Of a stretch of DNA of 64,000 bases, positions 1 through 64,000 are shown one piece after another. The DNA comes from Mucilaginibacter sp. PAMB04168 (GTDB lineage Bacteria; Bacteroidota; Bacteroidia; Sphingobacteriales; Sphingobacteriaceae). The notes under the pieces were generated by a model. It was not told the origin of the DNA. It saw only the letters and a program-made list of their open reading frames with translations, and ran no database searches. The translations under genes and the position numbers were made by a program. The stretch's first letter is position 1, and each line of letters begins with the position of its first letter. The stretch covers positions 3,100,001-3,164,000 of the forward strand of contig NZ_CP155079.2 in the NCBI RefSeq assembly GCF_039634365.2. The letters are read 5' to 3'.

Positions 1-417
1 TGATTTGGCATGATGCACGTGGTGCGAGATCACATATATTTCTTCGGGAATAATTTTAAGAGTAATATTCTGCGTAATGAAACGCCAAACCGGGTTACGA
101 AACTTAAAGGCCCTGTGGGTACAATAGCGGTGGTACCAAACTGTGCCATGCGAACCCATTACCACCATGCTGTAAACTGCGGCTACGGCTAATATTTTAA
201 GGCTAAAAAACTTAAAGATAAAAAGAAAAAGCGGCACCGCCAGGCAAACAATCATCATCCAACTGGTAAAAGACAACCAGTTCTTCTTCGTCTTAAAGAT
301 GTTTAATCTTTTAAAAAACTCCCTGAATATATCTCCGGCTTTTGGCTTTGATAAATTTCCGTCTCCGTCTGTCCAACCATAAGAAGGCTGTTCTAACACA
401 CTATCTATAAATGCCAT
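1..417 (-). CDS. Fatty acid (acyl-CoA type) desaturase, N-terminal part, cut by window start
   Basis: Reading the reverse strand from the ATG at 417 gives 139 open codons running off the window edge. A hydrophobic stretch near residues 50-85 is followed by HRYCTHRAF, the HxxxxH first histidine box of membrane di-iron desaturases, and by ISHHVHH, which fits the HxxHH second box. These His residues would bind the two irons that insert a double bond into a fatty acyl chain at the membrane. The third box would lie beyond the window. Family membership is well supported; substrate and position of the double bond cannot be told. Confidence 0.85.
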   Translation of the reverse strand, partial: MAFIDSVLEQPSYGWTDGDGNLSKPKAGDIFREFFKRLNIFKTKKNWLSFTSWMMIVCLAVPLFLFIFKFFSLKILAVAAVYSMVVMGSHGTVWYHRYCTHRAFKFRNPVWRFITQNITLKIIPEEIYVISHHVHHAKS

Positions 418-530
418 AAATCCTGGGTATCTGTTTTAAACTAATTAGTGGTCTGTAAGGTAGGTAAATTATTTGGACTATTTCTAAATTTGTTTACAAC
501 CTTGCGCGGTATTAAGCGTTATTTAGCATT

Positions 531-749
531 ATGGAAGACTTTGGAATAACACTGGCTGTAAACGGCCAGCAAATAGCAGCTACCGTGCATCCGCATATTG
601 AAGGCGAAAGCACTTATTATGATATTGTAACTGATGATTTTACCATCAGCATTTACAAAGATACCATGTACACCTGGGCTGCCGATGTGAATGCAGGCTT
701 CAGCAATGAGGAAATACAAACCATTGGCGAGCAGCTGAACGATTATTAA
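531..749 (+). CDS. Small hypothetical protein (72 aa)
   Basis: A short acidic soluble protein without signal peptide or membrane segment. It is rich in beta-prone stretches (LAVNGQQIAATVHPHIEG) and in aromatic residues, and ends in LNDY. It is followed directly by a strong hairpin terminator, which supports it as a real, separately transcribed gene. The antisense frame at 519-719 is judged a shadow. I do not recognise the family. Confidence 0.65.
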   Translation: MEDFGITLAVNGQQIAATVHPHIEGESTYYDIVTDDFTISIYKDTMYTWAADVNAGFSNEEIQTIGEQLNDY

Positions 750-750
750 T

Positions 751-786
751 AAAAAATGGATTCTGTTCTCACAGAAGCCATTTTTT
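751..786. terminator. Bidirectional hairpin terminator
   Basis: The arms AAAAAATGG and CCATTTTTT enclose a second stem TTCTGT / ACAGAA with a four-base loop. The A-run on one side and T-run on the other let it serve both the forward small gene ending at 749 and the reverse barrel gene ending at 804. Confidence 0.8.
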
Positions 787-803
787 ATATTGATTATATG
801 CTT

Positions 804-3638
804 TTAATAAAAGCTGCCATCTCCCCTTCTACGCATTGGCCGGCCGTTACGGCTTGGCGAGCCCGACCATTTTTGAAGGTTGGTGCGCACGCTAAACATA
901 AAATAACGACTAAGGGCATTTGATAATGTATTTGTATAGCCGTTATCATTAATAACCTGGTTGGTAAAGTTATTTTGCTTTAAAATATCGAATACTTGTA
1001 TCCTGAAAGTAAGGTTACGGCGCGCTAGAAAATCTTTTTCGATATACCCGTTTATAACCAGCGGATTACTTGAAACACTTTGCTGAATATTACCTCCGAT
1101 GAAGTTTTTACTTGCTTCGTAGCCAATAGTCAAAGACCTTTCTTTCATTAAAAAGAAGCGTCCGTCTATAGCGAGTGCCGTACGCTGCAACGTTGTTGTT
1201 GATGTGCTGCCCACTGTAAGAAACGTTTTGGTATAATCATAAGAAATAAACGGATTAACCTCTATTGATTCGTTGGGGTTAATGCGCGGGCCAAAGCGCT
1301 GGTTTAAACGCCATGCATTGGTTGTGGTAGGTAAGTTATCAACCATAGCCAGGCTGTGGTTAAAAGTTACACTGCCATTTAATGATAAGTTATACTTACG
1401 ATCGGCCAGTTGCTTAGCTAAATTATAGTTACCCCCGGCACTATAAGAACCGCTAAGGTTAACGTAATTAGTTTGGTTAATGTATGCTCTTTTGTTAGGA
1501 TCGGCAGGGTCGAGTATCCTTACGTTATTGGTTGCAATTTGATTGCGAACGGTACTTCCGTACAAATTAACTGATATGTTAAACTTTGAATTAGAGAGGT
1601 AGTTGTTATACTGTGCATTTACATTATGCCTGAAAGAGACCTTCAAGTTGGGGTTACCCACAATAGGATTTTGCCTGTTAGATGTATCTATGATGGGTTG
1701 TATTTGTGTAAATGATGGCTCAACCGGGCTGCCCGAATAGTTGATGGACGCCCTATGCTGCCTTGACCACTGGTATTGAAAACGTGCAATGGGAATTACA
1801 AAAAAATTATTTCTTGTTGTTCTGATATTGCCCCTGCTTACATTGTCGCCGGTAAGGCTGGTAGGCACCGCAGTAACACCGAACGACAAGTTATATTTTG
1901 TTTGATTAAGCCGATAGTTGAAAGCTAAACGCGATTCTGTAAAGGCATAATTATATACATTGTTTAAGCCTTCGCCCATGGGCAGTCGTAAACCGCTGGG
2001 TGCTATACTATCTGTTAAAGCATTGTTGTCATATCCGCGGTAATTAATTTGGGCATTAAATTCAAACTGTGATATTAAAGACAAGGGCTCAACGTAAGTT
2101 ACGCTCGTTCTAAAATTACGCGTGAGATTGTCACGTGTAATAAGCCGGTGTGTATTTAAATTTCCAGTAACTAAACCCAGATTGTTTTTATAGCCAATAA
2201 GCGTGTTTTGCTCATTATCTTGCTGCTGATTGGTGTGGTTATAGCTTAATTGGATTGACGCATTACGCCGTGGTTTCTTAAATATATGCTGATAAAAAAT
2301 TATTCCTCCAAAATTAGGTGTCGTGTTGGAGCTGATGTTGCTTCCATTATTGTTCTGAAACCGCAAGCCGCTATCAGCCCTGCTTGAGTTGCTGCTGGCA
2401 CTACTACTGTTGATGTTAATAGTTGGAGTAACCCTTAAAAAGTTAGCGCTATCGGGGCTGTACTCAAACTCAAAACTGAAGTTGTGCTGTTTGTTGTTAT
2501 TAAGCTGATTGCTGTTTCTAACAAAAAAAAGTGTATCTGATTGAGCCGTTCCATTGGGTAAACGGCTTTGATAATAGCTCTGACCGTAACTGTTATTTAC
2601 AGAATTTACGTTAGTATAGTTATAACGATAATTCATGTTCACCTCAATTTTAGGGGTCCACTGATCGCGGTAGGTAATGCTCGGGCTTCCTGATGTCGTC
2701 GTTCCGCCAGATCCTGTAGCGCCGGGAGCACCGTTATTGCCACCACCACCTGCTCCACCGGCTATGCCACTTGAGGCCACGCCATTTACGGTGTTTCTGA
2801 AGTTGCCATTTATATTCAACACCTTATTACCATCCCGTCTTTCGAGTGCAACACGGCTTTCGTACCTGCTGTTGTTGCCTCCGCCGGCATTTATCCGCGC
2901 CGTATTACCTACAGACCGGTCAGCGCGGGTTGTTATGTTTAATACTTTTTGTGGATCTCCATCCTTAATACCGGTACGAGCGGCTTGGTCGCCATAATCA
3001 TCCACAACCTGTATTTTTTCCACCACGTCTGCTCCTAACGATTGGATAGCCCTGGCTAAATCGCCGCCGGCATAATCCTTTCCATTTAGTTTAGCTTTAG
3101 TAATTTGCTGACCTTGATGCGTTACCGAGCCATCGCTGCCCACTTCCATACCTTCCATCTTCTTTAATAACTCGTCGACTGTAGCATTAGGCCTTACTTT
3201 GTAATCGCTTGCACGGTACTCAACGGTATCGGTTTTGTAAGTGATGCTGGGTGCGTTAACTACTACTGCCGCTAACTGATTGGATTGAGCTCCCAGAATT
3301 ATAGGATCGAGTACCAGGCGGGCCACGGCATCGTTATTAAGCATGCGCCTCACCAGTGGCTTAAAGCCAATACTTGTGATGCTCAGCACAAACGTAGCCG
3401 ACTTTATATTTTTAAATACAAAAATGCCATCGGCATTTGTGGTCGTTACGGTGCTATCGGTAGCTGTTTTTAATTTTACGGTAGCACCTATTATGGCTTC
3501 GTCAGTACTGTCTTTGACAATACCGCTGACCTCGCGAACAGGCAAGGGCGGCCGGGCATTGCCACCACGGGCTGGCACCTGCGCAAACAGTTTGGCCGCG
3601 AATAAAATAAAGGTAATTATCAGTAAGGTTTGTTTCAT
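804..3638 (-). CDS. TonB-receptor-like outer-membrane beta-barrel protein
   Basis: A 944-residue exported protein with a signal peptide (about residues 1-20, cleavage after LFAQ). Next comes a CarboxypepD_reg-like beta-sandwich (about 36-115, starting VSGIVKDSTDEAIIGATV), then a plug-like region (TVDELLKKMEGMEVGSDG, about 155-230), then a long Asn/Tyr/Ser-rich barrel (about 330-930) with alternating aromatic strands. A Gly/Ala/Thr-rich loop lies around residues 290-315. This is the Bacteroidota OMP_b-brl / TonB-dependent receptor architecture, but the C-terminus is a basic tail ending in GSFY rather than a canonical final strand. It probably acts in the outer membrane; the ligand is unknown. 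The glycine-rich exported protein at 3667-4503 lies 28 bp upstream on the same strand and is probably in the same operon. Confidence 0.85.
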   Translation of the reverse strand: MKQTLLIITFILFAAKLFAQVPARGGNARPPLPVREVSGIVKDSTDEAIIGATVKLKTATDSTVTTTNADGIFVFKNIKSATFVLSITSIGFKPLVRRMLNNDAVARLVLDPIILGAQSNQLAAVVVNAPSITYKTDTVEYRASDYKVRPNATVDELLKKMEGMEVGSDGSVTHQGQQITKAKLNGKDYAGGDLARAIQSLGADVVEKIQVVDDYGDQAARTGIKDGDPQKVLNITTRADRSVGNTARINAGGGNNSRYESRVALERRDGNKVLNINGNFRNTVNGVASSGIAGGAGGGGNNGAPGATGSGGTTTSGSPSITYRDQWTPKIEVNMNYRYNYTNVNSVNNSYGQSYYQSRLPNGTAQSDTLFFVRNSNQLNNNKQHNFSFEFEYSPDSANFLRVTPTININSSSASSNSSRADSGLRFQNNNGSNISSNTTPNFGGIIFYQHIFKKPRRNASIQLSYNHTNQQQDNEQNTLIGYKNNLGLVTGNLNTHRLITRDNLTRNFRTSVTYVEPLSLISQFEFNAQINYRGYDNNALTDSIAPSGLRLPMGEGLNNVYNYAFTESRLAFNYRLNQTKYNLSFGVTAVPTSLTGDNVSRGNIRTTRNNFFVIPIARFQYQWSRQHRASINYSGSPVEPSFTQIQPIIDTSNRQNPIVGNPNLKVSFRHNVNAQYNNYLSNSKFNISVNLYGSTVRNQIATNNVRILDPADPNKRAYINQTNYVNLSGSYSAGGNYNLAKQLADRKYNLSLNGSVTFNHSLAMVDNLPTTTNAWRLNQRFGPRINPNESIEVNPFISYDYTKTFLTVGSTSTTTLQRTALAIDGRFFLMKERSLTIGYEASKNFIGGNIQQSVSSNPLVINGYIEKDFLARRNLTFRIQVFDILKQNNFTNQVINDNGYTNTLSNALSRYFMFSVRTNLQKWSGSPSRNGRPMRRRGDGSFY

Positions 3639-3666
3639 GTGTAAGGTTTAAAGTTGTAGTAAGGTA

Positions 3667-4503
3667 TTAAGGCTTAGCCAGTTTGTATTTGCCCCAAAAA
3701 TCGGTAGCTGTCATCATATCCATCATCTGGCCTCCAAAACCGCCACCGCCGAAGCCGCCACCATTTCCGCCGCCGTTCCCACCACCGCCGTCTCCGCCAC
3801 CCTGGCGGTTAGCGATGCGCATACCGCCGCCGTTGCCCATTTGTATGCCATTCAGCTTAACATTGTAAGCCAGCTCCGTTTGCTTTGATGCATCAAGTTC
3901 AAGCAACTTTAGCGGAATGGCCAGTTCGTAAAACAAATTGCCCTTTGTATCGAAGTTTATGGCCGTTTTAAAACCGTAAGTATTATAAATAGAAACTAAT
4001 GTGTCAGTAATTTCTTTAACCCCGGTTACGCTGAGTTCTTTCATTCCGGCAACTGCTTGCTTACGCGATGCTACTAAGGCAACGGTATCAACGTCGCCTC
4101 CACCCTGGCGGCCTCTACCGCCCCCGCCCATGCGAAAACCGCGGCCACGGGTTACAAACGGATAAACAAAGGTAGCGGCATCTTTCTCCTTCTTCTTTCC
4201 GTCTTTGTTAATAGTAAAGGTTAACCCACCGCCCAATAGCTTATTTATATTAAGTTGATCGGTAGAAGTAATGGCCAGATAAAGATTGTTAGCGTCATTA
4301 GCAAGTGTGTATCTTAACGATGTACTTTTGTTATACTCGGGTAAAGTTCCCCACTCGTTATGTTTGCCATCTATCTTAACAGCTGCAGGCGCTTTAACGC
4401 CCTCGGCCATATCCGGTTTCTTTTGGGCCGAAACGCTGCCTCCAAGCAACAGGCAAAGGCCTATGATTTTCCACGACTTATTATAAGTGTTGTTTAGCGA
4501 CAT
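3667..4503 (-). CDS. Exported glycine-rich protein with CBM9-like domain
   Basis: 278 residues with a signal peptide ending near GGSVSAQ (about residue 26). The stretch VKIDGKHNEWGTLPEYN followed by a LYLAITSTD strand is typical of the family-9 carbohydrate-binding-like fold. Two glycine-rich segments follow (RGRGFRMGGGGRGRQGGG near 120, and GGGDGGGGNGGGNGGGFGGG near 235-255). It is probably periplasmic or surface exposed. It precedes the barrel gene in the same direction with a 28-bp gap, so the two probably work together. The proline-rich open frame on the opposite strand is an artefact of the Gly codons. Confidence 0.75.
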   Translation of the reverse strand: MSLNNTYNKSWKIIGLCLLLGGSVSAQKKPDMAEGVKAPAAVKIDGKHNEWGTLPEYNKSTSLRYTLANDANNLYLAITSTDQLNINKLLGGGLTFTINKDGKKKEKDAATFVYPFVTRGRGFRMGGGGRGRQGGGDVDTVALVASRKQAVAGMKELSVTGVKEITDTLVSIYNTYGFKTAINFDTKGNLFYELAIPLKLLELDASKQTELAYNVKLNGIQMGNGGGMRIANRQGGGDGGGGNGGGNGGGFGGGGFGGQMMDMMTATDFWGKYKLAKP

Positions 4504-4846
4504 AAGTATTTATGTATGTACAGATGAGCCGGTTTTGTATATACGCCGAACTGACCTTAGGTTTATAATATGATGCGCTATTTTAAAAACATTGCATATT
4601 TTAATTATTGCGCTTACCAAATTTAACGGTAAATACACTAAGTATTAAAAATTACTAAGTAATAAATTGAATACAAAAGCATAAATTATAAACTTGTTAC
4701 ACTAAAATTCACGTAGGAAAAATATTTTTTAAACCGGTTAAACCAACATCCGTCAATACACTCTATCATCAGTTATGACAATTAACTTCTTGGCGTTTAC
4801 AACCAAACATCACACCCATTGTTTATTATTGCGTAATAAGCGAGCC
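4504..4846. other. AT-rich divergent intergenic region
   Basis: About 340 bp of AT-rich sequence between two divergent secreted-protein genes. It must hold both promoters, but I could not pick out a convincing TTTG / TAnnTTTG pair. No RNA gene or repeat seen. Confidence 0.5.
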
Positions 4847-5548
4847 ATGGTAAAACATATCAATTTATGCCTTATTTTCTTATTTGCTACCAGCTGTTGC
4901 ATGGCCCAGGAGACTGTTGCGCGTGAGCGTAAACTAACCCCGGAGGTTGTTGAGGAGTACACGGTTTTAAAAAGCAATTATGATGTAATGCAAGGCACCT
5001 ATGCTGCTTATTTAAAAAAGACGCTCATTGCGGCGGGCCGTTACAACAACAATAAGAAAGTTGGTACATGGTCTTTTTTTGATAGTAAAGGCGTAGTAAA
5101 GCAACGCTTTAATTACGACGACATGTCCTTAACCTATGAAGCCCCGCAAGAGCAAGGCAGCCAGATCACATATGTTGTAGATGATTCCTTAAAAAACGAT
5201 TACAAGTTTTTGCGTCCGATCAGAATTGGGGGTAACTATTACGGCTATTTACCTTATATTAATCTGGTGCGACTGCCCGCCGAGCTAAAAAACCTCCAAA
5301 ATGAAACGGAGAAGGTAAGAATGGAGCTCTTAGTAAGTCCGGGTGGCAGGCTTGCCGAATTTAAATTACGCATACGCTCTGTTAATGCAGTGGATGATGG
5401 AGATGATGTACTTTTGAATGTAAATGTTAACCTGCTGGCCGATGAAGACAAAATATATATGGCCGGCAAGCTGAACGACAATCCAGTACCAGTACGCATA
5501 CTAATTCCTTGTCAATTTTACAGAACCGACAGAATAAGATTACCATAA
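4847..5548 (+). CDS. Secreted hypothetical protein with MORN-like motif
   Basis: The ATG at 4847 is preferred over the in-frame ATG at 4775 because it gives a clean signal peptide (MVKHINLCLIFLFATSC, cleavage near MAQ). The mature part has GRYNNNKKVGTWSFFDSKG followed by a VVKQRFNYDD strand, resembling the MORN/YwqK-type repeat seen in Bacteroidota secreted proteins. A C-terminal half follows that ends in a possible TonB-C-like strand region (VRMELLVSPGGRLAEFKLRI). Function unknown. A strong terminator follows the stop immediately. Confidence 0.7.
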   Translation: MVKHINLCLIFLFATSCCMAQETVARERKLTPEVVEEYTVLKSNYDVMQGTYAAYLKKTLIAAGRYNNNKKVGTWSFFDSKGVVKQRFNYDDMSLTYEAPQEQGSQITYVVDDSLKNDYKFLRPIRIGGNYYGYLPYINLVRLPAELKNLQNETEKVRMELLVSPGGRLAEFKLRIRSVNAVDDGDDVLLNVNVNLLADEDKIYMAGKLNDNPVPVRILIPCQFYRTDRIRLP

Positions 5549-5582
5549 AAAAGCCGCCGGAGAAGTTCCGGCGGCTTTTTTA
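5547..5582. terminator. Rho-independent terminator
   Basis: Perfect 9-bp GC stem GCCGCCGGA / TCCGGCGGC with a five-base loop. An A-run precedes and a T-run follows, so it can serve both the gene ending at 5548 and the reverse gene ending at 5600. Confidence 0.9.
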
Positions 5583-5599
5583 TGGTATGTCTCGTTTTC

Positions 5600-6100
5600 T
5601 TAGTGCTGATGATGGCCATCGGGACCATGAGCATGCCCGTGCGACAATTCCTCAGCATTGGCCGGGCGCACGTTAATGATCTCACCTTTAAAGTGCAATT
5701 CCTGACCCGCCATTGGATGGTTGAGGTCTACAATAACTGAGTCTTCAACTACTGATACCACCTGACCTTGAAAACGGTTGCCTTGGTTATCTTGCAAAGG
5801 CAAAACTGCACCCACTTCTGGCATATCTGTACCGTCAAACATTTCTTTAGGCAAATTAGCTACAGCTTCATCGTTATATTCACCGTAAGCATCTTCGGCG
5901 CTCAATTTAAAATCAAAGCTATCGCCGGTTGAAAGTGTGCTCAGGTTTTCTTCGAACCTTGGCAGCATCTGACCTGCGCCATACAAAAAAGTTAATGGCT
6001 GCTCCTGGGTTGCACTTTCAACCAAAGCTTCTGAGCCGTCTTCCTGGTTAACATACAAATCGTAGGTTAACGATACGACGTGTTGTGATTCAATTTTCAT
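5600..6100 (-). CDS. slyD: FKBP-type peptidyl-prolyl isomerase, SlyD-like
   Basis: 166 residues with the SlyD arrangement. The FKBP half (about 1-70, with PLTFLYGAGQMLPRFEENL) is interrupted by the insert-in-flap chaperone domain (AEDAYGEYNDEAV to about residue 130), and the FKBP strand returns at HPMAGQELHFKGEI. It ends in a histidine-rich metal-binding tail (HGHAHGPDGHHQH). Family members are cytoplasmic prolyl isomerase/chaperones that bind nickel or zinc through this tail. It lies 23 bp upstream of the DUF255 gene at 6124 in the same direction, so co-transcription is likely. Confidence 0.92.
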   Translation of the reverse strand: MKIESQHVVSLTYDLYVNQEDGSEALVESATQEQPLTFLYGAGQMLPRFEENLSTLSTGDSFDFKLSAEDAYGEYNDEAVANLPKEMFDGTDMPEVGAVLPLQDNQGNRFQGQVVSVVEDSVIVDLNHPMAGQELHFKGEIINVRPANAEELSHGHAHGPDGHHQH

Positions 6101-6123
6101 TAGATAAATTTTTAATTAATAAG

Positions 6124-8139
6124 CTACGAAAGCAAAATTTGTTTTAAAGCCTCCGTTACCGAGTAAGCCGGTATTCCGCAAGTTTTGTCTTTACAGATAA
6201 ATATACGGCTTTGGGCAGCTACCCTGTTTTGCAGTAAAGGTAAGTTTTCTTGCGTACCGCCCAAGATTATTTTGTTAGGTATATAGTGCTTTTCCCACTC
6301 CTGGCGTACGGCATGTGCATCATTACCAGTTATAGCAACCTCATATAAGCCAGCTATTTCCTCCAATAACAACAAGGTCCAGTTGGCGTAAGATGAACCA
6401 TAATTGGCCATATAAGGCATTACATTGCGCAACAACTGCGCTGATATTTCCTGATAACGCTGGTGGTCAAGAAACAGAGATATTTTTTTTAAATTACGCG
6501 CCATTACTGAATTGGATGATGAAATAACACCATCCATAATTTCCGTTTTCCGGGCTATAAGCTGCTCATCATCCGCAGCGGTATAAAAAAACATCCCTTC
6601 GCCTTCATCATAGTAATATGCAATAGCATTATCGGCGAGTTTTTGCGCAACATCAAGCCACTGTTTGTTGAAGGTAACCTCATATAAGGCAATGAAGGCC
6701 TCTATAACGTTGGCGTAATCATCTAAAAAGGCTATAACCTTTTCTTCTCTATTAACACCAGGCCTAAAGATACGGGCCAGCCTGTATTTTTCGGTAATGA
6801 GATTTTGATGAATAAATGTGCCGTTTTGAATAGCTAATGCCAAGTAGCTTTCGCTGTTAAATGTACGGTAAGCTTCACAAATCCCATTCAACATTAAGCC
6901 ATTCCATGATGCTAAAATTTTATTATCCAATCCTGGCCGTATACGGCGGCTCCTGGCTTCAAAAACCCTGGCTTTTGCACCTGCAATGGCGCTTTGCAAA
7001 GCACCGGTTTCCATGCCCAGTTTATGGGCTAATAATTCGTCCCGCTCGTTTCGGTGTAGCACGTTGGTTTGTTCTTCTTCCCAGTTACCATCATCGGTAA
7101 TGTGATAGTAGGTACAGAACAAATCTGCTTCATCGCCCAAGATATTTTCAATTTCCGCCTTCGTGAAGGTGTAAAACTTGCCTTCTATCCCCTCACTATC
7201 TGCATCAAGTGCTGAGTAAAAGCCAAAGCCTGGCGAGGTTAATTCACGCTTTACAAATTCAATCGTTTCCTCAACCACCTTTTTGTATAACTCATCCTTA
7301 TTCCAAACATAGGCCTCGGCATATAAGCCCACCAGTTGGGCATTGTCATAAAGCATTTTTTCAAAGTGCGGCACATGCCAGCGCCCATCAACCGAATAGC
7401 GGGCAAAACCGCCTCCTATATGATCATAAATGCCCCCACATGCCATTTTATTCAGCGTAAGTTTAACCTGGCGGGCTACGCTTTCATCCTGCATGAGGTG
7501 AGCAAAGCGCATGAGCGTTAACCAGTTGTTAGGCATCGGAAATTTAGGCGACCTGCCTGTACCTCCTTCGGTGGCATCGAAATGTTTCTTCCAGTTTGTG
7601 ATAATGGTCTTCAAATCGGCAGCTGTATACTGAGGTTGTTCGGTAATCAGATCTACCGACTCAAACTGCTGGATGCCCTCGGTTAAGCGCTCAGCATATT
7701 CCACAGCTTCCTTGGGTCGGGTTCCGTAAAAATCTGCCAGGCTGGTGAGGATATTTATCCAGTCTTGCTTGGGGTAATAGGTACCACCGTAAATTGGACG
7801 CTGATCAGGCAAACAAATACAGTTAAGGGGCCAGCCGCCGCGGTTGGTCATGAGCTGTACGGCGCTCATATAAATTTGGTCAACATCGGGCCGTTCTTCT
7901 CTGTCTACCTTAATACAAACAAAATGTTCGTTCATCAGCGTAGCTACCTGCTCGTCCTCAAAGCTTTCATGTTCCATAACATGGCACCAGTGGCAAGCCG
8001 AGTAACCAATGCTTACAATGATCAGCTTGCTTTCATCCCTCGCTTTTTGAAGGGCCTCGGTTCCCCATGGGTACCAATCCACCGGGTTGTTGGCATGTTG
8101 CAGTAAGTATGGTGATGCAGCATTGGCAAGACGATTCAT
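6124..8139 (-). CDS. Thioredoxin-domain (DUF255/YyaL) protein
   Basis: 671 residues, the usual length for the YyaL/spermatogenesis-associated protein 20 family. The N-terminal 170 residues are a thioredoxin-like DUF255 domain with [16 protein letters not shown] and [14 protein letters not shown], the latter carrying the CxxC. The rest is an alpha/alpha-barrel resembling cellobiose epimerases and six-hairpin glycosidases (for example [16 protein letters not shown]). No signal peptide is present. The biochemical role of this conserved family is not settled. SlyD follows 23 bp downstream. Confidence 0.9.
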
Positions 8140-8210
8140 AACGATTTAAATTTTTCCTGTATTCTTAGAATGAACCAGCAGATGAAACTTATGGTTTTAT
8201 ATATAAGCAA

Positions 8211-8242
8211 TAATGCCGTACAGCTACTCCTATACGGCATTA
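8211..8242 (-). terminator. Hairpin terminator downstream of the SDR gene
   Basis: Perfect 10-bp stem TAATGCCGTA / TACGGCATTA with a 12-base loop, just after the stop of the reverse gene ending at 8264. The T-run on the reverse strand is short, so strength is uncertain. Confidence 0.6.
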
Positions 8243-8263
8243 TTAAATATGGGGTAGAAAAGC

Positions 8264-9172
8264 TTATTCCTTGTGGTCGTGCCCTTCATGCGAAGGGAAA
8301 TCGCCTTCGGTGCTGCCAATCTGGTTGTTGATGGTTACCCGCTCTTCGGCTGATGCCGCATGCTCAGTATGCTGTTTACCGCTGGTACTTGGTGCGGTAA
8401 TACTTGCTGTAACCGCTGCTGCGGCATTATCGGTAAGTAAGTTATTAAACAGCATATTCGCTTTATTCATTATACCTGGTACTACTTTATCACTCCCTGC
8501 CTTTAGGCCTTCAAAAGCAGCAGCCGCTACTTCCTCAGGTTTGTAAAAGGTCATTTTTTTGTAGGCCACCGTATTGGTTGCTTTTGCTTTGTGAAAGAAA
8601 TCAGTATCGGTAGCATTTGGCAACAGTGCAGTTAAAGTCACATTGGTATCTTTTACTTCCTGTATCAGCGCTTCGGTAAATGACAGTACAAATGATTTAG
8701 CAGCAGCATAAACCGCCATTAATGGCGTAGCTGACTTTGCCAATGATGATGACACATTCAATATTTTGCCATCATTACGGGCTACCATGTCTTTAAGGTA
8801 ATATTTGGTTAAACTAACCAATGCGATTACGTCCAGATGAATGATGTCAATATCACGGTTAAGGTCGGTATCTATAAAAGCGCCATACTCCGCTTGCCCG
8901 GCGTTATTTACCAAGGCATCAACAGTTATACCCCATTGCTGCGTTTGTTCGTAAATGGCTTTAGCCGCACCGGGTTTGAACAAATCCTGCGCTATGGTTT
9001 TAACTTCTATATCGCACTGTTGCTCCAGTTCGCGTGCTACTTCTTCAAGGCGTTCATCGCTCCGGCTTACTATAATAAGGTTGTAGCCGTCCATGGCAAA
9101 TAATTTTGATAACTCGTATCCAATTCCACTGGTACCGCCGGTAATCAGCGCATATTTGTTGTTGCTTTTCAT
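8264..9172 (-). CDS. Short-chain dehydrogenase/reductase with His-rich tail
   Basis: 302 residues. The SDR fold occupies about 1-250: the nucleotide-binding TGGTSGIGYELSK, the LVNNAGQAEYG motif, a catalytic Ser in ILNVSSSLAKS and the YAAAK Tyr/Lys pair. It most resembles the DltE/YqjQ group of classical SDRs with NAD(P)(H). The last 50 residues are not part of the fold: an Ala/Thr stretch, then EGDFPSHEGHDHKE, a small histidine cluster like that on SlyD nearby. Substrate unknown. Confidence 0.88.
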   Translation of the reverse strand: MKSNNKYALITGGTSGIGYELSKLFAMDGYNLIIVSRSDERLEEVARELEQQCDIEVKTIAQDLFKPGAAKAIYEQTQQWGITVDALVNNAGQAEYGAFIDTDLNRDIDIIHLDVIALVSLTKYYLKDMVARNDGKILNVSSSLAKSATPLMAVYAAAKSFVLSFTEALIQEVKDTNVTLTALLPNATDTDFFHKAKATNTVAYKKMTFYKPEEVAAAAFEGLKAGSDKVVPGIMNKANMLFNNLLTDNAAAAVTASITAPSTSGKQHTEHAASAEERVTINNQIGSTEGDFPSHEGHDHKE

Positions 9173-9389
9173 AGGTAAAGTTGTTTGATTACTATAGTTA
9201 ACAATGGCACGAGCAAATTGTATAGCATTTTAATATATTTTTAATTACCAGCTTGTTGATAGCTTTCAAGAGGTTTTATACTGATGGCAAGTAGCCAGCA
9301 GTAGATCGGTGGCCGCTTATCTGATATTATCTTTCGGGCTTTCGCACCAAAACTTTAATTTCGCAGTTTAAGAAAACGAGGAGAAGATT

Positions 9390-11660
9390 TTGGATTACTT
9401 ACAGGGATTAAATCCGCAGCAAAGGGCTGCCGCAGAGCAAATACAAGGCCCTGTGATGATTATTGCCGGTGCCGGCTCGGGTAAAACCCGGGTAATTACC
9501 TACCGTGTTGCCCATCTTATACATAAAGGTGTTGACCCTTTTAACATATTGGTGCTTACTTTTACCAACAAGGCCGCCAAAGAAATGCGGGAGCGTATTA
9601 GTAAGGTTGTTGGTGCTGAAGCTAAAAACATTTGGATGGGTACCTTTCACTCGGTATTTGCCAAAATTTTAAGGGTTGAGGCTACAAAGATTGGCTACCC
9701 AAGCAATTTCACCATTTACGATACAGACGATAGTAAGAGCGTGTTAAGGGCCGTTTTGAAAGAAATGAACCTTGATGATAAATTGTACAGCCCCAACTAT
9801 GTGTACAACCGCATATCGGCTGCTAAAAACAATTTGGTATCGTGGCAGGAGTACCAGCAAAATGAGCAAATACAAGCTGACGATTTTTCGAACGGCCGTG
9901 GCCATTTAGGTAAGGTTTATGAAATGTACGCCACCCGCTGCTTTAAATCTGGCGCTATGGATTTTGACGACCTACTGTTTCAAACCAACCGCCTGCTTAA
10001 AGAGCATACAGATGTACTTTACAAATACCAGAACAAGTTTAAGTACTTGATGGTAGATGAGTATCAGGATACCAACTTTTCGCAATATTTGATTGTAAAG
10101 AAGCTTGCTGCCATTAATGAAAACTTGTGTGTAGTGGGTGATGATGCGCAAAGTATTTATGCCTTTCGTGGTGCCAACATTCAAAACATATTAAACTTTG
10201 AGAAGGATTACCCGGATCTGAAGGTGTTTAAACTGGAGCAGAATTACCGCTCTACGCAAAATATTGTAAATGTTGCCAACAGCATCATTTCTAATAACAA
10301 GGAACAGCTTAAGAAAAACGTTTTCTCCGAAAAAGATCATGGAGATAAGATAAAAGTAATTCGGGCTTTTAGCGATAATGAGGAAGGCAAGACCATTGCC
10401 GAAACCATTATGCAGGAGCGCACCACGAAGGGCCTAAAATGGCACGACTTCGCTATCTTATACCGTACCAACGCCCAGTCTCGTTCAATGGAAGAAGGTT
10501 TGCGAAAGCTGAATATTCCTTACAAGATATACGGTGGCCTTTCTTTTTATCAGCGTAAAGAGATTAAAGACTTAATTGCCTATTTCAGGCTTACTTTTAA
10601 CCCTAATGACGAGGAGGCACTTAAACGTGTAATTAATTATCCCCGCCGTGGCATTGGCGATACTACAATTGATCGCATCATCCTAAGCGCCGGGCAAAAC
10701 GACACCACGCTTTGGGAGGTTGTAAAGGAACCTTCTAAATACCTGGATGGCCGCAGTGCGGGTGCTGTTGGTGTGTTTTCTACGCTTATACAAAGCTTCC
10801 AGGTTATAACGCAAACTTTATCGGCTTATGATGCCGCCCTGCACATTGCACAGCATTCGGGCGTGTTGAAAGACCTTTATGAAGATAAATCAGTAGAGGG
10901 CTTGAACCGGTATGAAAATATACAGGAGTTATTGAATGGTATCAAAGAGTTTTCGGAACGTGAAGATATTGAAGACCGCAGCCTGGATATTTTCATGCAG
11001 GATGTGGCCTTGCTTACTAACGATGATAACGACAAGAACCCGGACGCTGACACCGTATCTTTAATGACCATCCACTCCTCCAAAGGGTTGGAGTTTCCGC
11101 ATGTATTTGTAGTAGGCTTGGAGGAGAACCTGTTCCCTTCGCAAATGTCGCTTAATTCGCGCAGCGACCTTGAAGAAGAGCGCCGCCTGTTTTATGTGGC
11201 TGTAACCCGTGCTGAAAATAAGCTTACAATAAGCTACGCAACTTCGCGCTTTAAATTTGGCACATTAATAAACTGCGAGCCAAGCCGCTTTTTAGATGAA
11301 ATAGATGCTCAATATTTGGAGCTCGACTTTAAGGCCAAACCGCAAACCGGCAACCCCTTCTTTGATGACGATCGCAAAGCATGGAGCCGTAATGCCGATA
11401 CATTCTCAAAGCCTAAACCACCAGCCACTGTTAAAACTACCTCGCTTTTGGCAAAGGCACACGTGCCCTCTGCAGGTTTCGCCCCTTCTGACACTTCTAA
11501 ACTACAAGTTGGAATGGAAGTTGAACACGAGCGTTTTGGTTACGGCAAAGTGATCAATTTGGAGGGTAATAAGCCAGATGTAAAAGCAACCATCTTTTTT
11601 AAAGAAATAGGCAACAAACAGCTATTGCTAAAATTTGCAAAACTGCGCATTGTAGAGTAG
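9390..11660 (+). CDS. UvrD/PcrA-family 3'-5' DNA helicase
   Basis: 756 residues with all superfamily 1A helicase motifs in order: Walker A GAGSGKTRV, TFTNKAAKEMRER (Ia), VDEYQDTN (II), VGDDAQSIYAFRGA (III), LEQNYRSTQNI (IV), MTIHSSKGLEF (V) and RRLFYVAVTRAE (VI). The C-terminal part ends in a Tudor-like segment (MEVEHERFGYGKVINLEGNKPDVKA), as in PcrA. It unwinds DNA in excision and mismatch repair and at stalled forks. The start is TTG at 9390, supported by the purine-rich GAGGAGAAG at 9378-9386, unusual for Bacteroidota where Shine-Dalgarno sites are often weak. PcrA versus UvrD cannot be separated here. Confidence 0.95.
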   Translation: MDYLQGLNPQQRAAAEQIQGPVMIIAGAGSGKTRVITYRVAHLIHKGVDPFNILVLTFTNKAAKEMRERISKVVGAEAKNIWMGTFHSVFAKILRVEATKIGYPSNFTIYDTDDSKSVLRAVLKEMNLDDKLYSPNYVYNRISAAKNNLVSWQEYQQNEQIQADDFSNGRGHLGKVYEMYATRCFKSGAMDFDDLLFQTNRLLKEHTDVLYKYQNKFKYLMVDEYQDTNFSQYLIVKKLAAINENLCVVGDDAQSIYAFRGANIQNILNFEKDYPDLKVFKLEQNYRSTQNIVNVANSIISNNKEQLKKNVFSEKDHGDKIKVIRAFSDNEEGKTIAETIMQERTTKGLKWHDFAILYRTNAQSRSMEEGLRKLNIPYKIYGGLSFYQRKEIKDLIAYFRLTFNPNDEEALKRVINYPRRGIGDTTIDRIILSAGQNDTTLWEVVKEPSKYLDGRSAGAVGVFSTLIQSFQVITQTLSAYDAALHIAQHSGVLKDLYEDKSVEGLNRYENIQELLNGIKEFSEREDIEDRSLDIFMQDVALLTNDDNDKNPDADTVSLMTIHSSKGLEFPHVFVVGLEENLFPSQMSLNSRSDLEEERRLFYVAVTRAENKLTISYATSRFKFGTLINCEPSRFLDEIDAQYLELDFKAKPQTGNPFFDDDRKAWSRNADTFSKPKPPATVKTTSLLAKAHVPSAGFAPSDTSKLQVGMEVEHERFGYGKVINLEGNKPDVKATIFFKEIGNKQLLLKFAKLRIVE

Positions 11661-11680
11661 CATCATCATTAGATTATTTT

Positions 11681-11708
11681 AAAGGCAGTCCGTTTGGACT
11701 GCCTTTTG
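11681..11708 (+). terminator. Rho-independent terminator of the helicase gene
   Basis: Perfect 11-bp stem AAAGGCAGTCC / GGACTGCCTTT with a four-base loop, followed by a short T-run, 20 bp after the stop. Confidence 0.85.
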
Positions 11709-11955
11709 TGTTTAGTTAATTTTTTTAAATGATGATGTACAAGAAACATTAATGTGCCTAATTGACTAAAATCATTAATAATTAAGTAATTGATATAACT
11801 TAAAAGGTAAATATTGCCTCAAAGTGAGTAAATAATTAAATCAATTACCCATTTTGTGGGGAATTTAATCAACACTTTTAACTAATAAGAATTAAAAACC
11901 CTCTTTAACGCACTGTTATGGGCTTTTCCAATTGATGGCATCTGGTTTGAATTAA

Positions 11956-11993
11956 TGTTTAAACACCCCTTTTCCCTAATAGGTGTTTAAACA
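11956..11993. promoter_or_regulatory. Inverted repeat upstream of the XRE gene, probable operator
   Basis: Arms TGTTTAAACACC and GGTGTTTAAACA match perfectly over 12 bp, with a 14-base spacer. The right arm ends 6 bp before the ATG at 12000. Its position fits autoregulation by the HTH protein encoded next door. It could instead be a hairpin in the leader mRNA. Confidence 0.55.
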
Positions 11994-11999
11994 AAAATT

Positions 12000-12368
12000 A
12001 TGAGTCCGTTAATCAACAACAAAGCAGTAAATTCTGTTGGCAACAACATTCGCACACTGCGCCATCAACGCGGCTGGAGCCAAGAAGATGTAGCAAACCG
12101 TTTAGGTATTTCAATACCCGCCTTTTCAAAAATTGAAACCGGTATAACCGATGTCAACCTCTCGCGCCTGGAGCAAATAGCCAGCATTTACGAAATCAGC
12201 GTGGTACAATTATTAGGTTTAGGCTTAACCGATACCGAAAAGCAGTACACAAGCATGAGCGTAGCACAAAAAAAGCTAACCGACCGTGAAGCGGAGATTG
12301 CAGACTTGCAACGCAAAGTAATTGAGCTGTACGAAGAGTTACACAATAAAAAATCAATCGCCGTATAA
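12000..12368 (+). CDS. XRE-family HTH transcriptional regulator
   Basis: 122 residues. A Cro/CI-type helix-turn-helix lies at about 12-70: VGNNIRTLRHQRGWSQEDVA, then LGISIPAFSKIETG as the recognition part, then VNLSRLEQIASIYEISVVQLL. The C-terminal third is a predicted coiled coil (KKLTDREAEIADLQRKVIEL), likely for dimerisation. A perfect palindrome directly upstream suggests autoregulation, and a long hairpin follows. No toxin partner is obvious: the next gene is 208 bp away and does not resemble a known toxin. Confidence 0.88.
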   Translation: MSPLINNKAVNSVGNNIRTLRHQRGWSQEDVANRLGISIPAFSKIETGITDVNLSRLEQIASIYEISVVQLLGLGLTDTEKQYTSMSVAQKKLTDREAEIADLQRKVIELYEELHNKKSIAV

Positions 12369-12439
12369 ATACGTGCTTTGTTTGCTTTATGTGACACTTC
12401 TGTTGCGTAAATAAGATAGTAACCTAGTAAGGTAAGTTG

Positions 12440-12509
12440 TGCCGCAAAATTGATTAAACGTTAGGTTAAATACGTTTACTTAAAATCAATTATTGCGGCA
12501 TTTTCTTCT
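12440..12509 (+). terminator. Long hairpin terminator after the XRE gene
   Basis: Left arm TGCCGCAAAATTGATT (12440-12455) pairs with AATCAATTATTGCGGCA (12484-12500) with one bulge. An inner AAACG / CGTTT pairing follows. The stem is followed by TTTTCTTCT. Much longer than the other terminators here. Confidence 0.6.
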
Positions 12510-12576
12510 AAAAAAGTTTTTTAATAGTATTTGGAGTAATAATTGTAAGTACAGCTTAGAACAATACTAAGTTGTA

Positions 12577-12876
12577 ATGAGAAATTATCTATTATCCACG
12601 TCCACTGATGCAGCTTTAAAATTAGGTACCATCCACGACCCGGATACTAAACTTAAAGTAACCGTAATAGATTTACTTAGTTCTACATATAAGCCTCGTA
12701 AAGGAGAGGTAAGCTTTTATGTAACTGCAGGGAATAAGAAATTGGCTTTTGAGACACAAGGCTATCGCCGTCATCGCAAACTGCTTATACTGCAAATGGT
12801 GGCCTGGTATTGTGTATATTTAGGATTATTGGAAGCACAAATTCATTCAAGTTTGCCGCTATTAAGAATAGCTTAA
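12577..12876 (+). CDS. Hypothetical protein (99 aa)
   Basis: A short protein with a polar N-terminal half (TIHDPDTKLKVTVIDLLSST, KPRKGEVSFYV) and a basic YRRHRK patch. A hydrophobic helix-like segment (LLILQMVAWYCVYLGLLEA) follows near residues 68-87, which may be a buried or membrane-touching helix. No signal peptide and no family recognised. It lies convergent with the TPR/HisKA gene, 25 bp apart. Confidence 0.5.
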   Translation: MRNYLLSTSTDAALKLGTIHDPDTKLKVTVIDLLSSTYKPRKGEVSFYVTAGNKKLAFETQGYRRHRKLLILQMVAWYCVYLGLLEAQIHSSLPLLRIA

Positions 12877-12901
12877 TCTACTAGCCCCAACATAAGCCAA
12901 C

Positions 12902-14359
12902 CTACATGCCGGCACGCTGAGGATTGTGCAACATATCGCTCATGTCGATGATCTTGTCGTCGATCTCAGATACACATTTAATCATCATTTGAATACATTC
13001 TTCCTGACTTACCAAACCCTCGCGTTCAAGGTTCATTAAACCTTTAAGTGTAGCTATAGGGCCACGTATCTGGTGAGACAAGTGTGAAGAATAATCAGAC
13101 AACTTCCTGTTCTTTAATTGAAGGTCTTTGGTGCGCTCGTCTATAATCTCTTCAAGGTGATGATTGATCCTGTCCAGATTATCTTTTTGATTAGAAATTT
13201 CAGTATTTAATTCGGTAAGCTTTTTATTAGTTTCGGCCTTACGCTTAACGTTGCTAACAAGTAAAACGATTACAAGGGTTAAAAAGGCAGCCAGTATAAC
13301 CGTACCAATCATGGTATTTCTGGCATATTCCTGCTTAAGCATAATTTGCTCATTCTTGAGCATCATCTGTTCATTTTTACGTTTAAGTTCTTCTTGCCGG
13401 TAATTAGCCTGGTACAAGCTTAACGCTGCTGAGTTGCGCGACTTGTAATCAATGCTATCCTGCCTGTAAATGCTTTGCAGATAGTTTAGCGCCTTCTCGA
13501 AATTTTTACGTTTTAATTCGAGTAAGTAAGAAGTAATCTGATAGCTATGATCTATCTTTTCATTTTTACTTAGCGCAGAGTAAGCTTTGCCCTCAGTTAA
13601 GCACTCCTCTGCTTTCTTAAAATCTCCCTCTGCTATATATATTTCAGCTAAAGTCAAGTTAATCTGTGCTACAGGCTGGTTCAAATCAAGAATCTTGGCT
13701 TGCTCAATAGCTTTGAATAAATACTCTTTGGCTTTACTATAATTAGCCGTAGCTGAATAAATAACACCCAGATTTTGCATAACTGTAATACTTAAAGCCG
13801 GATTATTTATCTGCCGAATAATATCGTAGCTTTTTGTATAGCTAACCAAAGCTTTACTGTAATTAGTTTGCAATTGGTAAACGTTACCAAAATTCAGATA
13901 AATTGACGCTAAAATATTTTTGTTATCAATATGTTTTGTATGGTATAAATTTACAGCGGCATTTAAATACTCCAGGCATTTATCATAGTCTACGTCAAGA
14001 TATAAAGAGCTAATATTCAAGTAAATACGAGCTTCACCTAGTGCATCGTTTGATTTTTGAAACGCAGCCAGTGACGAGAGGTAGTTTTCGATAGCTTTTT
14101 CACTATGTCCTATATAATACTCCCCAATACCTCTTACACGGTATGCATTAGCTACACCTTTAGAGTAGTTTAACTTCTTAGCAATGCTTAACGCACGATC
14201 TGCATACTTGATGGTTTGCCTTGCATCAGTCATGCGCATTTCGTAGCCGCGTATGTAAAGATTTACCACTTCTGTAGTATCCTGCGCCCTGTTAATTAGC
14301 GTCGCTGAGGCTAATGATGAAACAAGAATCAAGACTAGAAAAGTAAAAATCTTCTTCAT
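12902..14359 (-). CDS. TPR sensor protein with HisKA-like helices but no ATPase domain
   Basis: The ATG at 14359 is preferred over 14389 because it begins a clean signal sequence (MKKIFTFLVLILVSSLASA). Tetratricopeptide repeats (for example GNVYQLQTNYSKALVSYTKS) follow to about residue 310, then a transmembrane helix (TVILAAFLTLVIVLLV, near 340) and a coiled coil. The final segment SSHLSHQIRGPIATLKG is a histidine-kinase H-box with its phospho-accepting His near residue 429. The protein stops about 55 residues later. The N, G1 and G2 boxes of the ATPase domain are missing, and nothing resembling them follows the stop. Related TPR histidine kinases of Bacteroidota are about 130 residues longer. 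Confidence 0.8.
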   Translation of the reverse strand: MKKIFTFLVLILVSSLASATLINRAQDTTEVVNLYIRGYEMRMTDARQTIKYADRALSIAKKLNYSKGVANAYRVRGIGEYYIGHSEKAIENYLSSLAAFQKSNDALGEARIYLNISSLYLDVDYDKCLEYLNAAVNLYHTKHIDNKNILASIYLNFGNVYQLQTNYSKALVSYTKSYDIIRQINNPALSITVMQNLGVIYSATANYSKAKEYLFKAIEQAKILDLNQPVAQINLTLAEIYIAEGDFKKAEECLTEGKAYSALSKNEKIDHSYQITSYLLELKRKNFEKALNYLQSIYRQDSIDYKSRNSAALSLYQANYRQEELKRKNEQMMLKNEQIMLKQEYARNTMIGTVILAAFLTLVIVLLVSNVKRKAETNKKLTELNTEISNQKDNLDRINHHLEEIIDERTKDLQLKNRKLSDYSSHLSHQIRGPIATLKGLMNLEREGLVSQEECIQMMIKCVSEIDDKIIDMSDMLHNPQRAGM

Positions 14360-14451
14360 TAAAGGTTGTATTTCACTAACACGCATCAAATGTCATAAAT
14401 ATACTAGAATGCGCGGCACAAAGTGCGAAAAAAATATTTTTTTAATTTTTT

Positions 14452-14481
14452 TTTGAATGTGTAAAAACTTCTTTACATTTG
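14452..14481 (+). promoter_or_regulatory. Bacteroidota-type promoter of the small secreted peptides
   Basis: TTTG at 14452-14455 and TACATTTG at 14474-14481, 18 bp apart, match the -33 TTTG / -7 TAnnTTTG consensus. It lies 49 bp before the ATG at 14530. Confidence 0.6.
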
Positions 14482-14529
14482 CAGTGTTACTTTATATAAC
14501 AGACATAATTAACTACTAAACAAACTGAT

Positions 14530-14733
14530 ATGAAAAAGATTTTCGTTATTGCTGCATTACTTGTTTCTACAGGAGTTATCTCTTCATGTACTAAAGAGAG
14601 CGACGTTGCACCAGCCAGTCTAAATAAAAAAGTTGCTACAGAAGAAACCTTAGACAGCGAAACAAACGTTGATGGTAAACTTGGCGTTGGAGATGGCGGC
14701 GTTGATTACCCACCAACCAAAAAACCTAGATAA
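14530..14733 (+). CDS. Small lipoprotein (67 aa)
   Basis: MKKIFVIAALLVSTGVISSC is a lipoprotein signal with the modified Cys at residue 20. The mature peptide is only about 48 residues, polar and acidic, and ends in LGVGDGGVDYPPTKKPR. A good Bacteroidota promoter lies upstream. The next gene, 36 bp downstream, encodes a similar short secreted peptide ending in ADGGI, so the DGG near the C-terminus is shared. Function unknown. The gene is divergent from the TPR/HisKA-like sensor. Confidence 0.7.
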   Translation: MKKIFVIAALLVSTGVISSCTKESDVAPASLNKKVATEETLDSETNVDGKLGVGDGGVDYPPTKKPR

Positions 14734-14769
14734 TAAGCATCTCAGCTCAACTTACTATTTACATTTACC

Positions 14770-14976
14770 ATGAAAAAAATATTAATCTTATCAGCAATGT
14801 TTATTGCATCGGGTAGCGTATATACTTGGGGTCACGGCAATCAGGTTAAGCCAACTAACGTATTGACAAATAGTACTGTAACTGCAATCAAATTAGCTGA
14901 AGCAAAAGCGGCTTTAAGCAAGGCTAATACTAAAAACATTAAAAGCAATTTAGGTACTGCCGACGGTGGTATTTAA
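14770..14976 (+). CDS. Small secreted peptide (68 aa)
   Basis: MKKILILSAMFIASGSVYTWG is a signal peptide without a lipobox Cys. The mature chain is Ala/Lys/Asn-rich (IKLAEAKAALSKANTKNIKS) and ends in LGTADGGI, echoing the LGVGDGG of the preceding lipoprotein. It follows that gene by 36 bp and is probably co-transcribed. No family recognised. The shared ending could be a processing or recognition motif, but this is inference. Confidence 0.65.
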   Translation: MKKILILSAMFIASGSVYTWGHGNQVKPTNVLTNSTVTAIKLAEAKAALSKANTKNIKSNLGTADGGI

Positions 14977-15281
14977 AATAACAATACTTGATATATTATA
15001 ATACTTCCTAAAAGTAGTATTATATGATAAGTGAAGGCAGTAAGCTCTTTGCATAATATAATAATAGCTTTAAAACTATATATTATTTAATTATTGCGCA
15101 ACGGCTGTACAACTTTTGTGAGTAGAATGTGAATTCAATTCACACTTACAGCATAGATTTTGTAACATGTTCTCGCTATTGTTTACTGCCCGGTTTTATT
15201 AACGTTGAGATAATCACTGGTTTAATTTATATACTGTTAGCATGTATATAATTATATATTTGCTTTTTTAGTAAAGTAAGT
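14977..15281 (+). other. AT-rich intergenic region
   Basis: About 300 bp. An imperfect hairpin with TATAATAC / GTATTATA arms (14997-15024) may terminate the small-peptide transcript. No other element was recognised. Confidence 0.4.
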
Positions 15282-16655
15282 ATGCAAATTATTAAACAGT
15301 ACATAGAGGACAACAAACAGCGCTTGCTCGACGAGTTGTTTGACCTGCTGCGTTTCCCGTCGGTTAGTGCCGACCCGAAGTATAAAGACGATGTTTTAAA
15401 AACAGCCGATTATACTGCGGCCAAATTACAAGAGGCCGGCGCTGATAATGTTGAGGTTTGCCAAACGGCCGGCTACCCCATTGTTTATGGGGAAAAAATT
15501 ATTGACGCTTCTAAACCAACAGTTTTGGTTTACGGCCATTATGACGTACAGCCGCCGGATCCGCTGGAGTTATGGAAAACGCCACCGTTTGAACCAACCG
15601 TTCGCGATGGTAAAATATATGCCCGCGGTGCATGTGATGACAAAGGCCAATTTTACATGCACGTAAAAGCCTTTGAGTTGATGATGCAAACCAACACCCT
15701 GCCTTGTAACATCAAATTTATGATTGAGGGCGAGGAAGAAGTTGGTTCAAATAACCTTGGCCTATTTGTAAAAGCAAATAAAGAAAGACTCAAAGCAGAT
15801 GTGGTGCTTATTTCTGACACTTCAATGCTGAGCATGGAAACACCGTCATTAGAAACCGGTTTGCGCGGACTTTCCTACCTTGAGGTGGAAGTGGTTGGCC
15901 CTAACCGCGATTTGCACTCAGGCGTGTACGGCGGTGCAGTGGCTAATCCGGCAACCATACTGGCTAAAATGATTGCTTCTCTCCACGACGAAAACAATCA
16001 CATTGCTATACCTGGTTTCTACGATGATGTTGTTGAGCTAACTGGTGACGAGCGCAACGCTTTGAACGCAGCGCCTTATAATGAGGAAGAATACAAGAAA
16101 GATCTGGATATCGCCGAAGTTTGGGGCGAAAAAGGCTATTCAACCCTTGAACGTACAGGAACACGTCCTACTCTTGAGGTAAACGGCATTTGGGGTGGAT
16201 ATATTGGTGAGGGTGCTAAAACAGTATTACCATCAAAAGCTAACGCAAAAATATCAATGCGCTTGGTGCCTAACCAAAGTTCCGATAAGATAACGCAACT
16301 CTTTACCGATCACTTTAATCGTATAGCACCGCCTTACGTTAAAGTAAAAGTAACGCCACACCATGGCGGCGAACCTGTGGTTACTCCTACCAATAGTGTA
16401 GCCTACCAGGCTGCCCAAAAAGCTATAACCGAAGCATTCGGTGTAGAACCTATACCAACCCGCGGGGGTGGCAGCATTCCAATTGTGGCATTGTTTGAAG
16501 CAGAACTGGGCATTAAAACCGTACTAATGGGTTTTGGTTTAGACAGTGATGCACTGCACTCTCCAAACGAAAAATACGATATATATAATTACTACAAGGG
16601 CATTGAAACTATTCCGCTTTTTTATAAACACTACGCAGAACTGAGTAATAGTTAA
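15282..16655 (+). CDS. M20-family dipeptidase/metallopeptidase
   Basis: 457 residues, cytoplasmic (no signal peptide). The M20 zinc-site pattern is clear: VLVYGHYDVQPPDP (His ligand and the HxD), RGACDDKGQ (bridging Asp), MIEGEEEVGS (catalytic Glu pair), and a C-terminal HSPNEKYD His ligand. The dimerisation lid domain lies around residues 195-330 (DLHSGVYGGAVANPA). It matches the CNDP/CPG2-type dipeptidases that cleave short peptides. Flanking intergenic regions and a downstream terminator indicate a single-gene transcript. Confidence 0.93.
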   Translation: MQIIKQYIEDNKQRLLDELFDLLRFPSVSADPKYKDDVLKTADYTAAKLQEAGADNVEVCQTAGYPIVYGEKIIDASKPTVLVYGHYDVQPPDPLELWKTPPFEPTVRDGKIYARGACDDKGQFYMHVKAFELMMQTNTLPCNIKFMIEGEEEVGSNNLGLFVKANKERLKADVVLISDTSMLSMETPSLETGLRGLSYLEVEVVGPNRDLHSGVYGGAVANPATILAKMIASLHDENNHIAIPGFYDDVVELTGDERNALNAAPYNEEEYKKDLDIAEVWGEKGYSTLERTGTRPTLEVNGIWGGYIGEGAKTVLPSKANAKISMRLVPNQSSDKITQLFTDHFNRIAPPYVKVKVTPHHGGEPVVTPTNSVAYQAAQKAITEAFGVEPIPTRGGGSIPIVALFEAELGIKTVLMGFGLDSDALHSPNEKYDIYNYYKGIETIPLFYKHYAELSNS

Positions 16656-16689
16656 TTGCTTTAACAGTAATTAAAAACAATACCATATA

Positions 16690-16714
16690 AGCCGGCTAAT
16701 AGCCGGCTTTTTTT
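16690..16714 (+). terminator. Rho-independent terminator of the dipeptidase gene
   Basis: Perfect 8-bp stem AGCCGGCT / AGCCGGCT with an AAT loop, followed by seven T. Confidence 0.9.
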
Positions 16715-16768
16715 GTGGATAGAGCAAAACTTTCACACGTACAAATTTCATTGTAACTTGCCCGCTAT

Positions 16769-18118
16769 ATGATGCAATGGGAAAAGCTTATTTCGGCCAA
16801 GCGCTGGGGAGTTGAAAATAACGAAGCGCAGGATCATGACAAAGCCAGGTCGCAGTTTCAAAAAGATTATGACCGCCTTATATTTTCATCACCTTTTAGG
16901 CGCTTACAAAATAAAACGCAAGTATTCCCTTTGCCCGGAAGTGTGTTTGTGCACAACCGGCTTACGCATAGCCTGGAGGTGGCCAGTGTTGGTCGGTCTC
17001 TGGGTACAATATTTTATCAAAATCTTAAAAAGCAAGAATCTGATTTGGACCAGCGCCTGCCCCTCATCAGCGAGGTAGGCAATATGGTAGCTGCAGCCTG
17101 TTTGGCTCACGACATGGGTAATCCTGCATTCGGCCACTCTGGCGAATCAGCATTGTCCCGGTACTTCACCGATGGTGATGGTTTAGCTTTTAAGCCCAAA
17201 TTAACCGACGAACAATGGCAGGATTTTACGCACTTTGAAGGAAATGCGAATGCTTTTAGACTGCTCACCCATCCTTTTACCGGTAAAGGTAACGGCGCTT
17301 TTGCCCTAACCTACACAACGCTTGCATCAATTGTAAAATACCCTTGTGCTGCCATTGCCGGCCACGTGAAGGGCAATATCCATCAAAAGAAGTATGGCTT
17401 CTTTCAATCCGAACAAACGTCATTCCAGGCAATTGCCGAAGATTTGGGGCTTGTTAAGGTACAGGGCAGCCCACTGATTTACAAACGCCATCCGCTGGTT
17501 TATTTGGTTGAAGCGGCTGATGACATCTGCTACAGCATCATTGATTTGGAAGATGCACACCGGCTTAAGATACTATCTTACGCTCAGATTAAGGAACTGC
17601 TAATGCCCATTTGTAACAGTACACGCATGGCAAACTGGCTCGAAACTGAATTTGAGGACGAAGACGCCAAAGTAAGCATCATGCGTGCCAAGGCGATCAA
17701 CAACCTTATTACCGCCTGCTCTAAAATTTTCATGGACAATCAAGACAGTATCTTAAGTGGCAATTTTAACCAGGGCCTTACCGACGCGTTAGAGGAACCG
17801 TTTTTGACGCCATGGAACGCTATCAGTAAGATTTCAGTTCAAAAGATATACAACTATCAATCGGTGGTGCAAATTGAGGTAGCCGGATACAAGGTTATGG
17901 GCGGTTTACTTGAAGAGTTTATACCAGCCGTACTTCACAATAGTACTAGCTACCATAATAAGCTGGTTAAGTTAATACCCAAGCAGTTCATCACTCCTAA
18001 TGCCGATCTGTACTCAAAAATTCAAAGCGTGTTAGATTTCGTTTCGGGGATGACGGATTTGTATGCTGTAGAGCTTTATCGCAATATAAAAGGTATATCG
18101 TTTCCGGCAATTCATTAA
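16769..18118 (+). CDS. dgt: Deoxyguanosinetriphosphate triphosphohydrolase (dGTPase)
   Basis: 449 residues of the HD-domain dNTPase family. Metal-site residues appear in order: NRLTHSLEVASVGRSLG (first His), CLAHDMGNPAFGHSGE (HD pair) and LVEAADDICYSIIDLEDAH (final Asp). The N-terminal FSSPFRRLQNKTQVFPL is also typical of Dgt. The enzyme hydrolyses dGTP (possibly other dNTPs) to the nucleoside and triphosphate and helps control dNTP pools. MMQWEKLIS is taken as the start. The gene stands alone between intergenic gaps. Confidence 0.93.
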   Translation: MMQWEKLISAKRWGVENNEAQDHDKARSQFQKDYDRLIFSSPFRRLQNKTQVFPLPGSVFVHNRLTHSLEVASVGRSLGTIFYQNLKKQESDLDQRLPLISEVGNMVAAACLAHDMGNPAFGHSGESALSRYFTDGDGLAFKPKLTDEQWQDFTHFEGNANAFRLLTHPFTGKGNGAFALTYTTLASIVKYPCAAIAGHVKGNIHQKKYGFFQSEQTSFQAIAEDLGLVKVQGSPLIYKRHPLVYLVEAADDICYSIIDLEDAHRLKILSYAQIKELLMPICNSTRMANWLETEFEDEDAKVSIMRAKAINNLITACSKIFMDNQDSILSGNFNQGLTDALEEPFLTPWNAISKISVQKIYNYQSVVQIEVAGYKVMGGLLEEFIPAVLHNSTSYHNKLVKLIPKQFITPNADLYSKIQSVLDFVSGMTDLYAVELYRNIKGISFPAIH

Positions 18119-18296
18119 AAAGGTGTAATTATTACAATCAGGTCAAATTTATATAGGTATAACTAACACAATTTAGTTTATATTTGCGTTACTCTGTTAA
18201 AATTACATTAACTTATCAAAACACTGTTGCTCCCATCCTCTCCGAATACTTATTGAGGCACAGGCACGGAACTAATTTTTTTATTTAAACAATTAC

Positions 18297-19034
18297 ATGG
18301 CTGCAAAACTTACGCCTGGAGAATTTGATTATAACTCAACCCGCAGTAAACTCCTTTTAACCGAATATGGCCGCAATGTGCAAAACATGGTCAAATATAT
18401 AGTTGCACTGCCCACTAAAGAAGAGCGCAACAAATATGCTAACGTTGTTATTGAACTGATGGGCTTTTTAAACCCGCACTTGCGCGACGTAGCCGATTTT
18501 AAACACAAGCTTTGGGATCACCTGCACATTATATCCGACTACAAAATAGACGTTGATTCACCTTACCCATTGCCGTCGCCGGAAGCCATTCACTTAAGGC
18601 CAGAGCCGCTTGGGTACCCCAATCAACGTATCAAATACAAGCACTATGGAAAAACCATTGAGCTGATGATAGCTAAAGCCAAAAGTATTGATGAACCGGC
18701 GCGCAAGCAACACATGGTACAGGCAATAGCCAATTTTATGAAAATGGCTTACGTTCAATGGAACAAAGATTCAGTAACTGACGAAAGCATCCTGGCCGAT
18801 TTACGCGAACTGTCAAACGGCGAGTTGCGGTTAGAAGAAAATGTTAATTTGAACAAGGTTGACTACCGCGCACCGGTTCAAAACACACGCGGCAATAACC
18901 AGAGCCGCAGCAACAACCAAAACCGCAGCAATGGCGGCGGCGGGCAGCAAAATCGCAATAATAATCAAAACCGCAACAACAACCAGCGCAGTAACAACCA
19001 AAATCGTGGCGGCGGTGGCCAGCGCAAATATTAA
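18297..19034 (+). CDS. DUF4290 domain protein with Asn/Arg-rich tail
   Basis: 245 residues. The first 180 match the DUF4290 family found next to murA in many Bacteroidota (FDYNSTRSKLLLTEYGRN, MVKYIVALPTKEERN, ELMGFLNPHLRDV). The last 50 residues are low complexity, with repeats of NNQNR and GGGG, probably disordered and basic, which could bind nucleic acid. No signal peptide. murA follows in the same direction after about 220 bp. The role is unknown. Confidence 0.85.
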   Translation: MAAKLTPGEFDYNSTRSKLLLTEYGRNVQNMVKYIVALPTKEERNKYANVVIELMGFLNPHLRDVADFKHKLWDHLHIISDYKIDVDSPYPLPSPEAIHLRPEPLGYPNQRIKYKHYGKTIELMIAKAKSIDEPARKQHMVQAIANFMKMAYVQWNKDSVTDESILADLRELSNGELRLEENVNLNKVDYRAPVQNTRGNNQSRSNNQNRSNGGGGQQNRNNNQNRNNNQRSNNQNRGGGGQRKY

Positions 19035-19257
19035 TTGATCGAGCTTCTGATCTTTTTGTTTTGAGCTCAAGCAGAAAGCCGCTTTTAGAGAAGCTTTTGT
19101 TATTTACCTAAGCAGGCCATTATTGCTCAAAAATGGCAGTGAGCTATATTGAATACAATTTGGCCTGCGCAAACCAATTATCGTTTTTTGCATTTATTAT
19201 TTCATCTTTGCAGAAATTAAACCGGCCATAGTGTCTGTTAAACACTATAGTATTATT

Positions 19258-20565
19258 ATGAAGAATGCTTTTGTAATTCAGGGTGGTAAACCTTTGAAAG
19301 GCGAAATTATACCTCAGGGCGCTAAAAATGAAGCCCTACAGATATTATCGGCTGTACTTTTAACTAGCGAAAAGATAACAATCAGCAATATTCCGGACAT
19401 AAAGGATGTTAACAAGCTAATTGAGCTATTAGGTGATATGGGTGTTATTGTTGAACACCTCTCTGCCGATACCTATAGCTTTGAAGCTAAAGACATCGAC
19501 CTCGACTTTTTCCAGTCAGAAGCTTTTAAGGCCAAAGGCGGAAGCCTGCGTGGTTCAATCATGATTGTTGGTCCACTGCTGGCTCGTTTCGGTAAAGCAT
19601 CAATTCCAAAACCGGGTGGCGATAAAATTGGCCGCCGCCGTTTAGATACCCACTTCCTGGGATTTGAAAAATTGGGCGCACAGTTCAATTATAATCCGGA
19701 GGACGGTTTCTTTAAGGTAGATGCATCTGACCTTAAGGGTACTTATATCTTACTAGACGAAGCATCAGTTACTGGTACTGCCAATATAGTTATGGCTGCC
19801 GTGCTGGCAAAAGGCATCACCACTATTTATAACGCGGCATGCGAGCCCTACCTACAACAACTTTGCAAAATGCTGAACCGCATGGGCGCAAAAATTACCG
19901 GTATAGGCTCTAACCTGCTAACCATTGAGGGTGTAACCGAACTACATGGCACCGAGCACCGCATGCTGCCCGATATGATCGAGATAGGCTCGTTTATTGG
20001 TTTGGCTGCCATGACAGGTTCAGAAATAACTATTAAGGATGTTCAGTACAAAGAGCTGGGTATCATTCCCGACACTTTCAGACGCCTGGGTATTAAGTTG
20101 GAGCTTCGCGGTGATGATATTTTCATTCCCGCTCAGGACCATTATGAAATAGAAACCTTCATCGACGGTTCCATCATGACTATTGCAGATGCCCCTTGGC
20201 CTGGCTTTACCCCCGATTTGTTAAGTATTGTGCTGGTTGTGGCCACACAGGCTAAAGGTTCTGTCTTAATCCATCAAAAGATGTTTGAAAGCCGCTTGTT
20301 CTTTGTAGACAAGTTACTGGATATGGGTGCGCAAATTATTTTGTGCGATCCGCACCGTGCAACGGTAATTGGCTTGGATAAGCAAGTACAACTGCGCGGT
20401 ATTTCAATGACATCGCCTGATATTCGTGCCGGAGTATCGTTGCTAATTGCAGCGCTTTCAGCTCAGGGCCAATCAACAATTTACAACATTGAGCAAATTG
20501 AGCGCGGCTACCAACATATTGACGAACGACTAAAAGCTTTAGGTGCAGACATAACACGGATCTGA
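19258..20565 (+). CDS. murA: UDP-N-acetylglucosamine 1-carboxyvinyltransferase
   Basis: 435 residues from the ATG at 19258; an in-frame GTG at 19231 adds nine poorly supported residues. MurA transfers enolpyruvate from PEP to UDP-GlcNAc in the first committed step of peptidoglycan synthesis. Conserved features: QGAKNEALQIL with the Lys22/Asn23 pair, the two-domain EPSP-synthase fold, and TDLLS-like FTPDLLSIVLVVATQAKG. The active-site loop reads KPGGDKIGRRRLDTHFLG, so Asp122 occupies the place of the catalytic Cys (PGGCxIG in E. coli). In Mycobacterium and Chlamydia the same exchange keeps activity but removes fosfomycin alkylation. DUF4290 lies upstream and a terminator follows. Confidence 0.95.
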   Translation: MKNAFVIQGGKPLKGEIIPQGAKNEALQILSAVLLTSEKITISNIPDIKDVNKLIELLGDMGVIVEHLSADTYSFEAKDIDLDFFQSEAFKAKGGSLRGSIMIVGPLLARFGKASIPKPGGDKIGRRRLDTHFLGFEKLGAQFNYNPEDGFFKVDASDLKGTYILLDEASVTGTANIVMAAVLAKGITTIYNAACEPYLQQLCKMLNRMGAKITGIGSNLLTIEGVTELHGTEHRMLPDMIEIGSFIGLAAMTGSEITIKDVQYKELGIIPDTFRRLGIKLELRGDDIFIPAQDHYEIETFIDGSIMTIADAPWPGFTPDLLSIVLVVATQAKGSVLIHQKMFESRLFFVDKLLDMGAQIILCDPHRATVIGLDKQVQLRGISMTSPDIRAGVSLLIAALSAQGQSTIYNIEQIERGYQHIDERLKALGADITRI

Positions 20566-20591
20566 TTTACTAGATAACCGATACTGTTACA

Positions 20592-20629
20592 AAACCCACT
20601 GCTTTTACGTTAAAGGCAGTGGGTTTTTT
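20592..20629 (+). terminator. Rho-independent terminator of murA
   Basis: AACCCACTGC pairs with GCAGTGGGTT, with an inner TTT / AAA pairing, and is followed by a T-run, 27 bp after the stop. Confidence 0.85.
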
Positions 20630-20685
20630 GCTATAAGCCAGTCTGACACTAAATTCAAAACAAAGATTCAACCTCTACTTACACT

Positions 20686-21921
20686 ATGTTAGCTTACACC
20701 GCTCAATTGTACAGAAACGCTTATAGCGGCTTATCGCGCAATAGCTGGTTTCTGGCTTTAGTTTTACTGGTAAACCGCAGTGGTACTATGGTGCTGCCCT
20801 TCATGACAATCTATTGCACGCAGCAACTGCACTTTACCATAGCACAAGCCGGCGTAGTAATGTCTATGTTTGGTGTAGGCTCTTTGGTTGGAGCTTTCCT
20901 GGGCGGCAAAATAACCGACAAGTATGGCTTTTACGACGTGCAGTTTAGCGCACTCATTAGCGGCGGCTTACTTTTTCTTCTATTGGGATTCCAAACCGGT
21001 TTTTGGTCGGTCTGTATAATTACCTTTATATTAAGCGTTTGTAATGATGCGTTCAGACCGGCCAACTCAACCGCTGTAGCACATTACAGCACGCCCCAAA
21101 CACGCACCCGCTCCTATTCATTAAACCGGCTTGCCGTTAATTTGGGCTGGGCGTTCGGCGGCGCCTTAGGCGGGTTTTTAGCGTCAGTAAACTATCACCT
21201 GCTTTTTTGGGTAGATGGCTGCACTAATATATTATCAGGGTTACTTTTGCTAAAGCTAATGCCAAGAACGGCTGTAGTTAAATCTATAACGGCCAAAGTT
21301 AAAGGCTACACCAAAGGTACTTCTGCTTACAAGGATGGCATATATTTACTTTTCCTTTTATTAACGGTGCTATTTTCTATCTCCTTCTTTCAATTGTTTA
21401 CTATGCAACCGGTTTTTTATAAAACACAGTGGCATTTTAACGAAACCATTATAGGCATGCTCATGTCGGTTAATGGATTGCTTATTATCGCTGTTGAAAT
21501 GGTGCTGGTACATAAACTGGATGGAAAAAAGCACGCACTTACTTACATTGCCCTGGGCGTAATGCTAACGGGTATTGGCTTTGCAATAACAAACTTATTG
21601 CCTGGCTTTTTATGGTCGGCGCTGATAGTTGTGCTGTTTATAACAATGGGTGAGATTATGAGTATGCCTTTCACTAACGCTTTTTGGATATCCCGCGCAA
21701 CGAGCGAAAATACAGGCCAATACGCTGCGCTGTATAGCATGTCGTGGTCAACAGCACAAATTATAGCTCCCGCTTTAGGCAGCGTGTTAATTAACTATAA
21801 TGGCTATGCATTTTTATGGTGGGTAACTAGCGGCCTGTGCATGATATCTGCTGCCGGATACCTGCTATTGTATCGGTATAAATTTAAAACACCATCGCAA
21901 ACCGCTCTTGGCAGTGCGTAA
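20686..21921 (+). CDS. MFS transporter (drug-efflux-like)
   Basis: 411 residues with about 12 hydrophobic helices in two halves separated by a basic loop (KSITAKVKGYTKGTSAYKDG, near 205). The loop between helices 2 and 3 reads GGKITDKYGFYDV, a fair match to MFS motif A (GxLaDrxGxk). The family includes multidrug and small-solute exporters or importers (DHA1-like). Substrate cannot be inferred. It stands as a single gene between murA and a HAD hydrolase. Confidence 0.88.
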   Translation: MLAYTAQLYRNAYSGLSRNSWFLALVLLVNRSGTMVLPFMTIYCTQQLHFTIAQAGVVMSMFGVGSLVGAFLGGKITDKYGFYDVQFSALISGGLLFLLLGFQTGFWSVCIITFILSVCNDAFRPANSTAVAHYSTPQTRTRSYSLNRLAVNLGWAFGGALGGFLASVNYHLLFWVDGCTNILSGLLLLKLMPRTAVVKSITAKVKGYTKGTSAYKDGIYLLFLLLTVLFSISFFQLFTMQPVFYKTQWHFNETIIGMLMSVNGLLIIAVEMVLVHKLDGKKHALTYIALGVMLTGIGFAITNLLPGFLWSALIVVLFITMGEIMSMPFTNAFWISRATSENTGQYAALYSMSWSTAQIIAPALGSVLINYNGYAFLWWVTSGLCMISAAGYLLLYRYKFKTPSQTALGSA

Positions 21922-22000
21922 TGTTGTTATCAGAGCGTGTTTTATGAAAGTATCTTAAACTCTTACTTAATGCGTTTGTTGAAGTTCTAAATATTTAACG

Positions 22001-22642
22001 ATGATCAAAGCATTTATTCTGGATTTGGATAACACCATATACCCGGCTCCCTCTATTGCACATATTGTATTTAAGCCAATATACCAATTACTCGAGGAGC
22101 ACCAGCAGGAAATTGGCAAGAACAAGCTGCCGGAAATTAAAATGCAGATGAATAAGAAAGCCTGGCAAAAAATTGCCGAAGAACATGGCTTTAATGATGA
22201 GCTGACCAAAAAGGGCGCAGACATACTTCGCGAAACTGAAGTGGACATACCTATGCAAGCGTTTAGCGACTACGAGCTGGTAAAGCCGTTTGAGGTAGAC
22301 AAATTTTTGGTCACAATGGGCTTTACAAAAATGCAGGAAGGCAAAATCAAAATGCTGAACCTTGATCAGGACTTCAAAGAAACATCTGTTAACGACCCTG
22401 AAAAATCTGAAGATACCAAAAAAGAGGTTTTTGAAAGTATTTTAAAAAGACATGGGTATAAGCCAGAGGAAGTACTAGTGATTGGCGACGACCCTGACTC
22501 GGAAATAAAAGCCGGAAAGGACCTGGGCACGCCTACTGTGCTGTATGACCGTCAAAACGAGTTTAAAGATGAGCAGGCCAGCCACCGCATTCAAAATTTT
22601 GCGGAGCTTGAGGCGATAGTAGCACAATACAATCATCAGTAA
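22001..22642 (+). CDS. HAD-family hydrolase
   Basis: 213 residues. Motif I is FILDLDNTIYP with the nucleophile Asp and the DxD general acid. Motif IV is VLVIGDDPDSEIKAGKDLG, with the acidic Mg2+ site. The cap is helical (about 20-90, basic and Gln-rich). This resembles pyrimidine-5'-nucleotidase/phosphoglycolate-phosphatase-like HAD enzymes. The Ser/Thr of motif II is not obvious (VTMGFTKM is the likely place). The substrate is unknown. Its 3' end overlaps the reverse DinB gene by 7 bp. Confidence 0.87.
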   Translation: MIKAFILDLDNTIYPAPSIAHIVFKPIYQLLEEHQQEIGKNKLPEIKMQMNKKAWQKIAEEHGFNDELTKKGADILRETEVDIPMQAFSDYELVKPFEVDKFLVTMGFTKMQEGKIKMLNLDQDFKETSVNDPEKSEDTKKEVFESILKRHGYKPEEVLVIGDDPDSEIKAGKDLGTPTVLYDRQNEFKDEQASHRIQNFAELEAIVAQYNHQ

Positions 22643-23151
22643 CCAGCCAGTAAAACCTTTACCGTTACCAGTAATTGCCCTACATGCCTCATGGTATGCT
22701 CGGCCGAGTGAATATATAACCCTATAACGGTAGAAGGTACCTGCGCACGGCCAACGCCCCTAACGTCGGTCAGTTCAAGCTCACTGGCGCTTTTAAGCTG
22801 CGCTATGGCAATGTCTACCTGCTGGTTAAATCGCTCAACCAGTTCCCAGGTGTTATAAGTTTCCGCCGAAGGCTTACCTTCGGCGGCTAAAGCGCTAAGT
22901 TGTGCATGGTTTAAACTTTCTGCACGTGCATAGGTAAATAACCTGTCTAACACTCCGGCCAGGTGTTGCAAATGGAACCCAGGTGAAGCCATACCGGCAG
23001 GTTTTAACCACAGCAGCTCCGCAGGAAAATCATTCATTAACTCTTCCACTTCTTCACGTGCCTGTAACAAGGCGTGAGCAACAGGCTGCAGCAACGCAGG
23101 CATATCAGGAAGCGGTCCACGCAGCCAAACCTCAGGTAGTTTATTAACCAT
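22636..23151 (-). CDS. DinB-family protein
   Basis: 171 residues forming the four-helix DinB/YfiT-like bundle. The three His expected for metal binding can be seen in FHLQHLAGVLDRL and HSAEHTMRHVGQLL. Family members include metal-dependent thiol S-transferases and uncharacterised stress proteins. Convergent with the HAD gene and overlapping it by 7 bp. Confidence 0.85.
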   Translation of the reverse strand: MVNKLPEVWLRGPLPDMPALLQPVAHALLQAREEVEELMNDFPAELLWLKPAGMASPGFHLQHLAGVLDRLFTYARAESLNHAQLSALAAEGKPSAETYNTWELVERFNQQVDIAIAQLKSASELELTDVRGVGRAQVPSTVIGLYIHSAEHTMRHVGQLLVTVKVLLAGY

Positions 23152-23234
23152 ATCAGCAAACTTAAAAAAATACCCGCTTATTACATGGTGGTATTCAGAA
23201 CAACTACGCGCTTTTAATTGTCTAAAAATTAACC

Positions 23235-24812
23235 ATGAAGAAATTATTTACCCTAATACTTACAATTAGTTGTATGGCTAATGCAAATGCTCAAGTGATT
23301 GAAGGCCCCATGCATGAAAAATTTGCGGTACGCATTGTGGCCGATAAGTTAAGCGATCCATGGGAGATAACTTATGGTCCCGACGGCCAGCTATGGGTAA
23401 CCGAGGCCCGCGGCTACAGGGTAAGCCGAATCGACCCGGCAAACGGCACCAAAACTGTATTGCTGGATCTGAGCCGGGAAAAGAATTTCCCACGATATGA
23501 TAAAATGAAAAAAGAGGTTAGTGGTGGCAAGCCATGGCCCCAAGGCGGGCTTATGGGTATGGCTCTGCATCCCGGCATACTTAAAGGTAAGCCCTATGTT
23601 TACCTGGCCTATATATACGACTTTGCAGGTGCCGATAGTACTGGCAATGGATGTAAGATTGGTGAACGAGGATGTTATTTCACAACCCGCATTGTTAGAT
23701 ACGAGTACCAGGCAGCCGAACAAAAGCTTACTAATCCCATAATACTTTGTGACAGCATACCCGGTAGTAATGATCATAATGGTGGCAGGTTGATGATAGC
23801 ACCTATTAACGGTAAAGATTATCTTTTTTATACCGTTGGCGATTTAGGCGCCGGGCAATTTAATAATGGCGGTCGCCCTAATCATGCACAGGATACGCAC
23901 TACTACGAAGGCAAAATACTGCGCTTTAATGTTGAGCCCGATACAGACGCAGGTAAGTTTGATTGTTGGATACCTAACGACAATCCGTTTAACAATAGCC
24001 GGCAAAACGCAGTATGGAGCTACGGGCACCGTAATGCCCAAGGTTTAAGCTACGCCGTTATTGGCGGTAAAGGTCGAATCTATTCGTCTGAACATGGGCC
24101 CTATTCTGATGATGAGATTAATATTGTGGAGAAGGGAAAAAATTACGGGCATCCCCTTATTATTGGCTATGCGGATGGCAACTACAACGGATTAGCGGCC
24201 AGTGTTTCAGATAAAGAAATACTTCCCGGTACATGGCACACAACGTATCCGTTAATTACTGATGAAAAGAAAAATGCAGCAGAAATTGGCTTAGCATTAT
24301 ATCGCAATCCAATCAAAACACTTTACCCCAATAGCCATAACTTTTTACAAAATCTTTTTGAAGGTGTAAAAAACAAGACCGGGAAGGACACCGAGTGGCC
24401 ATCTGAAGCACCAAGCAGTATAGAAGTTTATACATCGGCGGCTATACCAGGCTGGCAAAATTCGCTGCTACTGCCTGCTTTAAAGGGCAGTAAACTGTTA
24501 CGTTTAAAATTGGACGCTGAAGGCAACCAAATTATTAGCGATACCTTAAATTATTTTAAAGGCAACGTACGTTACAGGGATATAGCTGTATCCCCAGGCG
24601 GAAAAAGCATTTACCTGGCGGTTGATAGCAACGCCATATCGTCGGGCCCTTCTGCGCAAGACCCGCATAGTGTAAGCTACAGAGGCTGTATACTAGAGTT
24701 TACTTATGTAGGACAAGCCGATTCCAAATCAGTTCCAGCCAAGCCATCAAAACTGCCCGAAGGCACTATTAAGCGCAAAAGAAGTGCTGCGAATAACCCA
24801 AAGTACAGGTAA
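23235..24812 (+). CDS. PQQ-dependent sugar dehydrogenase-like (GSDH) secreted beta-propeller
   Basis: 525 residues with a signal peptide (MKKLFTLILTISCMANANAQ). The glucose/sorbosone dehydrogenase propeller is recognised by VADKLSDPWEITYGPDGQLWVTEARGY (split here: VADKLSDPWEI, then GQLWVTEARG), LMGMALHPGI, YTVGDLGAGQF and GHRNAQGLSYA. Soluble PQQ glucose dehydrogenases use PQQ and Ca2+ to oxidise aldoses in the periplasm. No pqq biosynthesis gene lies nearby, so the cofactor would have to be imported, or the protein is a non-catalytic relative. The tail is basic and Lys/Pro-rich. Confidence 0.85.
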   Translation: MKKLFTLILTISCMANANAQVIEGPMHEKFAVRIVADKLSDPWEITYGPDGQLWVTEARGYRVSRIDPANGTKTVLLDLSREKNFPRYDKMKKEVSGGKPWPQGGLMGMALHPGILKGKPYVYLAYIYDFAGADSTGNGCKIGERGCYFTTRIVRYEYQAAEQKLTNPIILCDSIPGSNDHNGGRLMIAPINGKDYLFYTVGDLGAGQFNNGGRPNHAQDTHYYEGKILRFNVEPDTDAGKFDCWIPNDNPFNNSRQNAVWSYGHRNAQGLSYAVIGGKGRIYSSEHGPYSDDEINIVEKGKNYGHPLIIGYADGNYNGLAASVSDKEILPGTWHTTYPLITDEKKNAAEIGLALYRNPIKTLYPNSHNFLQNLFEGVKNKTGKDTEWPSEAPSSIEVYTSAAIPGWQNSLLLPALKGSKLLRLKLDAEGNQIISDTLNYFKGNVRYRDIAVSPGGKSIYLAVDSNAISSGPSAQDPHSVSYRGCILEFTYVGQADSKSVPAKPSKLPEGTIKRKRSAANNPKYR

Positions 24813-24877
24813 TTCGATACAATAGCACTTGTGGTATAGTGATTGCTTACAGATGAACACATACATCGAACTTACCT

Positions 24878-26425
24878 ATGATATCAATTATCCAAAAAAA
24901 CAAAATAGCAAGGTGGCCTTTGCTTATTACAGCGGTTTGTGCCACGCTACTGGTTGTACTCGAGAGCTGCCATAAAACTAAGCGCTCTGATATGGCCCAA
25001 ACTATTTACAAAGTAAATAAGAACAAGGCTTTCAACAAAGTTACACCCGAGGGCTTCGAGCCGGTATTTAAACAGGTACTGGCCGCAAAAAAAAGCAAAC
25101 TTAAAAACCCAGTACTTATAACCACCTTCTATGAGCAGAATGGTTATGACCCTGCCTTAGTGCTTGACCATATGGCTGGTGAAGATTTAAAAACTTTAGG
25201 TACTTACCTAAAACGCTCCGGCGAGCACGGCCTGGATCCAAAAATGTTTCAGGCAGATGAGGTGAATAACCTGGTTAATAAATTTTATAGCAAAGACGCT
25301 ATTAAAACTACCGAAGAAGCCTACCAAAACATGGCGGAGCTTGAGGTGCTATTAGCCAATTCACTTATTAATTACACCAATGCCTTGCAATACGGCGTAA
25401 TTAGTCCGCGTAAAATTTACGCCCGTTACTTTACCAAAACATTACGTCCTGATAGTGTATCGATGAGTAAAGTATTCGGTATTGCAGATATGAAGCATTT
25501 TCTGGATAGTATTCAGCCTAAAAACCCGCAGTATATAGCACTACAGAAAGCTTTAATGAGTAATGTACAAGTGCCTGGCAAGACTCCTGAAGAGACTGAC
25601 CGCATATTGAAAGTAAACCTGGAGCGCTTGCGCTGGAAAAACAAACCGACAGAAAAGAAATTTGTACTGGTGAACATCCCTGACTATCGCCTGGACGTAG
25701 TGGAGAATGGCAAGTCGGTTATGAATATGAAAGTTTGTGTGGGCGAAGGCCGTAACATTGATCGTGCCGACAACTTGGTTGAGTATGATGAAAGCGATAA
25801 GGTAGACCGTCCGTTTTCGCGGGAAACACCACAGTTAAATAGCATGATCTATTCGGTGCAGGTTAACCCGGTTTGGAACATACCTAAAAGTATCGCTAGT
25901 AAAGAAATTATGGTTCGGGCTGCACAAGACCCTTATTACCTGGCCAATAACAATATTGATGCTTACAAAGGCGGACAGGTTGTTGAAGATCCGGAAACCA
26001 TTGACTGGGCATCAGCCAATAAAGATGAGTATGATTTTAAACAACGTCCTGGTGATGACAATGCATTAGGTAAAATTAAGTTCCTGTTTAAAAACAACAG
26101 TAGCGTTTACTTGCACGATACCCCTGCCAAACTAGCTTTTGACAAGCCAATGCGTGCGGTGAGCCACGGCTGCGTACGTGTTGAACGTCCGTTGGATTTG
26201 GCACATGCGCTGTTTGGCGACAGCAATAAATTCCAAACCATTAAAACTGACATGGGTATGGATAATCCAAATCCGGAAGATATTCAATTGCCGAACAAAG
26301 TAGGTGTCTACTTAACGTACATGACTTGCTGGCTTGATGAAACTGGTACATTACAGTTTAGGCCAGACGTTTACGGCTTAGATATCGTATTATTTGCTCA
26401 TATGAACAAATATTTAACGGCATAA
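24878..26425 (+). CDS. L,D-transpeptidase (YcbB/LdtD-like)
   Basis: 515 residues, membrane-anchored or lipid-modified: a hydrophobic stretch (LLITAVCATLLVVLESC) ends in a possible lipobox Cys. A helical scaffold/peptidoglycan-binding region spans about 60-250, followed by the YkuD catalytic domain (about 260-470) with the signature AVSHGCVRVERP, holding the nucleophile Cys and its His. A capping subdomain (ASANKDEYDFKQRPGDDN) interrupts it, as in YcbB. The enzyme makes 3-3 peptide cross-links in peptidoglycan or attaches proteins to it. A strong terminator follows. Confidence 0.9.
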   Translation: MISIIQKNKIARWPLLITAVCATLLVVLESCHKTKRSDMAQTIYKVNKNKAFNKVTPEGFEPVFKQVLAAKKSKLKNPVLITTFYEQNGYDPALVLDHMAGEDLKTLGTYLKRSGEHGLDPKMFQADEVNNLVNKFYSKDAIKTTEEAYQNMAELEVLLANSLINYTNALQYGVISPRKIYARYFTKTLRPDSVSMSKVFGIADMKHFLDSIQPKNPQYIALQKALMSNVQVPGKTPEETDRILKVNLERLRWKNKPTEKKFVLVNIPDYRLDVVENGKSVMNMKVCVGEGRNIDRADNLVEYDESDKVDRPFSRETPQLNSMIYSVQVNPVWNIPKSIASKEIMVRAAQDPYYLANNNIDAYKGGQVVEDPETIDWASANKDEYDFKQRPGDDNALGKIKFLFKNNSSVYLHDTPAKLAFDKPMRAVSHGCVRVERPLDLAHALFGDSNKFQTIKTDMGMDNPNPEDIQLPNKVGVYLTYMTCWLDETGTLQFRPDVYGLDIVLFAHMNKYLTA

Positions 26426-26440
26426 TCCTTTTAAGGAATA

Positions 26441-26480
26441 AAAAGCGGGATAAGCCACAATGCTTATCCCGCTTTTTTTT
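26441..26480 (+). terminator. Rho-independent terminator of the L,D-transpeptidase gene
   Basis: Perfect 15-bp stem AAAAGCGGGATAAGC / GCTTATCCCGCTTTT with a six-base loop and following T-run. Confidence 0.92.
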
Positions 26481-26595
26481 GTGCATTTTTCCGCAACCAT
26501 ATTGGGTATTTACAGAAGTGTTTTTGAGGTATTTATACAAGAGCGTGAAAATCCGAATGTTCATTTTTGCGCAGTATTATTTAAGCAAAATACCC

Positions 26596-26931
26596 ATGGT
26601 AGGAATTAACAAGGTCATTCTGGTTGGCCACTTAGGTCAAGACCCATTCATCAGACAATTAGATGGGGGCATTTCTGTAGCCAGCTTCCCGTTGGCCACA
26701 TCAGAAAATCATCAAAAAGGCGTAGAAACTGAGTGGCATAATATCATAATGTGGCGTGGCCTTGCTGATGTGGCGGCCCGGCTTTTGCAACAAGGCAAAC
26801 TGGTATACATTGAAGGTAAATTACGCAAACGCGACTTCATAGACAGCTACGGAAACAAAAAACAAACCACTGAAGTATTGGCCGAAAGCTTTACCATACT
26901 TGGGCGCACAACCGATTTTGAGGCGGCTTAG
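26596..26931 (+). CDS. ssb: Single-stranded DNA-binding protein (short form)
   Basis: The ATG at 26596 starts the family-typical MVGINKVILVGHLGQDP. An earlier in-frame ATG at 26479 lies inside the previous terminator and is rejected. The OB fold covers the whole protein: FPLATSENHQ, EWHNIIMWRGLADVAARLL, KLVYIEGKLRKRDF and a final EVLAESFTILG. At 111 residues it is much shorter than E. coli SSB and lacks the disordered linker and the acidic DDxPF tail that recruits partner proteins. It is likely a secondary SSB paralogue. Confidence 0.9.
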   Translation: MVGINKVILVGHLGQDPFIRQLDGGISVASFPLATSENHQKGVETEWHNIIMWRGLADVAARLLQQGKLVYIEGKLRKRDFIDSYGNKKQTTEVLAESFTILGRTTDFEAA

Positions 26932-27096
26932 GTGGTAATACGCTAAGGTATCGTTTTCCCCAGACCTAAATGCAAGGCCATCGTAGGTTATTTATCGTGG
27001 TAATCAGCTAATTCCAAATTAATTTAAGGCCCGAATTGTATGCTTTGTTAGTAGTTGATACTAGCACTCCTTTACATTAACTGTTTTTTCTGTAAC

Positions 27097-27140
27097 AAGC
27101 CATTATGAAGTGCACACACGTTTATAATGGCTTTTTTTTA
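27097..27140 (+). terminator. Orphan hairpin terminator in an intergenic region
   Basis: AAGCCATTAT pairs with ATAATGGCTT across a 17-base loop and is followed by eight T. It lies about 165 bp after the ssb stop with no gene between, so it ends either a long ssb 3' UTR or a small RNA. Confidence 0.7.
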
Positions 27141-27546
27141 GAGGCTACATTTAATAATTGGAAGTTCGGATCTATCACGTCTTCAGTGTTTTTAATTTAA
27201 CATTGCGCTAATCTTTCCAATCAACTAACACGCTTTAACAAAGTTGAGAATAGATATCTAACTTAAATATATTATTTACTGACCATGCCTATCACAGTTG
27301 TTTCCAAAAAACTGCACACCTACTAAAGTACTTTTAACTACTGCTTAAAGCACATCTTTCCCTAACTATCCTACATCTATAAAGCAGTTTTTATTGGCAA
27401 TATGCATTATGATACTTCAAATAATAAGGCTAAATGAATGACTTGTTACGAGCCGGTATACCAATCTAATCGCTAAAAGTTTTAAATATTTGAGCTTTTG
27501 TTTATAAAAGTCGCAATTAAAATCATCGCTAATTAACATTAAAATA

Positions 27547-27570
27547 AATACCTGTTTAAAAACAGGTATT
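27547..27570. promoter_or_regulatory. Perfect palindrome upstream of the exopolysaccharide operon
   Basis: AATACCTGTTT, two bases, then AAACAGGTATT: an exact 11-2-11 inverted repeat, 190 bp before the first gene of the operon and about 50 bp before a TACCTTTG element. The short spacer favours a dimeric protein site over an RNA hairpin. Confidence 0.5.
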
Positions 27571-27759
27571 AAAACATATACTACTCAGGTAAATATACTC
27601 CGTGGGCAAAAATATGTCCAACTACCTTTGTTACGTAAACTATTGGTTAAACATCTCTCCCCTAACATGTGATCAATTTGTAAACGAAAGGCAAATAGTA
27701 TACGAATATTAACCCATTCGAAAAAATACTTAAAAGGTCATAACAATTAAATATTAATA

Positions 27760-28185
27760 ATGATGAGACTTTACCCAAGTATAACCAAGAAAACGAAGCT
27801 AAAAGAGCAGATTTTGATTGTGGACAGTGAATGGAACATGCTTAAACTACTATATGCTGTTTTGTCCGATCAATTTGATCTTGTAACAAAAAATAGTTCG
27901 GTTGATGCCCTGCAGTGGTTAGAAAGTGGCAACAAGCCAGCTCTGATCATTACCGAATTCCAACTCCCTTATCTGGATGGTGCTTCCTTCATCAGGCACC
28001 TTAAGTACAGCGGCATTTTTAACAGCACGCCAGTTATAGTCCTTTCTCATGCTAATGATATAGAGGCTAAAATCAAGAACGTTGCTTTCCAAGTGGGCGC
28101 CATTATCTCTAAGCCCTTCAATCCATCTTACCTCATTTTTAAAATTAATACGCTGCTACATGAATACAAATCTGCAATGGCTTGA
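27760..28185 (+). CDS. Stand-alone receiver protein with Glu at the phospho-acceptor position
   Basis: 141 residues, a single CheY-like domain (about 17-135). The acidic pocket is ILIVDSEWN, the switch Ser is in VIVLSHAND, and the Lys-Pro is in IISKPFNP. The phospho-acceptor position reads ALIITEFQLPYLDG, so Glu66 replaces the Asp. Asp-to-Glu often mimics the phosphorylated state, so the domain may be locked on or work by protein contact alone. It opens the exopolysaccharide operon and its 3' end overlaps the next start by 26 bp, indicating translational coupling with the receiver-sugar transferase fusion. Confidence 0.85.
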   Translation: MMRLYPSITKKTKLKEQILIVDSEWNMLKLLYAVLSDQFDLVTKNSSVDALQWLESGNKPALIITEFQLPYLDGASFIRHLKYSGIFNSTPVIVLSHANDIEAKIKNVAFQVGAIISKPFNPSYLIFKINTLLHEYKSAMA

Positions 28186-29269
28186 AATGCCCCAAAACCA
28201 GATATCTGCCTGGCAGATAAATATTGGCTACGCAGGAAAAGATTTCAAAGAGATGGTGCAGGCCGAAATGCCCGACGCTTATCTGATAAATTGCTTTGAA
28301 ACTATTGATGAGCTGAGCAACTCTATTCGCCACTTATCGGTATTGGAAATGCCTGATGTTTTGATGATGGAGGTGGATGATGCCGAACAATGCTTTAGCT
28401 TTATTGAAGCGTTACGTAAGGACGAGCATTTGCAGGATATTTTGATCGTATTACTTTCAAAATTTGATAATGAAGAATGGAAAAAAAGGGCTGCAGCTTT
28501 AAAAGTTCATGACTTTTATGTATATCCTTTTAGCATTGTGCACTTGCATGAGCGCGTTAAACTACTGCTTAAGTTAAGGATACTCAAACCTTACAATAAC
28601 AATCATCAAATTCTTGATTATCAAAAGGAGTTTATTTACCGCATGCCGCCAAGCAAGCGCCTTTTTGATATTGTGTGCTCGGCGTTAACGCTTTTGTTTT
28701 TGGCGCCACTGTTGTGTGTTGTTGCATTGCTGGTTAAACTGGAGTCTCCGGGGCCGATTATCTATCGTAGCAAACGCGTAGGCACTGGTTATAAAGTGTT
28801 CGACTTTTACAAATTCCGCAGCATGCAAACTGATGCAGATAGTAAAGTGACAGAATTTCAAAAAGTAAATATGTACAGCCAAAACAGTAACTCAACTGAT
28901 AAGGCTGTTTTTTTTAAGGTAGCTAATGACCCACGTATAACCAAAGTTGGCCAGTTTATACGCAACACCAGTATTGATGAATTACCGCAGCTTTTTAACA
29001 TCCTGCTGGGTGATATGTCTTTTGTAGGTAATCGTCCACTGCCGCTTTATGAGGCTGAGCTGCTGACTTCAAATGAGTGGTCCATGCGTTTTTTGGGTCC
29101 GGCCGGCTTAACCGGACTGTGGCAAATAACCAAACGCGGTAAACGTGATGTCTCAGAGCAGGAACGCAAAGAACTGGACAACTACTATGCGCAAAGGTGC
29201 TCTTTCTGGCTCGATCTAAAGATAATTCTCAAAACGTTCCCGGCGCTCATACAAAAGGAACAAGTATAG
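28160..29269 (+). CDS. Receiver-like domain fused to a bacterial sugar transferase
   Basis: 369 residues from the ATG at 28160. Residues 1-140 fold like a degenerate receiver: DVLMMEVDDAEQ puts Glu71 at the phospho-acceptor position, VLLSKFDN holds the switch Ser, and the usual Lys is Tyr122 (YVYPF). From about 160 is a polyprenyl-phosphate hexose-1-phosphate transferase (PF02397): KRLFDIVCSALTLLFLAPLL is the membrane helix, followed by YKFRSMQTDAD, SIDELPQLFNILLGDMSFVG and RPLPLYE. This enzyme starts repeat-unit synthesis by loading the first sugar phosphate on undecaprenyl phosphate at the inner membrane. The fused domain suggests direct control of that first step. Confidence 0.9.
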   Translation: MNTNLQWLEMPQNQISAWQINIGYAGKDFKEMVQAEMPDAYLINCFETIDELSNSIRHLSVLEMPDVLMMEVDDAEQCFSFIEALRKDEHLQDILIVLLSKFDNEEWKKRAAALKVHDFYVYPFSIVHLHERVKLLLKLRILKPYNNNHQILDYQKEFIYRMPPSKRLFDIVCSALTLLFLAPLLCVVALLVKLESPGPIIYRSKRVGTGYKVFDFYKFRSMQTDADSKVTEFQKVNMYSQNSNSTDKAVFFKVANDPRITKVGQFIRNTSIDELPQLFNILLGDMSFVGNRPLPLYEAELLTSNEWSMRFLGPAGLTGLWQITKRGKRDVSEQERKELDNYYAQRCSFWLDLKIILKTFPALIQKEQV

Positions 29270-29288
29270 CTTAAACGTCAAACATACC

Positions 29289-29972
29289 ATGAACATTCAA
29301 AAATTTAAATTGCCTCTACTACTCCTGCTCTTTTCCACTAAAACACTCATCGTGAAATCGCAGGAAAGCATAGTCCCGCGGGTATCCGGCGAATACGTCG
29401 ATAAACTGGTGCGTGTTGCACAAAAAAATTACCCTGAGGTAACAGCACGAAGCCAGCAAACAGCTATCGCTAAAAACAAGATTACTCAAACCCAGGTAAG
29501 TTGGCTCGACGCCTTTAACGTATCTTACTTTTACAGGCCAAACCGTACAGTTGATATTGTTGACCCCAACTTATTTAACGGATACCAATTAGGTGTTAGC
29601 CTCAATCTGGGCAGTTTGTTTCAAAAACCCTTTGCCACCAAAGAAGCCAAACTAGAATATAAAGTTGCCCAATTACAAGAAAGGCAATATAACCTAACTA
29701 TCACCGCCCTGGTAAAGGAAAGATACTTTGCCTACTTAGAGCAAATGGGGCAGCTAAGGCTGCGTACCAAATCTTACACCGATGCCGAGGCCCTGGTTAA
29801 ACAGCTAAGGTATAAGTTTGAGAAAGGCGAAGCTCAGTTTGATGATTATCAACGAGCTTTAATCCTGTCTGCAGAGCAAAATCAGCAACTTATACATGCC
29901 GAAGCTGGTGTATTTACCACCAAATCGGCTCTGGAAGAATTACTGGGCGATAAATTAGAAAATGTGAAGTAA
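29289..29972 (+). CDS. TolC-like outer membrane protein, half length
   Basis: 227 residues with a signal peptide (PLLLLLFSTKTLIVKSQ). It contains one TolC-type unit: an N-terminal helix (VDKLVRVAQKNYPEVTARSQQ), a beta part (LGVSLNLGSLFQKPFATKEAKLEY), then a long helix pair ending in SALEELLGDKLENVK. Ordinary TolC proteins have two such repeats and about 420-490 residues. It touches the Wzz-like gene: its stop and the next ATG overlap. It may form part of the outer-membrane or periplasmic export path, as no Wza-type export protein is present nearby. Confidence 0.75.
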   Translation: MNIQKFKLPLLLLLFSTKTLIVKSQESIVPRVSGEYVDKLVRVAQKNYPEVTARSQQTAIAKNKITQTQVSWLDAFNVSYFYRPNRTVDIVDPNLFNGYQLGVSLNLGSLFQKPFATKEAKLEYKVAQLQERQYNLTITALVKERYFAYLEQMGQLRLRTKSYTDAEALVKQLRYKFEKGEAQFDDYQRALILSAEQNQQLIHAEAGVFTTKSALEELLGDKLENVK

Positions 29973-32254
29973 TGGAAATCAGAAATTATTTTTTACTGCT
30001 AAAAAGGCACAAATTGATGCTCATCATCATACCAGTAATTGCCATGATTGCTGCATATGCTTTTGTACGTTACCTGCCTGATACCTACGTGGCCAAAACG
30101 CAAATCGTAACAGGTCTCATCGATCAATCACAACAAGTGCTGGATAACAATAACCGTAACGATAACAGGCGCAATGATGAATTTACAAACCTGATCGAAA
30201 CCATGCAACTCGATAAGGTAATGAGTCAGGTTTCTTACCAATTAGTTATTCATGATCTTACCAGCGGCAAACCGTTTCGTAAAATGAATAAGGCAGAAGA
30301 CTTTAGCCCTGCTATGGGCAAAAAGATCGTGTCGGCCTTGAAAGAAAAGCAGCAATCGTTTGGCTTGCTCAATCCCTCTAACCCGTTAGAAAAGAATATA
30401 GACTCGCTCACGGCTTCGATGGGTTATGATGCTGGCCAATTGTTAAAAAAGAACCTCAAAATTTACCATTTTGATGGCAGTGATTTCATCATCCTGGAAT
30501 GTGAAACCGAAAACGCTGCTCTATCGGCCTTTATTATCAACCAGTTATCAAACAAGTTTATTACCTACTATACCAACTATGTTGGTCAGGGCAGGTATAA
30601 ATCTACCGAATTTTTGGCAAGCCTGCTCAACGAGAAGAAAACGGCAATGCGCGCAAAAATTGACGAACTGCAGAATTATAAGATCAAACACAACATCCTC
30701 GACATGACAAACGAGGCGAAGGATGTTTACGGACAGATTAGCAGTCTTGAAAGTTACCGTCAGCAGGCAGATAAGGATGTTATTGCTTACAGAGGTGCAT
30801 TGAAAAGCATAGACGGTCGCTTTAACCCGAGAGATCGCCGGTACCTGGAATCAACAACTGCTAAGGTAAACAGCAGCATTCTTTCCACCCGCGAGCGATT
30901 ACGGGTTATGAATAATAAATACTTAGAGAACAACTTTGATCAGCGCTATAAAAAGAGTGTTGACTCCCTTCAAGATGTGCTTTCTGAGCAAATTAACGAA
31001 TCAACTGATAAATATATATCTAACCCTTTAGCCGCTAAAGACAACCTGGTGCAGGAGAAACTAAAAATGGAGAATAGCCTTGAGCTGGCCCGTTACAGTT
31101 CAGGCTCTCTAAACCGCCAACTTAGTCAGCTAAAAGGACGCCTAAATTCGCTGGTGCCTGCCGAAGCCGTAGTAAACTCGTTAGAGCGGGATATAGACGT
31201 GGCTACCAAAGAGTACCTGGATGTGCAGGACAAGTACAACCAAGCCAATGTTGCCAACATAATGCCCGTTCAACTGCGTCAATTACATTCAGCATTGCCG
31301 GGTGCCAAGCAACCGTCTAAAAAAATATTTTTAGTTGCAGTAAGCGGCGTAGTGAGCTTTGCCTTGTGCATGGTGATCGTGCTCTTGCTTTTCTACATAG
31401 ACGATTGTGTACGCAACCGTGAAGATCTGGAACGCATTACGAAAATGCCGGTAATAGGCGAACTGAACCTGGTACCCGAAATGGCAGGAAAGAAGATACA
31501 GCCCAAACAAGAAAAATACGTTAGTGGCAGCATCACACTGTTCCGGAACTTATTGCGCAACATCAGGTTTGAGATTGACCGCGTAGCCTCGAAAGATAAA
31601 ATATTTGCCATAACCAGTTTAAACGGCACTCAAGGCAAAACACTCTTTTCCTTCAGTTTAGCTTATGCATACGCTATAAGCAACAAAAAAGTACTGTTGG
31701 TTGACGGTAATTTCAGTAACCCGCTTATTAGCGAGACAGCTAAGCCTAAGCTTTACCTGGAAGATTACTTGCGCGGCGCAGAGTTTGAAAACAGCACTAT
31801 TTACACACAAATTGCCGACGCCGCAGAGAGCGACAAACTCATCAGGCTGCAGGATATAGACGCCAATAATAGCATTACCACCACCATTCAACGCCTGAGC
31901 ACACAAACACCTCAGGTACAAGGCGGCATGGACCGTATCAGCATTATAGGCAACCGTGGCGGCGATACTTCACTATTCGAGATCAGCAATCAATCCAGCA
32001 TCCGCAAACGCCTTGATGATCTGAAGTCAAAATTCGATGTCATCATTATCGAGACTGGCTCACTAGATACTTTATCTAAATCGAAAGAATGGATGCAGTT
32101 TTCGGACAAAACCATAGCCATTTTTGAAAACAATCAAAGTATCAAGAACGGTGCTAAGGCAGGAGTTAAATACCTGCACAGCCTTAACGGCAAAATGCTG
32201 GGTTGGGTACTAAACAAAGTACCTGTTACCTATAAAGAAGCCGTTAACTCTTAA
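29972..32254 (+). CDS. Wzz/BY-kinase-like exopolysaccharide co-polymerase
   Basis: 760 residues. An N-terminal Wzz domain has a first transmembrane helix at about 14-33 (LMLIIIPVIAMIAAYAFV). A periplasmic coiled-coil region runs to about 440, and a second helix lies near 450-475 (FLVAVSGVVSFALCMVIVLLL). A cytoplasmic CpsD/BY-kinase-like ATPase domain follows. Its Walker A is SLNGTQGKTLF (about 551) and its Walker A' is KVLLVDGNFSNP (about 577), where the usual D-x-D is D-G-N. The C-terminus (VPVTYKEAVNS) lacks the tyrosine cluster used for autophosphorylation. It sets chain length and drives export; the kinase activity may be weak or lost. Confidence 0.88.
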   Translation: MEIRNYFLLLKRHKLMLIIIPVIAMIAAYAFVRYLPDTYVAKTQIVTGLIDQSQQVLDNNNRNDNRRNDEFTNLIETMQLDKVMSQVSYQLVIHDLTSGKPFRKMNKAEDFSPAMGKKIVSALKEKQQSFGLLNPSNPLEKNIDSLTASMGYDAGQLLKKNLKIYHFDGSDFIILECETENAALSAFIINQLSNKFITYYTNYVGQGRYKSTEFLASLLNEKKTAMRAKIDELQNYKIKHNILDMTNEAKDVYGQISSLESYRQQADKDVIAYRGALKSIDGRFNPRDRRYLESTTAKVNSSILSTRERLRVMNNKYLENNFDQRYKKSVDSLQDVLSEQINESTDKYISNPLAAKDNLVQEKLKMENSLELARYSSGSLNRQLSQLKGRLNSLVPAEAVVNSLERDIDVATKEYLDVQDKYNQANVANIMPVQLRQLHSALPGAKQPSKKIFLVAVSGVVSFALCMVIVLLLFYIDDCVRNREDLERITKMPVIGELNLVPEMAGKKIQPKQEKYVSGSITLFRNLLRNIRFEIDRVASKDKIFAITSLNGTQGKTLFSFSLAYAYAISNKKVLLVDGNFSNPLISETAKPKLYLEDYLRGAEFENSTIYTQIADAAESDKLIRLQDIDANNSITTTIQRLSTQTPQVQGGMDRISIIGNRGGDTSLFEISNQSSIRKRLDDLKSKFDVIIIETGSLDTLSKSKEWMQFSDKTIAIFENNQSIKNGAKAGVKYLHSLNGKMLGWVLNKVPVTYKEAVNS

Positions 32255-32264
32255 GGCAACGCAA

Positions 32265-32402
32265 ATGGACAAGCATTATAAAAGTTTGGAGGACGATTCG
32301 CAGGCGCAACTAAACCCAAGGCAAAAAGCATTAAAGTTAATTGCAACTGCAATAGCATTTTTAATCATGTCTGGGTTCCTGCTTAAAATCGTTTTGTTTT
32401 AA
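32265..32402 (+). CDS. Small single-pass membrane protein (45 aa)
   Basis: An ATG at 32265 opens a 45-codon frame, 10 bp after the Wzz-like gene and 9 bp before the polymerase gene. The product has a polar N-terminus (MDKHYKSLEDDSQAQLNPRQ) and one hydrophobic helix (LIATAIAFLIMSGFLLKIVLF) at the C-terminus. The tight fit between operon genes and the clear topology argue that it is real. Function unknown; it could be a partner of the Wzz-like or Wzy-like membrane proteins. Confidence 0.65.
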   Translation: MDKHYKSLEDDSQAQLNPRQKALKLIATAIAFLIMSGFLLKIVLF

Positions 32403-32411
32403 AGATACGGA

Positions 32412-33893
32412 ATGATGTTAACTAAGAAAATAAAGACATATAGCTGGACCGACCTGTTTTACCAACCGGCGGGATACCTGATTATGTCGCTTGTAGCGCT
32501 GATTCTGAGCGCTGCAATTATACATTGGGGCGTTCCAGCAGCACTTACCATACTCGGCTTGGTTATAGGCTTACCAATGGTGTATGCCATAGTTGCCTAT
32601 CCGAAGTTTGGTATTATGACGCTGTTGATTAGCTCATACCTCATCATGTGGATTAACCGTATGGTACTCAACTATCCTATGGGTACCGTTATGGATGGCT
32701 TGCTCATTCTTTTGGTTGTGGGCTTTATTATCAAGCATAAGTACGATAAGAAATGGCGCTTCCTTGATGATTCGGTAAGCATAATGATGATGGTGTGGAT
32801 TTTATACAACACCCTGGAACTGTTTAACCCTTACGCACAATCACGTGTGGCCTGGTTATTTACCATACGTACTATAGGCATTGTGGCACTTACATACTAC
32901 CTGTTTGCATTTCATATAAAGTCAGCAGGTTTTATAAGGCTTATATTCAAAACCTGGATTGGCTTATCGGCATTTGCCGCGGTTTATGCCATCTTTCAAG
33001 AGTTTCATGGCTTTTTGCCGTTTGAGCAGAAATGGCTCGACGCTGATCCAAGTGCATCCAGTTTGTACTTCCAGGCAGGACGCTGGCGCAGATTTGGCAT
33101 TTTTTCAGATCCGGTTGCCGCTGCTTATAACATGGCAATCAGCAGCTTACTCTGTTTTGTGCTCATTTTTGTTACCAAATCAGTATTAAAAAAGATAACG
33201 TTAGTGCTGCTCATGATGCTCTTTGCTATGGCAACGCTGTACGCTGGCATCAGGGGTGCATTTATTCTCCTTCCGGCTGGGCTGTTCTTGTTCTTCCTGC
33301 TCAAGCTTAACGCCAAAACACTGATACTGGGAATCATCTTTGCTATGGGATTTGCCGTGCTTATACGTGTACCTACAACTAACACGGCACTATGGCGGTT
33401 CCAAACAGCTTTCCGGCCATCAGATGATGCTTCGTTCAACGTAAGAAAGAACAACCAAAAACGTATACAACCCTACATACAAACGCATCCAATTGGCGGG
33501 GGCCTTGGCTCCACCGGTACTTGGGGGCAACGTTTTTCGCCCGGCACTTACCTGGCATCTTTTCCACCAGATAGCGGCTATGTACGTGTAGCTGTAGAAA
33601 GCGGCTGGATTGGCCTGGCGCTGTTATGTGCATTGTTCTTTGTGATTTTGCAAAAAGGCATCACTAATTACTTTGCTATCCAGAACAATGAGTTAAAACA
33701 TTACTGCCTGGCTATGGTGCTGGTTGTATTTGCGCTGAGCATAGGCAATTACCCACAGGAGGCACTGGTACAGTTTCCCATAAATATCTATTTCTACTTG
33801 GCTATAGCCTTAATTGGCACTACGCTTAAGCTCGACAAACAGCTGCAGCAAAATCAACAAAACCATCACCACCTTAAAAACATAACCCTATGA
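32412..33893 (+). CDS. O-antigen polymerase/ligase-like (Wzy/WaaL) membrane protein
   Basis: 493 residues with about 11-12 transmembrane helices. The large periplasmic loop holds RIQPYIQTHPIGGGLGSTG and PPDSGYVRVAVESGWIGLALL, the HPxGxG and Dxxxxxxxxx(E)xG pattern of the Wzy_C (O-antigen ligase) family. It probably polymerises the repeat units, or transfers the chain, on the periplasmic face. The C-terminus is a His/Gln-rich cytoplasmic tail. Its stop overlaps the next glycosyltransferase start by 4 bp. Confidence 0.87.
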   Translation: MMLTKKIKTYSWTDLFYQPAGYLIMSLVALILSAAIIHWGVPAALTILGLVIGLPMVYAIVAYPKFGIMTLLISSYLIMWINRMVLNYPMGTVMDGLLILLVVGFIIKHKYDKKWRFLDDSVSIMMMVWILYNTLELFNPYAQSRVAWLFTIRTIGIVALTYYLFAFHIKSAGFIRLIFKTWIGLSAFAAVYAIFQEFHGFLPFEQKWLDADPSASSLYFQAGRWRRFGIFSDPVAAAYNMAISSLLCFVLIFVTKSVLKKITLVLLMMLFAMATLYAGIRGAFILLPAGLFLFFLLKLNAKTLILGIIFAMGFAVLIRVPTTNTALWRFQTAFRPSDDASFNVRKNNQKRIQPYIQTHPIGGGLGSTGTWGQRFSPGTYLASFPPDSGYVRVAVESGWIGLALLCALFFVILQKGITNYFAIQNNELKHYCLAMVLVVFALSIGNYPQEALVQFPINIYFYLAIALIGTTLKLDKQLQQNQQNHHHLKNITL

Positions 33894-35134
33894 TTAAAAA
33901 CAGAGATATTTTGGTAGTTGGCCAGCAAGCCTGGGATATTGAGATAGGTAGCAATTGTAAGAACATTGCACTCGAGTTTAGTAAATATAACCGGGTGCTT
34001 TACGTAAACCCACCGCTGGACCGTATTACCATGTTAAGGCAACGCCACGATGAGAAGGTTCAGAAACGTATGGCTGTTATAAGGCATGAGCAAGAAGACC
34101 TGGTACAGCTTGGCCCTAACTTATGGAATCTTTATCCAGATAAATTAATTGAGTCGATCAACTGGATTAAAGCTCACTGGCTTTTCGATCTGTTAAATAA
34201 ACGTAACAACAAACTTTTTGCAAGCGCCATAAAAAAGGCTTTACATGTTTTAGGGTTTGAAAACATCATCATTTTTAACGACAGTGATATGTTCAGAAGC
34301 TTCTATTTGAAAGAATTACTCCAGCCAGACTTAAGCATCTATTACTCGCGCGACTACTTGCTGGCTACCGATTATTACCGCCATCATGGTAAAAAGCTGG
34401 AACCTATGTTAATTAGCAAGAGCGACTTATGCGTAGCTAACTCGGAATATTTGACGGATTACTGCAAAAAATATAACCCTCACTCCTATTACGTTGGCCA
34501 GGGTTGCGACTTAACTACTTTTACTGACGTGGATACTAACTTAGTTCCGGCTGATATAGCGCGTATTGGCAATCCTGTTATTGGTTACGTAGGTGTGTTG
34601 TTTTCTGCAAGACTTGATATCAACATACTGGTACACATAGCGCTAAACAACCCCGACTGGAACTTAGTACTTATTGGGCCGGAGGACGAAAGCTTCATTA
34701 ACAGTAAACTACACCAGTTAGATAATGTACACTTCTTAGGCGCTAAAGCTCCGGCAGAATTACCTGCTTATATTAACGCTTTTGATGTATGTATAAATCC
34801 GCAGGTACTGAATGAACTTACCATTGGCAATTACCCACGTAAGATAGATGAATACCTGGCCATGGGTAAACCGGTAGTAGCAACAAAAACACAAGCCATG
34901 AAAGTGTTCGAAAAACACACTTATACGGCATCTACTAAAGAGGAATACCCTGCATTAATTAGAAAAGCACTGGTTGAAGACAGCCCACAAGCACGTATTA
35001 ACCGCAAAGGGTTTGCTGCAGGCCACACCTGGACCAACAACGTAAATGAGATATACGAAGCCATTATAAAAGCCATTGATATTAACGCTTATAACACGCA
35101 GAAGAAAACAACTTCTCACCAACCTATACCCTAA
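33890..35134 (+). CDS. Glycosyltransferase, GT-B fold (TuaH/GT4-like)
   Basis: 414 residues without signal or membrane segments. The N-terminal Rossmann domain has SNCKNIALEFSKYNRVLYV and SDLCVANSEYLTDYC. The C-terminal GT4-like part has IGYVGVLFSARLDINILV, NWNLVLIGPEDESF, VHFLGAKAPAELPAYINAFDVC and PRKIDEYLAMGKPVVATK, which holds the sugar-nucleotide-binding Glu. It adds a sugar to the lipid-linked repeat unit in the cytoplasm. Donor and linkage unknown. The protein at 45619 is a similar enzyme. Confidence 0.87.
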   Translation: MIKNRDILVVGQQAWDIEIGSNCKNIALEFSKYNRVLYVNPPLDRITMLRQRHDEKVQKRMAVIRHEQEDLVQLGPNLWNLYPDKLIESINWIKAHWLFDLLNKRNNKLFASAIKKALHVLGFENIIIFNDSDMFRSFYLKELLQPDLSIYYSRDYLLATDYYRHHGKKLEPMLISKSDLCVANSEYLTDYCKKYNPHSYYVGQGCDLTTFTDVDTNLVPADIARIGNPVIGYVGVLFSARLDINILVHIALNNPDWNLVLIGPEDESFINSKLHQLDNVHFLGAKAPAELPAYINAFDVCINPQVLNELTIGNYPRKIDEYLAMGKPVVATKTQAMKVFEKHTYTASTKEEYPALIRKALVEDSPQARINRKGFAAGHTWTNNVNEIYEAIIKAIDINAYNTQKKTTSHQPIP

Positions 35135-35182
35135 CTTATAGTCATCATCTAACCACTATAGTTAAACATCTTATCTAAAAAC

Positions 35183-36085
35183 ATGCCTTCTAAATTAGCA
35201 CACTTAATTCTGGCCCATGCCTATCCAAAACAACTCGAACGCCTGATTAATCGCCTGCAGCATGCTGATGCCGATATTTATATACACCTGGATGCTAAAT
35301 CCAAAATAAAAGATTTTATACACCTGCAGTGTAGTAATGTTTTTTTTGTAAAAAAGCGTACCTCGGTGGTTTGGGGAACTTATAGTTTGGTGCAAGCTAC
35401 ATTAGACGGCATGTATGAAATCTTACATGCTCAAAGATCTTACAGCCATATTAACTTGTTAAGTGCGCAGGATTATCCGTTAAAATCAGCAGATGAGATA
35501 CAGCGCTTTTTTCAGGATAACGCTGACAAATCATTTTTAGATTCGCCGGTAATTGGCGAAGGATGGATGGATGGTGTTCACCGTGTTGAAAATTTTAATT
35601 TTGGAGATTATAAATTCCCGGGTCATTACCTTCTGCAATATGCTGTTAACTTTTTAAGGATAAAAAAAAGGGTTCCTGCTGGCCTGAAACCTTATGGCCG
35701 TTCGCAGTGGTTTACTATCACGCCGCAATGTGCCGAGTATATGATTAACTACCTCGAGTCACATCCGGATGTTAAACGCTACTTCAGAATGAGTTTTGCG
35801 CCAGATGAATTTATCTTTCAAACTATTTTGGGTAACTCACCTCTTAAGGATACTTTAGTAAACGACAATTTACGCTACATTAATTTTCCGGCTGGCCATT
35901 TGCACCCCACAACTATAACCACGGCAGATGCGGTGGCATTAACCACTTGTGGAAAGTTATATGCCCGAAAATTCGACCCGAGAACTGACGGCGTTATATT
36001 GAATTATCTGGACTGGGTAGCCCAATTTGGGATAGATCTCGACTCGCAGGAATTTAAGTGTTTAAAATATATCTTCAACTCATAA
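35183..36085 (+). CDS. Core-2/I-branching-type glycosyltransferase (GT14)
   Basis: 300 residues. The start KLAHLILAHAYPKQLERLI, followed by DADIYIHLDAKSK, VVWGTYSLVQATLDGM, YSHINLLSAQDYPL and APDEFIFQTIL, matches the Branch/GT14 family, which adds beta-linked GlcNAc or xylose. The DYPL and PDE motifs are typical. It lies 49 bp after the preceding glycosyltransferase in the same direction. It probably adds a side sugar to the exopolysaccharide repeat. Confidence 0.88.
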   Translation: MPSKLAHLILAHAYPKQLERLINRLQHADADIYIHLDAKSKIKDFIHLQCSNVFFVKKRTSVVWGTYSLVQATLDGMYEILHAQRSYSHINLLSAQDYPLKSADEIQRFFQDNADKSFLDSPVIGEGWMDGVHRVENFNFGDYKFPGHYLLQYAVNFLRIKKRVPAGLKPYGRSQWFTITPQCAEYMINYLESHPDVKRYFRMSFAPDEFIFQTILGNSPLKDTLVNDNLRYINFPAGHLHPTTITTADAVALTTCGKLYARKFDPRTDGVILNYLDWVAQFGIDLDSQEFKCLKYIFNS

Positions 36086-36131
36086 GAATAAAAGGCTAGC
36101 GCAACTATAACCTAAATTAAAGCCATAACGT

Positions 36132-37775
36132 ATGCTGATGCAGTTTTACATATTTGATATTGTATTGGTGATGATGGCTGTTACCCGTAAAGTTGCTTTT
36201 CTTTTTTTATTAACTATCCCTTCTTTAATAGACTGTCGCAAATTTAACCACACCGAGGAAGCAATTAGTGTGGTTAGTACGCCGCTTGCACAAGGCGACA
36301 CTACAGCTTTTAAGAATTTGCTGGGCGTTAATGCCTTTGAATGGAATTTTTTGCAAAACCCGGCCGATGTAAATAATGGCATGCAGATTTATGAGCCTAA
36401 AATGCAGGTGATTAAAACTTTTGCCGGTGTAAGGCACTACCTGGATTGGGGACGTATAGAAAGCAAACAAGGGCAGTTCACCTTTAGCCCAACCCATAGC
36501 GGTGGTTGGAACCTGGATGCCATGTACCAGCGATGCAAAACCGAAAATATAGACGTGCTGGTATGCTTGAAAACCTGTCCTGACTGGCTGTTACAAACTT
36601 ACCCCGGTAACGAGCGCGATGCCGAAAACGTGCCGATGCCTTATGGCTCTGACAAGTTACAACCTAAAAGCTATGTATTGCAGGCTAAGGCGGGCTTTCA
36701 GTTTGCGGCCAGGTATGGCAGCAACTTAAATGTTGAAAAAGCGCTCCTAACCGTAAATACTACTCCGCGGTGGACCGGCGACCAAGCTAATGAGGTTAAA
36801 ACAGGCTTAGGCTTAATTAAGTACATTGAATGTGATAACGAGCGCGACAAATGGTGGAAAGGCGATAAAGCACACCAAAGCGCTGAAGAGTACGCCGCTA
36901 ATTTATCAGCTTTTTACGATGGACATAAAGGCACGTTAGGTAAAGGAGTGGGCGTAAAAAACGCAGATCCTAAAATGCAAGTTGTAATGGCCGGTTTGGC
37001 CGCAACCGATGCGCAATATGTAGCTAAAATGATAGACTGGTGCAAGCAGAACAGGGGTTATAAAACCGATGGTTCTGTCAATCTATGTTTTGATGTGATC
37101 AATTTCCACCTGTATTCCAATGACCACCAATCTAACAACGGCAAAGCCACTCAGGGAATAGCGCCTGAACTGTCTGAAGCGGGTAAGGTAGCGGCCGATT
37201 TTGTAACCTTAGCTCAAACTTACAAGTTACCGGTTTGGGTTACAGAAGCTGGATATGATATAAACCAGCAAAGCCCCCAACGCGCTGTAAAGGTTGGCAA
37301 CAAAGATGAACTGAAAACCCAGGCCGACTGGACCATTCGTACATCGCTGCTGTACGCTCGCTTTGGCATTAAAAAAGTGTTCTTTTATGAACTCTTTGAC
37401 GACAACCTGGCCAATCCTACACAGTACGCTTCATCCGGACTGGTTACAAACGACCTGAAGAGAAGGCCGGCCGCCGATTACATACTGCAAACCAAAAATT
37501 TGTTAGGCAATTACAGTTACCGTGAAACCATATCGAAAACACCATTAGTTGATGTATATCGAAACGGCAACAAGGTTATCTATGTGTTAACTATCCCCGA
37601 CCAAACTGGGAAAAACGTCGCTTATAATCTTTCTTTACCCGGCGTAAAACAAGTGACTGTACATCAACTGCATGCCGGTACCGATGCTATGGAGAGCCAC
37701 CAACAAAGCGTTGGCAACAATACCGTAGCGCTCACCGTAACAGAAACGCCTTTGTTTGTAGAGGTTAATAAATAG
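36132..37775 (+). CDS. Clan-A (TIM-barrel) glycoside hydrolase, exported
   Basis: 547 residues as listed. Internal starts at 36171 or 36174 give a neater lipoprotein signal (AVTRKVAFLFLLTIPSLIDC). The barrel follows (about 60-440): VRHYLDWGRIESKQGQF, YIECDNERDKWWKG with the predicted acid/base Glu, INFHLYSND, and LPVWVTEAGYD with the predicted nucleophile Glu. A small beta-rich C-terminal domain closes the protein. The pattern resembles GH39/GH5-like enzymes, but I cannot fix the family. In this operon it probably trims or releases the exopolysaccharide, like the glycanases of other synthase loci. Confidence 0.78.
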   Translation: MLMQFYIFDIVLVMMAVTRKVAFLFLLTIPSLIDCRKFNHTEEAISVVSTPLAQGDTTAFKNLLGVNAFEWNFLQNPADVNNGMQIYEPKMQVIKTFAGVRHYLDWGRIESKQGQFTFSPTHSGGWNLDAMYQRCKTENIDVLVCLKTCPDWLLQTYPGNERDAENVPMPYGSDKLQPKSYVLQAKAGFQFAARYGSNLNVEKALLTVNTTPRWTGDQANEVKTGLGLIKYIECDNERDKWWKGDKAHQSAEEYAANLSAFYDGHKGTLGKGVGVKNADPKMQVVMAGLAATDAQYVAKMIDWCKQNRGYKTDGSVNLCFDVINFHLYSNDHQSNNGKATQGIAPELSEAGKVAADFVTLAQTYKLPVWVTEAGYDINQQSPQRAVKVGNKDELKTQADWTIRTSLLYARFGIKKVFFYELFDDNLANPTQYASSGLVTNDLKRRPAADYILQTKNLLGNYSYRETISKTPLVDVYRNGNKVIYVLTIPDQTGKNVAYNLSLPGVKQVTVHQLHAGTDAMESHQQSVGNNTVALTVTETPLFVEVNK

Positions 37776-37779
37776 ATTA

Positions 37780-38718
37780 TTAATGGGCCGGCTTTGGCAA
37801 TAAAGCTTGTTTAATTAAATAAAGCCGTTGCCGTAACGAATAATATGTTTTGGTAACTTCGTTTAATCCCATTGCCTCCCCAAAAGCACGATATATATTT
37901 GGAAGATTATCTCGGTTTACAGAATGCTTTACACTCAAAAATATAGTGTATTGTCTTTTAACTAATGTTGTAAGCTGCGATTTATCAATGATGTTACGTT
38001 GATGTAACACCTTATACAAGCGCACGTTTTCAATAAAGTTGTTACCTGTACTGTAAAAGCGGCTGCTTACATCTTTATTATGGTTGCGGAAGTAATTTAG
38101 TATCTTACCTGATACAAATACATCTGATATCTGTAACAGTGATACCCAAAAAAGCCAGTCGCCGCTAAACTTAAACTGGGTGTACTCCGTATTTACACGG
38201 TTAAACAGCTCTTTACGCCATACGGCCATACTGGCGTTTACTACGTTGTTGCCATTAAGCATGTATTTTTGGATAAACTCACGGCCATTCTCGGTATTGG
38301 CATAGAAAGGATAATAAGTGGTTTCCTTTACTATATTAGGCTCATAATAATAGCATGACTGGCAAAATGCAAGCCCAACATTTGGATTGGCCAACAGTCC
38401 TTCCATCAAGGTTTCCAGCAAAGTTGGCTCGCACCAATCATCACTTTCTGCCAACCAAATAAAATCACCTTTGGCTAGCATAACACCTTTTTGCCACTGC
38501 TTAAACGTACTACCGCTGTTTACTTCGTTAAAAACTATATTACTAACCTTAGGATTGGCGCGATACGTTTCTATTACTTCCCGGCTATTGTCAGGTGAAC
38601 AGTCGTCAAGTATAATAATTTCAAAGTCCTGGTATGTTTGCTTCAGGATAGAATCTATACGCTGCTTCAAATAACAAGCGTGATTATAATTGGGTATTAT
38701 TACTGAAACCTTAACCAT
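37780..38718 (-). CDS. Family 2 glycosyltransferase
   Basis: 312 residues from the ATG at 38718 (MVKVSVIIPNYNHACYL); an upstream start at 38796 would run far into the flippase gene and is rejected. GT2 motifs: QTYQDFEIIILDDCSPDNS with the first Asp pair, FIWLAESDDWCEP with the DxD-type metal site, and FSGDWLFWVSLL with the likely acceptor Asp. The reading frame overlaps the end of the Wzx gene by 8 bp, so the pair is translationally coupled. It adds one sugar of the repeat. Confidence 0.9.
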   Translation of the reverse strand: MVKVSVIIPNYNHACYLKQRIDSILKQTYQDFEIIILDDCSPDNSREVIETYRANPKVSNIVFNEVNSGSTFKQWQKGVMLAKGDFIWLAESDDWCEPTLLETLMEGLLANPNVGLAFCQSCYYYEPNIVKETTYYPFYANTENGREFIQKYMLNGNNVVNASMAVWRKELFNRVNTEYTQFKFSGDWLFWVSLLQISDVFVSGKILNYFRNHNKDVSSRFYSTGNNFIENVRLYKVLHQRNIIDKSQLTTLVKRQYTIFLSVKHSVNRDNLPNIYRAFGEAMGLNEVTKTYYSLRQRLYLIKQALLPKPAH

Positions 38719-40186
38719 AAATTTGAGGATTTTTAGCAGATAAACTGCGTTTAACAGATAAGAACTTGTTGGTGACAAAAGGCTGTATAACCTCATTGAT
38801 CAACTGTTCTTTAAATAACAGCTTTTGAAATAAGATGTAGAATAGCGCACATGCGGGTACCGCAGTAAGTATCAGGTAATATACATTGTGATACTGCGCA
38901 CGACAAAATAAAATGATGGGGATAAATACCAATGAACTTGCCGCAGCTGTTATAAGCGGACGAAGCGAAAAAGTAAATGTATATAGCTTTTTAACAAAAT
39001 AAATAAAGAACCCGGTTACTACCATTTCCGAAACCACATTAGCAATGGCTGCGCCTACATGCTCTAATCTTGGCACGAGCGTAAAATTGAGCACCAAACC
39101 GGTAACTACGCCCCCTAATACAGAAAACAGCATTTGCTTGTCCTTGCCATCCGGAACCAAAATCTGGAACCCGAACAAATAACCAAAACCTATAGTGAGC
39201 GGCAGTATAGCAAGTATTTGCATGGCTTGTGTAGCATCCAGGAATTTTGCACTTGAGAAAGCAACTATAAATTCAGGAGCCAATAACGCCAACCCAAATC
39301 CTATTGGAATAGAAAAGAACGCCGTAAACGCAAATGAGCGGTTTAAAGTAACTTGCACATCGCTATAATTTCGCAATGACAGGTTTTTGGCCAAACCAGG
39401 TATGAGCACCATTCCTAAGGAGGTTACTATAGGTAGGGCAATTTTAGAAAGTTTTACAGCAGCCGTATATAAGCCAACTGCATGCGTATTAGCTAAAAAG
39501 CCAAGCAAAACTGTATCCAGCATAGTATACATGCTGGTAGCTATTGTAGTACTAAATATAAGAAATAATGGTTTAAGGTGCCGCTTTAAATCAAGTCCTT
39601 TTAGTTTAACCGATACACTTTTATGTAGCCTTACCATATTTACCGCATTATTAGACAGCGTTGTGAATATGATGATGAGCAGGTACCAGTGATAATCCTT
39701 GCCCGAATGAATCAAAACAAACATGGCTATCAACGAAAATACCCTTATAATAATAGAACGGATGGCTACTGTTCGAAACTGTTCTAATCCTTCGTAAAAC
39801 CAGTCGATTGAGGTGAAACTTAATAACACCAATAAAACAGACCATAAATACAGATCGGGGTTGGATTTGAAATCTGCTATGAAAAATAAGCTGGCTAAAT
39901 AAACTACCGCCAACATTAAGCTTGTTCCAAAATAAATAACCGACAGTTCGGAAAATACATTGTTAAGCTTACTACGGTCATGTTTTGCTTTAGCGATCTC
40001 GCGTATGCCATACACGGGTATGCCCAGAGCAGCGATTAATCCAAAGTATTGTGCATATGAGGTAATAAATTGTACTTTGCCTACTCCGGAAGGCCCAACA
40101 ACTTTTGATACATAAGGGAAACTGATAATAGGAAATAAGATATTGGAAAGGGACAGCAGCAAATTAAAAAAATAATTCTTTTTCAT
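38711..40186 (-). CDS. Wzx-type oligosaccharide flippase
   Basis: 491 residues with about 14 hydrophobic helices, of the MOP (MATE-like) superfamily. The start NYFFNLLLSLSNILFPIISFPYVSKVVGP and GKVQFITSYAQYFGLIAALGIPVYG is typical of polysaccharide flippases. It moves the lipid-linked repeat unit from the inner to the outer face of the inner membrane for the Wzy-like protein. It is in a reverse-strand pair with the GT2 gene, facing away from the LuxR regulator across 500 bp of regulatory-looking DNA. Confidence 0.88.
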   Translation of the reverse strand: MKKNYFFNLLLSLSNILFPIISFPYVSKVVGPSGVGKVQFITSYAQYFGLIAALGIPVYGIREIAKAKHDRSKLNNVFSELSVIYFGTSLMLAVVYLASLFFIADFKSNPDLYLWSVLLVLLSFTSIDWFYEGLEQFRTVAIRSIIIRVFSLIAMFVLIHSGKDYHWYLLIIIFTTLSNNAVNMVRLHKSVSVKLKGLDLKRHLKPLFLIFSTTIATSMYTMLDTVLLGFLANTHAVGLYTAAVKLSKIALPIVTSLGMVLIPGLAKNLSLRNYSDVQVTLNRSFAFTAFFSIPIGFGLALLAPEFIVAFSSAKFLDATQAMQILAILPLTIGFGYLFGFQILVPDGKDKQMLFSVLGGVVTGLVLNFTLVPRLEHVGAAIANVVSEMVVTGFFIYFVKKLYTFTFSLRPLITAAASSLVFIPIILFCRAQYHNVYYLILTAVPACALFYILFQKLLFKEQLINEVIQPFVTNKFLSVKRSLSAKNPQIYG

Positions 40187-40685
40187 GTAAAACAGCTAAA
40201 TAAATTTTGCAGGACCAATATCCAGCTTACCCAACGCTATTTGCGTTAAGCGTAAGCAAATTTAACTTCAATAAAAAATACACCGTTCAGTATTAATACT
40301 GAACGCCCAATGTATAAGTATCAAAAAGCAACAATACTTCAGTATTAGTTAATATTTGGCTTAAACCTCCTCATTATTTCACTCTGAAGTAACTATTAAC
40401 AAATATTAATATTCCAAGCAGTTTTATTTCCTGATTTTGAGCTGCTTATATAAAAATAAGCCGGTATACCTTTGTAACTAACAGGTAGTTAATGCGTAAA
40501 GCCCCGGTTGTGGTTTTTAAAAACAAGTATTTCACCAATCATTTCGAGTAATAACCACATGGTGATTTGAGGGTTTATATTAACTAAACAGGTGTTTACC
40601 ATTAAAGAAATAATTTTCCCTTTGGTTATAATTGTAATAATATCTAACCACGTTTTTTACCACGTTTTATACTAAGAAAAACTTT
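40187..40685. other. Divergent regulatory region between wzx-like and LuxR-type genes
   Basis: About 500 bp, AT-rich. It holds a perfect palindrome (40284-40305), a related partial copy TTCAGTATTA near 40338-40347 and a TACCTTTG -7-like element at 40467-40474. No gene was recognised. Confidence 0.5.
40284..40305. promoter_or_regulatory. Perfect palindrome upstream of the flippase gene
   Basis: CGTTCAGTATT directly followed by its exact complement AATACTGAACG, no spacer. It lies 98 bp upstream of the flippase start and 380 bp upstream of the LuxR-type gene. A related TTCAGTATTA recurs about 50 bp away. A site for a dimeric regulator is plausible. Confidence 0.5.
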
Positions 40686-41336
40686 ATGATAAATGTCATA
40701 CTAGCGGAAGACCATGTTCTGGTCAGAAAAGCAATCAAAACACTGTTAGAAGCTGAGGCTGACATAACTGTTACGGGTGAAGCCGATAATGGCGAACAGG
40801 TAGTTGAACTCATCAAAAATAAGGTTCAGGCTGATATTATTTTAGCAGAAATTAATATGCCTGGAATGGATGCTATGGAAATGCTTGGAGTATTAAAGGA
40901 AATGGCACCAAACAGTAAGATAGCGTTCCTTTCTATGATGGATAATGAGAAAAGTATTTTACAAGCCATACAAGCCGGAGCAAAAGGTTACCTTAACAAA
41001 ACTATTGATGTATTTGAACTACTGTTTGCAGTAAGACATATTTACAATAATGGTCAGTACATCTGTACTTCATCATCTATGGCGTTGCTTAACAAGATGC
41101 AGCAAATGCCGCAGATAACACCTGTAGAAATTAGTCCGGACACAGAATTTTCAGTGCGTGAAATTGAAATACTTACGCTTATGGCAGAAGGCTATACTAA
41201 TTATGAAATTGCAGAAAAGCTATTTACAAGCAAACGTACAGTTGAAAATTACCGACAGAACATGCTGAACAAGACCGGTTCACGTAACACTGCAGCATTA
41301 ATAAAATTTGCTATCAATCATGGTATTGTTAAATAA
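40686..41336 (+). CDS. LuxR/NarL-type regulator with Glu at the receiver phospho-site
   Basis: 216 residues. Receiver domain at 1-120: ILAEDH acidic pair, AFLSMMDN switch Ser, KGYLNKTI Lys. The phospho-acceptor reads ADIILAEINMPGMDA, with Glu55 where NarL-type regulators have Asp. The DNA-binding LuxR domain (about 150-212) is intact: FSVREIEILTLMAEGYTNYEIAEKL, then FTSKRTVENYRQNMLNKTG. Such an exchange suggests a phosphorylation-independent, perhaps constitutively active regulator. It sits at the end of the exopolysaccharide locus, whose other two receiver domains have the same change. Confidence 0.88.
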   Translation: MINVILAEDHVLVRKAIKTLLEAEADITVTGEADNGEQVVELIKNKVQADIILAEINMPGMDAMEMLGVLKEMAPNSKIAFLSMMDNEKSILQAIQAGAKGYLNKTIDVFELLFAVRHIYNNGQYICTSSSMALLNKMQQMPQITPVEISPDTEFSVREIEILTLMAEGYTNYEIAEKLFTSKRTVENYRQNMLNKTGSRNTAALIKFAINHGIVK

Positions 41337-41378
41337 CAAGTACCAGACTGATAGCAAAACTGATAATAGGATTAAAAG

Positions 41379-43250
41379 TTATGATTTTTGAGGTAGCGTA
41401 TCTGCATCACCCTCTTGGCTTGATTTAAGTAAACCTTCGGGCACTTTTAGATCACCTGTTTCAAAATCTATAATTCCGTTTACTTCATCTTCAATATTGG
41501 TGGCCTGTGTATACACGTCGCCTGCTATAGGCCGTTTACGTAATTCTTTTTTAAAGAAAGCTATCTGCTCGGTACGTTCCTGGTCGTTAGCAGGGCCACC
41601 GTAGTCAACAAAACCAAAGCCGCCCCATTCGCTAACAATTAGCGGAACTTGCTTACGGAAAAAGAACGGATCGCCCACAACGAGTGGAAACGCAGCTACA
41701 CCCACCTGCTTACCGGCAACCAATTCATCTAATACCTGGCACCATTTCTCACGCTCGGGCGTGTATAAGTGTGCGGTAAGCAAATCGCTTTTTAGTTTGC
41801 CCTGGTAAGATATATGTTGCCATCCATCATTGTCAACCACCAAAAACTGAGGTTGACTAATTTGCATGTAATGATACATGTCTATAATATACTGGCGAGT
41901 TTCGGGGTTTGTTGCAATATCTTGCGCACCCCAGTCCTCGTTGTACAAGCTCCAGATTATAACTGATGGGTGTGTTGATATCAGCGCTAGCATACGCATC
42001 AACTCATCATGGTGGTTTGCACGGCTTTTGGGCGTAGACCTATGTGGACTGGGTACTTCCACCCACAATAACATGCCCAACTTGTCGGCCAGGTTATAAA
42101 TACGTGGGTCTACCCCTGCAATATGTATGCGCACCAGGTTACAACCCAGCTTTTTCATGGCATACATATGTTTTTTTATCTGCTCGTAAGTAGCCACCCC
42201 GGGTTGATAAAGTATGCCATCCAGGTAGATCGATTTATTGTTCAGGTAAATTCGGCTCCCTCTCGATTCAATTTTACGTAAACCAAAATTTGTCTCTATT
42301 TCGGCAATATAACCATCAGAGTCAATCAGTTGCGCTACAAGACGGTATAAATGCGGATCCTCAGGCGACCACAACCTGGCGTCAGGTATCTCAATAACCA
42401 GCCTCTGCTGCTTCTCACCGGCCTCAAGTGCTAACTGGTACTCATCTGTGGTTATAGGGTCTGGCGATTCCTGCTTTCGGTTAAAAACCTTTAGCCTGAT
42501 GGTATACAAACCTGGGTCGTGTATGCGTGTAGTAAAGTTAAACCGTACCAGGTTATCTTCCACAAAACTAACAACCCCAACTCTGGAGCGTAAACGGTTG
42601 CGCTCTACGGTTTCAAGCCAAATGCTGCGAACTGCGCCTGTGTACGTCTGGTACCAAATGCCGCCGCGCTTATAAACTGATGACTCCTGCTTGCCACGGG
42701 GCGTATCTGCATCCATAGTACTGGCAATGCGCACGGTTAAGCGGTTATTTTTGTGAAGAATGGCTGCATCCAACTCAAACGAAAATGATGTGGTTTCACC
42801 AATATGCAGCTCCTCACCTTCGATTGTTTTGAGTGGTAAACCATTAAGCCAAACGCGCGTCTCGTACCCGCATGCGCCAAATGTTAACTGCAGCAATGAT
42901 TGCGGTGAGTGGGCATCAACCTCCAGCTCAGGCATCGGAAATTCCTTTTCATACCACACCACGATATTATCATGCCATTGCTGCGATTGAAGTGGATGTG
43001 ACTTAGCCATGTGCATTTCCACACTGCCCGGCCACTGTGCAGTGTCGTTATATTGGTGTGCAACATACCAACCTTCGGTCAAGCCTTTATTTTCAGGGTC
43101 GACGGCAAATTTCCAATCGCCATCCAGTAATAAAAAGGAGTTGGGACGGATAACTGCACGAGGTAGTGGATTAATATATCCTTCGTCGGCAATTATTTCT
43201 TCTTTGCTTTTGGTTAAGCTATAATTAGGGTGTGCTATCTCTTCAATCAT
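41379..43250 (-). CDS. Glycoside hydrolase family 2 (beta-glucuronidase/galactosidase-like)
   Basis: 623 residues, no signal peptide, thus probably cytoplasmic. Jelly-roll sugar-binding domain (about 30-210, VWYEKEFPMP, LTFGACGYETRVWLNG), Ig-like domain, and a TIM barrel from about 330. Acid/base Glu in IIWSLYNEDWG; nucleophile Glu in VPLIVSEWGGFGF. The family hydrolyses beta-galactosides, glucuronides or mannosides; the substrate is not evident. Its closeness to the exopolysaccharide locus may be chance. Confidence 0.9.
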   Translation of the reverse strand: MIEEIAHPNYSLTKSKEEIIADEGYINPLPRAVIRPNSFLLLDGDWKFAVDPENKGLTEGWYVAHQYNDTAQWPGSVEMHMAKSHPLQSQQWHDNIVVWYEKEFPMPELEVDAHSPQSLLQLTFGACGYETRVWLNGLPLKTIEGEELHIGETTSFSFELDAAILHKNNRLTVRIASTMDADTPRGKQESSVYKRGGIWYQTYTGAVRSIWLETVERNRLRSRVGVVSFVEDNLVRFNFTTRIHDPGLYTIRLKVFNRKQESPDPITTDEYQLALEAGEKQQRLVIEIPDARLWSPEDPHLYRLVAQLIDSDGYIAEIETNFGLRKIESRGSRIYLNNKSIYLDGILYQPGVATYEQIKKHMYAMKKLGCNLVRIHIAGVDPRIYNLADKLGMLLWVEVPSPHRSTPKSRANHHDELMRMLALISTHPSVIIWSLYNEDWGAQDIATNPETRQYIIDMYHYMQISQPQFLVVDNDGWQHISYQGKLKSDLLTAHLYTPEREKWCQVLDELVAGKQVGVAAFPLVVGDPFFFRKQVPLIVSEWGGFGFVDYGGPANDQERTEQIAFFKKELRKRPIAGDVYTQATNIEDEVNGIIDFETGDLKVPEGLLKSSQEGDADTLPQKS

Positions 43251-44027
43251 AGTATCTAAAAAAACGCTACTCTATCGGCTAAAGTATCCCTACTGATTAG
43301 TTTATGGGCTTATTAACCTCTTTCTGCAGCTCAATAACTTTCTTAAACACTTTAACGAAAATATTTTCAATAGGTTTTTCCTTTTTTGCTGATTTAAACC
43401 CGTCATTGCCGATGACATTTCGCCGAGCGTACATTTCCAAAGCAATTCAAAAAAGTAAATCGCGTGGCACTCGAGTAGAATTATTACAGCGTTCTCTGAT
43501 CTTGCATTTTTCCGGGCTTATTATTAGGCGTAAAAGTGTTTGCAACTAATGGATGCAAAACCACGTTTTTTGTATCGGCTGTATCGTTACGTTTCAAAAA
43601 GTGCACTTTCATAATGGTATAGCACAAATAAGCTAACACAACATGAATGTGACGTTAATGGTCTAAACATTTTTTCGTCTTGCCGATTTTACTTGCCATC
43701 AGCCGAAGGTTTGACTAACACCTTCATGAATATGGCATACATTGGTCCATACGCGATGTTAAGCGGAAGATTATACGTTTCTGATTGGGCAGTTCATATC
43801 AATGCTCCCGTTTAAGCGTCATACAAAAAACACAGGCGTAAATAGTGCGGCAACGCTAACAGGCTCAAAGCAAAATATAACGCCTAAGCCGTCATCAGAT
43901 CACCAACAGATAGTCCAGAAATCCGTGAAAGTTAATCGAAATAACCTTCATTTTAATATGATTAAAATGGTATTAACAAAAACCAGCCTGCAGCAATAGT
44001 TGCTCCAGGCTGGCAATCATCTACTAT
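43251..44027. other. Intergenic region without a convincing gene
   Basis: About 780 bp between two reverse genes. Short open frames at 43304-43549 and 43802-43999 show no signal peptide, motif or gene-like context and are not called. The catalase terminator lies at its right end. Degenerate remains of a gene are possible but none was recognised. Confidence 0.4.
43976..44013 (-). terminator. Rho-independent terminator of the manganese catalase gene
   Basis: CCAGCCTG / CAGGCTGG with an inner AGCAA / TTGCT stem and a three-base loop. On the reverse strand it is followed by five T. It starts 15 bp after the stop. Confidence 0.85.
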
Positions 44028-44909
44028 TTAAGGCAAAATGGTATCTTTTATGTTTTCGAGGATACCTTTGTCTGCACCACCAGTCATTTGCTGGGCCTGG
44101 GCAAACCCTTGTGGATCGGGTGGTGCCAGTTTAGGTTCTTGGCCCAAAGGCTGGGCATATACATATTTGAACTCGCCTTTACCATCAATTGAAGGGCCGC
44201 TGGCCCAACGTGCATTTGGTGGCTCAGGTTTCTCAATATTGGTTGAAACGAAAGCATAAGCAAACTCATTTACCTGCTCGCTCTCGGGAAAAGAGTTAGG
44301 AATTGGTAGATTAACGTTCAAACCGCCTAAGTCTTCAAGCACGGCCAACCATTGGTTCTGGTGCATAGAATCGCGCGCTATTAAAAAGGCGAGCATGTCT
44401 TTCATGCCCGGGTCATCAGTTAATTGCCATAAACGTGTGGCTAAAACGCGACCTGTTGATTCGGCCATAACATTGGCGTACATATCAGCCGCAATATTGC
44501 CGCTACCTACCACCCACGAACCGTTGAAAGGAACACCATTTGCGTCAACTGCCATGGCTGCAAGGCCTGATGATAATACGTGACGGGGATCCATACCTCC
44601 TAAAATGCTACCAACAATAGCATTTTCGCCAACAATCTTATCTTTAAGCTCAGTAGTTGCCCCTTCAAGATTAAGAGCAACAGCGGTGCTAAGCATTTCA
44701 ATGTGGGAAATCTCTTCGGTACCGGTGTCTAGAAGCATATCCCGGTATTTATTTGGGCCACGGCTACCCCAGGCCTGAAATAAGTACTGTAAACACACTC
44801 TAATCTCACCTTCAATTCCACCTATGGCCTGTTGGAGTAGTTTAGCGAATGCGGGGTTTGGTTTTTCTACACGTACCTCGTACTGTAGCTTCTTGTCATG
44901 ATAAAACAT
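44028..44909 (-). CDS. Manganese catalase family protein
   Basis: 293 residues, ferritin-like four-helix bundle. Candidate di-manganese ligands are in GGIEGEIRVCLQYLFQAW (Glu), GTEEISHIEMLS (Glu and His), AESTGRVLATRLW (Glu) and IARDSMHQNQW (His). The length and the C-terminal extension (GKGEFKYVYAQPLG) match the bacterial Mn-catalase group. It disproportionates hydrogen peroxide without heme, in the cytoplasm. Single gene with its own terminator. Confidence 0.9.
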   Translation of the reverse strand: MFYHDKKLQYEVRVEKPNPAFAKLLQQAIGGIEGEIRVCLQYLFQAWGSRGPNKYRDMLLDTGTEEISHIEMLSTAVALNLEGATTELKDKIVGENAIVGSILGGMDPRHVLSSGLAAMAVDANGVPFNGSWVVGSGNIAADMYANVMAESTGRVLATRLWQLTDDPGMKDMLAFLIARDSMHQNQWLAVLEDLGGLNVNLPIPNSFPESEQVNEFAYAFVSTNIEKPEPPNARWASGPSIDGKGEFKYVYAQPLGQEPKLAPPDPQGFAQAQQMTGGADKGILENIKDTILP

Positions 44910-45102
44910 ACTTTGCTTAGTTTAATTTAAGTTAATTCACATTATTTAAACCGGCGAGTATCGAACCTATCAGCTGTTATCTTATCTATTTAAATTACAA
45001 CAACATTAAGAGTCCACGCATCTTAAAGTACAAATGTTTTAACAACAATCAGCTAAGCATGTTTTCTTTATAATTAATTATTTTACTTCTTTATCAATTT
45101 AA

Positions 45103-45363
45103 TCAACTCGGTGCAGTAGTTTTCTGCTGTTGTTGAACCGCCTGTTCAATATTGGTAATGATCAGCTCTTTAAGACTTTTTCCTAATTTAAAATCACCAA
45201 ATACCTTCCACTGACCATCATATTTTAAAAACCAATATTTGCCTGCTTTAAGGCTAACTTTGTACAGAACGTATCCATTAGGATAATACTGTTGCAATAC
45301 AGTACTGGTAAACAACTGATGTAGGTAAGTGAATTTAAGTTTAAGAGCTTTATTAGCTGCCAT
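45103..45363 (-). CDS. Small hypothetical protein (86 aa)
   Basis: A basic soluble protein with beta-prone, aromatic-rich centre (YPNGYVLYKVSLKAGKYWFL, then KYDGQWKVFGDFKLG) and a Gln/Lys-rich end. No signal peptide and no family recognised. Flanked by intergenic DNA on both sides; coding is supported by the length and clean ATG only. Confidence 0.55.
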   Translation of the reverse strand: MAANKALKLKFTYLHQLFTSTVLQQYYPNGYVLYKVSLKAGKYWFLKYDGQWKVFGDFKLGKSLKELIITNIEQAVQQQQKTTAPS

Positions 45364-45618
45364 ATTAGTTAATATGTTTTAATTTAGAAACAATACAGTT
45401 TATCAGTACAGGCTACCAAACCAATACAAGTTGTAAAGGCGGATGCGCAAAACATCTCATATTTACAGCAAACTTACCAGATTCATTTTTTCACCACGGC
45501 GTATAAATACCTGCGTTTTTACCTATAAAACACTTAACTTTTAGGAAATAAATACAATTTTCAATTAGGTACTAAACCAAAAAGGCAGTTTAATTGTAGT
45601 ATTAACAGATTGATTTTA

Positions 45619-46776
45619 ATGCCTTTTACTCCTATGAAAAAAATGATTAAGACTGCCCCTCGTAACCTGCTATGCTTTTCACATTTGCGCTGGGACTTTG
45701 TGTACCAGCGTCCACAACATTTGCTGAGCCGTTTTGCTGCCTACTTTAAAGTTTACTTTTTAGAAGAGCCGCTTTTTGAGGACTGCTCCGAGGCCAGCCT
45801 TTCTTTTTCACCACGCGAGGGCAACATTTTTGTAGGCGTACCTCACCTGCCGCACGGCCTTTCTGAACAGGAAGTGACCAGCACGGTGGGCAGCCTGCTT
45901 AATCAGTTTTTACAAGACAAAGACTTAGAAGACTTTGCCTTCTGGTACTACTCACCCATGGCCATGTCTTTCTCCGAAAAACATACGCCTAAGGTGACCA
46001 TATATGATTGCATGGACGAACTCTCTGCCTTTAAGAACGCCCCTAAAGCGCTTAAAGACATGGAAAAGAAGCTCATGAAGTATGCTGATGTGGTCTTTAC
46101 CGGTGGGCACTCACTGTACGAGGCTAAAAAGAATCAGCATGCCAACATCTACCCCTTCCCTTCCAGCATTGAAAAGGAACACTTTGCCAAGGCCCGCAAA
46201 GCCAAAGCAGAGCCGCAAGACCAGGCAGGGATTAAAGGTCCTAAGCTGGGCTTTTACGGGGTGATTGATGAGCGCTTTGACATCGAACTCATTCGCGGTA
46301 TTGCTGATGCCAGACCCGATTGGCAGATCATGCTCATAGGCCCGGTTGTAAAAATCGACCCGGCCACTTTGCCCAAGAATGCCAACATCCATTATCTGGG
46401 ACAAAAGACCTACAAGGAACTGCCGGCTTACCTGTCGGGCTGGGATGTAGCCCTGATTCCTTTTGCGCTAAATGAGTCCACCCGCTTTATCAGTCCAACT
46501 AAAACGCCTGAGTACCTGGCAGCAGGCATACCAGTGGTATCCACTCCTATCAAAGATGTGGTGAACCCTTATGGCACCAAAAACCTGGTGCACATCGGCG
46601 CAACGGCCCAGGAGTTTGTGCAGGCTATTGATCAGGAACTGGCCGTTGCTGACAGAAAACAATGGCTCAAAAAAGTCGATACTTTCCTTGCCCTTAACTC
46701 TTGGGATATGACTGCAAACGAAATGATGCGTCATATCAATAATTGCATTAATAACGATCTGTCAATAGCGAGTTAA
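45619..46776 (+). CDS. Glycosyltransferase, GT-B fold (TuaH-like)
   Basis: 385 residues from the ATG at 45619; a TTG at 45610 would add three. Motifs: FSHLRWDFVYQRPQHLLSRF, CMDELSAFKNAPKAL, GKLGFYGV-like KLGFYGVIDERFDIELI, WQIMLIGPVVKIDP, IHYLGQKTYKELPAYLSGWD, and TPEYLAAGIPVVSTPIKDVV with the nucleotide-sugar-binding Glu. It resembles the enzyme at 33890. It stands alone with its own terminator, away from the exopolysaccharide operon, so it may serve another glycan. Confidence 0.87.
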   Translation: MPFTPMKKMIKTAPRNLLCFSHLRWDFVYQRPQHLLSRFAAYFKVYFLEEPLFEDCSEASLSFSPREGNIFVGVPHLPHGLSEQEVTSTVGSLLNQFLQDKDLEDFAFWYYSPMAMSFSEKHTPKVTIYDCMDELSAFKNAPKALKDMEKKLMKYADVVFTGGHSLYEAKKNQHANIYPFPSSIEKEHFAKARKAKAEPQDQAGIKGPKLGFYGVIDERFDIELIRGIADARPDWQIMLIGPVVKIDPATLPKNANIHYLGQKTYKELPAYLSGWDVALIPFALNESTRFISPTKTPEYLAAGIPVVSTPIKDVVNPYGTKNLVHIGATAQEFVQAIDQELAVADRKQWLKKVDTFLALNSWDMTANEMMRHINNCINNDLSIAS

Positions 46777-46800
46777 CGATAAACTTACGTTATATATGAA

Positions 46801-46829
46801 AGCCGTTGCCTAATTGCAACGGCTTTTTT
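46801..46829 (+). terminator. Rho-independent terminator of the glycosyltransferase gene
   Basis: Perfect 9-bp stem AGCCGTTGC / GCAACGGCT with a six-base loop and T-run. Confidence 0.9.
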
Positions 46830-46974
46830 GTTAGTACTCTAGATAGTAATGCTATTGTATCTAGACCAAGCTTACTTAAGGTGTATTTAATCTTTAACTT
46901 TCAAGATATTCCGCCTACAATCTGACAACATTATTAAACAACTACGGAATGTTAGTTATCTGGCGCGAATTTTG

Positions 46975-46982
46975 TACATTTG
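46975..46982 (+). promoter_or_regulatory. Probable -7 element of the tmRNA gene
   Basis: TACATTTG matches the Bacteroidota TAnnTTTG -7 consensus and lies 40 bp before the mature tmRNA 5' end. A clear TTTG at -33 was not seen. Confidence 0.4.
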
Positions 46983-47021
46983 TGGTTACTTTATTCACCC
47001 TGCATAACGCAGACCAAAAAT

Positions 47022-47389
47022 GGGGTCGACCGGAATTGACAGGATGGAGATAAGTAAGTAAGCATGCAGCGCGTTGTGTGAATTAGCGCTATAATCTGAA
47101 CGCTCAAACTTACAAATGGCGAAAATAACTACGCCTTAGCTGCCTAATTTAGAATTAGCATAGCTTTTGTCCCGCCGGTTTTCCGTTTCATCGGATTGGC
47201 ATACGGGGCATCGACAGATGAAACTGGCTTGCTTAAGGTGTGATAAGCGAGCGAGATAAAGCACCTACGGAAGACGGTATAGGTGAGCAACTGACCTTCC
47301 CCTTCCCGACAAATTAACAGAGCTAAGCATGTAGAAAGCTTACCTTATACCATGTTTGGACGAGGGTTCGAATCCCTCCGGCTCCACGA
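47022..47389 (+). ncRNA. ssrA: Transfer-messenger RNA (tmRNA)
   Basis: Starts GGGGTCGACCGGAATTGACA and ends in a T-arm (GGGTTCGAATCCC) and acceptor stem GGCTCCA. The 5' GGGGTCG pairs with 3' CGGCTCC through the acceptor stem. The tag frame starts at 47118 and reads GENNYALAA followed by TAA (47145-47147), the YALAA ending recognised by ClpXP-type proteases. With SmpB it rescues ribosomes stalled on broken mRNAs and tags the products. The genome gives CTCCACGA, so the terminal CCA is probably added after transcription. A perfect hairpin terminator follows. Confidence 0.95.
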
Positions 47390-47409
47390 ATTAAGGTCTA
47401 AATGTAAAA

Positions 47410-47447
47410 AAAAGGCTATAAATCGATGATTTATAGCCTTTTCTTTA
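47410..47447 (+). terminator. Rho-independent terminator of tmRNA
   Basis: Perfect 15-bp stem AAAAGGCTATAAATC / GATTTATAGCCTTTT with a GAT loop and T-rich tail. Confidence 0.9.
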
Positions 47448-47593
47448 TGGATTCCAGTCTAATAGAGGGTAATTCTTGCTGAGGCTCTTTGCTTCTAATA
47501 CCAATTCCATAATTAATATTTATGTGCACACTTGATCTGGTAGTTAAAATTGCTGAATCATACTTAATGCTTTGCGCCTGAATTTTCTAAAGC

Positions 47594-47630
47594 TGGCGGG
47601 TGCCGATCTGATCAGCACCCGCCACTTTCT
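47594..47630 (-). terminator. Hairpin terminator of the metal operon
   Basis: Perfect 10-bp stem TGGCGGGTGC / GCACCCGCCA right after the last stop of the reverse operon. The T-run on the reverse strand is poor, but it is better on the forward strand, so direction is uncertain. Confidence 0.55.
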
Positions 47631-47633
47631 TTT

Positions 47634-48872
47634 TTATTCGTGCCCGGCACTGCTCTCAAAACCGAAGAGGGTGAGCCGCACCGGTTTTGAACTTACTTTG
47701 TGTTTGATTACTTTGTTGAAATCGGCCAGGTCAACCTGATATACTTCACCTGATGCAGGAACGGCGATGTAAGCGAATTTGGTTGTTGCTTCCAGTACGG
47801 GTTTATAGGTATCAGCAGATGCTACTGATGAGATCACATTGCCTTCTTTTTTCAATGCCCCGGTTGACAGGTCATAGATCCGCAGTTTGCCATCGAGGGT
47901 CAACACCATCAGGTTCTTACCCGCATAGTCCACCTTGCATTGGAATGCATCGCTGCCGGCATAAATGGGCGTGATCTTATTACCGGTAACATCGATGAGG
48001 TAAGCACCTTTAGTGGCTACATAACCAATAAATTTTTTAGCCGACTCAGCATAATAAACGTTGGCTAACCTAAACGCCCCGAAGTTCTCCGGGTTGGGAA
48101 TCAATTTCTGTTCGCCAGAAGCGCTGACCACCAGTACACCGCCTGCAGTTGCTGAAGCATTGGTAAATCCGCCAAAAACGGCAATATTTCCATCACTGGC
48201 ATTGCCGTGTATAGCGCCGATCTCCAGGTTTGATGTCTGTACTAGGTTTCCACTTTTATTGATGATCTGTACACGGTTTGGAGATGCGCCACTGGTTGGC
48301 GCAACAGTTACGGCATAATTGCCGTTAGCGAACTGTGCCATCGCGCCATGGTGCGGTAACAGGCCGGCATTAACGGTTTTGAACTTTGCACCTGGGGTGT
48401 TGAAATCAGCATCATAACCCAAGCTCAATGTTCCATCGTTATCATTAAAGATCAGTGACTCTGTTCCTATACTTTTGAAATGGGTAGGCTTCAATCCAGT
48501 GGCTGTAATGGCAGCCCATTTAGCGTTACCTACCTCGTCCACATGATCCACATGCGAGGCAAGTCCACTGTCAAATACCTCCACCAGGTTTTGGTTTTGA
48601 TACAAAACAGCGGCGTAGCGGCCGGAGGCTGTGCCGTAAAGATTAGCGAGCGGGTACTTGGCAGTGATCGCAGTTACCTTAGTATTGAATGGATCGATAA
48701 AGCTTAACTGCGTGCTCAGTTCGTCACTCACCAGCACCCTGACGTATTTCTGTTCCTTGTTAACTTGACCGGGTTGTTCCGGCTCCGGCTCATTGTTGTC
48801 TTTTTTACAGGCGGCAAATGCAAGCGTAACAGTTAACAGAAGGCCTAGGTTTCTTAAGTGTTTTTTGTTCAT
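47634..48872 (-). CDS. AztD-like zinc metallochaperone lipoprotein (beta-propeller)
   Basis: 412 residues with a lipoprotein signal (LLLTVTLAFAAC). The rest resembles the AztD propeller: YVRVLVSDELSTQLSFIDP, SGLASHVDHVDEVG, TGLKPTHFKSIG, AGLLPHHGAMAQF, EIGAIHGNASDGNIAVFGG and VDVTG-like strands. AztD binds zinc through histidines of this kind and passes it to the AztC binding protein of an ABC importer. Here the neighbours are a TonB receptor and DUF4625 lipoproteins and no AztABC is present, so the role is probably surface or periplasmic zinc handling. Last gene of the operon. Confidence 0.75.
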   Translation of the reverse strand: MNKKHLRNLGLLLTVTLAFAACKKDNNEPEPEQPGQVNKEQKYVRVLVSDELSTQLSFIDPFNTKVTAITAKYPLANLYGTASGRYAAVLYQNQNLVEVFDSGLASHVDHVDEVGNAKWAAITATGLKPTHFKSIGTESLIFNDNDGTLSLGYDADFNTPGAKFKTVNAGLLPHHGAMAQFANGNYAVTVAPTSGASPNRVQIINKSGNLVQTSNLEIGAIHGNASDGNIAVFGGFTNASATAGGVLVVSASGEQKLIPNPENFGAFRLANVYYAESAKKFIGYVATKGAYLIDVTGNKITPIYAGSDAFQCKVDYAGKNLMVLTLDGKLRIYDLSTGALKKEGNVISSVASADTYKPVLEATTKFAYIAVPASGEVYQVDLADFNKVIKHKVSSKPVRLTLFGFESSAGHE

Positions 48873-48998
48873 GTTGTAGATTTTTTATTAATAATGAATT
48901 GATTTGATGTTTTGCTAAATCGATGGTGCAAATACATTTTTGCCCATCTGATGTTATGATAATTTGATATAAAAAATGTATGGCAGTGGTTCAGCTTT

Positions 48999-49632
48999 TT
49001 ACAATAGATCGGTAATCACAGGTACCAACTTTTGGCTGAGCTCTTTCCGAACCGCTTCTTCATTAATTTTACCACCCAGCGTATAATACCTGATCTTTCC
49101 CTGTTTGTCGATAACGATCGTCGTCGGGTAGCCGAACAAGTGGTACACATCTCTGCTGATGCCGGCGGCAGGGTCTGCAATCACCTGGATGGAAAATGGC
49201 ACCGCGGAGATGCTTTACCAGGTCTGGTTCAGGATCACGGGCGATCGACATGAACAAGACGTCTTTGCCGGCGAACTGCTTAACAACTTCATTTAGGGGT
49301 GTAACCTCCATCCGGCAAGGTGCACAGGCGATAAACCAGAAGTTGAGTACCACCACCTTTCCTTTCAGGTCTGCCAGGTGGAAGTTGGTGCCGTCCAAAG
49401 TTTGGCCCGAGAAGTTGGGAGCGGTGATACCATCCAGCGCACCCGGGCGTTCGATATCATATTTGTGCTCACCGGTGAACTTGGCGATGGCTTTGTCATA
49501 GTCATTGCTCTGCGCTTTTACCGGATGATGGGCAGTAAGCCCAAACAAGGTGCCCCATAGTGCCAGCATTTTTGCCAGGTTAATTTGCCGGCGCTTTCCG
49601 ACACGTATAGCTGACTTTAATTCTTTTGTCAT
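48999..49632 (-). pseudogene. TlpA-family thioredoxin, frameshifted
   Basis: Two overlapping reverse frames together make one TlpA/ResA-like protein. The first (49632 to about 49203) has an N-terminal hydrophobic segment, the domain start ITAPNFSGQTLDGTNFHLAD and the redox site FWFIACAPCRMEV (Cys103, Cys106). The second (about 49202 to 48999) carries the end of the fold: PFSIQVIADPAAGISRDV, the cis-Pro LFGYPTTIVIDKQG and a final helix. The break lies near 49200; a single missing base would explain it, with no long homopolymer there. It may be a real mutation, recoding or an assembly error. If restored it would be a periplasmic disulfide reductase. Confidence 0.8.
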
Positions 49633-49656
49633 AGCCGTTATATTTTACAGGTGATA

Positions 49657-50370
49657 CTATTTGTCCAAATGATAGGCATACAGCGCTTGCTTACCAGCTT
49701 TATCGAATACAGTGATGTTGACGTGATAGTGTCCGGCAGGCGCACCGCTCAGATCGATGTCTTTGCTTAAACGATAAGAGGTCTGGTCTACCATTTCCTG
49801 ATCCGTATTAGTAAAAGTTTTGGTCCATGCACTGGACTGAACCTCCACGACCAGTTTGGCGATCTTATTAGCCGCCTGGATCATTCCGGAAAAATTCAGC
49901 GTTGAAGCAGATACCGTTTTTAAGGATGCCTCTGTGATGCGGGGCAGTGACAGATCCTTGATCACCTCGAAATCGACCTTCGCTTGCGTTTTATTACCCG
50001 CCTCATCGGTGACAACGATCAGTAGGGTATATTTTCCAGCTTTCGCCGTTTCAGGAATATCAATATGCTCATGAAAGTCGGCGCTTTTGCTCCCTGCATA
50101 AGGTGTTGTATAAGTTTTGACGAAATCCCATCCATAGTTTGTCTCCGCAAGCGTGATCTGCACTTTGATACTGGCGATCTTAGCCGGACCTGTCACCGCT
50201 GCATCCACATGCAGGTCATTGCCGGTGTAGGCCACCTTGGAATTATTGAGTCCTACCTCATCAATCGCTATAGACGGTTTATCTAAAACCACTGCTGCAT
50301 CTTTTTGGCAGGCATGCAGGATGATGATCAACAAGGTCATCATCCATAGCTGTAAGTATTTGACTTTCAT
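49657..50370 (-). CDS. DUF4625-type lipoprotein
   Basis: 237 residues with a lipoprotein signal ending in LHAC (Cys about 21). IAIDEVGLNNSKVAYTGNDL, then ADFHEHIDIPETAKAGKY and LLIVVTDEAGNKTQAKVDF, match the DUF4625 pattern shared with the proteins at 51103 and 51596. An Ig-like second half follows (about 145-237). The conserved FHEHIDIP carries a His-x-His that could bind metal. Sits in the TonB receptor operon. Confidence 0.8.
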   Translation of the reverse strand: MKVKYLQLWMMTLLIIILHACQKDAAVVLDKPSIAIDEVGLNNSKVAYTGNDLHVDAAVTGPAKIASIKVQITLAETNYGWDFVKTYTTPYAGSKSADFHEHIDIPETAKAGKYTLLIVVTDEAGNKTQAKVDFEVIKDLSLPRITEASLKTVSASTLNFSGMIQAANKIAKLVVEVQSSAWTKTFTNTDQEMVDQTSYRLSKDIDLSGAPAGHYHVNITVFDKAGKQALYAYHLDK

Positions 50371-50381
50371 CAGCAGAAAGG

Positions 50382-51071
50382 TTATTGTTGATCGTATTTT
50401 CCGTAATAAGACAAACCGCTGGAGCGGAACACGGTCAATCGCTTGCCGGATACAAAGCCAAGCTCGGTAGTGCTGCCACTTTGATATTTAAAGCCAGACC
50501 CACCGATCAGCGTATAAGTGTTAGCGGTGTTCACGATCGTGCCGACATCAGTTCCAGAACCGTAAGACGTACTGGTGTTGGCAAAGTTGTATACTAACGC
50601 CGACCTGAAAAGTAAATCGCCCATTTTGTACTCATCACCTTTAAATACTTTGCCGGCGAGTTCATTCGTTGTTTTAACAGGTAACAGTTCACCTGTTGCA
50701 TCATACTCCATGGTCAAGGCTTTGTAGTAAGCCGAAGTGACCTTCTTGTCCTTATCCAGCGCGAACCTGGCTATGCGTGCATTGCCGCCGGTCACCTCGA
50801 ATGTCAGCTCCGTATCGGTAAGCGTGTAAGTACCGGTCAGGTTAGTTGAAGAGGAATTGATAAAGAGCGCTTTATTGTCTTCCAGTAATTGGATGAAAAA
50901 GACGCTGGTAGACTTAGTTCCGCTTCTTGAAGTTAGTGTTCCGGCTATAAAGTTATCGGTGATCGCAAACGGCTTAGCTGGCGCTGGCGCTTCATCGTTA
51001 TTTTTTTTACAGCTGCTAAAAATGAGCAGGCAAGCGGTAAGCGCGAGAACGGTTCTTTGGAGGAATTTCAT
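50382..51071 (-). CDS. Hypothetical lipoprotein in the metal operon
   Basis: 229 residues from the ATG at 51071, giving the signal MKFLQRTVLALTACLLIFSSC with the lipid Cys near residue 21; an earlier ATG at 51098 is less likely. The mature part has repeated Thr/Ser-rich strands (LTGTYTLTDTELTFEVTGG, TLIGGSGFKYQSGSTTELG), suggesting a lipocalin-like or other beta-sandwich fold. No family recognised and no His cluster. Position 11 bp upstream of the DUF4625 gene suggests it belongs to the same system. Confidence 0.7.
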   Translation of the reverse strand: MKFLQRTVLALTACLLIFSSCKKNNDEAPAPAKPFAITDNFIAGTLTSRSGTKSTSVFFIQLLEDNKALFINSSSTNLTGTYTLTDTELTFEVTGGNARIARFALDKDKKVTSAYYKALTMEYDATGELLPVKTTNELAGKVFKGDEYKMGDLLFRSALVYNFANTSTSYGSGTDVGTIVNTANTYTLIGGSGFKYQSGSTTELGFVSGKRLTVFRSSGLSYYGKYDQQ

Positions 51072-51102
51072 TTTATGGTTTGTTATATTAATGTTCATTG
51101 TT

Positions 51103-51582
51103 CTAGTTTGTGATCTTGATGCTTAAGCCTTTAATGGTCTGCCAGCCTTCCTTATCGGTAAGGCGGATCATGAAATGGTAATCACCCGGATCTATGTTGG
51201 CAGGTACGGTGATCTCCTGCTGCACCTCGTAGGTTTTCTGACCGGTGGGTATAGGATAAGCTTGGATAAGCAGGAAAGGCTTTACGGGCGTTTTGATCGC
51301 ATCCATGTTGCAGCTTTCTACTTCTGTACTATGCGTATGGTGATCGAAGTTGTGATGAATGTCTACACTTACTGATCCGAGCTGAATATTATCACTGAGC
51401 AGCGCCCTGAACGTAAATTTCTCACCGCGCTTTACGGTGCTGCATTGTTTGGGAAATGCACTGGTGCCGGTCACATTAATTATCGGATATTCGGTGTCAA
51501 TCGCTTCCTGTGTTCCGTCTTTTTTACAGGCACTAATGCTCAAAATGAGGAGCATAAGGCCTCCGAGTAGTTCTTTTCTCAT
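51103..51582 (-). CDS. DUF4625-type lipoprotein, His-rich
   Basis: 159 residues with a lipoprotein signal (LLGGLMLLILSISAC). One DUF4625-like Ig domain: GEKFTFRALLSDNIQLGSVS, then VDIHHNFDHHTHSTEVESC, then ITVPANIDPGDYHFMIRLTD. The HHNFDHHTH cluster is the most histidine-dense segment in the operon and a good metal-site candidate. It ends 14 bp upstream... of no other signal than the next gene start, so it is co-transcribed with its neighbours. Confidence 0.8.
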   Translation of the reverse strand: MRKELLGGLMLLILSISACKKDGTQEAIDTEYPIINVTGTSAFPKQCSTVKRGEKFTFRALLSDNIQLGSVSVDIHHNFDHHTHSTEVESCNMDAIKTPVKPFLLIQAYPIPTGQKTYEVQQEITVPANIDPGDYHFMIRLTDKEGWQTIKGLSIKITN

Positions 51583-51595
51583 TCTTTATTAATAG

Positions 51596-52531
51596 TTAAT
51601 TTATCTCCACCGGCACCTCGATATACTGGAAGTAGCCAATGTTGTAGGTGGTGTTCTTATAGATTACGCCGAAGTAATACGTGCCGCTTTCCCAGGCTTT
51701 AGCTCCACTGATGGGGTTGGCTGTAGGTGTGTTGTTGTCCACGGTTGCTCCGATGGTAAACGCCGGAAATATGCGGATGGGCAGGAAGGTTACCGGATCA
51801 ACTGTGGAGTTGGAAAACGAGTCAGATTTGTCCCAGCCTTTATGCTCTAAGACATCGTAAACAATCGCTTTGCTGAAGTCGATCTTATCTATCGCCTCGG
51901 GGCGATGATTATGTTTTTTGTTGATCATCAGGATGTACATTTTGCCATCGCCTTTTACATCAGTGATGGTTACCTGAGATTTGATCACATCGCCTTTCTT
52001 AAGCTTTGTTCCAGCGACAGTAAATTGCCCATTTCTGAAATAACGGGCGTCGTTAGAAAAAATATTGAATATACCGGCGTTTGGATTTACCGGCACATTA
52101 GCCGCCAAGTAGATTGTAATGGCTTTCTTGACCTCTAATTTGGTCCCGTTTTGATCGTTAACGACAATGAGGAAATCGTACTTGCCTTCGGCCGCGTCCG
52201 CCGGTATATTGAAGTGTTTATGCACTGTGGCGTTCTTTGCATCTTTATACTGGTCCCATGTGATCTCATGCTTCCAAGCTTTGCTATAAGTTTCTCCGGC
52301 CCTTGGCATGATCTTGATCTGTACATTTTCGATCTTAGTGGCAGCCAGCACCTCAGCATTGAAATGGAAGTCTTTGTCAATGACGCCCAGTTCGTTGTTG
52401 TTTAGACCAACCTCAATATGGTCTATGGTTGGCTTAGCCAGCTCGGGCTCTTCGTTTTTGTCTTTCTTACAGGCCGAAAAAGTCGCCATCAATAGCAGCA
52501 CTGCGGCCATGATCTTCGTGGATCTCATCAT
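51596..52531 (-). CDS. DUF4625-type lipoprotein, two-domain
   Basis: 311 residues from the ATG at 52531 (an ATG at 52552 adds seven). Signal MMRSTKIMAAVLLLMATFSAC with lipid Cys near 21. First domain is DUF4625 (IDHIEVGLNNNELGVIDKDF, TVHKHFNIPADAAEGKYDFL). The second domain (about 150-311) has MYILMINKKHNHRPEAIDKI and ends in TTYNIGYFQYIEVPVEIN. The HKHF and KKHNHRPE motifs are candidate metal sites. It directly follows the TonB receptor gene (28 bp). Confidence 0.8.
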   Translation of the reverse strand: MMRSTKIMAAVLLLMATFSACKKDKNEEPELAKPTIDHIEVGLNNNELGVIDKDFHFNAEVLAATKIENVQIKIMPRAGETYSKAWKHEITWDQYKDAKNATVHKHFNIPADAAEGKYDFLIVVNDQNGTKLEVKKAITIYLAANVPVNPNAGIFNIFSNDARYFRNGQFTVAGTKLKKGDVIKSQVTITDVKGDGKMYILMINKKHNHRPEAIDKIDFSKAIVYDVLEHKGWDKSDSFSNSTVDPVTFLPIRIFPAFTIGATVDNNTPTANPISGAKAWESGTYYFGVIYKNTTYNIGYFQYIEVPVEIN

Positions 52532-52559
52532 TGGTAGTTTTTGTTGTATCATTTGATTT

Positions 52560-55034
52560 TTAAATTGCTTGCTTGGGCTGTGACGATTTAATCAAGAAAG
52601 GCACTTTAAGTGAAAGGATGATATTTCTGCCGGCTTCAGGAAGCTCAATGAGCCGGTAAAAACTGGTATGGTTCAGGTACCGGGTATTCAGCAGGTTTTG
52701 CGCTTGCAGACTGATCACCACAGGCTGTTTGTATAAGTGTAGTTTCGTTCCGGCCTGCAGGTTGATCACTCGGTAGTCAGCTGTCTTTTTTTCAGGCGGT
52801 ACAATGTTATTCTGTGCAGCGGTGATGCGATAGTCTAACGACAGGTAAGTGCCTTGTAAACGGGTGTTTAATTTTGGCGACCAAGTGACATTAAAGAGCG
52901 CAGACGGCGGTGGCGAAAATGGCAGCGTAAAGCCCTTCTTGGCACCTGAAAGCTGTTTCGCGTATAGGTATTCAGCCAGTATTTCGGTGCTCAAATGTTT
53001 CAGGAATTGATATTTCACCTGAAGTTCCCCGCCGTACCGCACTACACGGCTTTGGGCATATTGAAATATCTGATTTCCACCACCTGCACCCGGACTGTGA
53101 TCGGGCGTTGGGTTCAGGTAAATGTAGTTCGGAAAATAGTTATAGAAAGGACTGATCTGTACAGACCATTTCGCTTTGTTCCAACCTACAGACAGATCAG
53201 CCTGATAGGATCGTTCCGGGTTCAATGTTGGTTCACCACGTTCATAACTGAAATAATGATAGTTCACGCCGTTCGCGCCAAACTCCTTGGTGATCGGCAT
53301 CCGAAAGCTCTTGCCGATATTAAATTTAAGTGAAAATTGGTCTGCGTTGTAATTTAACCCCAAGGACCAAACAAAGCTGTTGAAGTTCCTGGTCAGGTCG
53401 TTTGCCCTGACTAATTTTTTCAAGGTTGTTACCCCATTCTCCGTTACCGGAGATTCAAACCAGTCGGTATACTTAAACATCCGAACGCTTCCATGATCAT
53501 AACGAATTGCCCCATGTAGAAGAAGCTGCTCACTTAGTTTCATTTTGTTGTACACGAAGCCTCCCGCTGTTGTCTGCTTATAACCCGGCACCAAAAACGT
53601 CCATCCATTAATGGCGTTATCCTGGTGTTCACCGTTCAATCCAATGGTTAGCTCATGTTTGCCGAAGCTGATGCGGTCACGAAGATTGGCTGAATAGACG
53701 TGCTTATCATACTCTCTTTCCAGATTGGCGGGTATTCGCATGGTATCCGGATATACCGGCGGCATGTAGCCGTGATTGACGTACTGGCTAAACTCCTGAC
53801 GAAAATTGTGCTGGTAACCTAGTTCCGTTTCCAGCATATGATCGCCGGTTTGGTAGTAAGTGCGGTTGATGATCTTAAAATGGTTTACTTGCTGACTGGG
53901 CATTTGAATATCCCGCGAGGAAGCATCATGTAATGCGGTATTCACCATCCTCGGCTCCAGACCGTGAGCATTGGCAAAAAAGCCGCTGTTGCTGAAGGTG
54001 TTACTGAGGTAAAAAATGGAGCGAAGACGATCTCCTAAGTAACCGGTGTTGAAATGCAATCCGGTTTCCCTACCCGCCGTATTGCGCAGTTGGTTCTTAT
54101 ACAGGTCAACGGCATAGTCGTAAACATAGATCCTGTCGATAGGTACGCGGTAATCGCCGTAATTCTGGTAAGTGAACCGGGAGTCGAAGAACCATCGTTT
54201 GCTGCGGCCGAAGATATTGACCGTGTTTCCCCAAAGCTGATTGTTGGTCTTACCGATCAGGTCCACAGAGCCGCCCACCGTGTAAGGTGGCGGCGGTGGT
54301 ACTGGTTTCAGATCGACAACGCCGGCAATAGCGTCCGATCCGTATATGAAGGAGGCGGCACCTTTGATCAGTTCTATTTCGCCAACTGCAAACTGGTCGA
54401 TCTCCAGGCCATGGTCGGCTCCCCATTGTTGCCCTTCGTGTTTGATGCCCTTATCCACGACAACTACACGGTTGAAGCCAAGGCCGCGAATAAGCGGTTT
54501 TGACTGTCCCGACCCGATACCGATTGTTTTAACGCCGGGCAAGCGTGATAACGTTGACATCAAACTGCCACCGAGGTTACGTTGGATGAAGCGCTGATCG
54601 ACTATTTCAACGTTCAGCGATTCCGTCTGCTTACGCGCTTCAACATGCTTATCTACAACTGTCACCTCATCCAAGGCCTGATTAAGCGGGTAGATTTTGA
54701 TGTCTAAGGGCGCGTTCAGGTCAGATACCGAGAGCTGGCGAACGACCTCTCGATAGCCCACATGAGAGACTTTGATTGTATAGTCGTCCGCGCGCACCAT
54801 CTGGAAGCTGAATTGCCCTGATGGATCGGTTACGGTGCTTAATTGTACATTGACCAGCGTTACATGCGCACCGGGCAAGGCATGGCCATGATGATCCAGC
54901 ACTTTGCCGGTAAGACGGGACTGTTGTGCAATAGATGATTGCCCTATCAGTACGAAACCTAAGGTAATGCACACGAAAAGGCCGGATTGATTACGGCGCA
55001 ACCAGCCACCAAGACAGGAGACGATCAAATTCAA
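52560..55034 (-). CDS. TonB-dependent receptor, probable metal (ZnuD-like) importer
   Basis: 824 residues. Signal peptide (about 1-37), CarboxypepD_reg-like domain (LTGKVLDHHGHALPGAHVTL, about 40-120), plug (about 125-235), then a 22-strand barrel ending near 815. The plug has PGVKTIGIGSGQSKPLIRGL, NRVVVVDKGIKHEGQQWGAD and IELIKGAASFIYGSDAIAG. The KHEGQQWGADHGLEID motif and histidine-rich loops (YVNHGYMPPVYPD) recall the zinc receptor ZnuD of Neisseria. It would bring metal across the outer membrane using TonB energy. Flanked by DUF4625 and AztD-like lipoproteins that fit zinc capture. Confidence 0.88.
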   Translation of the reverse strand: MNLIVSCLGGWLRRNQSGLFVCITLGFVLIGQSSIAQQSRLTGKVLDHHGHALPGAHVTLVNVQLSTVTDPSGQFSFQMVRADDYTIKVSHVGYREVVRQLSVSDLNAPLDIKIYPLNQALDEVTVVDKHVEARKQTESLNVEIVDQRFIQRNLGGSLMSTLSRLPGVKTIGIGSGQSKPLIRGLGFNRVVVVDKGIKHEGQQWGADHGLEIDQFAVGEIELIKGAASFIYGSDAIAGVVDLKPVPPPPPYTVGGSVDLIGKTNNQLWGNTVNIFGRSKRWFFDSRFTYQNYGDYRVPIDRIYVYDYAVDLYKNQLRNTAGRETGLHFNTGYLGDRLRSIFYLSNTFSNSGFFANAHGLEPRMVNTALHDASSRDIQMPSQQVNHFKIINRTYYQTGDHMLETELGYQHNFRQEFSQYVNHGYMPPVYPDTMRIPANLEREYDKHVYSANLRDRISFGKHELTIGLNGEHQDNAINGWTFLVPGYKQTTAGGFVYNKMKLSEQLLLHGAIRYDHGSVRMFKYTDWFESPVTENGVTTLKKLVRANDLTRNFNSFVWSLGLNYNADQFSLKFNIGKSFRMPITKEFGANGVNYHYFSYERGEPTLNPERSYQADLSVGWNKAKWSVQISPFYNYFPNYIYLNPTPDHSPGAGGGNQIFQYAQSRVVRYGGELQVKYQFLKHLSTEILAEYLYAKQLSGAKKGFTLPFSPPPSALFNVTWSPKLNTRLQGTYLSLDYRITAAQNNIVPPEKKTADYRVINLQAGTKLHLYKQPVVISLQAQNLLNTRYLNHTSFYRLIELPEAGRNIILSLKVPFLIKSSQPKQAI

Positions 55035-55230
55035 AACGTAGAAAAATGGGCATAACCGCTGGGGGCATGCGATGAAAAATCAATGTGAAATTGGAAGCCT
55101 GATGCCAGTCAGGCGTAAGGGGGAATGCGAAGACAGATAGTAAAACAACCGTACCTCAAGGTACAATAACGCACTGTCAGCTCAAGGCTAAATACGTTAA
55201 ATAATACTTAGGTTTGGGGCATACCTGTAC

Positions 55231-55554
55231 TTAGCAGGTAGCAGCAGGCGGACCTTTGTTTGTAAAGCCCTGAAGTGTGAATTTGTAATTCCCGATAAAG
55301 TAATGACTGGTATAGGTTACCGGTTCAGGAATGGGTACTGTAAATACGGGTGGATAAGAAAGATTGATTACTTTGCTGTGTTTATGCGCGTAAAACTCGC
55401 ACACTTTACACTTTTCCGTAAGATAACTGGCATCTTCATCCGCAGACTGCTCTGTCTTAATACCTGATTTGTGACTGTGGAAAAGTTGCCCAACTGAAAT
55501 ACCAAGAAAAACAATGACCAGCAAGCAGGACATCATCCGGCAGCATTGGGTCAT
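55231..55554 (-). CDS. Small Cys/His membrane-anchored or secreted protein
   Basis: 107 residues from the ATG at 55554, chosen because it opens a hydrophobic signal/anchor (MMSCLLVIVFLGISVGQL); an upstream ATG at 55623 precedes the proposed promoter and is rejected. The mature part holds LFHSHKSG, then EKCKVCEFYAHKHSK with a CxxC and nearby His, and ends in PPAATC. A metal- or redox-binding role is plausible. First gene of the operon, with a candidate promoter and palindrome upstream. Confidence 0.6.
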   Translation of the reverse strand: MTQCCRMMSCLLVIVFLGISVGQLFHSHKSGIKTEQSADEDASYLTEKCKVCEFYAHKHSKVINLSYPPVFTVPIPEPVTYTSHYFIGNYKFTLQGFTNKGPPAATC

Positions 55555-55585
55555 TATGGTTGTCTTTTCTTGTTTCACAATTACA

Positions 55586-55616
55586 CAAAGTTGGCATTTA
55601 TTTAATTGAAAACAAG
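55586..55616 (-). promoter_or_regulatory. Candidate promoter of the metal operon
   Basis: On the reverse strand CTTG (55613-55616) and CAACTTTG (55586-55593), 19 bp apart, fit the -33 / -7 TAnnTTTG pattern with one mismatch in the -7 box. It lies about 30 bp before the ATG at 55554. Confidence 0.4.
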
Positions 55617-55617
55617 A

Positions 55618-55636
55618 AATCAAATTAATTTTGATT
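55618..55636. promoter_or_regulatory. Inverted repeat next to the metal operon promoter
   Basis: AATCAAA, five bases, TTTGATT: perfect 7-5-7 inverted repeat directly upstream of the candidate -33 box. Its size and place fit a metalloregulator (Fur/Zur-type) operator, but AT-rich sequence makes chance possible. Confidence 0.35.
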
Positions 55637-56091
55637 CAGAAATTTTAAAAATTTCGTAAAAATATGTTCTTGTAAAGCATAATTTAATTGAAAAATTTTA
55701 GAGTTAATATGTTGAAGGTCAATCCAAAAACGACTAAAATTGTCGTGTTAAATCGTTAGACAACTTTTGCCATAACTCCTTAATTTAAATAACAAAAAGT
55801 ATTACATATTTAACCATAGATTGTATGCGAGTAACTTTATGTTTGACTTTATCCGTTGGTAGTTCATAATCGTTTCTTTAAGATTAACTGCTCGGATTGC
55901 TGGTGTTTCCTGATATGCGCCTTCTTTGGAACTTAAAGCTTATGATCATTCTAAAATTGGCAATGGAAGGTTTTTAGTTTTATTTTATTTGCGGGATCAA
56001 CAAATAGCCGAACGCAGTAGCGCCAATATAAAGCCATGCCTATAATAGAACAACTGGTTTGAACAACTCTGCCCACACCGATCCAATTAGA
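55637..56091. other. Intergenic region between two reverse operons
   Basis: About 455 bp, very AT-rich near the left end. Apart from the promoter and repeat noted just to its left, no gene, RNA or repeat was recognised. Confidence 0.4.
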
Positions 56092-56922
56092 CTATTGCCT
56101 GATCAACCATGGTGTAACACCTTTCGGACCATACCATGGAAATGTACTTAATGCAGTTGATACCCGGGCCGCAGAAAACTCGTAGGCATCAACGTATAGT
56201 ATCTTTCCATCGCTGGAAAGTACACCATAATACGGAATAGATGTAATTAACGGCCTGGCAACATCCGGATTAACGCCAGTGAACGTAATACGCGAGCCGT
56301 CCTGCTTATATTTCTCTTCCCACCGGATCCCCTCGTCATATACGTAGTACAGAGCTTTGCCACCCTGCGTATAAATGGTTTTCCCATTTTGAAGGAATGC
56401 AATGGCGTTTACGTCAGGAAACCATTCAGGATGATCAGGCTGTGCCCAAGTACCAACAATGCTGGGTGCATCTTTGGGAAAGAGTTTCATATCGACCATG
56501 GAAATGATCGGTGAAGAGCCACCGGTGATGCTTTTCTTGTCGGCAGAAATTGTATACACCTGAGGCGAATTGAATTGTTCATCGCCGGGCAGGTCGAATA
56601 AGATCGTCACCGAGGTCTGCCCCTGAGCACCCTCTTCGACCTTTGTTATCTTTCCGTGAACATCGCCACGGCGCCATACGGTAAGTGTCAAATGCGACCA
56701 GGCCGTTACATCGTTACCCTCTCCAAATCTTAAAGAAAGCGGTCTGGGGAAATAATGATTGCCAACGTTCGCCAAGCCGGTATATTCTGTGTTTGAAAAG
56801 CCGTACAAGCCTGTTGTGTTTTTATCCGGATCTTTCTGTGTTTTATCTTTTTTGCAACCTATACTTAACAAAAGTAGGTGCAATACTAATAGAGCTATCA
56901 GCAGGTGAATTGTTTTTTTCAT
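56092..56922 (-). CDS. Hypothetical lipoprotein (276 aa)
   Basis: From the ATG at 56922: signal KKTIHLLIALLVLHLLLLSIGC with the lipid Cys near residue 23 (an ATG at 56943 adds seven). The mature protein is aromatic-rich, probably all-beta (YFPRPLSLRFGEGNDVTAW, LTLTVWRRGDVHGKI, TWAQPDHPEWFPDV, YYVYDEGIRWEEKYKQDG). I recognise no family. It precedes two NTF2-like genes on the same strand upstream and may be co-transcribed with them. Confidence 0.75.
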   Translation of the reverse strand: MKKTIHLLIALLVLHLLLLSIGCKKDKTQKDPDKNTTGLYGFSNTEYTGLANVGNHYFPRPLSLRFGEGNDVTAWSHLTLTVWRRGDVHGKITKVEEGAQGQTSVTILFDLPGDEQFNSPQVYTISADKKSITGGSSPIISMVDMKLFPKDAPSIVGTWAQPDHPEWFPDVNAIAFLQNGKTIYTQGGKALYYVYDEGIRWEEKYKQDGSRITFTGVNPDVARPLITSIPYYGVLSSDGKILYVDAYEFSAARVSTALSTFPWYGPKGVTPWLIRQ

Positions 56923-56950
56923 AGTGGAGAAAATTATGGTCAAACCTTTG

Positions 56951-57388
56951 CTACTTTACATCAATGATGGTCGCCTGTCGGGCAATGATTCGCCAGCCTT
57001 CCTTTTCTTTTAGCCAGACATTCGTGTACCGGCGAGTTACTTTTCTCCCAGCGTTATCCGTTGCTTTCTCGGGCTCATTTTCTTCATAGCCCATTGTTAC
57101 CGCCACCGGGCCGGTGATCGTTATCTTTTCTATGACACGGCTGAAAGTTGTATAGGCGATCTTACCTTCCTTCATCAGCTGCCGTATTTGCGTAACGTTT
57201 ACAATTGCATTCGCAGGGTTATTCACCACAAAACCGGGTGACCACAGCTTTTTGAGGGTAAGGGTATCGCCACTAATGGTTGCTTGTGCTTCCAGTTGAT
57301 CCAGCTTGCGGATCTCGTTCTCGGTACTTTGAGCTAACGTGAATTTTATGGCGAGTAATAGCGAAAAAGTCAAGATGCTTACTTTCAT
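56951..57388 (-). CDS. NTF2-like (SnoaL/DUF4440-type) secreted protein
   Basis: 145 residues with a signal peptide (SILTFSLLLAIKFTLAQ). The mature part is a cone-shaped NTF2-like fold: EIRKLDQLEAQATISGD, LKKLWSPGFVVNNPANAI, then strands VAVTMGYEENEP, VTRRYTNVWLKEKEGWRII. Members act as small-ligand binders or isomerase-like enzymes; a role cannot be assigned. It lies 20 bp after a second protein of the same fold. Confidence 0.85.
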   Translation of the reverse strand: MKVSILTFSLLLAIKFTLAQSTENEIRKLDQLEAQATISGDTLTLKKLWSPGFVVNNPANAIVNVTQIRQLMKEGKIAYTTFSRVIEKITITGPVAVTMGYEENEPEKATDNAGRKVTRRYTNVWLKEKEGWRIIARQATIIDVK

Positions 57389-57407
57389 GATCCTGGTCGT
57401 ATTTAGT

Positions 57408-57866
57408 TTATTTACTGTTTACCGGAAATAAGTTCTCGTCTACCTGCGTACCCTGGCCGGCCACACGGCACCAATTACCAGCGGTCTTGTGATATACTTC
57501 TAAACGGCGGACCTTGATATTCAGATCACGGCCATCAACAACGATATTTACGTTGATCAGCAGGTTGACCACGGCGGTGGTGCCTTCATAAATGCGGATG
57601 AATTCGTTACCAGGTACTGGTCTAACGGACTTAAACACCAGCTTTTCTTTTTTCTGCGCTTCAATCCACTGTTGACGAGTAAAAGAAATGTCGCCTTTGG
57701 GCCCAACGGCGATCATGTCTGCGCAATCTAAGTTTGTTCCGGGTCCCTGGGTACCCAGAAGTTGCCGGATCTCCTGGCGCTCCTTTGGATAGCTGGTTGT
57801 ATCGGTCTGTGCGAACACACCAAGCGATAAGGAGGTCAAAAAAATTAAGGTGAATAATGCTTTCAT
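57408..57866 (-). CDS. NTF2-like secreted protein, paralogue
   Basis: 152 residues with signal peptide (ALFTLIFLTSLSLGVFAQ). NTF2-like body: NLDCADMIAVGPKGDISF, QWIEAQKKEKLVFKSVRP, then ATAVVNLLIN-like strands (TTAVVNLLINVNIVVDG) and LEVYHKTAGNWCRVAG. It heads the reverse trio ending with the lipoprotein. The 31-bp palindrome about 100 bp upstream lies between this gene and the divergent LytS kinase. Confidence 0.8.
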   Translation of the reverse strand: MKALFTLIFLTSLSLGVFAQTDTTSYPKERQEIRQLLGTQGPGTNLDCADMIAVGPKGDISFTRQQWIEAQKKEKLVFKSVRPVPGNEFIRIYEGTTAVVNLLINVNIVVDGRDLNIKVRRLEVYHKTAGNWCRVAGQGTQVDENLFPVNSK

Positions 57867-57966
57867 AGTGATCGTTTTTATTCAAATCTACCGGCGTTAG
57901 TAATACGCAATTGAGAAAGTAGCCCGACGTAGCCATTACGAAAACATACACTTGATCTTTGTCGAT

Positions 57967-57997
57967 CAAATCATTTCGTCGTCGACGAAATGATTTG
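57967..57997. promoter_or_regulatory. 31-bp perfect palindrome between NTF2-like and LytS genes
   Basis: Arms CAAATCATTTCGTCG and CGACGAAATGATTTG match over 15 bp with a single central base. It lies 100 bp upstream of the reverse NTF2-like gene and 90 bp upstream of the LytS gene; a TACGTTTG -7-like element at 58012-58019 follows. Probably a regulator site controlling one or both sides. Confidence 0.6.
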
Positions 57998-58087
57998 GTG
58001 GGCTGCTTAATTACGTTTGTCGAATAAGTGAGCTATGATAGCAGGCTTTGATAGCCAATATGTATCTTAGTGTGATAATGAAGTTCG

Positions 58088-59266
58088 ATGCAGCAGATAC
58101 CATTCATTTATTCCAATAGCGCTAAATGGCGCCTTTCACGGCATTGGTGCTTTTGGCTGCTCTGGTTCCTGTTTCAGCTAATGCTGTATTCGTTCTCGCC
58201 ATCACCAGCGTTGCAGCGACAGCCCTTTCTGCACCGGCTCATTATTACATCACCAGAAACCTTGATGTATTTGATCCCAAGTATATTTTTAGCTTACACG
58301 CTGATGTATCTAGTAATTCCTAAGCTGGTGTTGCCTGGAAAGTATGCCTGGGCTACTTTAAGCGCGATTGTGTTGGTGTTTCTAACCGCGGCTCTGTCAG
58401 CGGCCTTGTCTATGACAGTGATCGACTACATACGTCATCTCAATGCGGATAAGATTTCACTAATTATTGCACGTGAGCCTCATCCGGCATTTTATGTGCA
58501 ATTCGGCGTAGCTCTGCTCGCCGGTCTACGGGGTAGTATCACAGTAGGCGGTGTAGCCGCTGCGATCAAGCTAATGAAGTGCTTTTATGAAAGGCAACAA
58601 GCCGCACTCATGCTGGAGAAGGAGAAAGCAAATGCCGAGCTGCAAATGTTAAAGGCGCAGTTGCATCCGCATTTTCTATTCAATACACTCAATAATATAT
58701 ACTCGTTCACACAAGAAGTTTCTGAAAAGGCATCGGGAATGATCATGGGACTATCTCAATTACTTCGCTATATCCTTTATGATTGCAGCCAACCATTAGT
58801 GCCGCTTGATAAAGAGCTGAAAATGATCAAAGATTATTTCGCGCTGGAATCAGCACGGTATGACCAGGGTTTAGATATATCCGTTCAGATGCCGAAAGCA
58901 ACTGACCATTTTATTGCTCCCTTAATGCTTTTGCCCTTCATCGAAAATGCCTTCAAACACGGTGCAAGCCAGGTAACGGAGAGCCCCTGGATCAGTCTTA
59001 CAATCTCACTTGACAACGACGAACTTTCCATGAAACTGATCAATGGAAAACCGGTCACCGGCAAAAACCTGAACCCGGGAATCGGAATCGCCAATGTTCG
59101 TAAACGTCTGGAGCTATTGTATCCCGGTCAACATGAACTGGTGATCAATGATGAAGAAGAGATGTACATTGTTAACTTGAGGATCACGTTGGCAACCGGC
59201 TTTGCTGAGGGGGTCGAAACTGTTTATCATGGAACCGATCAAAAAATACAACTGCCTCATCATTGA
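58088..59266 (+). CDS. LytS/YpdA-type sensor histidine kinase
   Basis: 392 residues. Four transmembrane helices (about 18-150), a coiled coil (ALMLEKEKANAELQMLKAQ), then the His_kinase (PF06580) site QLHPHFLFNTLNNIYSFTQ with the phospho-accepting His, and the HATPase: PLMLLPFIENAFKHGAS (N box) and NPGIGIANVRKRLELLYP (G box). The ligand is unknown; the membrane part is the four-helix type common in Bacteroidota LytS proteins. Its 3' end overlaps the response regulator by 38 bp. Confidence 0.92.
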   Translation: MQQIPFIYSNSAKWRLSRHWCFWLLWFLFQLMLYSFSPSPALQRQPFLHRLIITSPETLMYLIPSIFLAYTLMYLVIPKLVLPGKYAWATLSAIVLVFLTAALSAALSMTVIDYIRHLNADKISLIIAREPHPAFYVQFGVALLAGLRGSITVGGVAAAIKLMKCFYERQQAALMLEKEKANAELQMLKAQLHPHFLFNTLNNIYSFTQEVSEKASGMIMGLSQLLRYILYDCSQPLVPLDKELKMIKDYFALESARYDQGLDISVQMPKATDHFIAPLMLLPFIENAFKHGASQVTESPWISLTISLDNDELSMKLINGKPVTGKNLNPGIGIANVRKRLELLYPGQHELVINDEEEMYIVNLRITLATGFAEGVETVYHGTDQKIQLPHH

Positions 59267-59963
59267 TGACGAGCCGCCTGCGAGAGAAGTATTGCGACGT
59301 TATATTACGCAGATACCGATGCTTGACCTCATCGGGGAATGCGGTAATGCAGTGCAGGCCATCAGCAAGCTCAAACAACACCATATCGATCTGTTGTTCT
59401 TGGATATCCAGATGCCACAGATCACAGGGCTGGATTTGGTCGGCACATTGGTTAATCCGCCAAAGATCATCCTGACGACCGCTTTTGAACAATACGCGGT
59501 CAAGGCCTTTGAATTAGATGTTACAGATTACCTGGTCAAGCCTATACGTTTTGAACGTCTCCTAAAAGCGGTATTCAAAGCGCTGCCCGAGCAGGAGGCC
59601 CGCTATGGAATCCAAACATCAGGTAAAAATCAGGATACTGCGGATCAAGCTTTCCTGTACTTTCGAGCTGACCGTAAAATGACGAAGGTCATGCTGAAGG
59701 ATATTCAATACATTGAGAGCTTAAAGGATTATGTAAGAATAAACACAACTAAAGAACCGGTCATTACCAAATACGCGATAACTTCGCTTGAGGCTATGCT
59801 TCCATCGTCCTCATTTATAAGAGTCCATCGTTCTTATTTGGTAGCACTCGATAAGATAGATTCTTATACCCAAGATGAAATAACCATTTCAAACAACGTG
59901 ATTCCTATTGGTAAGATTTACCGGTTGCAGGTATTGAATATTTTGGCAGAAGCTAACGGCTGA
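59229..59963 (+). CDS. LytTR-type response regulator
   Basis: 244 residues from the ATG at 59229 (an ATG at 59202 is less likely). Receiver: CLIIDDEPPAREVLR, then DLLFLDIQMPQITG with the normal phospho-acceptor Asp59, LTTAFEQYAVKAF and DYLVKPIRF. LytTR DNA-binding domain from about 140 to the end: DIQYIESLKDYVRINT, ITSLEAMLPSSSFIRVHRSYLV. It pairs with the overlapping LytS kinase. Confidence 0.93.
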   Translation: MEPIKKYNCLIIDDEPPAREVLRRYITQIPMLDLIGECGNAVQAISKLKQHHIDLLFLDIQMPQITGLDLVGTLVNPPKIILTTAFEQYAVKAFELDVTDYLVKPIRFERLLKAVFKALPEQEARYGIQTSGKNQDTADQAFLYFRADRKMTKVMLKDIQYIESLKDYVRINTTKEPVITKYAITSLEAMLPSSSFIRVHRSYLVALDKIDSYTQDEITISNNVIPIGKIYRLQVLNILAEANG

Positions 59964-60629
59964 CACATTCGGGATTTCAAGAAAATTATAAAAGCTTAAT
60001 CATTACGCACATTTCATAGATCTGATATTATACTTCTTGGTTTTAGGAAAAAACTGCCTTTCACTTAGAACAACTTAAAAAATGACCTTTCGTAGCCGAT
60101 CCAGGTGTCCATCGCTCGAAGGCCTACAGACCGGTCAGCGGTGTGAGTGCATAGCCAAACTCAGTAAGATGATCTCTGCCTCGTCATATTCTTGATCCTA
60201 AACACCTTATCTGGTTCAGTCGTGTTTTGCTATTTTCAGCCAAACATCGGTATTATTGTAATGTGAACCTCAACATCGCGAGCTTTATGGACTAAAGGAT
60301 GGTTTCATTGATTCTTTAAAAGTGACCGGGTAATTACCGGTCTATTGCAATAGTAATTTCTGTCGGCAGGAAACCGCCAGTTACAATATGGCGGTTTCCT
60401 AAATAAACAGAATTGTCAATGCGAATGAAGTTGGTATTGAAATTTCAGATCAAAATCGTAGTCATCTTTACATTGTTTGCCCACTTGTAGTGGCCCTAAT
60501 TTGAAATTCAAAATTTTCCCACTATCCTTTTTGATTTCTGGTATCTGCTTTTAGTTTACTAACCAATGCTTGTTAAGTAATCTAACATTCGCTATAGTTT
60601 GTTAAGGATGATCGTATATCTCGGTATGC
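59964..60629. other. Intergenic region with a hairpin
   Basis: About 670 bp between the LytTR regulator and the reverse AraC gene. It contains a perfect 12-bp hairpin at 60368-60400. No reading frame of interest or RNA family was recognised. Confidence 0.45.
60368..60400. repeat. Perfect 12-bp hairpin
   Basis: AGGAAACCGCCA pairs with TGGCGGTTTCCT over a nine-base loop. No T-run follows on either strand, so it is not an ordinary terminator. About 400 bp from the LytTR gene and 230 bp from the AraC stop. Confidence 0.55.
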
Positions 60630-61544
60630 TTAATTGAAAGAACGTCGAAAGTCCAAAGGCGACATATTGGTTTTGAGCTTGAAGAGTTTACTAAAGGACT
60701 GGGGATGTTCGAATCCTAGTTGATAGGCTATCTCGCTTATCGAAGCCTGGCTCGTCGATAACTGCTCCTTTGCCTTCTCGATCAAGTAGTTATGAATGTG
60801 TTGTTGTGTATTTTGCCCGGTAAGTGATCGTAGCATATCACTTAAATAACTGGCACTGACGTTTAATTGCGCTGAAAGAAATTGAACAGTCGGAAGTCCG
60901 TGCTTGGCGGTGTGTGGTGACTGGAAGTAGGTTTGCAAAATCTCTTCTGCCCTTTGAAGCAAATCACTGCTTACCGCCTTACGGGTAATGAATTGCCGGC
61001 TGTAGAACCGGTTGGAGTGATTCAGCAGCAATTCGATCTGAGAGATTACAACATCCTGGCTGAAATTATCAATTCTGCCTTTTAATTCTTCTTCAATACT
61101 TTGAAAAACAGAAATGACAATGGATTTTTCCTTTTCGGACAGATGTAAAGCTTCATGGGTAGAATAGGAAAAAAATCCATACGCTTTAATCTTCCTGCCA
61201 AGTTCGTAACCCAATAAAAAATCCGGGTGAAAAAGTAAAGTATAACCTGATTGATCACTGAGTGGTTCATGGCCTCCTGTGATCTGGTTCGGCGATACGA
61301 AAAACATTCCCCCCTCATCGAAATCGTAGTAATGCTGCCCATATTTGAACTTTCCCTGGAGATTCATCTTATAAGAGATCTTGTAAAAATTTAATATGTG
61401 CGGGTCCGGAAGCCTTTCCAACGGAACGTTACCTGTGGCGTTATTGATCAAACTTACCAGGGGGTGCATAGGCACCGGCATGTCCAGCGCCTTATGCAAC
61501 CTTGATAAAGAATCGAATCTATGATTAGACATTTCATCCTTCAT
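60630..61544 (-). CDS. AraC-family transcriptional regulator
   Basis: 304 residues. An N-terminal AraC-type ligand-sensing cupin (about 40-160, KISYKMNLQGKFKYGQHYY, GGMFFVSPNQITGGHEP). A C-terminal double helix-turn-helix follows (about 200-300): VQFLSAQLNVSASYLSDMLRSL and SISEIAYQLGFEHPQSFSKLFK. It is on the same strand just downstream of the alpha/beta hydrolase (9 bp), so it may be co-transcribed with it and regulate this pair. Confidence 0.92.
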   Translation of the reverse strand: MKDEMSNHRFDSLSRLHKALDMPVPMHPLVSLINNATGNVPLERLPDPHILNFYKISYKMNLQGKFKYGQHYYDFDEGGMFFVSPNQITGGHEPLSDQSGYTLLFHPDFLLGYELGRKIKAYGFFSYSTHEALHLSEKEKSIVISVFQSIEEELKGRIDNFSQDVVISQIELLLNHSNRFYSRQFITRKAVSSDLLQRAEEILQTYFQSPHTAKHGLPTVQFLSAQLNVSASYLSDMLRSLTGQNTQQHIHNYLIEKAKEQLSTSQASISEIAYQLGFEHPQSFSKLFKLKTNMSPLDFRRSFN

Positions 61545-61553
61545 ATTGTCTAT

Positions 61554-62483
61554 TTATAATTTACTTTCAATGCTGCCAAATGCTCCCTGTACACCGTTAA
61601 GGCTTTTCTTGGCGTCCTCCCAACTTGCGTCGTTCGTATCAAATGCACTCCGAATATATGCCAAAATGCTTTCACATACAAAGGCAACACGCTCGGGATT
61701 TTCATCACTTGCCTCAAGGGCATCATACCCTGATATGCCACCAAAGATGTGCTCGGCGCCAAACACAGTCAGCAGATCCTTCGGGCCCGGGCTTTGGTAA
61801 TAAGCGTCGGCACGCCAGTTGTCCAGATCAGAGAACATCGGGTTTTTGTCTTTGTCGCCGTTTACAATAAGCGCCGGTAAAGTCATCGAGCCAAAATTAG
61901 AAGCTGCCAATACCGGATAATGATGCCTCACTGCGCCGGTCAATCCTTCCGGACCGCCAGGCAGGCCAATCATTACGGGCGCTTTTATCCGCGGTTCGGT
62001 TAAATTCACAATGTTGCCGGTTAAAGGGTCAGTAACTTCCATACCGGCCAGCATAGCAACCGTATGGCCGCCTAATGAATGGCCAATAGCCGCAATGTTT
62101 TCCTGATCAACCCTACCGGCTAAACCGGGTACAGTGGCTATGATTTGGTCCAGATGATCCAGGATAAATTTTAGGTCGGCCGGCCGCGAACTCCAAAACA
62201 AGGGTGCTTCGGGAAGGGATGCGGGAAGCCCAAGTGCTTTAGAATTTTGATGCGTAGGTTGGATGACCACAAACCCTTGTGCGGCAAAAAAATCAGCAAC
62301 AGGGCCATAACCTCGGTAAGATGAAAGAAAGTTAGACGCACCATGCCCATGCGAAAGAAGAATAACCGGCAGGTTGTTTCCGCTGGCCGGAGCCGAAACT
62401 TTCATTTCCAGGTCCACGTGACGGCCGGAGACAAGTAACACAACGGGACTAAAACTGATGATTGGAGTTTGTGACTGTTTCAT
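61554..62483 (-). CDS. Alpha/beta hydrolase (dienelactone hydrolase/PET-hydrolase-like)
   Basis: 309 residues, no signal peptide. Oxyanion and core strands: NLPVILLSHGHGASNFLSSY, PVADFFAAQGFVVIQPTHQN. Nucleophile elbow: IAAIGHSLGGHTV, with the catalytic Ser in GHSLGG. The Asp is probably in LIVNGDKDKNPMF and the His in VFGAEHIFGG. This resembles the chlorophyllase/platelet-activating-factor acetylhydrolase-like group of esterases. Substrate unknown. The AraC regulator follows 9 bp downstream. Confidence 0.88.
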   Translation of the reverse strand: MKQSQTPIISFSPVVLLVSGRHVDLEMKVSAPASGNNLPVILLSHGHGASNFLSSYRGYGPVADFFAAQGFVVIQPTHQNSKALGLPASLPEAPLFWSSRPADLKFILDHLDQIIATVPGLAGRVDQENIAAIGHSLGGHTVAMLAGMEVTDPLTGNIVNLTEPRIKAPVMIGLPGGPEGLTGAVRHHYPVLAASNFGSMTLPALIVNGDKDKNPMFSDLDNWRADAYYQSPGPKDLLTVFGAEHIFGGISGYDALEASDENPERVAFVCESILAYIRSAFDTNDASWEDAKKSLNGVQGAFGSIESKL

Positions 62484-62775
62484 TTTTTATTAATTTTTTG
62501 ATATAGTCAAAGGTCATCAGCTTTCAGCTCCCGGGCGTAGTGAAATCGGGGCATTACTTAGCCAAACTCCGGAAAAGGTAGCGATGGCCAGGTGAAGAAT
62601 GTTAAAGCGACAGTGACGGCATTACCAACGATACAAGGTCTGAACACACTTGCCGTGTTTTGCTTCTATTACTTACAGAGACACGATTAAAACTATTCAC
62701 CGCGAAGATGACCGATCTTACTAATCAAATCTCCTTGAGACATTCGCAAAGCAGGCTGACAATCCCATGATTATG

Positions 62776-62809
62776 ACTCAAATCTGAAACACTTGTTTCA
62801 GATTTGAGT
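62776..62809. promoter_or_regulatory. TetR operator, copy 1 (16-2-16 palindrome)
   Basis: Arms ACTCAAATCTGAAACA and TGTTTCAGATTTGAGT match perfectly with a CT centre. It overlaps by one base the -7 element TACCTTTG (62809-62816) of the TetR gene starting at 62824. A second copy of its core CTGAAACA-N2-TGTTTCAG lies before the downstream SDR gene, pointing to autoregulation by the TetR protein. Confidence 0.75.
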
Positions 62810-62816
62810 ACCTTTG
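62809..62816 (+). promoter_or_regulatory. -7 element of the TetR gene
   Basis: TACCTTTG is an exact TAnnTTTG match, 7 bp before the ATG at 62824, so the mRNA would be nearly leaderless. No TTTG -33 box is visible; it would lie within the operator. Confidence 0.45.
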
Positions 62817-62823
62817 TAACCTC

Positions 62824-63402
62824 ATGGCCAGGAATGTAGAATTTAACGAAGCTGTAGCGATCCAGAAAGCAATGGAAGTTTTCTGGAAGAAAGGCTATAA
62901 TGCTACCTCGCTACGCGACCTTACCGATGCCATGCAGATCAACAGCAGCAGCCTTTATAACACCATTGGCGACAAGCAGGAACTATTTGTGCGTTGTGTG
63001 CAGCACTACACCAATATCAGGAAACAGGATTGGGACAAGCGCTTAATGAGTAAAAGGTCGCCATTGTCAGTGTTAGTAGATTACATTCATGAAGCAGTAA
63101 ATATCATTATAAACGGTGAAGATGGCTGCATGGCGGTGAAAAGTGCGTTTGAGGTAGCTACGAATGACGAGCGCGTTAAGCAGATATTGGTAGCTGATGA
63201 TCAGCGTTCTTACCAGTTTTTACATGACCTCATCCAAAAAGCGATGGATAAAGGCGAGATCCGCAATGATGAAGATCCGGCTTTGCTGGCCGATTATTTC
63301 AACAGCACTTGGACGGGCTGGTACGAATCTTACATCCTGCACAAAGACCCGGTCAAGATCAAGCGCATGGCGGAATACTTTATTAAACAATTAACCAAAT
63401 AA
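62824..63402 (+). CDS. TetR/AcrR-family repressor
   Basis: 192 residues. N-terminal HTH: AIQKAMEVFWKKGYNATSLR, DLTDAMQINSSSLYNTIGDK, FVRCVQHY. A helical ligand domain with TetR_C-like helices follows (about 75-190). The GYNATSLRDL and SLYNTIGDK pattern is the TetR fold. It has its own operator upstream and is followed by an SDR gene with the same operator, so it probably represses both until a small ligand binds. Confidence 0.92.
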   Translation: MARNVEFNEAVAIQKAMEVFWKKGYNATSLRDLTDAMQINSSSLYNTIGDKQELFVRCVQHYTNIRKQDWDKRLMSKRSPLSVLVDYIHEAVNIIINGEDGCMAVKSAFEVATNDERVKQILVADDQRSYQFLHDLIQKAMDKGEIRNDEDPALLADYFNSTWTGWYESYILHKDPVKIKRMAEYFIKQLTK

Positions 63403-63414
63403 TTTTTTTAACCC

Positions 63415-63438
63415 ATTCTGAAACAAATGTTTCAGAAT
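63415..63438. promoter_or_regulatory. TetR operator, copy 2 (11-2-11 palindrome)
   Basis: ATTCTGAAACA, AA, TGTTTCAGAAT: exact inverted repeat sharing the core CTGAAACA-N2-TGTTTCAG with the site at 62776-62809. It lies 16 bp before the SDR start at 63454. Confidence 0.75.
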
Positions 63439-63453
63439 TTACACAACAGCAAC

Positions 63454-64000
63454 ATGGAATTAAAAGATTTGAAAGGAAAAAGAGCACTTGTAACCGGTGG
63501 TACAAAAGGTATCGGTAAAGCAATTGCCGACCAATTAGCACAAGTAGGTGCAACAGTTATTATTAGTGCCCGAGCGAAGCCCGAGGATACAACTCATCAC
63601 TTTATCGCGGCGGACCTAACAAATGCAGATCAGGTAACGGCGCTTGCTAACGAAATAAAAAATACTTTTGGCGGCATTGATATATTGATCAATAACGTAG
63701 GCGGGCTAACCACACCAGGTGGCGGGCATAGCACACTTACCGATGCACACTGGCAACAGGAGTTGGATCTGAATCTGATCTCTGCCATCAGGCTCGACAG
63801 AATATTGCTACCACAAATGATAGAACAAAAAAGCGGCGTGATCATACATATATCATCTGTTGCCGGTAAACAAGCATTATGGAACCTGAACTTGGCTTAT
63901 GCTGTTTCGAAAGCCGCGCTGAACAGTTACAGTAAAGCTTTGGCCACCGAACTGGCCGACAAAGGCATACGGGTGCTTACGGTCTCACCTGGCGCTACCA
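63454..64000 (+). CDS. Short-chain dehydrogenase/reductase, cut by window end
   Basis: 182 residues are visible and the frame is open at the edge. TGGTKGIGKAIADQLAQVGA is the NAD(P) binding motif; INNVGGLTTPGG is the NNxG segment; VIIHISSVAGK carries the catalytic Ser; LAYAVSKAALNSYSKAL has the YxxxK pair. It resembles 3-oxoacyl-ACP reductase/SDR family oxidoreductases. A TetR operator precedes it. The substrate is likely the inducing small molecule or a relative, which is inference. Confidence 0.9.
   Translation, partial: MELKDLKGKRALVTGGTKGIGKAIADQLAQVGATVIISARAKPEDTTHHFIAADLTNADQVTALANEIKNTFGGIDILINNVGGLTTPGGGHSTLTDAHWQQELDLNLISAIRLDRILLPQMIEQKSGVIIHISSVAGKQALWNLNLAYAVSKAALNSYSKALATELADKGIRVLTVSPGAT

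Follow-up and report, generated by a model that had tools for sequence, protein, structure and literature searches.

Glutamate at the phospho-acceptor site of three receiver domains encoded in one exopolysaccharide locus of Mucilaginibacter

Three receiver domains encoded in one exopolysaccharide locus of a Mucilaginibacter genome carry Glu at the position normally occupied by the phospho-acceptor Asp. They are a stand-alone response regulator (RR), a domain fused to a phosphoglycosyl transferase (the fusion), and a LuxR/NarL-type regulator (LuxR). Comparison of homologous loci indicates that the three Glu residues differ in age, that of the fused domain being apparently old and that of RR recent. 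RR and the fusion may constitute a conserved two-gene module of Bacteroidota, possibly acting by protein contact, and the pattern of residues suggests that the on/off switch of polysaccharide making is hard-wired in this cluster.

The window (the whole stretch of DNA that was analysed, 64,000 nucleotides) comes from a Mucilaginibacter genome of 5.44 Mb in two contigs, and the features of the locus are collected in Table 1. As noted at first reading, the RR gene lies directly before the fusion gene and overlaps it by 26 bases (the fusion ATG is at 28160 and the RR open reading frame ends at 28185). The 547-aa protein of the exopolysaccharide locus gave no Pfam match. The LuxR gene stands apart from the plus-strand operon, with the minus-strand glycosyl transferase and flippase genes in between. 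We also considered a shared operator of the RR operon and LuxR, the 12-mer AGCCGGTATACC, which occurs upstream of them at 27451 and 40459, respectively. The genome contains this word six times in exact form, and apart from these two copies all fall within long open frames. When the RR and LuxR upstream regions were shuffled 1000 times, 163 shuffles gave a longest common word of at least 12 letters, and the two corresponding upstream regions of the relative G011 have no 10-mer in common; the match is not beyond chance, and we set it aside as a weak lead.

Table 1. Features of the exopolysaccharide locus (positions within the window)
Feature	Position	Strand	Evidence
RR, stand-alone single-domain response regulator; Glu66 at phospho site, Ser23 at second pocket acid	27760..28185	+	PF00072 50.3 bits, alignments, codons
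Fusion: N-terminal pseudo-receiver (about residues 18-140) and small monotopic phosphoglycosyl transferase (Bac_transf)	28160..29269	+	PF02397 204.5 bits, no PF00072 match; hhalign; AlphaFold2; Foldseek matches to PglC and receivers
Outer-membrane efflux-type protein and Wzz/ATPase chain-length protein	29289..32254	+	PF02321, PF02706, PF13614
Wzy_C (O-antigen ligase/polymerase type), glycosyl transferase group 1, branching enzyme, conserved 547-aa protein	32412..37775	+	PF04932, PF13692, PF02485; synteny in G011
Family-2 glycosyl transferase and Wzx-type flippase	37780..40186	-	PF00535, PF01943
LuxR/NarL-type regulator; Glu55 at phospho site, rest of pocket intact	40686..41336	+	PF00072 79.6 bits, PF00196
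Ser23 codon of RR (second pocket acid; PhoB residue 10 by offset)	27826..27828	+	Codon reading; offset to PhoB chains
Glu66 codon GAA of RR (phospho-acceptor position; PhoB residue 53 by offset)	27955..27957	+	Codon reading, alignment
Glu71 codon GAG of fusion; Glu in 82/82 Mucilaginibacter type-A fusions	28370..28372	+	Codon reading, locus survey
Asp118 to Arg132 stretch of fusion; both residues most conserved of pseudo-receiver (Lys site -4 and +10)	28511..28555	+	Conservation counts, codons
Glu55 codon GAA of LuxR	40848..40850	+	Codon reading

Codon readings and alignments bear out the first-pass annotation in placing Glu at the phospho-acceptor site of all three receivers (RR Glu66, fusion Glu71 and LuxR Glu55), and the LytTR regulator that it had named as normal does have an ordinary pocket (D/D/D/T/K). 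In alignments, RR Glu66 and LuxR Glu55 fall at CheY position 57. The annotation also held that two of the receivers keep the acidic pocket and the switch Ser/Lys. This is correct for LuxR (Glu8, Asp9, Ser83 and Lys105), which alone of the three keeps the whole rest of the pocket, and only partly correct for RR, which keeps Asp22, Ser96 and Lys118 but has Ser23 in place of the second pocket Asp. RR and LuxR are recognized as receivers by their PF00072 matches (Table 1); the fused domain, though below PF00072 detection, is assigned the same fold by hhalign, AlphaFold2 and Foldseek. All three share the absence of Asp at the phospho site that marks Aspartate-less or pseudo-receivers.

Profile-profile alignment of the fused domain with RRs (99.1%, E 1e-18) places Glu71 at the phospho site, and in an AlphaFold2 model (pTM 0.42 for the fusion, the receiver part being the confident part and the one used) this residue is found where strand 3 (67-72) of a (beta-alpha)5 fold ends. 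Bridging sequences of deeper branches still carry the motif CEARLQGMNG in this domain. Both pocket acids are lost and the Lys site is Tyr122, so the domain is a degenerate pseudo-receiver. The enzyme to which it is joined has a PF02397 catalytic domain and lacks the four-helix bundle seen in the large class, and its best structural match in Foldseek is PglC (8g1n); together with an N-terminal part modelled as a receiver fold, these features place it among the small monotopic phosphoglycosyl transferases. The fused site is Glu in every one of the 82 Mucilaginibacter loci, although the Lys site varies among Y, E, V, L, M, A, H and Q, so this Glu is a constant trait of the family and independent of Lys. 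Because it is ancient, sits in a domain that has neither the catalytic Lys nor the acid pair, and is fixed while the Lys site varies, Glu71 is probably not a simple phospho-mimic. Asp118 and Arg132 are each likewise present in 82/82 Mucilaginibacter loci, and among the matches listed in the wider set they are the most conserved residues of the pseudo-receiver (Arg132 in 72/75, Asp118 in 68/75). By offset, the pair falls at PhoB positions 101 and 115. PhoB presumably has Asp101 and Arg115 at these positions, as what we take to be the central salt bridge of its dimer. In the available part of one source, the centre of the alpha4-beta5-alpha5 face is described as having two charged residues that are absolutely conserved and crucial (PMC2586830).

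A search of 149 genomes of the genus with RR gave 82 close matches (E 1e-29 or better, in 80 genomes; the next match was at 3e-18), and we read all 82 loci. The RR pocket is Asp-Asp-Asp-Ser-Lys in 79 of them and Asp-Ser-Glu-Ser/Thr-Lys in three, namely the window, G011 and G206. G011, a one-contig genome of the same genus, has the whole syntenic locus in the same gene order, with 51-68% protein identity and all three Glu residues. G206 has RR and the fusion, both with Glu, and much of the operon; within about 50 kb around this gene pair it has no other receiver and no LuxR homologue. The nearest relative of LuxR is the G011 copy (60%), the next among the 149 genus genomes being at most 52% identical. 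Among the LuxR homologues read, Glu is seen at the site in the window's genome and G011 only, and all 34 others have Asp (30 + 4 homologues out of a longer list, the 30 being counted after the window's LuxR itself, the G011 gene in two copies and two poor partial matches had been set aside). The LuxR Glu thus appears in two diverged genomes, kept with the locus in one relative. Conservation of Glu among the homologues read holds for the fused domain throughout the genus, and for RR within the clade of the window, G011 and G206, but fails for RR in the genus at large and for LuxR outside the pair. A predominance of Asp among homologues, which the first-pass annotation had named as grounds for giving up its reading, is literally what we find for RR (79/82) and LuxR (34/34), yet Glu is kept in the clade.

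A wider scan of GTDB genomes yielded at least 80 loci, by their titles 79 from Bacteroidota and one from a KSB1 bin. Among the matches listed, they range from Mucilaginibacter and Pedobacter to Cytophagales, Saprospiraceae, Chitinophagaceae and Bacteroidales, and in 78 of 80 the gene immediately before the fusion encodes a receiver, the exceptions being Hufsiella L196 and L267. The RR site in those 78 listed loci is Asp in 72, Ser in four and Glu in two (L210, split by unread bases, is counted once as Asp). The fused site was scored with a profile built from 21 of the wider loci and the window; five of the 80 loci were not scoreable and some distant alignments are weak. Among the matches listed, 53 of the 75 scoreable sites are Glu, with Asp in 10, Gln in four, His in three, Ser in three, and Lys and Asn in one each. 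Among the 33 best-scoring wider loci, Glu is found in all 32 that have a letter at this site.

On a tree of the fusion (58 rows, built by a quick method with SH-aLRT support only and containing some long branches), the RR site has changed at least three times: from Asp to Glu in the clade of the window, G011 and G206 (SH-aLRT 97), from Asp to Glu in Pedobacter suwonensis and Pedobacter sp. MC2016-05 (SH-aLRT 100), and from Asp to Ser in four Pedobacter (SH-aLRT 100). All nine non-Asp RRs read have lost the second pocket acid and kept the Ser/Thr and Lys, so in every Glu-type RR, three from the genus and two from Pedobacter, the two pocket changes go together. With the canonical Asp pocket kept in 79 of the 82 genus loci, the RR Glu is a recent change, and the second pocket acid was lost along with it. 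A single origin of the three Glu residues as one circuit, as the first-pass annotation implied, is not supported: the fused Glu is ancient, the RR Glu came later, and the LuxR Glu is found in two genomes only.

We compared RR identity with transferase identity. Within the Glu clade, RR identities are 0.38, 0.47 and 0.51 at transferase identities of 0.63, 0.65 and 0.71, respectively, and the mean RR identities of Asp-type pairs in the same transferase ranges are 0.37, 0.37-0.47 and 0.58. Since the Glu-clade values lie near the Asp-type means, these RR genes do not look like relics, although in the pair L215/L217 the RR identity is somewhat below expectation (0.48 vs 0.58, sd 0.085). Across 87 loci, the partial correlation between RR and fused-domain pairwise identity, given the catalytic domain, is 0.56, and that between RR and the catalytic domain, given the fused domain, is 0.43. 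As all of these pieces are linked genes and the pairs are not independent, the correlation is not proof of co-evolution.

To judge how unusual Glu receivers are, we read the phospho site in all 92 PF00072 matches of the genome, a set outside which the fused domain falls: 88 have Asp, two Glu, one His and one Ser, and the two with Glu are RR and LuxR of the exopolysaccharide locus. Over all receivers, about 4% are without Asp, and Glu, at 26%, is the commonest replacement among those (PMC4395418, in the part available). Two Glu in 92 receivers is not excessive. It is less expected that both should share a locus, although it was for this very pattern that the locus was chosen; among receiver pairs of the main contig, 47/4095 (1.1%) are no more than 13.5 kb apart, pairs inside one protein included. 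All 64 PF00072 matches of G011 were read in the same way, giving Asp in 59, Glu in four and Asn in one. Two of the Glu rows (318412 and 352474) read HER and hang on a one-residue alignment gap, removal of which gives His, and the row with Asn comes from a partial match interrupted by an inner stop. G011 thus has two safe Glu receivers, both in its exopolysaccharide locus.

The mechanism that we favor is a contact module, ancestrally set by phosphate, whose RR, along with LuxR, has become locked in an active-like form in the window's lineage; as a whole we regard it as possible rather than probable. Phosphorylation of the ancestral RR, which is likely because the pocket is canonical in 79/82 Mucilaginibacter loci, would have altered its contact with the pseudo-receiver, and through this contact the enzyme responsible for the first step of exopolysaccharide synthesis would be regulated. 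RR of the window's lineage has lost the second pocket acid (Asp to Ser) and the phospho-acceptor (Asp to Glu), which would make it blind to kinases and probably leave it in an active-like shape. LuxR, with Asp changed to Glu in an intact pocket, would probably be active-like too and may act on its own locus. Control would then be exerted through the amount of RR, fusion and LuxR made, not through phosphate. Gene order, the residues and their conservation, and the greater age of the fused Glu relative to the RR Glu are observed; from them we infer the contact, the active state of RR, its control of the transferase and the action of LuxR on this locus. The lock is proposed because the double change in RR falls on the positions altered in PhoB D10A/D53E. 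The poor single-sequence AlphaFold2 model of LuxR (mean pLDDT 55.9) was left out of the evidence. The earlier suggestion of a phosphorylation-independent circuit acting through receiver-transferase contact is therefore retained in part: the Glu residues are real and kept in a small clade, RR and transferase genes adjoin in 78/80 of the loci listed, and EpsW/EpsZ provides a precedent; one origin for the pattern is not supported.

Several observations count against a lock. The Ser at the RR site in four Pedobacter is no phospho-mimic, the fused domain no longer has the Lys with which a phospho-mimic would pair, and RR keeps Phe at Lys+2, a residue linked with inactive CheY shapes (PMC12632262, in the part available). 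The same part reports that the idea of activation by Asp-to-Glu was disproved in some tested cases, and according to the available part of PMC4395418 this change is often not enough alone to activate. The second pocket position is acidic in only 29% of Asp-less receivers (PMC4395418); loss of this acid is thus common among them, and the paired change need not mean activation. It is conceivable, if somewhat unlikely, that none of the Glu residues mimics phosphate, Glu71 serving structure or binding in a docking domain, and RR and LuxR being constitutive adaptors or DNA binders whose state is independent of Glu. The fixation of Glu71 beside a variable Lys site, the loss of both pocket acids from the fused domain, the equal conservation of Asp118 and Arg132, and the turn to Ser in Pedobacter all fit such a role, and many pseudo-receivers dimerise without phosphorylation (PMC12632262, same part). 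The Ser/Thr and Lys retained in RR and LuxR, however, fit use of Glu as a phospho-mimic, and two of the three independent RR losses went to Glu, though Glu is the commonest replacement anyway.

We consider it improbable that RR and LuxR are relics of a lost partner kinase, drifting under relaxed selection in one locus. The G011 and G206 fusions do lie on long branches, further pocket changes have accumulated, and related RRs have lost the site several times. But the frames are intact and Glu is conserved in G011, G206 and the window at RR identities of 0.38-0.51, which are in line with those of the transferase; the switch Ser/Thr and Lys are retained, and the Glu receivers of the genome are confined to the exopolysaccharide locus. 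The pattern might also be an accident of neighborhood between an old pseudo-receiver and two independent recent substitutions. The different ages of the Glu residues agree with this, and the share of random receiver pairs as close as 13.5 kb is small but not negligible for a locus picked for its pattern; we nonetheless think it quite improbable, as two separate Glu genes are kept together in two diverged genomes.

In the strongest form of the locked-module reading, the first exopolysaccharide step of Bacteroidota would be under the control of an RR and a fused pseudo-receiver, hard-wired at least three times by natural loss of the phospho-acceptor, and the locus regulators of the window's lineage, enzyme-facing and DNA-binding alike, would be locked, giving a wholly phosphorylation-blind programme built on a natural counterpart of PhoB D10A/D53E. 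This form is unlikely to hold in full. The engineered PhoB D10A/D53E (PDB 2jb9, titled constitutively active) has the same two pocket positions changed as the natural RR, by a mapping that uses an equal offset of three residues at both match ends; it differs in being an engineered OmpR-type DNA-binding protein and in having Ala at position 10, where RR has Ser. All three domains resemble Aspartate-less or pseudo-receivers in being without Asp (PMC4395418, PMC12632262, in the parts available), but differ in that three of them, of different ages, occur in one locus. A 2025 review calls the on/off switching of pseudo-receivers a mystery in its available part (PMC12632262). The loci described here offer a ready comparative set, in which RR and enzyme gene stay the same and side by side across 82 loci of a single genus, RR having Asp in 79 and Glu in three, with further independent conversions to Glu and to Ser in Pedobacter. 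The set bears on whether a natural Asp-to-Glu change locks a response regulator on.

Among transferases, small monotopic phosphoglycosyl transferases with receiver domains are mentioned, citing O'Toole 2021, in the available part of PMC12802240, and the fusion is like them in joining a receiver-like domain to a PglC-type catalytic domain. The paired upstream RR, the invariant Glu and the conversion of RR to Glu were not found for them in the available parts of the literature texts examined. Titles and abstract openings of the literature searched dealt with EpsW/EpsZ and with general topics, and gave no Bacteroidota pair of RR and pseudo-receiver-transferase, and O'Toole 2021 may list such fusions. 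The closest functional precedent is in Myxococcus xanthus, where phosphorylated EpsW (EpsW~P) activates EpsZ, by contact on the authors' evidence and models (PMC12802240, same part). EpsZ is large and dimeric with membrane helices, whereas the enzyme described here is of the small class and not a large transferase lacking the beta-hairpin; it carries its own N-terminal pseudo-receiver, and the RR gene overlaps its gene by 26 bases. EpsW needs phosphorylation, whereas the window's RR has Glu66 and no phosphorylatable Asp, although its counterparts have Asp in 79/82 Mucilaginibacter loci. In both systems, the transferase that initiates a Wzx/Wzy-type exopolysaccharide pathway is encoded together with a single-domain response regulator, and direct-contact control is proposed. 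The Bacteroidota loci thus bear on whether receiver-phosphoglycosyl transferase contact, known from Myxococcus, is a general means of polysaccharide control in this phylum.

In the response regulators (RRs) that adjoin the transferase fusion on its upstream side in four Pedobacter loci (L201, L207, L209, and L213), the phospho site is Ser, and the second pocket acid is replaced by Gly. These Ser-type proteins represent an additional, independent loss of the phospho site. At L196, from Hufsiella ginkgonis, the fusion is of the same type as that of the window (type A) and its Glu is present; no adjoining RR gene was found at this locus. Other receivers that lack the Asp were seen in the genome of the window, where the site is His in one and Ser in the other, and in the relative G011, where it is probably His in two further proteins.

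The genome of the window contains a second RR/fusion pair, of type B (L094). The pocket of its RR is canonical (Glu-Asp-Asp-Ser-Lys, with the phospho site third), and the site in its fused domain aligned with Asp instead of Glu. Cross-talk between this pair and the module in the window is possible.

An identical 12-mer precedes the RR operon and luxR, the LuxR-type regulator gene. It has six copies in the genome, and only these two lie outside long open frames. Its occurrence in both upstream regions did not exceed the chance level in shuffles, and this sharing was not seen in G011. The operon also encodes a protein that is approximately 60% conserved in G011 and in a second Mucilaginibacter relative, G206.

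Coordinates of the features (window positions, or genome:contig:position for the window's genome, G000, and for G011)
Feature	Position	Remarks
Type B RR/fusion pair	G000:C1:837357-838942	
Asp-less receiver, His	G000:C2:13614	
Asp-less receiver, Ser	G000:C1:714870	
Asp-less receivers, probably His	G011:C1:318412 and 352474	
AGCCGGTATACC, before RR operon	27451-27462	same strand as other copy
AGCCGGTATACC, before luxR	40459-40470	same strand as other copy
547-aa operon protein	36132-37775	no Pfam match

In seven deeper loci (L227, L230, L232, L245, L246, L254, and L257), a longer receiver-domain protein (open frames of 369–692 aa) is encoded upstream of the RR/fusion pair on the same strand. Outside Bacteroidota, a KSB1 bin (L221) encodes a receiver-transferase fusion in which the receiver match is clear and the fused domain has Asp, and the upstream RR is canonical. 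This locus may represent the less degenerate form, or it may reflect horizontal transfer or a binning error.
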